This document shows positions 1 through 21,706 of a DNA stretch of 21,706 nucleotides, in pieces. How positions within the stretch are numbered: position 1 is the stretch's first letter; every line of letters starts with the position of its first letter. Both the position numbers and the translations under genes were made by a program. The stretch is from positions 1 to 21,706 of the IMG/VR virus record IMGVR_UViG_3300042327_000381; one strand, written 5' to 3'. The DNA is from a virus. Below the pieces are notes generated by a model that did no database searches, was not told the origin of the DNA, and saw nothing but the letters and a program-made list of their open reading frames with translations.

Positions 1-1
1 T

Positions 2-1408
2 GTTACTGCTCTTGACCAATTTAGCGGAACATTTCTTGCCTCTTTTAATTTAGATACTGGAGTAGTATCAAGTGGAAGCGGAGCGAGTATTCAATCAGTA
101 GGCAATGGTTGGTATCGTTGTGCGATTGCGTTTGATGGTGCAGCAAGTGCTGTTGTTGCTACTTTAGCCCCAAGCCCTTCAAGTGCTTCAGTTAACTATT
201 TAGGCGATGGAACAAGCGGTATATTCGTTTGGGGAGTACAGCTTGAAACTGGCGACATCGCCACCGAGCCAATTTTGACTACTACGGCAGCGGTATCGGT
301 AGGGCCCGTTGCTAACGTACCCCGTTTGGATTATCTCGGCTCAACCTGTGGAAAATTGTTGCTTGAGCCGCAGCGGACTAATTTGATGACGTTCTCGGAG
401 CAAATAGATAATGCGGCTTGGCTTAAAACAAATGCGACCATTAGTGCGAATGCTGCAACCTCGCCAGACGGCTACCAAAATGCTGATAAGTTAATTGATA
501 ACGCAACGCTGGCGGGGCATTTTATACAGCAAACAATTAGCATTACTGGAGTTCATACTTTTAGTGTATTTGCAAAAGCCTCTGAATCTTCAGTAATTAC
601 GTTGCAAATCCAGCAAGTATCGGTTACATCAAACTTTGCTTTAATTTATTACGACCTTATTTCGGGTCAAGTTGAATCGGGGGAATTTAGCACTTCGCTT
701 TCTGCTGGAACAATACAAGAAATGAGCAATGGCTGGTATAGGTGTACAATAACTTATACGCCAATAACTGCGGGAAACCACAACGTAAGGGTTTTCGTTG
801 CCAAAAACATAGGCGGAAACAAAGTTGACTACGCTGGTAATGGAACCGATGGGGTATTTTTATACGGCACCCAACTTGAAGCAGGAGCCTACGCCACCTC
901 GTACATCCCCACACTTGGAGCATCCGCAACACGTGGGGCAGACGCTTGCAGTAAGACGGGGATAAGCTCACTAATTGGGCAGACGGAGGGGACTTTGTTT
1001 GTGGATTTTACAATAAACGCATTAGCCAACTTTGGTACTCCAATAAGTGTAAACGATGGAAGCACTAGTAACTACATTTGGCTTACTATTTTCTCAAACG
1101 GAAATCTTCGTGCTGAACTAAATAATGGAACTGTACAAGCGGCTATTACTTATGGCGGTGCAGTCGTTGGCGGCCGCTACAAAATGGCGTTTGGTTACAA
1201 AACAAACGACTTTGCGCTGTATGTAAATGGCACGCAAGTCGGAACGGACAATAGTGGTACTACTTTTAGCGGTACAACTTTGAGCCGAGTGGATACAGAC
1301 ATCACAAATGCGTCCGTATATTCTACCGCTTCCGAGTCAATAAACCAAGCCCTCCTATTCAAGACCCGCCTAACAAACGCCGAAATGGCTTCGTTGACCA
1401 GCTTGTAA
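2..1408 (+). CDS. Tail fibre / lectin-fold receptor-binding protein, C-terminal part (5' end outside window)
   Basis: The reading frame is open from base 2, so the gene begins upstream of the window; a TTG at 275 is internal. About 468 residues are visible. They hold two related beta-rich modules, each with a conserved NGWYRC segment (near bases 110 and 730) followed by GDGT/GNGT and an aromatic-G-x-QLE-x-G-x-x-AT segment. Only the second copy is complete. The last ~140 residues resemble a concanavalin A/LamG-type domain (FVDFTINA, YKMAFGYK, FALYVNGTQVG). Such modules are common in phage tail fibres and bind surface glycans, so a role in host recognition at the tail tip is inferred. It lies directly upstream of a homing endonuclease gene and the lysis genes, a usual place for a fibre gene. 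The tail-fibre assignment is good; the ligand is unknown. Confidence 0.75.
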   Translation, partial: VTALDQFSGTFLASFNLDTGVVSSGSGASIQSVGNGWYRCAIAFDGAASAVVATLAPSPSSASVNYLGDGTSGIFVWGVQLETGDIATEPILTTTAAVSVGPVANVPRLDYLGSTCGKLLLEPQRTNLMTFSEQIDNAAWLKTNATISANAATSPDGYQNADKLIDNATLAGHFIQQTISITGVHTFSVFAKASESSVITLQIQQVSVTSNFALIYYDLISGQVESGEFSTSLSAGTIQEMSNGWYRCTITYTPITAGNHNVRVFVAKNIGGNKVDYAGNGTDGVFLYGTQLEAGAYATSYIPTLGASATRGADACSKTGISSLIGQTEGTLFVDFTINALANFGTPISVNDGSTSNYIWLTIFSNGNLRAELNNGTVQAAITYGGAVVGGRYKMAFGYKTNDFALYVNGTQVGTDNSGTTFSGTTLSRVDTDITNASVYSTASESINQALLFKTRLTNAEMASLTSL

Positions 1409-1409
1409 T

Positions 1410-2102
1410 ATGGCCGTAGTTTATATACATATGAAGCCCAATACTCGGGATATCTTCTACGTTGGGATAGGTAACGACATTAAGCGTGCCTATCGAAACG
1501 AGGGGAGAAACGACCATTGGACTAAAGTGTATAACAAGTACGGCAAGGTGGTTGACATCATTGCGCAAGACATAAGCCTTGATGCGGCAAAGGAGATGGA
1601 AAAACATCTTATTGCCTCACTAAATGATTCGCTCTGTAATAAAACTCTTGGCGGTGAAGGATTTTTTGGCGGTACGCATTCAGAAGAAACAAAACAAAAG
1701 CTTCGAAAGGCTAATACTGGTAAAAAACTTTCTGATGAAACAAAGCAAAAGATTAGCGAGAAGTCCAAAGGGCACCCTAACTATTTAAAGTTTCATACCG
1801 AAGAAGCAAAGATGAAAATCTCTGCTGCATTTAAAGGAAAGAAGCGAAGCGAATACTTTTGCCAACGAGCTAAAGAAGCAAAGCAAGGATATCGCCCGCA
1901 CCCATCTTCTTGGGAGAATGCTGCTAAACTTAAAAAAGAGAATGCTTCTCTAATCAAGGAGCTTACTACTGGATTTGTTGGCAAGATTTGGGAGATTCAA
2001 GAACGATTCGACATTCAAAAACAAGCAGTATACTCAAACTATAAACACGACAAGCCTATCACCAAGTTCAAATGGGCTGGTCTTAATTTTGTAAAACTAT
2101 GA
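1410..2102 (+). CDS. GIY-YIG homing endonuclease with NUMOD3-like repeats
   Basis: This 230-residue protein starts one base after the tail fibre stop codon. The N terminus (VYIHM...FYVGIG, residues 4-21) is a variant GIY-YIG nuclease motif, with a conserved-looking glutamate in the KEMEKHLI helix (around 63-70). Residues ~90-125 carry two tandem SEETKQKL/SDETKQKI-GK repeats typical of NUMOD3 DNA-binding modules, followed by a third, weaker copy (TEEAKMKIS). The C-terminal part (IQERFDIQKQAVYSNYKH) could be a further helix-turn-helix. This is the architecture of free-standing phage homing endonucleases of the Seg type, which cut a cognate allele lacking the gene and so spread. It looks more A-rich than its downstream neighbours, which fits acquisition. 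Its stop codon overlaps the next ATG. No flanking intron was recognised. Confidence 0.85.
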   Translation: MAVVYIHMKPNTRDIFYVGIGNDIKRAYRNEGRNDHWTKVYNKYGKVVDIIAQDISLDAAKEMEKHLIASLNDSLCNKTLGGEGFFGGTHSEETKQKLRKANTGKKLSDETKQKISEKSKGHPNYLKFHTEEAKMKISAAFKGKKRSEYFCQRAKEAKQGYRPHPSSWENAAKLKKENASLIKELTTGFVGKIWEIQERFDIQKQAVYSNYKHDKPITKFKWAGLNFVKL

Positions 2103-2479
2103 TATTCCGTAAATACGCATTTGCTGACTGGGCAACATCCAAAGCAGCAATCCAAGTAGAAGTAACAACACCCGAAGGAACGGAACTCGTCTGGAACCAA
2201 GACCTCGTTTCTTGCGTAGTGGAAATTGGCCACCTATGTACGCAATGGGGAACCGATGCCGAGGGTATGCAAGTATGCGAAGCAACCGACCCACTCTACG
2301 CCGTTGACATCGTATGGCAGGATACGGCTCTTGCTGCGTACGAATCAGCGTTGGTATGGCCTAACCCCTGCGGTGTAAACTCTTTTGGGTACACGTTAGA
2401 TACCGAGTACGCCCAAGCGTTTTGCGTAGCGAATCCCGAAGCAGCATACTGTCAACCTCCAGCACCATTCGAGATATGA
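2099..2479 (+). CDS. Unknown protein downstream of tail fibre
   Basis: This 126-residue soluble protein is not recognised. It starts at an ATG overlapping the endonuclease stop (ATGA) and ends overlapping the next start the same way. The first residues (IFRKYAFADWATSKAAI) and several W/C/Y positions look conserved in style, with cysteines spread through the chain and a Pro-rich tail. There is no signal peptide or membrane segment. It lies between the tail fibre and the lysis cassette, so an accessory tail or baseplate role is possible, but this is position only. Because the endonuclease gene sits between it and the fibre gene, the two may once have been directly adjacent. Confidence 0.7.
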   Translation: MIFRKYAFADWATSKAAIQVEVTTPEGTELVWNQDLVSCVVEIGHLCTQWGTDAEGMQVCEATDPLYAVDIVWQDTALAAYESALVWPNPCGVNSFGYTLDTEYAQAFCVANPEAAYCQPPAPFEI

Positions 2480-2637
2480 AAGCAGATAGCTCAAGTGCAG
2501 TAGCAACGTCTTGGAGTTTAGCCGTTGGAGGATTAACGATTGCCGAGGTGCATCAGATAGCGGGGTTGTTTGTAATGGCCACCTCTTTCGTGTACACGTT
2601 GTGGCGTTGGAACCGAGACATCAAGAATGATCGATAG
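2476..2637 (+). CDS. Small membrane protein, holin candidate
   Basis: This is a 53-residue protein starting at the ATG of an ATGA overlap; an in-frame ATG at 2422 lies inside the previous gene and is less likely. Residues ~11-43 are hydrophobic (SWSLAVGGLTIAEVHQ, then IAGLFVMATSFVYTLW), giving one clear and perhaps two membrane segments. It ends in a charged tail with WRWNRD. A small protein with a hydrophobic core and a basic aromatic C terminus, two genes before an endolysin, is what phage holins look like. Holins make inner-membrane holes that release or activate the endolysin. The assignment rests on topology and position, not on a named family. Confidence 0.6.
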   Translation: MKADSSSAVATSWSLAVGGLTIAEVHQIAGLFVMATSFVYTLWRWNRDIKNDR

Positions 2638-2800
2638 AATTTTCCGCAACCCAAAGACCACGACCATCGGACTTATTCTGATGGCTCTTGGAATGATATT
2701 GGTGTGGTTCGAGAAAGCAACACTCGCAGAATATAGTGCCTTCTTGATGGGCGGCTTCGCTTTGATGATGAGCAAGGACGGCGAGAAGAAGGTTAAGTAA
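2627..2800 (+). CDS. Small two-helix membrane protein in lysis cassette
   Basis: A 57-residue protein starts at ATG 2627, overlapping the previous gene by 11 bases, and stops at TAA 2798-2800. It has two hydrophobic stretches, TIGLILMALGMILVWF (residues ~13-28) and EYSAFLMGGFALMM (~34-47), separated by a short charged turn, with a lysine-rich C terminus. This could be a second holin, an antiholin, or a pinholin-type partner of the preceding protein. The two overlap tightly and both precede the endolysin gene. No family is recognised. Confidence 0.6.
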   Translation: MIDRIFRNPKTTTIGLILMALGMILVWFEKATLAEYSAFLMGGFALMMSKDGEKKVK

Positions 2801-2865
2801 GGGCAATAAAGCGCACTATAAGACGCATAAACCCATCACGAGGCGCATTTTATGACCCATTATAT

Positions 2866-3285
2866 ATGACAAAGAACTTCACCCTCAAGGAACTGTGCGT
2901 CACCAAAACGGGGATACACAACGAACCGAATGCCGAGCAGAAGGAAGCGTTGCGTTTACTGGCGGTAAACATTTTGCAACCTGCTCGTGATGCTCTTGGG
3001 CCTATTAAAGTGACGTCTGGGTTCCGCAATGCAAAGGTCAATGCAGCCATCAGCGGCAGCCGTTCCAGCCAGCATATGAAAGGTGAAGCGGCTGACCTGC
3101 AATGCGATGACAACGCTGCTCTGTTCAAGTTCATTAAGACGCTGGAGTTCGACCAATTGATTTGGGAGTTCGGAGATAAGGAGCAGCCCGACTGGGTTCA
3201 CGTTTCTTTCTCCAAGAGAAATCGCAAGGAAGTCCTCCGTGCGAAGCGAGTTGGAGGCCAAACCAAATACACCCCGTTCAAATGA
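2866..3285 (+). CDS. Endolysin, peptidase M15 family (L,D- or D,D-peptidase)
   Basis: This 139-residue protein has the M15A metallopeptidase pattern: SGFR (51-54), S-x-H-x-x-G-x-A-x-D as SQHMKGEAAD (68-77), and W-x-H as WVHVSF (110-115). His70, Asp77 and His112 are the expected zinc ligands. The family cleaves peptide cross-links or stem peptides of peptidoglycan; many phage endolysins belong to it. There is no signal peptide, so export would depend on a holin, and two small membrane proteins are encoded just upstream. A 65-base gap separates it from those genes. A short ATG reading frame at 2851 stops after five codons, so the ATG at 2866 is the start. Its last bases overlap the next gene by 4. 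Confidence 0.9.
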   Translation: MTKNFTLKELCVTKTGIHNEPNAEQKEALRLLAVNILQPARDALGPIKVTSGFRNAKVNAAISGSRSSQHMKGEAADLQCDDNAALFKFIKTLEFDQLIWEFGDKEQPDWVHVSFSKRNRKEVLRAKRVGGQTKYTPFK

Positions 3286-3665
3286 GATGGCTCCTCCTCC
3301 TTTTGCTGGCCTCTTGCTCTGCGGAGTGGCACTTGCAACAGGCAACAAGAAAGGGAGCAAGAGTCACCCAAGAGAAGTGGGACACGGTAATCGTAACCAA
3401 AGAGCGACGCTTGTTTGACACGCTTGTCCTCAAGGACATCGACTCTGTTGTTGTCCAAAAGGACAACGTCCGAGTGAGTTTGATTCGCAAGTTTGACACG
3501 ATCCGAGTGAAAGCGATTTGCCTGCCAGACACAATCCGAGTTACCAAGTGGGTCAAGACCACCATCAAACCGAATGAAAGACCTGTTCGGACTTGGGTAT
3601 TCATTTCGATATGCTGCTTCCTGCTTGCAATGCTATTCGCAATAGAAGGCGCAAGAAGGCGATAG
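3282..3665 (+). CDS. Unimolecular spanin-like lipoprotein with C-terminal membrane anchor
   Basis: This 127-residue protein begins with a lipoprotein signal peptide: positively charged start, seven hydrophobic residues and a lipobox L-A-S-C with the modifiable cysteine at 12. It ends with a membrane helix (about 104-121, TWVFISICCFLLAMLFAI) followed by RRR. A lipoylated N terminus in the outer membrane together with a C-terminal inner-membrane anchor is the defining topology of u-spanins such as phage T1 gp11, which fuse the two membranes in the last step of lysis. The middle carries five D-(T/S)-x-x-V/L strands (34, 46, 54, 72, 83), suggesting a beta-rich periplasmic linker. It directly follows the endolysin gene with an ATGA overlap. 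Function is inferred from topology and position. Confidence 0.75.
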   Translation: MRWLLLLLLASCSAEWHLQQATRKGARVTQEKWDTVIVTKERRLFDTLVLKDIDSVVVQKDNVRVSLIRKFDTIRVKAICLPDTIRVTKWVKTTIKPNERPVRTWVFISICCFLLAMLFAIEGARRR

Positions 3666-3733
3666 AGGGTATTTAGAAGCGATTTGCGGGACTTTCTTTC
3701 TCTCGGTGGGTGTTTTCCTTACTTGAGTATTAA

Positions 3734-3765
3734 AGTGCCTTAAAACGGCTCTAATTTTCTTTTAT
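3734..3765 (+). terminator. Possible weak terminator after lysis cassette
   Basis: A short imperfect stem (AGTGCC / GGCTCT with one T-T mismatch, loop TTAAAAC) is followed by the T-rich stretch AATTTTCTTTTATT. It lies about 70 bases past the spanin stop, where a late transcript would be expected to end. The stem is weak, so this is tentative. Confidence 0.25.
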
Positions 3766-3800
3766 TAATTTTCTTTAAGTTAAGTTTATAGAAGTAATAG

Positions 3801-3850
3801 TTACTTACTTAAGTAGTTATATATAACTAACTAACTTACTTATATACTAC
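3801..3850 (+). repeat. AT-rich palindrome and tetranucleotide repeat region
   Basis: Within the 259-base non-coding gap (3666-3924) there is a block built of TTAC/AACT units. It contains a perfect 10-base palindrome TACTTAAGTA (3806-3815) and a perfect 16-base palindrome TAGTTATATATAACTA (3814-3829), followed by AACTAACT and TTACTT repeats. The region divides the late lysis genes from the early replication genes. It could be an operator, an easily melted origin, or a promoter region. The rest of the gap holds only a weak hairpin and a promoter-like box. Confidence 0.6.
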
Positions 3851-3880
3851 TTACTTTGGTAAAATAAACCAAAATTCGGA
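3851..3880 (+). promoter_or_regulatory. Promoter-like -7 box upstream of the early region
   Basis: TTACTTTG at 3851-3858 is identical to the box at 4541-4548 in front of another early gene and resembles the Bacteroidota -7 element TAnnTTTG (here TAnTTTG). No TTG -33 element is visible at the expected distance. It would drive the early genes starting at 3925; AT-rich sequence and a T-run follow it. Confidence 0.4.
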
Positions 3881-3924
3881 CTACGCAACTTTTTTCTTAT
3901 TTTTTTTTGAGAGAGGTTTGCCGA

Positions 3925-4113
3925 ATGAAAAAAGACAAGCGCAGACGTGACTACTACCAACAAGTCGAAGAAGGCAAAGCCAAGAACGATTACACCAACG
4001 CATTCCTCAACCACTTCGGATTCTGCGACTACCCAAAGTCAGCAAGCGTCAGCGCAGACGAAAGAAAGTATCGAAAGACAGGAGGAATCAAGATGGCGGG
4101 CGATAATGTCTAA
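3925..4113 (+). CDS. Small charged protein of unknown function, first gene of early region
   Basis: This 62-residue, strongly basic protein (KKDKRRRD near the start) is not recognised. I chose the ATG at 3925; an in-frame ATG six codons upstream at 3907 is also possible. It has no membrane segment. It follows the AT-rich non-coding region and precedes the RusA-like gene by five bases. A second reading frame (3947-4171) overlaps it, but its Thr/Ser-rich composition looks like a shadow. A role in DNA binding or takeover is possible only on charge and position. Confidence 0.5.
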   Translation: MKKDKRRRDYYQQVEEGKAKNDYTNAFLNHFGFCDYPKSASVSADERKYRKTGGIKMAGDNV

Positions 4114-4118
4114 CGGCA

Positions 4119-4511
4119 ATGAAGGAACCCACTACGACCTCCACGGCAACTTCACAGAGTCATTCGTATGAATTGACCCTCGGAAAGGTTCCGTCCTTGA
4201 ACAAATACTACTCGGGAGCGCATTGGGCTATCCGTAAAAAAGAGGGAGACCTTATCCGCAACCACCTTTTGATGCAGCTTGCACAGTTGCCGAAGGTGGT
4301 TCTCTCGTCTTACGAGATCCACCTCACCCACAACTACCGATACGACAACGACAACTGCATCACGGCAATCAAATTCGGGGCAGATGCTTTCCGTTATTGG
4401 GGAGGTTGTGTTGATGATACCTCCAAGTACTTCACCAAATTGACAATTCAAAAGGACTCTGAACTCCCTGTAAATACTGGGCTTTTGAAAATAATTGGAA
4501 AAAAAGTGTAG
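4119..4511 (+). CDS. RusA-like Holliday junction resolvase
   Basis: This 130-residue protein matches the RusA pattern: an N-terminal strand with VPSLNKYY (24-31), a DNDN segment (Asp76 and Asp78), Asp89 and a V-D-D near 98-100. These acidic residues bind the metal ions used to cut four-way DNA junctions symmetrically. Family members are around 120 residues, so the length fits, although the first ~15 residues (Thr/Ser-rich) look like an extra tail and the true start could be slightly later. In phages such enzymes clear branched DNA before packaging. It lies upstream of SSB-like and helicase-like genes, consistent with a replication and recombination role. Confidence 0.8.
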   Translation: MKEPTTTSTATSQSHSYELTLGKVPSLNKYYSGAHWAIRKKEGDLIRNHLLMQLAQLPKVVLSSYEIHLTHNYRYDNDNCITAIKFGADAFRYWGGCVDDTSKYFTKLTIQKDSELPVNTGLLKIIGKKV

Positions 4512-4540
4512 ATATATTTTTTTATTCCAACTTTCTTTTG

Positions 4541-4569
4541 TTACTTTGCCTCATCATTAAAAACCAATC
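4541..4569 (+). promoter_or_regulatory. Promoter-like box plus AAAACCAATC leader
   Basis: TTACTTTG (4541-4548) followed by CCTCATCA and the leader AAAACCAATC (4560-4569), which ends three bases before ATG 4573. The segment TTACTTTGCCTCATCA is almost the same as the one at 8648-8663. A -33 TTG is not visible; only a T-run lies upstream. If the box is a -7 element, the leader sits within the 5' end of the mRNA. Confidence 0.55.
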
Positions 4570-4572
4570 TAA

Positions 4573-4788
4573 ATGAAAGCACACGTTCGAAAGCTGGTTG
4601 CGTTGAGCAAGATGTTCCCCAACCACTACGCCCTCATCTCTGACCGCACAAGGGTCACCGTCCAGATGGACTACGATCAAGATACGTTTGACCAACTCAT
4701 CGACAACCCCAAGTGGACTGCCGACCTGTCAGACATTGACTTCACCCGTTTCACCCGTGGCAACTGCCAAGTAATCCTTGCAATGTGA
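4573..4788 (+). CDS. Small unknown early protein
   Basis: This 71-residue soluble protein is not recognised. It begins MKAHVRKLVALSKMF and has a hydrophilic, aromatic-rich body (MDYDQDTFDQLID, SDIDFTRFTRG). The start is fixed by the AAAACCAATC leader three bases upstream. It is the first gene after a promoter-like box and overlaps the following gene by one base (TGATG), so the two are probably translated together. Confidence 0.65.
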   Translation: MKAHVRKLVALSKMFPNHYALISDRTRVTVQMDYDQDTFDQLIDNPKWTADLSDIDFTRFTRGNCQVILAM

Positions 4789-4946
4789 TGGAATACGGAA
4801 CCCGCACCAACTGGTCGCAAGAGGCGGCACAACAAATGGTTGAGTACCTACAACACCGAGTTGAAGCAATGGCCGCAAAGATGGAGTTCTTGGAAGCCGA
4901 GAACGAGGTACTCAAGCAAACTCTCCTTCACGAATTAAGGCACTAA
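4788..4946 (+). CDS. Short coiled-coil protein
   Basis: This 52-residue protein starts at the ATG of a TGATG overlap (4788) and stops at TAA 4944-4946. From residue ~10 it is one amphipathic helix (QEAAQQMVEYLQHRV, then EAENEVLKQTLL) with heptad-like hydrophobic spacing, so it probably dimerises. Function is unknown. A hairpin and an AAAACCAATC leader follow immediately. Confidence 0.55.
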   Translation: MEYGTRTNWSQEAAQQMVEYLQHRVEAMAAKMEFLEAENEVLKQTLLHELRH

Positions 4947-4967
4947 CACCCGCCTCCGAGAGGTGTT
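4945..4967 (+). other. Intergenic hairpin before the SSB-like gene
   Basis: AACACC (4945-4950) pairs with GGTGTT (4962-4967) around an 11-base loop that contains CCTC. It overlaps the stop codon of the coiled-coil gene and is followed by an A-run, not a T-run, so it is not a + strand terminator. It may protect or regulate the SSB-like mRNA end. Confidence 0.4.
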
Positions 4968-4970
4968 AAA

Positions 4971-4980
4971 AAAACCAATC
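4971..4980 (+). promoter_or_regulatory. AAAACCAATC leader of SSB-like gene
   Basis: Exact AAAACCAATC, ending six bases before ATG 4987. No -7-like box lies upstream, only a hairpin, so here the motif cannot be explained as part of a promoter. Confidence 0.6.
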
Positions 4981-4986
4981 TAAAAA

Positions 4987-5436
4987 ATGAAGATTGTATC
5001 TATCTCCCCCAACGGAACGTGGAACTCAAACGACGGCAACACGTTCTACAAATTCCAGATTCAGTTCGACAACGGACAAAGCGGAACCCTGTTCTCAAAG
5101 AGCCAAGATGCACCGCATCAAGTAGGCGAGGACATCAACTGCACCATCAACGAACGAGGCACCATCAAGGTCGAGCGTTCTGGTGGTGGTAACTGGAACC
5201 GAGGCGGTGCAGCACCTCGTGCTAACGATGCCGAGCGCACCGCATCTATCGTCCGTCAAGTTGCACTAAAGGCAGCGGTAGAACTGTCAGCAGCTCACGC
5301 AGCAGCAGGCAAGTCAATTCCTACGGATAACATCCTTGATCTCGCAGAGCGGTTCAACGCTTGGCTGGAGAAAAAAGAAGTAAAGCACGAAGCGCATATG
5401 GCTATACGCCAAGCGGTAGAGGAGTCGCCTTTCTGA
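4987..5436 (+). CDS. Single-stranded DNA-binding protein-like (OB fold)
   Basis: This 149-residue protein starts at the ATG just after the AAAACCAATC leader. Residues 1-65 look like a short OB-fold barrel (FYKFQIQFDNGQSGTLF, then INCTINERGTIKVE). A Gly/Asn/Arg linker follows (SGGGNWNRGG), then a helical region (75-140). The tail ends EESPF, an acidic tip closing in Pro-Phe, which is the feature through which bacterial SSBs recruit partner proteins. The protein would coat single-stranded DNA during phage replication. The RusA-like, helicase-like and DnaA-like genes nearby fit this role. The fold is inferred from pattern, not a search, and the helical middle is unusual for a standard SSB. Confidence 0.6.
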   Translation: MKIVSISPNGTWNSNDGNTFYKFQIQFDNGQSGTLFSKSQDAPHQVGEDINCTINERGTIKVERSGGGNWNRGGAAPRANDAERTASIVRQVALKAAVELSAAHAAAGKSIPTDNILDLAERFNAWLEKKEVKHEAHMAIRQAVEESPF

Positions 5437-5445
5437 TTGGTTTTG
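5435..5445 (-). repeat. Inverted copy of the leader motif (left arm)
   Basis: GATTGGTTTTG overlaps the SSB-like stop codon. It is the exact reverse complement of CAAAACCAATC at 5589-5599 in front of the helicase-like gene, giving an 11-base inverted repeat about 143 bases apart. The interval holds a G/C-run hairpin and a tRNA-like element. The two arms could pair in RNA and hide the helicase leader. Confidence 0.55.
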
Positions 5446-5455
5446 GTGGTGACTC

Positions 5456-5480
5456 TGGGGGGGTAGTGATGCACCCCCCA
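5456..5480 (+). other. Strong G-run/C-run hairpin
   Basis: A run of seven G (5457-5463) faces a run of six C (5474-5479) across a ~10-base loop, with a flanking T-A pair. It is followed by AACTTGG rather than a T-run, so it is not a standard intrinsic terminator. It ends five bases before the tRNA-like element and may be a processing or stability element for either transcript. Confidence 0.5.
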
Positions 5481-5484
5481 ACTT

Positions 5485-5548
5485 GGTCGGGTGTTGCAGT
5501 ACAACTGTTGCCTCATTTGCAATGCTGGTTCGAGTCCAGCCCCGACCG
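5485..5548 (+). tRNA. Compact tRNA-like cloverleaf (possible degenerate tRNA, anticodon CAU)
   Basis: A perfect 7-base acceptor stem pairs GGTCGGG (5485-5491) with CCCGACC (5541-5547). A perfect T arm is present: GCTGG, loop TTCGAGT, CCAGC (5524-5540). Between them GTTG/CAAC can form a D-like stem with a 5-base loop, and GTTGC/GCAAT (one G-U pair) an anticodon-like stem with loop CTCATTT, reading CAU. G5548 would be the discriminator; CCA is not encoded. The whole is only 63 bases plus discriminator, with no variable loop and no GG in the D loop, so it is shorter than a normal tRNA. An alternative reading is a tRNA damaged by a deletion in the anticodon/variable region (CCTCA-TTTGCAA-TG, anticodon TGC). 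Whether it is charged is unknown. Confidence 0.55.
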
Positions 5549-5571
5549 CAAAAATTCCCGCATCTGGAATT

Positions 5572-5599
5572 TATTTTGTTTATTTGCACAAAACCAATC
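5572..5599 (+). promoter_or_regulatory. Promoter-like box plus AAAACCAATC leader of helicase-like gene
   Basis: TATTTTG (5572-5578) resembles the -7 box seen at 3852 and 4542, and a second similar TATTTG follows at 5581-5586. The leader AAAACCAATC (5590-5599) ends two bases before ATG 5602. This leader decides the start: an open frame runs further upstream, but through the tRNA-like element. Confidence 0.5.
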
Positions 5600-5601
5600 T
5601 T

Positions 5602-6504
5602 ATGCATCCAGACATCCTGTCCATCACGGACACAAGCCCCTTTCTCGAACGGGCGCAAAAAGGTTCTTACTTCGATATGGGGAGAATCGGTAACGAGAAG
5701 ATTGACGAGTTCCTGCGATTTAAGGAGGGGGAGTTCATCGTCTGCACGGGTCACGCCAACGTGGGCAAGACGCACACGATGTTCTATCTGATGCTGATGC
5801 AGTCCATCACCCACGGGAAGAAGTGGCTCTGCTATGCGGCGGAGAACGAGGTTCACTCCATCCAACGAAAGCTGATTGAGTTCCTGCACGCAAAGCCAAT
5901 CAACTTGATTCCAGAGGCGAAGATGCACTCCGACCTGTGCTTCATTGATGAATACTTTAAGTTCATAAACCCGAACAAGATTCTCTCGGCATTCGAGCTG
6001 CTACAAATCTTCAACGAGGTATTGAACGAATGGCAGTACACGGGTGCCTTCATTGACCCGTACAACTCCCTGCGTACCGACCAGAGCGTATTGGGCAAAA
6101 CCTCGATGCACGAGTACCACTATGAGGTAGCAAGTGCCTTTCGGGTGTTCTCACACAAGGAGAAGGTCACCTTGATACTTTCCACCCACCCAGTCACGGA
6201 AGCAATGCGGAAGGTTCACCACGATAAGCACGAGTACGCCCGCCTCCCGATGCCTGTAAACATCGCCGACATTGAACACGGGGGCAAGTGGGGAAACCGC
6301 TCTGACTGTGTAGTCGTAATTCACCGCTATTCGGGCCACCCTACCGACTGGAAGCATACCCACATCCACGTCCGCAAGGTCAAGGAGACGGAGACAGGAG
6401 GACGCATCACCCCTTATGACAACCCGATCGTGCTGACCTCGATGATGGGTAACGTAGGATTTACGATTGACGGACAAAATTTATTGAACTGTGTTGCCGT
6501 TTGA
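5602..6504 (+). CDS. RecA-fold replicative helicase / ATPase (DnaB/RepA-like)
   Basis: With the start at ATG 5602 the protein has 300 residues. A Walker A loop GHANVGKT lies at 50-57, an AENE segment at 80-83 sits where DnaB-like enzymes place the catalytic glutamate, Walker B-like GAFIDPYN at 148-155, STHP at 194-197 as a sensor, and RSDCVVVIHR at 233-242 like the C-terminal core motif of DnaB-type helicases. A K-x-R-like region around 260 (HVRKVKETETG) may supply the finger to the neighbouring subunit. There is no DnaB N-terminal domain or primase domain, so it is a minimal hexameric helicase core or loader. It lies between the SSB-like and DnaA-like genes. A longer start upstream would be translated from the tRNA-like element and is rejected. 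Confidence 0.75.
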   Translation: MHPDILSITDTSPFLERAQKGSYFDMGRIGNEKIDEFLRFKEGEFIVCTGHANVGKTHTMFYLMLMQSITHGKKWLCYAAENEVHSIQRKLIEFLHAKPINLIPEAKMHSDLCFIDEYFKFINPNKILSAFELLQIFNEVLNEWQYTGAFIDPYNSLRTDQSVLGKTSMHEYHYEVASAFRVFSHKEKVTLILSTHPVTEAMRKVHHDKHEYARLPMPVNIADIEHGGKWGNRSDCVVVIHRYSGHPTDWKHTHIHVRKVKETETGGRITPYDNPIVLTSMMGNVGFTIDGQNLLNCVAV

Positions 6505-6748
6505 GTTCTTCCTCCAGCAGAAGGTCATCGATCTTGGCACAACTGCCCAATGGATTTTGGAGCAGCACGGTTACGATGGGGCAAAGCACTTCAACAATGT
6601 CTTTGACGCCTCCCGAACCATCGAACAGTACCGACAATTTCACAACGAAATATCAATGAAATTCTACCAGATGTCAGTTGAGAAGCAGGCACTCGAACAG
6701 AAGGTCTTGCAACTTGAACTTGAACTCCAAAAAAAATATGAACTATAA
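6491..6748 (+). CDS. Small coiled-coil protein of the replication module
   Basis: This 85-residue protein begins at GTG 6491 (TTG 6494 is the only nearby alternative), overlapping the helicase-like gene by 14 bases. The N-terminal half is mixed (FEFFLQQKVIDLGTTAQWIL), and the C-terminal third (EKQALEQKVLQLELELQKK) is a clear leucine-rich coiled coil. Function is unknown. Its position between a helicase-like and a DnaA-like gene suggests a helper for replication, such as a loader or adaptor, but that is inferred from context only. Confidence 0.6.
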   Translation: MLPFEFFLQQKVIDLGTTAQWILEQHGYDGAKHFNNVFDASRTIEQYRQFHNEISMKFYQMSVEKQALEQKVLQLELELQKKYEL

Positions 6749-7133
6749 AGATTTTTGCGTACTGGTCGACCATAAGGACGACGGCAGACGGACGCTTGTG
6801 AATGTCAAGGTGCGAGCAGCATTCGCACATTCATTCCGAAAGCGGTATAAATTGGTAGAGCTTGCAGAGCAAATGGGAAAGACCCACGCTACGGTGATTC
6901 ATTATATGAACCTTGAGTTCAGAAAGGATGCCGAATACTGGAGATGCTACCAGATAGCGCAGTCAATAATCAATTCAGAGGAAGTAGTAGACACCCTTGA
7001 CATTGATACTTTGGTCAAGGAACGTACCCAGATGCAGCAGCGTTTGGCGATGAAAACTACGGAAGTGGCTATGTTACAGGAGGAAGTGGTACATTTACGT
7101 CTAAAATTAGAGCGATTAAAGCAAATGATTTAA
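6738..7133 (+). CDS. Solo DnaA-domain-IV-like DNA-binding protein with coiled coil
   Basis: This 131-residue protein starts at ATG 6738, overlapping the previous gene by 11 bases. Residues ~25-60 resemble the C-terminal DnaA box-binding domain: a first helix (VRAAFAHSFRKRY), then LVELAEQMGKTHATVIHYMN, where GKTHATVIH (47-55) parallels the G-R-D-H-S-T-V-x-H signature. There is no AAA+ ATPase domain. From ~92 the protein is a coiled coil (EVAMLQEEVVHLRLKLERL), so it probably dimerises. It may bind the phage origin or an operator and bring in the helicase encoded two genes upstream. A similar fold occurs in Trp repressor-like regulators, so a transcriptional role is also open. Confidence 0.65.
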   Translation: MNYKDFCVLVDHKDDGRRTLVNVKVRAAFAHSFRKRYKLVELAEQMGKTHATVIHYMNLEFRKDAEYWRCYQIAQSIINSEEVVDTLDIDTLVKERTQMQQRLAMKTTEVAMLQEEVVHLRLKLERLKQMI

Positions 7134-7165
7134 TATCGCAATTCTACGCAAAGAAGCGTAAGGTC

Positions 7166-7681
7166 TTGGTGAATTTCACGAAGGGTTACGTTGGCGTCGA
7201 AGTAGCCGAGGACGTGGTGCAGGAGGTGTTCATTCGCCTCTTGCAACTTGCCGAGGAAGGGAGAGTTCACTTCATCCAGAACGGAGAGGTGAACTTTTTT
7301 TTTGTGTACCGCTCCTGCATCAACCTGTGCATTAAACTTCAAAAGCAAAAGGAGAATTTGCACAAGCTGAACTTTGGGGATATGTACGAGTTGGATGAAT
7401 GGCTCCGACAACCAGAGAATGAATACAACTACGAGGAGGACGTGGCCTACGAGCAGCTGCTGAACTCCGTCAAGGATCAAGTCGAGGTCATCCGATGGTA
7501 CGACCGTATGATACTGGAAATAAACCAAGAGATGAGCATCAGCGAAATGAACCGCTCCATCGGCATCTCTCGTGACTCAATTCGCAACACATTAAAACAA
7601 GCAAAGAATGAAATCAGAACAAACATCCAAGCCGACTACGAAGCGTGGAAGAAAGCCAAAAGGGGCGGGAGACGTGATTGA
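7166..7681 (+). CDS. Sigma-factor-like protein (ECF-type)
   Basis: From TTG 7166 the protein has 171 residues. AEDVVQEVFIRLL (14-26) is the hallmark of sigma region 2, followed by FVYRSCINLCI, which matches the core-binding helix. The C-terminal part SISEMNRSIGISRDSIRNTLKQ (124-145) is a region-4-type helix-turn-helix. The reading frame stays protein-like upstream (LISQFYAKKRKVLV, the expected first helix of region 2), with no ATG, GTG or TTG until well inside the previous gene. The real start may be a rare codon such as ATA 7133 in a TAATA overlap, or a frameshift. It may direct RNA polymerase to phage promoters. Overlap with the next gene is 74 bases. Confidence 0.6.
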   Translation: MVNFTKGYVGVEVAEDVVQEVFIRLLQLAEEGRVHFIQNGEVNFFFVYRSCINLCIKLQKQKENLHKLNFGDMYELDEWLRQPENEYNYEEDVAYEQLLNSVKDQVEVIRWYDRMILEINQEMSISEMNRSIGISRDSIRNTLKQAKNEIRTNIQADYEAWKKAKRGGRRD

Positions 7682-8009
7682 AAGCATCACGGAAGCGACA
7701 GGAATCAAAGCAGCCGTTGAATGGTTCTCCGAGGTTACTGGAGTTGACTGCGGTTGCGATGCCCGCAAAGAGAAGCTGAACAAGTTGTTCCCTATCAAAC
7801 AACCGCATTGCCTTGAGCAGGCGGAGTACACGTTCTTGGGAACCGTCTTGGGTAAGCACAAGTTGACCGCCATTGAGCGTGAGGAGATTGCTCGCATTCA
7901 CGCACGGACTTTCCAGCACAAGATGGTTGTGCCTTGCACCTGCTCCCCTAAATTATGGGCTGGGTGGATTCGTGACCTCCAGAACTTATACGACACCTAT
8001 GGTGAGTGA
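7608..8009 (+). CDS. Unknown protein with Cys pairs and a basic N-terminal tail
   Basis: This 133-residue protein starts at ATG 7608 inside the end of the sigma-like gene; both frames look coding there. The N terminus has an AT-hook-like basic patch (KRGRKPKG, 12-19), then a helical segment (GIKAAVEWFSEVTG), CGC (48-50), and later CTC (110-112) near the C terminus, which could bind a metal. I do not recognise a function. The basic tail suggests nucleic acid contact. It is followed by a nuclease-like gene with an 11-base overlap. Confidence 0.65.
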   Translation: MKSEQTSKPTTKRGRKPKGAGDVIESITEATGIKAAVEWFSEVTGVDCGCDARKEKLNKLFPIKQPHCLEQAEYTFLGTVLGKHKLTAIEREEIARIHARTFQHKMVVPCTCSPKLWAGWIRDLQNLYDTYGE

Positions 8010-8502
8010 TGCTCGCTGGGCGCAGTCCAGAGAGGTCGGAAAGCAGGGTGAGGAGAGTTTTGTCTTGGCTTGCGAAGCACTTGGGTACCGCTGCCGAAAG
8101 AGCAGCAGGCAAGAAGACATTGAATTGCACATTGACTATTGGGTAACCCGACCGCAAGGGGAGACCTCTGTTGACGTCAAAGGACAGAAGAAGAACGAGG
8201 AGGTCTGGGTTGAGTTAAAGAACGTCAGAGGCCACGCAGGGTGGCTCTACGGCCACGCTGGGTACATTGCCTTTGAGATGGCTTCGCTTGGTGGGTTTGT
8301 TGTGGTGTCAAGGTCGCAGCTGGCAGAGCTGATTGAGATAACAGTTGAGGAAGTGTTCGTCCGCAGGGACGATGCCTACCTCAAATTGTACCAACGAGAT
8401 GACCGCCTTGATGTAATTACACGCATTGAATTAAGTGACCTTGAACTTTTACCAACTTTCAAAATCATAAACTATGCCCATTCCAGTTCCCAAGCCCGCT
8501 GA
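7999..8502 (+). CDS. PD-(D/E)XK nuclease-like protein
   Basis: With ATG 7999 as start (overlapping the previous stop) the protein has 167 residues. It opens with a helix carrying GKQGEESF (14-21), then ED-IELHIDYWV (39-49), SVDVKGQ (57-63) and VWVELKN (69-75). Asp46, Asp59 and Lys61 fit the D-(x)n-D-x-K catalytic core of PD-(D/E)XK nucleases, with Glu18 as a possible helper. Resolvases and restriction-type nucleases share this fold, and the substrate cannot be told from sequence. It sits in the replication region, so processing of phage or host DNA is likely. An upstream in-frame ATG at 7873 would run antiparallel in composition to the gene it overlaps and is rejected. Confidence 0.6.
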   Translation: MVSDARWAQSREVGKQGEESFVLACEALGYRCRKSSRQEDIELHIDYWVTRPQGETSVDVKGQKKNEEVWVELKNVRGHAGWLYGHAGYIAFEMASLGGFVVVSRSQLAELIEITVEEVFVRRDDAYLKLYQRDDRLDVITRIELSDLELLPTFKIINYAHSSSQAR

Positions 8503-8617
8503 AACGCAGGAAAAATTCATCCAAAGATGCGTCTCAAATGACGTAATGAACACGGAGTTTCCCGATGAAAAGCAAAGGATTTCAGTTTGTTACGCCCAAT
8601 GGCGAAAAAAAATGTAA
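8474..8617 (+). CDS. Small phage protein with conserved RC...EFPD...QR..VCY pattern
   Basis: This 47-residue protein runs from ATG 8474 to TAA 8615-8617 and overlaps the nuclease-like gene by 29 bases. Its pattern (MPIPVPKPAETQEKF, IQRCVSND, EFPDEKQRISVCY, QWRK) is one I recognise from many phages, as a small stand-alone protein or at the N terminus of head-protease-related proteins. No biochemical role is known to me. Two cysteines (19 and 39) may pair or bind metal. The good match over the whole length argues that this very short gene is real. Confidence 0.65.
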   Translation: MPIPVPKPAETQEKFIQRCVSNDVMNTEFPDEKQRISVCYAQWRKKM

Positions 8618-8624
8618 ATAATTT

Positions 8625-8680
8625 TTGGTGGTCTGGTTTTTTGTTTGTTACTTCGCTTCATCAAACAAGTAAAACCAATC
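8625..8680 (+). promoter_or_regulatory. Promoter-like element plus AAAACCAATC leader
   Basis: A TTG at 8625-8627 lies 21 bases before TACTTCG (8649-8655), close to the Bacteroidota -33/-7 arrangement. TTACTTCGCTTCATCA (8648-8663) is nearly identical to the element at 4541-4556. The leader AAAACCAATC (8671-8680) ends three bases before ATG 8684 and fixes that start over an in-frame upstream codon. Confidence 0.55.
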
Positions 8681-8683
8681 ACA

Positions 8684-9010
8684 ATGAAAACCCTACAAGA
8701 TTATCTCAACGAAGAAGGCGGAGCGAATTATCTTTTCAACTGCGCTATGTATAATTTATTCTCATCTTATAGCGACCGTGAATATGCTTCTATTTGTGGT
8801 TCGTTCTATGATGGCGTGGTTACTTGGGCAGACCACAACATTGATGACGTGGAGGAGGTTTGTAATACAAAGTATAAGGGCTGGGTTCTTCACCTTTCGG
8901 AAGGTTATGTCGGCAAAGCTTACATCCCTAACTGGGTATTGAACCTTAACGTAAGCAACTATAAGCACGCCAAGTGCTTGTTCAACAAGTACATCAGAAA
9001 GGTTAACTAA
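8684..9010 (+). CDS. Unknown early protein
   Basis: This 108-residue protein starts at the ATG following the leader motif; an alternative codon at 8645 would lie inside the promoter-like element. It begins MKTLQDYLNEEGG and is rich in Tyr, Asn and Cys, with no membrane segment and no motif I recognise. Being a single gene behind its own promoter-like element and leader, it is probably expressed early, perhaps as a host-takeover or defence-counter protein; that is speculation from position. Confidence 0.65.
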   Translation: MKTLQDYLNEEGGANYLFNCAMYNLFSSYSDREYASICGSFYDGVVTWADHNIDDVEEVCNTKYKGWVLHLSEGYVGKAYIPNWVLNLNVSNYKHAKCLFNKYIRKVN

Positions 9011-9047
9011 ATCAAAACGGGGAGCAGCATCCGAACAACTGCATCTT

Positions 9048-9057
9048 AAAACCAATC
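9048..9057 (+). promoter_or_regulatory. AAAACCAATC leader of small membrane protein gene
   Basis: Exact AAAACCAATC three bases before ATG 9061. The 50-base gap upstream shows no -7-like box, so the motif again stands without a promoter. Confidence 0.6.
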
Positions 9058-9060
9058 AAG

Positions 9061-9201
9061 ATGAACAAACTCCAAAACATCATCATCGACATCACCGTCC
9101 CTTTGGCGTGGATGCTCATCCTGTCGGCTGCCTTCTTTGCAGTTGTACTCCTTCCTCAAATCATATTCGTTCAGCTATGCGACTGTCAGCCGACTTTCTA
9201 A
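9061..9201 (+). CDS. Small single-pass membrane protein
   Basis: This 46-residue protein is identified because the leader motif stands three bases before its ATG. It has a long hydrophobic stretch (PLAWMLILSAAFFAVVLL and on to IIFVQL, residues ~14-38), one long or two short helices, and ends CDCQPTF. It overlaps the next start by one base (TAATG). It has no recognised family and is located away from the lysis genes, so it is more likely an early inner-membrane protein than a holin. Confidence 0.55.
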   Translation: MNKLQNIIIDITVPLAWMLILSAAFFAVVLLPQIIFVQLCDCQPTF

Positions 9202-9452
9202 TGGACTATGCCGAGCGAATCGGTATCGCCCCAGAGGATGCAGGCCCTCGCACTTGGAATGAAATCTTCGCCGACTGGGCAGGGTTCAAATCCGTAGACG
9301 ATATGATACGATATGAGCTGCACGTTGATATTGACAACTGCGATGCTCCAGACGGCAAGTTCCACGATGTGGACTTCGTTCACTACCCTTACGAACCAAA
9401 CCTCCCGTTTGATGTGAACGAGATGTACAAGGCAATAGAGAAGGATTTATGA
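9201..9452 (+). CDS. Unknown acidic protein
   Basis: This 83-residue protein starts at the ATG of a TAATG overlap (MDYAERIG); an in-frame ATG at 9177 would add eight residues. It is strongly acidic (SVDDMIRYELHVDIDNCD) and soluble. I do not recognise it. It overlaps the following gene by four bases (ATGA), so the three short genes from 9061 form one translational unit. Confidence 0.6.
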   Translation: MDYAERIGIAPEDAGPRTWNEIFADWAGFKSVDDMIRYELHVDIDNCDAPDGKFHDVDFVHYPYEPNLPFDVNEMYKAIEKDL

Positions 9453-9658
9453 TGCCCCGTATATTCAAAGAGCTTGTGACCCGTGAATGCACGGACTGCA
9501 AGGAGGTAGTGGCAGGCAATTACTTCACGCATTGCAAGCGCACCAACAAGAACGAGGTGGTGTACTATCAGCGTTCAGATTGCAAATTCTGTCGAGCAAA
9601 GAAGGAACGTGACCGCAGGGCAGCATCCAAAAAAAAGTCAAACGTACAGACCATATGA
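9449..9658 (+). CDS. Small zinc-ribbon-like protein
   Basis: This 69-residue protein begins with ATGATG, so the start may be either codon. Cysteines at 14, 17, 29, 45 and 48 form CTDC...C...CKFC, a small zinc-ribbon-like arrangement, and the C-terminal 20 residues are very basic (KKERDRRAASKKK). Such proteins in phages usually bind nucleic acid, and some are HNH or recombination-endonuclease relatives without the active site; no HNH histidines are visible here. It is directly followed by the methyltransferase gene with a 4-base overlap. Confidence 0.55.
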   Translation: MMPRIFKELVTRECTDCKEVVAGNYFTHCKRTNKNEVVYYQRSDCKFCRAKKERDRRAASKKKSNVQTI

Positions 9659-10311
9659 GAGCGGACATAATACACGGAAACTGTCTGGAGGAACTGGCAA
9701 AGATTGACCTCAATTTAATCAATCCAGTATTCGTGAGCGACCCTCCGTTCAATGTTGGGTATAAGTACGCAACATATAAAGACAGAATGAAGGAGGCGCA
9801 ATACTATCAGATGCTCGCTTCAGTTTTTTCAGCTCATCCTCACGTCTTGATTCACTACCCAGAGCAACTGCACAGGTACTCGATTGAAATTGGAACAATG
9901 CCCTCAAGGGTGGTGAGTTGGGTATATAATTCTAACACGGCAAAACAACACAGAGACATCGCCTTCTATAATGTGTCTCCAGATTTCAAGCAGTACGGGC
10001 AGGAGTACAAAAACCCAAAAGACAAGCGAATAGCAAAGCGAGTCGAGGAAGGAAAGAAAGCCCGCCTCTATGATTGGTGGCAAATCAATCAAGTCAAGAA
10101 TGTAAACAAAGACAAGACAGACCACCCCTGCCAAATGCCACTTGAAGTGATGCGGAGGATTGTCGGAGTTCTTCCCGCTGGAGTTACTGTCATAGACCCA
10201 TTCCTCGGAAGCGGAACAACTGCTCTCGCTTGTAAGCAACTGGGAGTCCCATTCATCGGAATTGAGATGGATGAGAAGTATGTCGAGATTGCAAAAAAAA
10301 GAATACAATGA
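9655..10311 (+). CDS. DNA methyltransferase, DPPF type (N6-adenine or N4-cytosine, beta class order)
   Basis: This protein of about 218 residues has the catalytic motif DPPF (29-32) before the cofactor motif DPFLGSGTT (180-188), the order of beta-class amino-methyltransferases. HPCQMP (156-161) precedes the cofactor loop, as in this family, and GIEMDEKYVEIAKKRI closes the fold. It transfers a methyl group from S-adenosylmethionine to adenine N6 or cytosine N4. The target-recognition part (about 40-140) is short. No restriction enzyme gene lies beside it, so it is an orphan enzyme, probably protecting phage DNA from host restriction or marking it for replication or packaging. It overlaps the next gene by four bases. 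Confidence 0.85.
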   Translation: MRADIIHGNCLEELAKIDLNLINPVFVSDPPFNVGYKYATYKDRMKEAQYYQMLASVFSAHPHVLIHYPEQLHRYSIEIGTMPSRVVSWVYNSNTAKQHRDIAFYNVSPDFKQYGQEYKNPKDKRIAKRVEEGKKARLYDWWQINQVKNVNKDKTDHPCQMPLEVMRRIVGVLPAGVTVIDPFLGSGTTALACKQLGVPFIGIEMDEKYVEIAKKRIQ

Positions 10312-11087
10312 AAACAATCAAACTTCTTGACGGCTCCATCTGGGACACCGTCACCCTCAAAGAGAAGATGCTGGACGATTCGTTCTACTACGGAGACCTC
10401 GGCCGCACGGCTCTATCAAGCAGCGCAGCAAAGCTCCTGCTTCAATCCCCAAAGACGTACCACTATGTGACGAAGTACGGACAGGAGGATTCCGATGCCT
10501 TCTCCGTTGGGCGTCTGGTTCACTTGATGGTATTGCAACCCGATCTCGTAAAAGAGTACGAGGTCATCGATGTGCAATCCAAGAACACCAAGACGTGGCA
10601 AGAGGCAAAAAAAACAGGAGCCAAAATCATCACGGCAAAGGAGTTCAGCGAAGCCGAAAGAATCGCCAACGCACTTCTCCGCAATGAGCAGGTGATGGAC
10701 TACGTTAACGACTGCGAATACGAAGTTCCCCAAGTGGGAACTATTGGAGGCCTGCCCTTCCGTGCGAAGGCGGACATCTACACGAGCGGGTTTATAGCAG
10801 ATTTGAAGACCACAACAGACCTTCGTGCCTTCCCCTTTTCAGCACGAAAATATTCTTATGATATGCAAGCGTTTATCTACACCCGACTCTTTGGAGTGCC
10901 GATTGACAAGTTCATCTTCATCGCCATCGACAAGGCGTCCCTTGATATTGGAATCTACACGGTCTCTCCAGAGTTCGTGGCGGAAGGAGAGCGCAAAGCG
11001 CACGAGGCGATTGAACTGTACAAAGAGTTCTTCCTCGGAAATGACAACCCAGAGCTTGACTCCTACACCATCATCGGTCAACTTTAA
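10308..11087 (+). CDS. RecE-like PD-(D/E)XK exonuclease (DUF3799/YqaJ type)
   Basis: This 259-residue protein carries the RecE-type exonuclease pattern: an N-terminal region with SSSAAKLLLQSPKTYHY (38-53), VGRLVHLMVL (67-76, His72), an E-containing strand (138-141), FRAKADI (151-157, Asp156), FIADLKTTT (162-170, Asp165 and Lys167) and YDMQAFIY (184-191, Gln187). These enzymes degrade one strand of double-stranded DNA to leave 3' tails for annealing. A partner annealase is not recognised nearby; the SSB-like gene at 4987 is the closest candidate. The exonuclease lies between the methyltransferase and a small membrane protein gene. It likely works in phage recombination or DNA repair. Confidence 0.8.
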   Translation: MKTIKLLDGSIWDTVTLKEKMLDDSFYYGDLGRTALSSSAAKLLLQSPKTYHYVTKYGQEDSDAFSVGRLVHLMVLQPDLVKEYEVIDVQSKNTKTWQEAKKTGAKIITAKEFSEAERIANALLRNEQVMDYVNDCEYEVPQVGTIGGLPFRAKADIYTSGFIADLKTTTDLRAFPFSARKYSYDMQAFIYTRLFGVPIDKFIFIAIDKASLDIGIYTVSPEFVAEGERKAHEAIELYKEFFLGNDNPELDSYTIIGQL

Positions 11088-11097
11088 TCCTTACAAA

Positions 11098-11313
11098 ATG
11101 AAAATAGACCACATCGCACACTTCTGGGCAGGTATGGCAATCCTTGCCGTTACGGGTAGCTGGCCGCTTCTTATTGCAGCAGCATTCGGGCGTGAATTAA
11201 AAGGCATCCTGCTGGACAAACGAACGGACTACGATGATAGCGTCTGGGACGTGGTATACACTTTGGCTGGTGGCCTTGCTGCAATGTTAGCTCAATTCTT
11301 GTTTGCCTTATGA
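11098..11313 (+). CDS. Small membrane protein with conserved acidic positions
   Basis: This 71-residue protein starts at ATG 11098, ten bases after the exonuclease stop. It opens MKIDHIAHFWAG, then has hydrophobic segments (MAILAVTGSWPLLIAAAFG and VVYTLAGGLAAMLAQFLF). The G-x-x-x-K and D-x-x-x-D-x-x-W-D spacing between them (FGRELKGILLDKRTDYDDS) recalls YfiM/VanZ-like small membrane proteins of bacteria and phages, but the match is from memory and weak. Function is unknown. Confidence 0.6.
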   Translation: MKIDHIAHFWAGMAILAVTGSWPLLIAAAFGRELKGILLDKRTDYDDSVWDVVYTLAGGLAAMLAQFLFAL

Positions 11314-11528
11314 AAGCGATTCTTGAGTTCAATTTGCCCGATGACGAGCAAGAGTTCAGCGATGCGACCAACGGAGGGATGTACAAACACGTCCTCTGGA
11401 AACTTGACCAAGACCTTCGTGGAAAGATGAAGCACGGGATGCTGAACGAGTGCGAATACAGTTGCTACGATCAAGTGCGTGAGGACATCCGTAACCTGTT
11501 GCAGGTTCACAATTTGAATATAGAATGA
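11310..11528 (+). CDS. Small protein of a phage family starting MKA-x-L-E-F
   Basis: This 72-residue protein starts with MKAILEFNLPDDEQEF, followed by VLWKLDQDLRGKMKHG and DQVREDIRNLLQVHNL. The same layout recurs in the gene at 13073 (MKATLTYKVETHEQEA... LWETELFL... QSVFRNIL), so the two look like diverged paralogues. I have seen proteins of this type in many phages but know no function. ATGA-type overlaps join it to both neighbours. Confidence 0.65.
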   Translation: MKAILEFNLPDDEQEFSDATNGGMYKHVLWKLDQDLRGKMKHGMLNECEYSCYDQVREDIRNLLQVHNLNIE

Positions 11529-11683
11529 AGACACACATCCAAGAACTGATGGCTCTTTATCATCTGCTTGACGAAATCGGTCAAATCATAGATTCCGAGA
11601 ATAGCGGCCTATCCGCAGAGCAGCGATTGAGCGAGATTGAAAGAACGATAAAAAAACTATTTCAAAACACCAAAGAGAAATGA
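11525..11683 (+). CDS. Small helical unknown protein
   Basis: This 52-residue protein runs from the ATG of an ATGA overlap to a TGA that overlaps the next ATG. It is charged and almost entirely helical (HIQELMALYHLLDEIG, LSEIERTIKKLFQ), perhaps a short coiled coil. There is no recognised family. The fit of both its ends to the overlap pattern of its neighbours supports it as a real gene. Confidence 0.55.
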   Translation: MKTHIQELMALYHLLDEIGQIIDSENSGLSAEQRLSEIERTIKKLFQNTKEK

Positions 11684-11907
11684 GCGAAGTCCGCCCCGAT
11701 CACTACAAGCAAAATAACAAAGAGGTGTGGGAAATGATGCTTGACATCTGGGGGCCTGCTGCCTTCATTGCCTACTGTGAAATCAACGCCTTCAAATATC
11801 GAATGCGAGCAGGACGCAAACCCAATAACCCAATCGAGCAGGACATTCTCAAGGCACAATGGTACGAGGGGAAAGCCAGCGAAATAGCAAGAATCGAAAA
11901 TGAGTAA
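11680..11907 (+). CDS. DUF3310-like protein
   Basis: This 75-residue protein has the DUF3310 pattern: RPDHYKQ at the start, EVWEMMLDIWG, then CEINAFKYRMRAGRK (34-48), and a helix ending in WYEGKASEIARI. Family members are about 60-80 residues long, are found in many phages and are sometimes annotated as nucleotide-kinase-related, without evidence that I know of. It overlaps its neighbours by 4 and 8 bases in this tightly packed cluster of small genes. Confidence 0.75.
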   Translation: MSEVRPDHYKQNNKEVWEMMLDIWGPAAFIAYCEINAFKYRMRAGRKPNNPIEQDILKAQWYEGKASEIARIENE

Positions 11908-12148
11908 TGCGATTTGGATGCTTGACCTTGAGGTATCGTACACCAAGAGCAAAAAGAAGCACACAAAAAAGGTCTGGGCTTCCTCCAGATGGGAGGAGTT
12001 TCGCTCGGTAGTCAAGGACGAGGAGTGCATCGAGCAAATCAAATCCCGCTACGACTTACAGACGGCAACTGACTTCCGCATCACAAAAGTCCTCGGAGCG
12101 GTTTATTTAGGTGAGCGTTATGGTAAAACACAAGAAGGTATACTTTGA
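11900..12148 (+). CDS. Unknown protein
   Basis: This 82-residue protein starts at ATG 11900. The N terminus is hydrophobic-aromatic (AIWMLDLEVSYTKS), then basic (KKKHTKKVWASSRW), and the C-terminal half is mixed helix and strand. It is not recognised. It overlaps the HNH gene by 38 bases, more than most neighbours here; the alternative ATG for the HNH gene (12120) would shorten that to 29. Confidence 0.55.
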   Translation: MSNAIWMLDLEVSYTKSKKKHTKKVWASSRWEEFRSVVKDEECIEQIKSRYDLQTATDFRITKVLGAVYLGERYGKTQEGIL

Positions 12149-12383
12149 TGCCACAGGGCTATCGCCCGTCGAATTCGTGGAATGCGAAGTGTGTGGAGGC
12201 CGTGCGGTTGACATCCACCACATCCAACCGAGAGGAATGGGAGGGAGCAAGAGCCGTGACGTAATAGAAAATCTGATGGCGGTATGCCGACCTTGCCACC
12301 ACGAAGCCGACTTTGGCACTAAACTATCAAAAGAGTACCTATATGAAATCCACTTACAGTACCTATCACGGATTCTCCCTTGA
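12111..12383 (+). CDS. HNH endonuclease
   Basis: From GTG 12111 the protein has 90 residues; ATG 12120 is an alternative start. It shows a compact HNH domain: C25-x-x-C28, DIHHI (34-38), an Asn at 54 in ENLMAVC, and C59-x-x-C62 followed by HH. The histidines and Asn form the metal-dependent nicking centre, and the four cysteines hold a structural zinc. HNH proteins encoded close to a terminase, as here, work with it in DNA packaging in phages such as HK97 (gp74). A free-standing homing or repair role cannot be excluded. Three genes separate it from the small terminase subunit. Confidence 0.8.
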   Translation: MSVMVKHKKVYFDATGLSPVEFVECEVCGGRAVDIHHIQPRGMGGSKSRDVIENLMAVCRPCHHEADFGTKLSKEYLYEIHLQYLSRILP

Positions 12384-12558
12384 CACCGTCATCGGTTCCT
12401 ACTACATTATGCGTATCAACGTATCGATGGCGGGCATTATGCTTCACCATTACGAGGTGTACAGACGAAAGGGAAAGGACTTCTTTTTGGAGTACCAGAG
12501 CGAGGAGATGAACGATGACGCCTTCAACGATTGCGTGAACTACATCCGCCTCAAATGA
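12343..12558 (+). CDS. Small unknown protein
   Basis: This 71-residue protein is read from ATG 12343 (MKSTYSTYHGFSLDTV), within the end of the HNH gene; a start at 12313 would add ten residues and deepen the overlap. It is a mixed, aromatic-rich sequence with a hydrophobic stretch (INVSMAGIMLHHYEVY) and an acidic end (EYQSEEMNDDAFNDCVNYI). There is no recognised family. It overlaps the glycosyltransferase start by four bases. Confidence 0.55.
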   Translation: MKSTYSTYHGFSLDTVIGSYYIMRINVSMAGIMLHHYEVYRRKGKDFFLEYQSEEMNDDAFNDCVNYIRLK

Positions 12559-13076
12559 TACACATCCTCACGCCCTGCTCTCGTCCGTGGAACCTTGTGA
12601 TGATAGCCCCAAGCATTCCACCCAAATGCAGCTGGAAGGTGGCCTTTGATAAATCAACAGGCGTACAATCAAGAGGCAAATGGTATACGTCTCAATTCAC
12701 TGGCAGCTGGGGTCATCCTGTACGGAACGAAATGCTCTCCCGCCTAAAGGCCAAGCCAGACGATTACATCCTCTTTCTCGACGATGACAACCTCATCCAC
12801 CCCAACTGGTACGAACACATCCAAGGAAGCACCGCAGATATGGTCACGTGGGGGCAGGAGAACAAGGACGGCTCCCTCCGACTGCGAGCAACAGACCAGC
12901 CACAGATAGGCAATATCGATATGGCTTCCTTTATGGTGAAGTATAAAATCGCCAAGCAACTGAAATTCACCGACGTATACGAGGCAGATGGTATCTTTGC
13001 AATGCAGGCAGCCCAAAAAGCGAGCGACATTCAAGTAATAAACGAAAGCATTTCATACTACAACTACCTAAAATGA
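12555..13076 (+). CDS. Glycosyltransferase, GT-A fold (GT2-like)
   Basis: This 173-residue protein starts at ATG 12555. It carries a GT-A nucleotide-sugar site: YILFLDDDNLIHPNW (71-85) with the metal-binding D-x-D, then NIDMASFMV (120-128) and YEADGIF (142-148), segments that match the acceptor side of small GT2-type enzymes. At 173 residues it is a minimal catalytic domain. It would transfer a sugar from a nucleotide donor, but the acceptor is unknown: phage DNA bases, a virion protein or a host glycan are possible. A second, GT-B-type glycosyltransferase lies after the large terminase gene, so the two may act together. Confidence 0.7.
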   Translation: MIHILTPCSRPWNLVMIAPSIPPKCSWKVAFDKSTGVQSRGKWYTSQFTGSWGHPVRNEMLSRLKAKPDDYILFLDDDNLIHPNWYEHIQGSTADMVTWGQENKDGSLRLRATDQPQIGNIDMASFMVKYKIAKQLKFTDVYEADGIFAMQAAQKASDIQVINESISYYNYLK

Positions 13077-13303
13077 AAGCAACTTTGACCTATAAGGTGG
13101 AGACCCACGAACAGGAGGCCATCTTCAAACGAGCAGTACGTTCCGAGGACGCTTGGAACTCCCTCTGGGAGACCGAACTATTCTTGCATACAATGGTGCA
13201 GGAAGCCAAGCACGAATACGAGCTGATTCTTTGGAAACAAGCGCAGTCCGTATTCCGCAACATCCTACAAACGAACTCAATATCTCTGGAGAATGAGTAC
13301 TAA
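13073..13303 (+). CDS. Small protein, likely paralogue of the gene at 11310
   Basis: This 76-residue protein starts MKATLTYKVETHEQEAIF and contains LWETELFLHTMVQEAK and QSVFRNILQTNSISL, the same order of features as the 11310 gene product. Both have the MKA-x-L start, an EQE segment, an LW pair and a final Q-V-x-x-x-I-x-x-L helix. Function is unknown. It overlaps the preceding gene by 4 and the small terminase gene by 11 bases. Confidence 0.65.
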   Translation: MKATLTYKVETHEQEAIFKRAVRSEDAWNSLWETELFLHTMVQEAKHEYELILWKQAQSVFRNILQTNSISLENEY

Positions 13304-13640
13304 AACGGACATTACAAAAAGGGCAATGATTGAAGCCCTCGAAAAGTCGCTTGGTATTGTGTCTACCGCAGCACGAGTGGTAGGCATCAGCCGCAATACG
13401 CACTACGAATGGTACCGTGAAGACCCCAAGTACAAGCAAGAGGTAGACGCTATCGCAGATATGGCGATTGACTTTGCGGAGTCCTCCCTTCACAACCAGA
13501 TAAAGGACGGCAACCCTACCTCCACCATCTTCTACTTAAAGACAAAGGGCAAGAGCCGTGGCTATGTAGAACGGCAGGAGATAGAACACCACGCAGACAA
13601 ATCCTTCAAGGTCACCATTGTCGGAGATACGAACGAATAA
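13293..13640 (+). CDS. terS: Terminase small subunit (helix-turn-helix type)
   Basis: This 115-residue protein has an N-terminal DNA-binding helix-turn-helix (residues ~12-45: MIEALEKSLGIVSTAARVVG, then ISRNTHYEWYREDPKY), a central helical region (DMAIDFAESSLHNQI), and a TSTIFYLKTKGKSRGYVER segment typical of small terminase subunits and phage repressor-like helpers of this length. It would bind the packaging site of phage DNA and load the large subunit. Position directly before the large terminase gene, with a 23-base overlap, supports this strongly. Confidence 0.8.
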   Translation: MSTKTDITKRAMIEALEKSLGIVSTAARVVGISRNTHYEWYREDPKYKQEVDAIADMAIDFAESSLHNQIKDGNPTSTIFYLKTKGKSRGYVERQEIEHHADKSFKVTIVGDTNE

Positions 13641-14775
13641 GGTCTTTGCCCACCTACTGCGGAGCGACAAGCGCATCACAGTAGAGCAGGGTGGAACTCG
13701 GAGCGGGAAGACGTATAACATCCTACTCTGGGTTATTTTTCATTATTGTGCTACCAACAGGGACAAGGTGGTCACGGTATGCAGAAAGACGTTCCCGTCT
13801 CTACGTGCATCGGTGATGCGTGACTTCATCGACATACTGCGAGCGCACGACCTGTATCGGGAAGAAGACCACAATATGTCCAACCACGAATACCAGCTCA
13901 ATGGTAACCTGGTGGAGTTCATATCTCTTGACCAACCGCAAAAGATACGGGGACGCAAACGGAACCTCCTATACATTAACGAGGCGAACGAACTGTTCTT
14001 TGAGGACTGGCAGCAGCTCATCTTCCGTACGGACGGCAAAATCATTCTGGACTACAACCCCTCCGACTCGTTCCACTGGATATACGACAAGGTACTGACC
14101 CGTGACGATTGTGACTTCTACCAAACGACCTACAAAGACAACCCGTTTCTGGATGCCGTCATCATTGACGAAATTGAACGCCTCCAGTTTACGGACGAGG
14201 ACTACTGGCGGGTTTATGGTCTGGGGGAACGTGGCAGCAACCGAGCAGCAGTATTCTCCTTCTCAGCAAGCGACATCCCAAAAGAAGCAAAACTACTGGC
14301 ATATGGAATGGACTTCGGTTACACAAACGACCCAACCTCCCTCGTGGGTGTCTACGAGTACGGGGATGCTCTTTATATGGACGAACTCATCTACCGCACG
14401 GGGATGACGAACAGGGACATCCACAACGTCCTGACCGACCTCGGCATCAGCAGATATGCGGAAATCTTTGCCGATAGCGCAGAACCGAAATCTATTGACG
14501 AGCTGCACCGCTTTGGGTGGAACGTGAAGCCCACCGCCAAAGGCCCAGATTCCGTAATGGCGGGGATTGATATGATGAAACGCTTTCGCTTACTGGCTAC
14601 CCCACGAAGCACGAACCTAATCAAGGAACTCCAGAACTACAAGTGGGCGGAGGACAAGAACGGGAACCTGCTCAATAAACCGATGGACGCTTTCAACCAC
14701 GCCTGCGATGCTGCGAGATATGCGGTATTTAATAAGAAGGCAAACCCTAACTTTGGACGATACACTTTGAGATGA
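13618..14775 (+). CDS. terL: Terminase large subunit
   Basis: This 385-residue protein begins at TTG 13618; no ATG or GTG lies between there and the Walker A loop, so TTG is supported. Walker A is GGTRSGKT (25-32), Walker B and the catalytic Glu are in LLYINEAN (117-124, Glu122), and ILDYNPSDSFHW (143-154) is the coupling region. The nuclease part has GMDFGYTNDP (230-239, Asp232), FADSAEP (284-290, Asp286) and HACDAARYA (361-369, Asp364). The ATPase drives DNA into the capsid and the RNase H-like nuclease cuts the concatemer. Order and length resemble PBSX-type terminases. It overlaps the next gene by four bases. Confidence 0.93.
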   Translation: MSEIRTNKVFAHLLRSDKRITVEQGGTRSGKTYNILLWVIFHYCATNRDKVVTVCRKTFPSLRASVMRDFIDILRAHDLYREEDHNMSNHEYQLNGNLVEFISLDQPQKIRGRKRNLLYINEANELFFEDWQQLIFRTDGKIILDYNPSDSFHWIYDKVLTRDDCDFYQTTYKDNPFLDAVIIDEIERLQFTDEDYWRVYGLGERGSNRAAVFSFSASDIPKEAKLLAYGMDFGYTNDPTSLVGVYEYGDALYMDELIYRTGMTNRDIHNVLTDLGISRYAEIFADSAEPKSIDELHRFGWNVKPTAKGPDSVMAGIDMMKRFRLLATPRSTNLIKELQNYKWAEDKNGNLLNKPMDAFNHACDAARYAVFNKKANPNFGRYTLR

Positions 14776-15692
14776 TATTAGTTGTAGGTCAACCAAACGG
14801 AGTTTACTACCACCGACTCCAAGTTCCTTACGAGGATTTGTTAATGCGTGGTTTTGCAGTGAAGTTCGGCACGATTGCCGACCTCGACCAGTTGAAGGGG
14901 CATATCACGCACCTCGTGGTGAATCGGGGTCTGGCAACAAAAGACCACAACAAGTTCAAAGCCCTGCTGCGGAGTTACGACATCAAGTTCATCGTTGACT
15001 TGGATGACTGGTGGAACCTGCCCACCGACCACGTGAACAAGTCACTTGCAAAGGGAACGCAGATTCTCAACTCGCTTAAAATAGCGGACGAGATTCACAC
15101 CACGAACGAGTACCTCGCCGAGAAGATTCAAAAGATAAATCCATACGTTCCAATCTACATCCTGCCGAATGCGATCGACCCACGGCGGGAGCAATGGACA
15201 ACAGAGAAGACCACGGAGGAGTTGACCATCGGGTACCTCGGTGCCTTGCATCACGACTACGACCTCAAGTGGAATGAGATTGACCTGTCAGCTCACAACT
15301 CGTATTCAATCGAATACTACCAACAGGCGATTGGTACACGGCAGGCATTCGAGAAAAAGAACTACGAGAATTACGGGGAACTGTACAGGCAGGTGGACGT
15401 GTCCATCGCACCACTCGCACCAACCGAATTTAACCGATGCAAGTCCAACCTCAAAGCGTTGGAGGCAGGATTCACCAAGACCTGTATCATCGCACAAAAG
15501 ATGCACCCGTATACGCCTCTGTTGAACGATAGCAACTCAATCCTTTGCCGTACTCCGAGTGACTGGAGGGAAGCCCTTGCGTCCATAACAAAAGAGAAAG
15601 CGCAGGAGCTGGCCGAGAACCTGTATCACGACGTGCAATTTTTTGACATTGAGAATATCAATAACACCCGACAGGAATGCTTCGTAAAGTAA
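14772..15692 (+). CDS. Glycosyltransferase, GT-B fold (GT4-like)
   Basis: This 306-residue protein has an N-terminal Rossmann half ending in FIVDLDDWWNLP (73-84), a linking helix KIADEIHTTNEYLAEKI (103-119), YILPNAID (129-136), the start of the second Rossmann half TIGYLGALHHD (152-162), and CKSNLKALEAG (223-233), the K-x-x-K-x-x-E-like donor-site helix of GT4 enzymes. It transfers a sugar from a nucleotide donor; the acceptor is unknown. It lies between the large terminase subunit and the tail genes, an unusual place, and overlaps both neighbours. A second glycosyltransferase of a different fold lies on the other side of the terminase genes. Confidence 0.75.
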   Translation: MILVVGQPNGVYYHRLQVPYEDLLMRGFAVKFGTIADLDQLKGHITHLVVNRGLATKDHNKFKALLRSYDIKFIVDLDDWWNLPTDHVNKSLAKGTQILNSLKIADEIHTTNEYLAEKIQKINPYVPIYILPNAIDPRREQWTTEKTTEELTIGYLGALHHDYDLKWNEIDLSAHNSYSIEYYQQAIGTRQAFEKKNYENYGELYRQVDVSIAPLAPTEFNRCKSNLKALEAGFTKTCIIAQKMHPYTPLLNDSNSILCRTPSDWREALASITKEKAQELAENLYHDVQFFDIENINNTRQECFVK

Positions 15693-16339
15693 TCGTACCC
15701 ACCGAACTCGCTGACATCACGCTAAAGGATTACCAGCGTTTTATGGGGGCAAACCCCACGGATGACACCTTTAACCAACTGGCTCTGTCTATCTTCTGCG
15801 GAATCGATGCGGAGGAGTACCCGCTATTCCCAAAGGCGCAACTGGAGGAGATTGAAACGCTTGTGCAGTTCACCTTGAACGAGAAGCCAGATCTCAAGCG
15901 CATCATCAAAATAGGTGACGTTGAGTACGGCTTTCACCCCAACTTGGAGGACATCACCACGGGCGAGTTTATTGATGCACAGGAATACCTCAAGGACTCC
16001 ATCAAGAACGCCACCAAATGGCTTGGTGTGCTGTACCGACCAATCACACAGAAGGCCGCAGGACGCTACGAGATCGAGGCGTACAACCCAGCGAAACACG
16101 ACGGAGCAGCATTCGAGAATGTAACGATGGACATCGTGGAGGGGTGTCGACTTTTTTTTACTCGTTTGCAACTATCATTACAGATAGGTACCCTACTGTC
16201 TTCGAGTCCGAACCCAGCGACCAAAGAGCTGCGGACATCAAATCCCAGTTCTCTAAAAAATGGGGATGGTTTGCAGTCATCCATCAACTTGCTGGCGGAA
16301 ATGTACTCAATAGTGAGGCCGTCACGAATCTCCCGCTGA
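15677..16339 (+). CDS. Putative tail assembly chaperone, zero-frame product (frameshift gene)
   Basis: The zero-frame product has 220 residues. The first ~160 look like a good protein (VPTELADITLKDYQRFMGAN, then ITTGEFIDAQEYL, RPITQKAAGRYEIEAY). After a run of eight T (16152-16159) the frame becomes Ser/Leu/Asn-rich and resembles out-of-frame sequence, whereas the -1 frame carries a convincing 86-residue continuation to 16419. A -1 slip on T TTT TTT would therefore give a 247-residue fusion. Tail assembly chaperones of long-tailed phages are made this way, in two forms, upstream of the tape measure gene. A sequencing or assembly error in the T-run is the main alternative. The chaperone name is inferred; the frameshift is read directly from the sequence. 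Confidence 0.6.
   Translation: MLRKVIVPTELADITLKDYQRFMGANPTDDTFNQLALSIFCGIDAEEYPLFPKAQLEEIETLVQFTLNEKPDLKRIIKIGDVEYGFHPNLEDITTGEFIDAQEYLKDSIKNATKWLGVLYRPITQKAAGRYEIEAYNPAKHDGAAFENVTMDIVEGCRLFFTRLQLSLQIGTLLSSSPNPATKELRTSNPSSLKNGDGLQSSINLLAEMYSIVRPSRISR
16153..16159 (+). other. Putative -1 ribosomal frameshift site (T TTT TTT)
   Basis: The zero frame reads CTT TTT TTT ACT. The heptamer T TTT TTT fits the X XXY YYZ rule, and a one-base backward slip continues as TAC TCG TTT into a long open frame. No strong downstream stem was identified by eye. Confidence 0.6.
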
Positions 16340-16419
16340 ACCAATGCCTTACTTGGCTTGCTTACGAAGTTGACAAGGCACGAGTCGACCAAGCCCTGAT
16401 GCGACAGCAAAGCAGGTAG
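16159..16419 (+). CDS. Frameshift extension of the putative tail assembly chaperone (-1 frame)
   Basis: From base 16159 the -1 frame reads YSFATIITDRYPTVFE and continues for 86 residues to a TAG at 16417-16419. It contains FSKKWGWFAVIHQLAGGN and LNQCLTWLAYEVDKARVDQ, which is well-formed helical protein. No sensible start codon stands in front of it, so it is most likely made only as a C-terminal fusion to the gene at 15677. The W/Y-rich pattern is common in the second chaperone of tail assembly pairs. Confidence 0.6.
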   Translation, partial: YSFATIITDRYPTVFESEPSDQRAADIKSQFSKKWGWFAVIHQLAGGNVLNSEAVTNLPLNQCLTWLAYEVDKARVDQALMRQQSR

Positions 16420-16433
16420 GGGGTTTTATAGTT

Positions 16434-16901
16434 ATGAAATACGGATACTATCAACTCTGCGAGGCGTTGCAATCGGCAGCGACCTCGGCTGATTATATTA
16501 CGACTACGACTTGGGGAAACATCTTTGACGTTGATATGCGTAAGATGACCCTCTTTCCCCTGTGTCATATCTTGGTGGGGAACGCCACCGTCAACGAACG
16601 GACAGTCACCTACGAGGTTGACCTTCTGGTGATGGACGTAGTGGACTACTCTAAGCAAGACCCGAACGTAGACCCGTACTCATTTCAAGGGGTAGCGATT
16701 AAGCAGGACATCTACCACCGTGCGCTCTTTTCAGCGCAGCAAATGATTGCATCCCTCCGCAGAGGTGCTTTGTATTCCGATGGCTTTGAGTTGGTGAACG
16801 ACCCCGTATGCGAGCCGATTGATGAGGACTACGAGAACACCCTTTGCGGGTGGAAGTTCACCCTCCAAATTATGACCCCGAACCCGACAATCATCTGCTG
16901 A
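16434..16901 (+). CDS. Putative tail completion / terminator protein
   Basis: This 155-residue protein starts at ATG 16434 after a 14-base gap, one of the few gaps in this module. It has YYQLCEALQSAATSADYI near the start, a beta strand pair with TYEVDLLVMDVVDYSKQD (about 61-78), a helix SAQQMIASLRRG and the end segment GWKFTLQIMTPNPTIIC. This layout resembles phage neck/tail completion proteins of the gp-U/SPP1-gp17 type, which cap the tail tube, but recognition is by general form and position. It overlaps the next gene by one base (TGATG). Confidence 0.55.
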   Translation: MKYGYYQLCEALQSAATSADYITTTTWGNIFDVDMRKMTLFPLCHILVGNATVNERTVTYEVDLLVMDVVDYSKQDPNVDPYSFQGVAIKQDIYHRALFSAQQMIASLRRGALYSDGFELVNDPVCEPIDEDYENTLCGWKFTLQIMTPNPTIIC

Positions 16902-17413
16902 TGGCGTCTGGAAAGCCCGACTTAAAGAAAGCCGAGAACACCAAGTTTGCCCTTGACAAATTTGGGAAGTACCTCGTGCAGCAATCACGGGCGAACCTAA
17001 CCAAGCAGAAAAAGAACGTCACCAAGAACCTGTACAACTCCCTTGCCTACGAAACGAAGGTGAACCCCCGCTCCATTGAGTTCGACTTCTTGATGGCTGA
17101 ATACGGGGAGTGGGTAGATAAGGGAAGGAAGAAGGGCAAGATGCCTCCGTTCGGGGCAATCTATGCGTGGGTAGCACGGCGCAAGATTCAATTCAAGGAC
17201 ACCAAGACAAAGAAGTTCCTGTCCTACTCCCAGACCGCCAGTATGGTGATGCTGAAAATTAAGAACAAAGGAATCGACCCAACCTACTTCTATTCACGCC
17301 CCTTTCAACTGGGGTACGAGAAACTGCCAGATGAGATACGCCAAGCATACGAGCTGGACGTGATGCAGTTCCTTGAATTTACAATAAACGAATTGAACAA
17401 AAAATATAAGTAA
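16901..17413 (+). CDS. HK97 gp10-like neck / head-tail joining protein
   Basis: From ATG 16901 (TGATG overlap) the protein has 170 residues. It begins with a basic helical part (LKKAENTKFALDKFGKYLVQ), then EYGEWVDKGRKKGKMPP (67-83) and AIYAWVARRKIQF, ending with IDPTYFYSRPFQLGY and a long C-terminal helix. The Y-G-x-W-V-D-x-G-R-x-x-G-K-x-P-P segment and the late RPF motif are typical of HK97 gp10-like and related neck proteins that join head and tail. The next gene starts at its last base (TAATG). Confidence 0.65.
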   Translation: MASGKPDLKKAENTKFALDKFGKYLVQQSRANLTKQKKNVTKNLYNSLAYETKVNPRSIEFDFLMAEYGEWVDKGRKKGKMPPFGAIYAWVARRKIQFKDTKTKKFLSYSQTASMVMLKIKNKGIDPTYFYSRPFQLGYEKLPDEIRQAYELDVMQFLEFTINELNKKYK

Positions 17414-18702
17414 TGGCCATCACTATAGTACAACAACCACCCGCCTACGCCTTCGGCAGTTCACCTATGGTGTACGGACTGGACTCTACGGCATACGCAT
17501 CTACGGGCTTTGCCTACATTGCAGACGTATTCGTGTGGACGGGTTCCATTGCATCCGTTCCTGCGAGTTACACGTACCGCTTCAAGCTGCGCCCCGATCC
17601 CGTTTCCGCTCGTTATGGGTACTTGGATATTCGGAACGTGGTTGACCAGTACCTATCTGCTACCACGATAGCCCACGATGACGGCACGGCACAGAACAAC
17701 GTGGCCTCTGTCGTGAACGTGCAGGTGAAGTTTCGTGAGTACACCAATAGCGGTGGACTTTCTGGCGTGCTGGCTACATCGAGCAGCATTCGTGCATACG
17801 ATGGATGGAGTGAGGTGAGTGATGGACTGAATGTGAATCTTGAAACGCAAACGGGAGGCATACTGACCTCGATGCCGCAGTCCCCTTCTTGGGTTCCTAT
17901 CTGGGAGGAGCAGCAGATGACGCTTGGAGTGATGCTCGGCTCTACTCCGCCGCCAGACCGCATACAAGTAAACTACTCGGACGGCACCTACGGGACGCTA
18001 TTGTTCTCTACCTTGTCCGTGACGGGAGGCAACAACTCGCAGAACTGGATGTGGTTTATTCCTATTGGAATCACCAACCTAAACGCTTCTGCTATTGACC
18101 GAAAACCAGAGGACGTTGCGAACCTGCAATGGTATACGATTGACTTCCAACAGGGCTACGCTGCGGCATACGAGACCCGTGTACTTGCTGATGGCGGCGT
18201 ATGCGAGGGGCTTGCCTGCTTACAAGCAGCACTCATTGAACTGGCAGGAATCCAAAGCACCTACAAGTTTGAGGTTCAATGCGAGCCACGCTACACCCCG
18301 CTTACTATTGCCTTCCAAAATAGGTACGGGGCGTGGGATTATTTGCTCGTGCAAAAGAAGTCCGTGGAGAGCATCAATATCGAGCGAGATACCTATACCG
18401 CAAATGTTATTACTCGTTCAGCAGGAACCGCCTCAATACCCTCATACGCAGCGTCAAAGCAATACTTCAACACGCAAGGCCAAGAGCAACTGATTGTGAA
18501 CACGGGATTCATTTCGGAAGGGATGAATGAGATGGTGAAAGATATGATGCTTTCCTCCACCTTGCAGTTGGTGGAGCAGCAGCAGGGCGTAATTTTGAAG
18601 GATACGCAGGTCACCTACAAGACCTCCGTGAATGACAACCTCGTGCAGTACACCTTCACTTTGGAATACGCAAACCCTGTGAAAAACAAACTATGGCTCT
18701 AA
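17413..18702 (+). CDS. Large tail structural protein
   Basis: This 429-residue protein is rich in beta strands and in Ser, Thr, Tyr and Gln, with no membrane segment, as expected for a virion protein. It opens MAITIVQQPPAYAFGSSPMV, and contains FKLRPDPVSARYGYLDIRNVV and FQNRYGAWDYLLVQKKSVES (about 298-317), patterns I associate with tail or baseplate proteins of Bacteroidota phages. It lies between the neck genes and the 862-residue protein and tape measure. Whether it is a tube, baseplate or tip protein cannot be told. It overlaps the next gene by ten bases. Confidence 0.6.
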   Translation: MAITIVQQPPAYAFGSSPMVYGLDSTAYASTGFAYIADVFVWTGSIASVPASYTYRFKLRPDPVSARYGYLDIRNVVDQYLSATTIAHDDGTAQNNVASVVNVQVKFREYTNSGGLSGVLATSSSIRAYDGWSEVSDGLNVNLETQTGGILTSMPQSPSWVPIWEEQQMTLGVMLGSTPPPDRIQVNYSDGTYGTLLFSTLSVTGGNNSQNWMWFIPIGITNLNASAIDRKPEDVANLQWYTIDFQQGYAAAYETRVLADGGVCEGLACLQAALIELAGIQSTYKFEVQCEPRYTPLTIAFQNRYGAWDYLLVQKKSVESINIERDTYTANVITRSAGTASIPSYAASKQYFNTQGQEQLIVNTGFISEGMNEMVKDMMLSSTLQLVEQQQGVILKDTQVTYKTSVNDNLVQYTFTLEYANPVKNKLWL

Positions 18703-21281
18703 AGATTCAAACCACCACGGGGTATCTTGATACCTACGGGGACGAGTCAATCTCGCTGGACTACAACGTGGCGGACTTGCGTGACCCTGCGGTCATCTTC
18801 TCTCCGATCACGCAGAACTTCAACCTGCCAGCAACAGACGCCAACAATGCTTTCTTCAAGCACTACTACGACGTTAACATACAGGGAGGGTACAACGCCT
18901 ACTCCAAGCAGCAAATCACCCTGTTCTCGGACGGGGTTGCTCTTTTAGATGGGTACATCCAACTGCTGAACGTCACCATCCAAGATGGGATGATTAAGGG
19001 GTACGAGGTATTGGTTGCTGGAGAGGTGGGCGGCATTGCCCGCACGTTAGGAGAAAGTGAGTTGAGCGAGTTGCCTCTTGATGCTTTGAATCACACCTTC
19101 AACTGGGACAATATCTACGACTCGTGGGTGACGCCTATCGGAGACGCCATAACGTACGGAATGGTGGACGCAAAGGGATTCGCCACCGATTCGGTGTTCG
19201 CTCCGCAGAACCCATTAAAACCGCTTGCTGAAACCAACTTCTACCCGCATATCAAAGTCAAGTATCTCATTGAGCAGATATTTGAATCGGCTGGGTACAC
19301 AATCAACGCAACGGGCTTCTGGGAATCAGAGTACCTCACGGATTTGTATATGCTCCTTTGGACGAATGATGCTATCGTTCCCAACGAGGAGGCATTCAAT
19401 TCTCGCCTGTTCCAAGTAGAGAATGATGCCGCCACAACTATAAATAATGGCAATGCCGCCGCCCCAACGCCACTTACTTTCCCGACAGAGATATACGACA
19501 ACGGAGGGAACTTTGCATCCGACACCTACACGGCAAACGCAAGAGGCGCATATCAATTCAATTTTGAAGGAACTCTTGACGGAAACTACAACCTACGAAT
19601 CCAACCCCGTATCAATGGGGTAGTTGGGCCGAGTTACTGGGTAACTGCAAACACGGACTTCTCGGTGGACTTCACCTTGAACTTGGAAGCAAATGATGAA
19701 GTTCGGTTGTACGCTGCTCACAACGGCGCATTGGGGGTTACCAATTACAGGGATATAAATAGATACACTTGGACGTGTAACTCTGCCCCTTCTTCCCCCG
19801 TTGGATTGACGGTATCAATGACGGACTTGATGCCCAAGATGAAGCAGCGGGACTTCATTGCAGGGGTGGCAAAGCTGTTCAACCTTGTCATCGTTCCCGA
19901 TCGGGATACGCCAAACACGCTCAACGTGTACGACTATCAAACTTGGATTGCAACGGGAGCAGTAAAGGACTGGACGTACAAGGTCGACATTTCGCAACCA
20001 ATCACCATCCAACCGACCACCGACCTACAAGGTCGCTCAATTAACTTCACCTTCCAAGAGGGCGGGGCAATCATCGAGCAGGCGTTCAAGAACTCCTTTG
20101 GCTACTCCCACGGAACGCTGCAAATTGCAGACACCGCAAACGAGTTCGCACAGGGCGAGTTCAGCGTAGAGGTTCCCTTTGTGTCTTCCCTGTACAACCG
20201 ACTGAACAACACCGCCAATCTGGAGATATTGCAGCTCTTTGACCTTGAAGGAAAGGCCATCGATAGCCAACCCCGATTGATGTGGTACCACGGGCGGCGT
20301 GAGTGCGTTCGGTATTCGGTGATTGACCAGTCCACTACGACCTTTCTGCAACTGTACGAATACCCAAAATTCGGGGTATACACGGAGGGATATACCAAAG
20401 ACATCACCCTCACCTTTGGGCAGGCGGTCTTGGACAACCGCATCCCGCCTCCGTACAATTTGTTCACGGAGTTCTGGGCTACCTATCTAACCGAAATCTA
20501 CGCATCGGATGCGGTGATGCTTACGGCGCAAGTGGTGCTTGAACCATCGGAGGTATACAACCTCGACTTGAACACCCAAATCTACCTCGACCAAGAATAC
20601 TGGCGAATCAACAAGCTGACAGGATACGACCCCGAGAAGCGCACAGGAACGATTGAACTATTCCGTGCCTCGTTTGCGAACGGCATCATCTGTACCGACC
20701 TACCTACAATAATGAACTATGACGGGAGTGTCGGAGGGTTAACTACACAGAGCTGCTGCGAATACTACGGCTACCGATGGAACTCTACAAATAGCACTTG
20801 TTACTGGCGCACCTCTAAATTGCTATCGTTAAAGGATGACCTTCAAGCGATGCGCCACACGGCAACAGTTTCCCTTGAGCCAGAGCAACCGACCAGCACA
20901 CAACCAAACCAAGTGTTCTTATTCGATGCTGAACTTACGGAGGAAGGCGTAAGCGAGGCGGCAGCATACGCCCTGCTCGACTACTCACGCAGCCCGTTTG
21001 ACCTTGTTGAAGGTCAGCGCAAGATGTTCCTGCTATCGGCAGTAATCGAAGAATCAGGAGGTGTAACTCACACGGACTCGCATTATTATGTAGTGGAGCG
21101 TGCGTCAGTTGGTGATATTATTACCGAGATCCGACCAACAACTCACGACCACGATTTTGGAATAGCTCTGCTTGCGGTTTTTGATGTTACTGATCGAGTG
21201 GTGGGAGTACATTGCCTATCCTTAAAAAATGCAAATGGCCCAAGCGTATGGAAAATCCGAATGGAAGTACAACAGATATGA
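18693..21281 (+). CDS. Large baseplate / tail hub-like structural protein with inserted beta-sandwich domain
   Basis: This 862-residue protein begins MALKIQTTTGYLDTYGDESI and reads as a multi-domain structural protein. Residues 1-120 contain repeated strand patterns (ITLFSDGVALLDGYIQL). At about 265-360 there is an apparent inserted jelly-roll/lectin-like domain (FASDTYTANARGAYQFNFEG, then DFSVDFTLNLEANDEVRLY). Residues ~375-660 return to the main chain (DFIAGVAKLFNLVIVPDRD, YWRINKLTGYDPEKRTGTIE), a region that resembles hub or tail-tip proteins in giving a compact beta-rich core. A Cys-rich segment (SCCEYYGYRWNSTNSTC, near 690) precedes a C-terminal beta-rich domain. It comes right before the tape measure gene. 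Exact role is inferred. Confidence 0.6.
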   Translation: MALKIQTTTGYLDTYGDESISLDYNVADLRDPAVIFSPITQNFNLPATDANNAFFKHYYDVNIQGGYNAYSKQQITLFSDGVALLDGYIQLLNVTIQDGMIKGYEVLVAGEVGGIARTLGESELSELPLDALNHTFNWDNIYDSWVTPIGDAITYGMVDAKGFATDSVFAPQNPLKPLAETNFYPHIKVKYLIEQIFESAGYTINATGFWESEYLTDLYMLLWTNDAIVPNEEAFNSRLFQVENDAATTINNGNAAAPTPLTFPTEIYDNGGNFASDTYTANARGAYQFNFEGTLDGNYNLRIQPRINGVVGPSYWVTANTDFSVDFTLNLEANDEVRLYAAHNGALGVTNYRDINRYTWTCNSAPSSPVGLTVSMTDLMPKMKQRDFIAGVAKLFNLVIVPDRDTPNTLNVYDYQTWIATGAVKDWTYKVDISQPITIQPTTDLQGRSINFTFQEGGAIIEQAFKNSFGYSHGTLQIADTANEFAQGEFSVEVPFVSSLYNRLNNTANLEILQLFDLEGKAIDSQPRLMWYHGRRECVRYSVIDQSTTTFLQLYEYPKFGVYTEGYTKDITLTFGQAVLDNRIPPPYNLFTEFWATYLTEIYASDAVMLTAQVVLEPSEVYNLDLNTQIYLDQEYWRINKLTGYDPEKRTGTIELFRASFANGIICTDLPTIMNYDGSVGGLTTQSCCEYYGYRWNSTNSTCYWRTSKLLSLKDDLQAMRHTATVSLEPEQPTSTQPNQVFLFDAELTEEGVSEAAAYALLDYSRSPFDLVEGQRKMFLLSAVIEESGGVTHTDSHYYVVERASVGDIITEIRPTTHDHDFGIALLAVFDVTDRVVGVHCLSLKNANGPSVWKIRMEVQQI

Positions 21282-21439
21282 TTGACCTCGGTTTTATAGT
21301 TAACGCCCTCAAGCAACCCAACCTCGGCCTGTCCGAGGAGGTGGAAATCGCAAAAGGAAAGTATCACATCATCAGCAGCATCGCCCAAGCAGGGGTACAA
21401 ATCAAGAGACAATGGCAACGGAGAAGGTTATCAAATTAA
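21278..21439 (+). CDS. Small basic protein before the tape measure gene
   Basis: This 53-residue protein starts at an ATG overlapping the previous stop (ATGA); an upstream in-frame ATG at 21212 lies inside the previous gene. It reads MIDLGFIVNALKQPNLGLSE and ends in a very basic tail (KRQWQRRRLSN). It overlaps the tape measure start by 28 bases. There is no recognised family. Confidence 0.5.
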   Translation: MIDLGFIVNALKQPNLGLSEEVEIAKGKYHIISSIAQAGVQIKRQWQRRRLSN

Positions 21440-21706
21440 AGGTTGAAAATGGTGAAGCCATCCTTGCCGTTGACGAACTCAACAAGGCGTTAAAGGAGAC
21501 GAACACCCAAGCGGACAACCTTGACAATACCATCGACGCAGGAACCGAAGCCCTTGACAAGTTCACAAAGGGTGGGGTAAGTGCGATGAAGGGTCTCATC
21601 AGCGGTGCCAAGACCGCTATTGGTGCGATGACTACCCTCAAGGGTGCGTTAATATCGACAGGTATTGGTGCGCTGGTAGTTGCCGTTGGTACCCTTGCTG
21701 CCTACT
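21412..21706 (+). CDS. Tape measure protein, N-terminal part (3' end outside window)
   Basis: The frame from ATG 21412 is open to the end of the window. The first ~98 residues have a short strand (KVIKLKVENGEAILAV), an amphipathic helical stretch (LNKALKETNTQADNLDNTID) and a Gly/Ala-rich hydrophobic segment (GALISTGIGALVVAVGTLAA). This is the usual N-terminal form of tape measure proteins of long-tailed phages, where a coiled region precedes a hydrophobic one. The tape measure sets tail length and is ejected with the DNA. The phage is therefore probably a siphovirus or myovirus. The full length is not visible. Confidence 0.75.
   Translation, partial: MATEKVIKLKVENGEAILAVDELNKALKETNTQADNLDNTIDAGTEALDKFTKGGVSAMKGLISGAKTAIGAMTTLKGALISTGIGALVVAVGTLAAY

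Follow-up and report, generated by a model that had tools for sequence, protein, structure and literature searches.

For RNase P, the stack of acceptor and T arms is the main feature by which a substrate is recognized. Gene 32 of phage T4 encodes a single-stranded-DNA-binding protein (SSB). In mitochondria, tRNAs, including truncated ones, form short cloverleaves that mark the ends of mRNAs in polycistronic transcripts, and these tRNAs truly decode. The SpF41 small RNA of Streptococcus (RF02435) combines a tRNA-like T arm and a closing stem with a hairpin further downstream. Among phage transcripts, RNase P recognizes and cleaves the tRNA-like precursor of the C4 antisense RNA of P1 and P7 and the T4 gene 32 mRNA, as well as other tRNA-like RNAs (PMC11143913). 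The C4 and gene 32 cases were tested experimentally.

Here, we analyzed a stretch of viral DNA (the window) of 21,706 bases, positions 1 to 21,706 of IMG/VR virus record IMGVR_UViG_3300042327_000381, whose terminase is closest to those of Flavobacterium phages (~40%). A 63-nt element between two of its genes shares the short cloverleaf of the mitochondrial tRNAs, and the T arm, closing stem and downstream hairpin of SpF41. In contrast to the mitochondrial tRNAs, it has no conserved anticodon. It is likened to C4 and gene 32 as a phage transcript that RNase P may recognize, and to gene 32 also by its link to a possible SSB gene. A tRNA-like RNase P substrate is a known kind of RNA; one that is conserved, has no anticodon and stands in for a terminator would be a new form of it.

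Anatomy of the tRNA-like element

The gap that contains the element and the two genes on either side are laid out as follows.

4987..5436, + strand: upstream gene for a possible single-stranded-DNA-binding protein of 149 aa with the C-terminal residues ESPF
5435..5599: outer inverted repeat read directly, GATTGGTTTTG (5435-5445) / CAAAACCAATC (5589-5599), enclosing the intergenic cassette
5456..5480, + strand: GC-rich hairpin TGGGGGGGT-AGTGATGC-ACCCCCCA, folding at -17.7 kcal/mol
5485..5547, + strand: tRNA-like cloverleaf, 63 nt, kept in five lineages
5485-5491/5541-5547, + strand: acceptor, 7 bp
5493-5505, + strand: D arm, 4-bp stem, 5-nt loop CAGTA
5507-5523, + strand: anticodon-like arm, 5-bp stem, loop at 5512-5518
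5524-5540, + strand: T arm, 5-bp stem, loop TTCGAGT
5548..5550, + strand: G-C-A, a discriminator-like base and then the C74 and A75 positions (GCA or TCA in relatives)
5552..5572, + strand: AT-rich hairpin AAATTCC-CGCATCT-GGAATTT, seen when 5455-5600 is folded to minimum energy
5573..5601, + strand: probable Bacteroidota-like promoter TTTTGTTTATTTGC and leader AAACCAATC of the ATPase gene
5602..6504, + strand: downstream gene, DnaB/primase-helicase-like ATPase with PHROG matches

The element reads GGTCGGG-T-GTTG-CAGTA-CAAC-T-GTTGC-CTCATTT-GCAAT-GCTGG-TTCGAGT-CCAGC-CCCGACC, followed by G. An earlier note made from the sequence alone had described a compact cloverleaf with perfect acceptor and T arms, the T loop TTCGAGT, no variable loop, and a 5-base D loop lacking GG. 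Each of these features is read directly from the sequence, and the cloverleaf, with helices of 7, 4, 5 and 5 bp, is the exact RNA minimum-energy fold (-25.9 kcal/mol, z -2.9). A single base, U8, separates the acceptor from the D stem, and the anticodon stem includes one G-U pair. The note had left the anticodon as CAU or TGC. Only CAU, at 5514-5516, fits the 7-nt loop CTCATTT. Perfect acceptor and T arms of this kind gave no match in 1.07 Mb of first-order Markov-shuffled sequence and, under looser limits, eight matches in about 10 Mb of shuffled sequence. When the 32-nt body of the element was shuffled, two adjacent hairpins of such a kind arose in 0.56% of shuffles. The exact fold and the rarity in shuffled sequence together confirm that the cloverleaf is there.

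As the note had proposed, the element was run through tRNA finding and covariance-model scoring. ARAGORN called no tRNA gene at the element in the window, and the Rfam tRNA model (RF00005), run on 5450-5601 alone, gave 26.2 bits (E 0.0009), below its cut-off of 29 bits. The same element scored 23.8-26.6 bits in relatives. In a whole-window Rfam scan, the top match at the element was tRNA-Sec (RF01852), at 22.5 bits (E 2) against the 47 required, and this identity was rejected, the long variable arm being absent. SpF41 was rejected as well: its model spans the same layout only weakly, at 18.6 bits, far under the cut-off of 52, with several pairs unformed.

With canonical tRNA, the element shares the four-arm cloverleaf, the 7/5 acceptor-T stack, U8 and a TTCRANN-type T loop; the 7-bp acceptor and 5-bp T arm are perfect in all variants, with one G-U in L010. 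It also has C at position 74; reading canonical phage tRNAs in this way gave C there in 344 of 360. It differs in its length of 63 nt, its short D loop without GG, its missing variable loop, its unconserved anticodon loop and its sub-cut-off score. Its 3' end is encoded as GCAA instead of CCA. Canonical tRNA was therefore rejected on the score below 29 bits, the loop that is not fixed at 7 nt, the loss of CAU in L005 and L010, and the missing D-loop GG and variable loop. Judged on anatomy only, the element resembles a tRNA-like RNase P substrate, an acceptor-T stack with a 5' leader to remove.

Conservation among relatives

Relatives were retrieved by the ATPase protein and by the T-arm sequence. 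The element is carried by the window and nine fetched contigs (L002, L003, L005-L010 and L087). Five lineages were aligned (the window, L005, L007, L009 and L010), and the element sits at the same place in all of them. In the ATPase gene, these five diverge at 35-47% of four-fold sites, and the 45 nt of the acceptor, D and T arms show a single change, from G-C to G-U in L010. At the four-fold rate, the chance of 45 unchanged nucleotides is 1e-9 to 1e-13 per pair, although some of this conservation may stem from recombination or another constraint, since the entire gap is conserved: its downstream part is 4% variable, and L009 equals the window throughout. The stems are nearly invariant within the window clade and thus do not prove the structure by covariation there. 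Protein coding was rejected as the source of the conservation: indels of +1 (in L007) and -3 occur, reading frames are not maintained, and stop codons differ between lineages. The earlier note had set a background covariance score, together with no conservation of the acceptor and T stems in relatives, against its reading; that outcome did not occur.

The anticodon arm behaves differently, with 7 of its 19 columns variable compared to 20-22% of columns in the coding flanks. It is paired in every version (GTTGC-CTCATTT-GCAAT, GTTGCC-TCATTT-GGCAAT, GTTGCC-TCATTT-GGTAAT and GTTGC-TTTG-GCAAT), and all four helices are perfect in every variant of the element. The loop is 7, 6 or 4 nt long. CTCAT is retained in the window, L009, L006 and L007, the last two with a 6-nt loop, and L005 and L010 have the 4-nt loop TTTG, with no CAU and no anticodon. 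The variable loop length and the 4-nt form without CAU make a decoding tRNA unlikely. ARAGORN called no tRNA in these phages, at the element or elsewhere. We conclude with high confidence that the element is a conserved, non-decoding tRNA-like RNA. It possibly originated from a tRNA by deletion.

D-arm pattern searches returned the known clade and chance matches only, and a short-body pattern scan of genomes gave no match. Comparison of the element with named phages by blastn gave partial, T-arm-centered matches only, mostly to ordinary tRNAs.

The gene gap and a proposed role of the element

The 149-aa product of the upstream gene has no Pfam match and falls in PHROG 993 (unknown function); its C-terminal tail suggests a possible SSB-like function. 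The downstream ATPase matches PHROG 18375 (DNA primase/helicase, E 1e-31) and PHROG 19 (DnaB-like, E 6e-6). The GC-rich hairpin ends 4 nt ahead of the element (3-4 nt among carriers), with no T-run behind it, and its pairing is maintained as the G/C runs vary (6/6 in L010; 7/7 with one G-U in L005 and L007). A hairpin also lies ahead of 13 of 107 solo canonical tRNAs, which counts against the specificity of the hairpin-element arrangement. The AT-rich hairpin, 4 nt behind the element, is identical in the five aligned lineages; in isolation, it is no more stable than shuffled sequences (z -1.0). TTTTGTTTATTTGC is a probable promoter, judged by its resemblance to those of Bacteroidota; a sigma-70 scan of the region found no promoter, and none for the element itself. 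The leader motif AAACCAATC stands 2-6 nt ahead of ATG in five genes of the window (at 4561, 4972, 5591, 8672 and 9049), and its complement GATTGGTTT, at 5435, shares bases with the stop codon of the SSB-like gene.

All 47 checked relatives without the element have an intrinsic terminator, a hairpin and T-run, in the same gap. Carriers of the element have a hairpin in the gap but no T-run, and none has an intrinsic terminator. The GC-rich hairpin was accordingly rejected as an intrinsic terminator in carriers, the U-run being absent, and terminator prediction on the + strand of the window found none of the hairpin and T-run kind. The swap from terminator to element is one evolutionary event. 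The replacement of the terminator hints that the element helps to end the mRNA of the upstream gene, though it is a single switch.

From the sequence, we see about an even chance that the element lies in the SSB-like gene's 3' untranslated region and acts as a tRNA-mimic punctuation signal that forms the 3' end of the mRNA. Transcripts reading through the gap would fold into the cloverleaf, and host RNase P would cut at G5485, so that the GC-rich hairpin would shield the resulting 3' end of the upstream mRNA. The tRNA 3' pathway would trim the 3' side of the element, and transcription of the ATPase gene would start at a promoter of its own. A tRNA-mimic processing signal would thereby have taken the place of an intrinsic terminator. 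The fixed acceptor-T half and D arm, the retained C74, the free anticodon arm, the hairpin ahead and the occupied terminator site all favor such a signal. Of the three interpretations given in the earlier note, a mimic used for RNA processing is the best supported, from comparative evidence only; the other two, decay by deletion and a minimal tRNA, fared poorly and are taken up below.

An unlikely alternative is a trans-acting role, in which the element would be a small stable RNA that sequesters a tRNA-handling factor as a decoy or mimic. Possible targets are a processing enzyme, the CCA-adding enzyme, EF-Tu, a synthetase and a defense nuclease that attacks tRNA. The conserved acceptor-T half is the part that such factors contact. 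Defense nucleases that cut tRNA tails exist, Cas12a3 among them (PMC12851939), and a pseudo-tRNA of Bacillus cereus is reported to alter phenotype without a role in translation (PMC3399842). However, a role in cis is suggested by the element's fixed place in the gap, behind a hairpin, and by the terminator having been lost there, and no promoter of the element's own was found in the region.

It is improbable that the conserved feature is a DNA-level element, that is, a site for recombination, replication or a homing endonuclease that is palindromic by coincidence. The conservation of the whole gap and of the outer inverted repeat would fit such a site, as would the GIY-YIG-like ORF inserted directly behind the element in L006/L082; yet this ORF occurs in one of ten element contigs, and the near relative L007 lacks it. 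The conserved bases are features of tRNA (the T loop TTCGAGT, U8 and C74), and the changes preserve RNA pairing, G-U included. Complementary arms equivalent to the outer inverted repeat are also present in relatives without the element. The inserted ORF, at 8412-8891 (minus) of L082, encodes 159 aa with a GIY-YIG-like motif seen by eye and has no Pfam or PHROG match. A mobile GIY-YIG cassette carrying the element was considered and dropped, as the ORF is found in one contig only. An attachment site was also considered; no integrase was among the scanned proteins of the window, and the contig may be incomplete. Elsewhere in the window, at 1410-2102, a NUMOD3-containing homing endonuclease separates a tail gene from the gene that follows it.

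Decay by deletion into a functionless remnant, as a present state, is quite improbable. The borderline tRNA score, the appearance of a tRNA minus D-loop GG and variable loop, and the internally deleted tRNA-like sequences in other viral contigs are what a decayed tRNA gene would give. Against this, the acceptor, D and T arms are kept across lineages that diverge at 35-47% of their four-fold sites, which does not support random decay, and the four helices stay perfect in every variant. This reading is largely refuted. Finally, a minimal working tRNA reading AUG is very improbable: CTCAT is kept in four contigs and all stems are present, but the loop shrinks to 6 nt or to a 4-nt form without CAU, position 37 is no purine, the D-loop GG and variable loop are missing, and no other tRNA was found in these phages.

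Acceptor-T structures in other phages

Four cultured Streptomyces camviruses carry comparable structures, for which a limited literature search found no description: Sitrop (MT701598.1, L255), Joe (KX815338.1), phiScoe3 (OQ672747.1) and Verabelle (OQ970439.1). Each genome has 8-10 intergenic acceptor-T-arm minihelices. In Sitrop, an unannotated T arm led to nine elements of 44-45 nt on the early strand (40131-45107, minus strand). Each has an outer stem of 5 bp, a body of 11-12 nt and a T stem of 6 bp with a TTCGAGN loop, followed by A-C-T. All cells of the nine-copy alignment pair, and double changes occur in 6 of 11 pairs. The covariation score is 0.571 compared to 0.110 in shuffles, and 0 of 500 shuffles reached 0.571. 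Eight of the nine begin 6-17 nt past a stop codon and end 30-48 nt ahead of the next gene. One Sitrop copy is annotated as tRNA-Arg, which is a mis-annotation. Joe, phiScoe3 and Verabelle gave eight to ten strong matches each.

Like the window element, the camvirus minihelix combines an acceptor-like stem with a TTCGAGT T arm, here directly behind stop codons. It differs in its size, its 5-bp outer stem, its unpaired body and its 8-10 copies per genome, and the T arm alone aligns. Membership of the window element in this family was rejected, since the minihelix model (R2) matched the T arm alone (14.7 bits, E 0.38). The camvirus minihelices are an analogy only, but they lend credibility to the idea that gaps between phage genes can hold a tRNA-mimic processing signal.

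Further structures of a similar, anticodon-less kind were found in viral contigs with a corrected acceptor search and a broad short-body search, both biased towards the pattern. At least several perfect acceptor-T structures of 41-80 nt that are not called as tRNAs were among the matches listed in viral contigs, and some of these short structures may be deleted tRNAs. One phage (L126) has two cassettes of hairpin, tRNA-like structure and hairpin, at 3220-3270 and 584-661 (minus). They share the same front hairpin, acceptor and rear hairpin, their bodies are 20 and 47 nt, and their T stems differ by three compensated pairs. A covariance model of the window cassette recovered both at E < 1e-6, and a cassette in L113 at 2e-6.

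Tentatively, we propose that several unrelated phage groups might punctuate their transcripts with anticodon-less tRNA mimics, acceptor-T minihelices behind a gene that the host's tRNA-processing enzymes cut. Independent cases would then be the window element, the cassettes of L126 and L113, and the repeated minihelices of camviruses. If this is true, acceptor-T minihelices do the work of a terminator, or that of mitochondrial tRNA punctuation, and phages whose elements are cut by these host enzymes form mRNA ends without terminators. Because tRNA finders discard such sequences, a conserved class of phage RNA may be overlooked or mis-annotated. Cultured Streptomyces phages allow a direct test of the idea.

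Tiny acceptor-T-arm structures of 41-44 nt were also seen at 3572-3612 (minus) of L148, directly behind a perfect 10-bp hairpin, and at 968-1011 of L214. In Vibrio phage KVP40 (L250), an annotated pseudo-tRNA of 116 nt at 313-428 keeps its ends intact around a long central insert.
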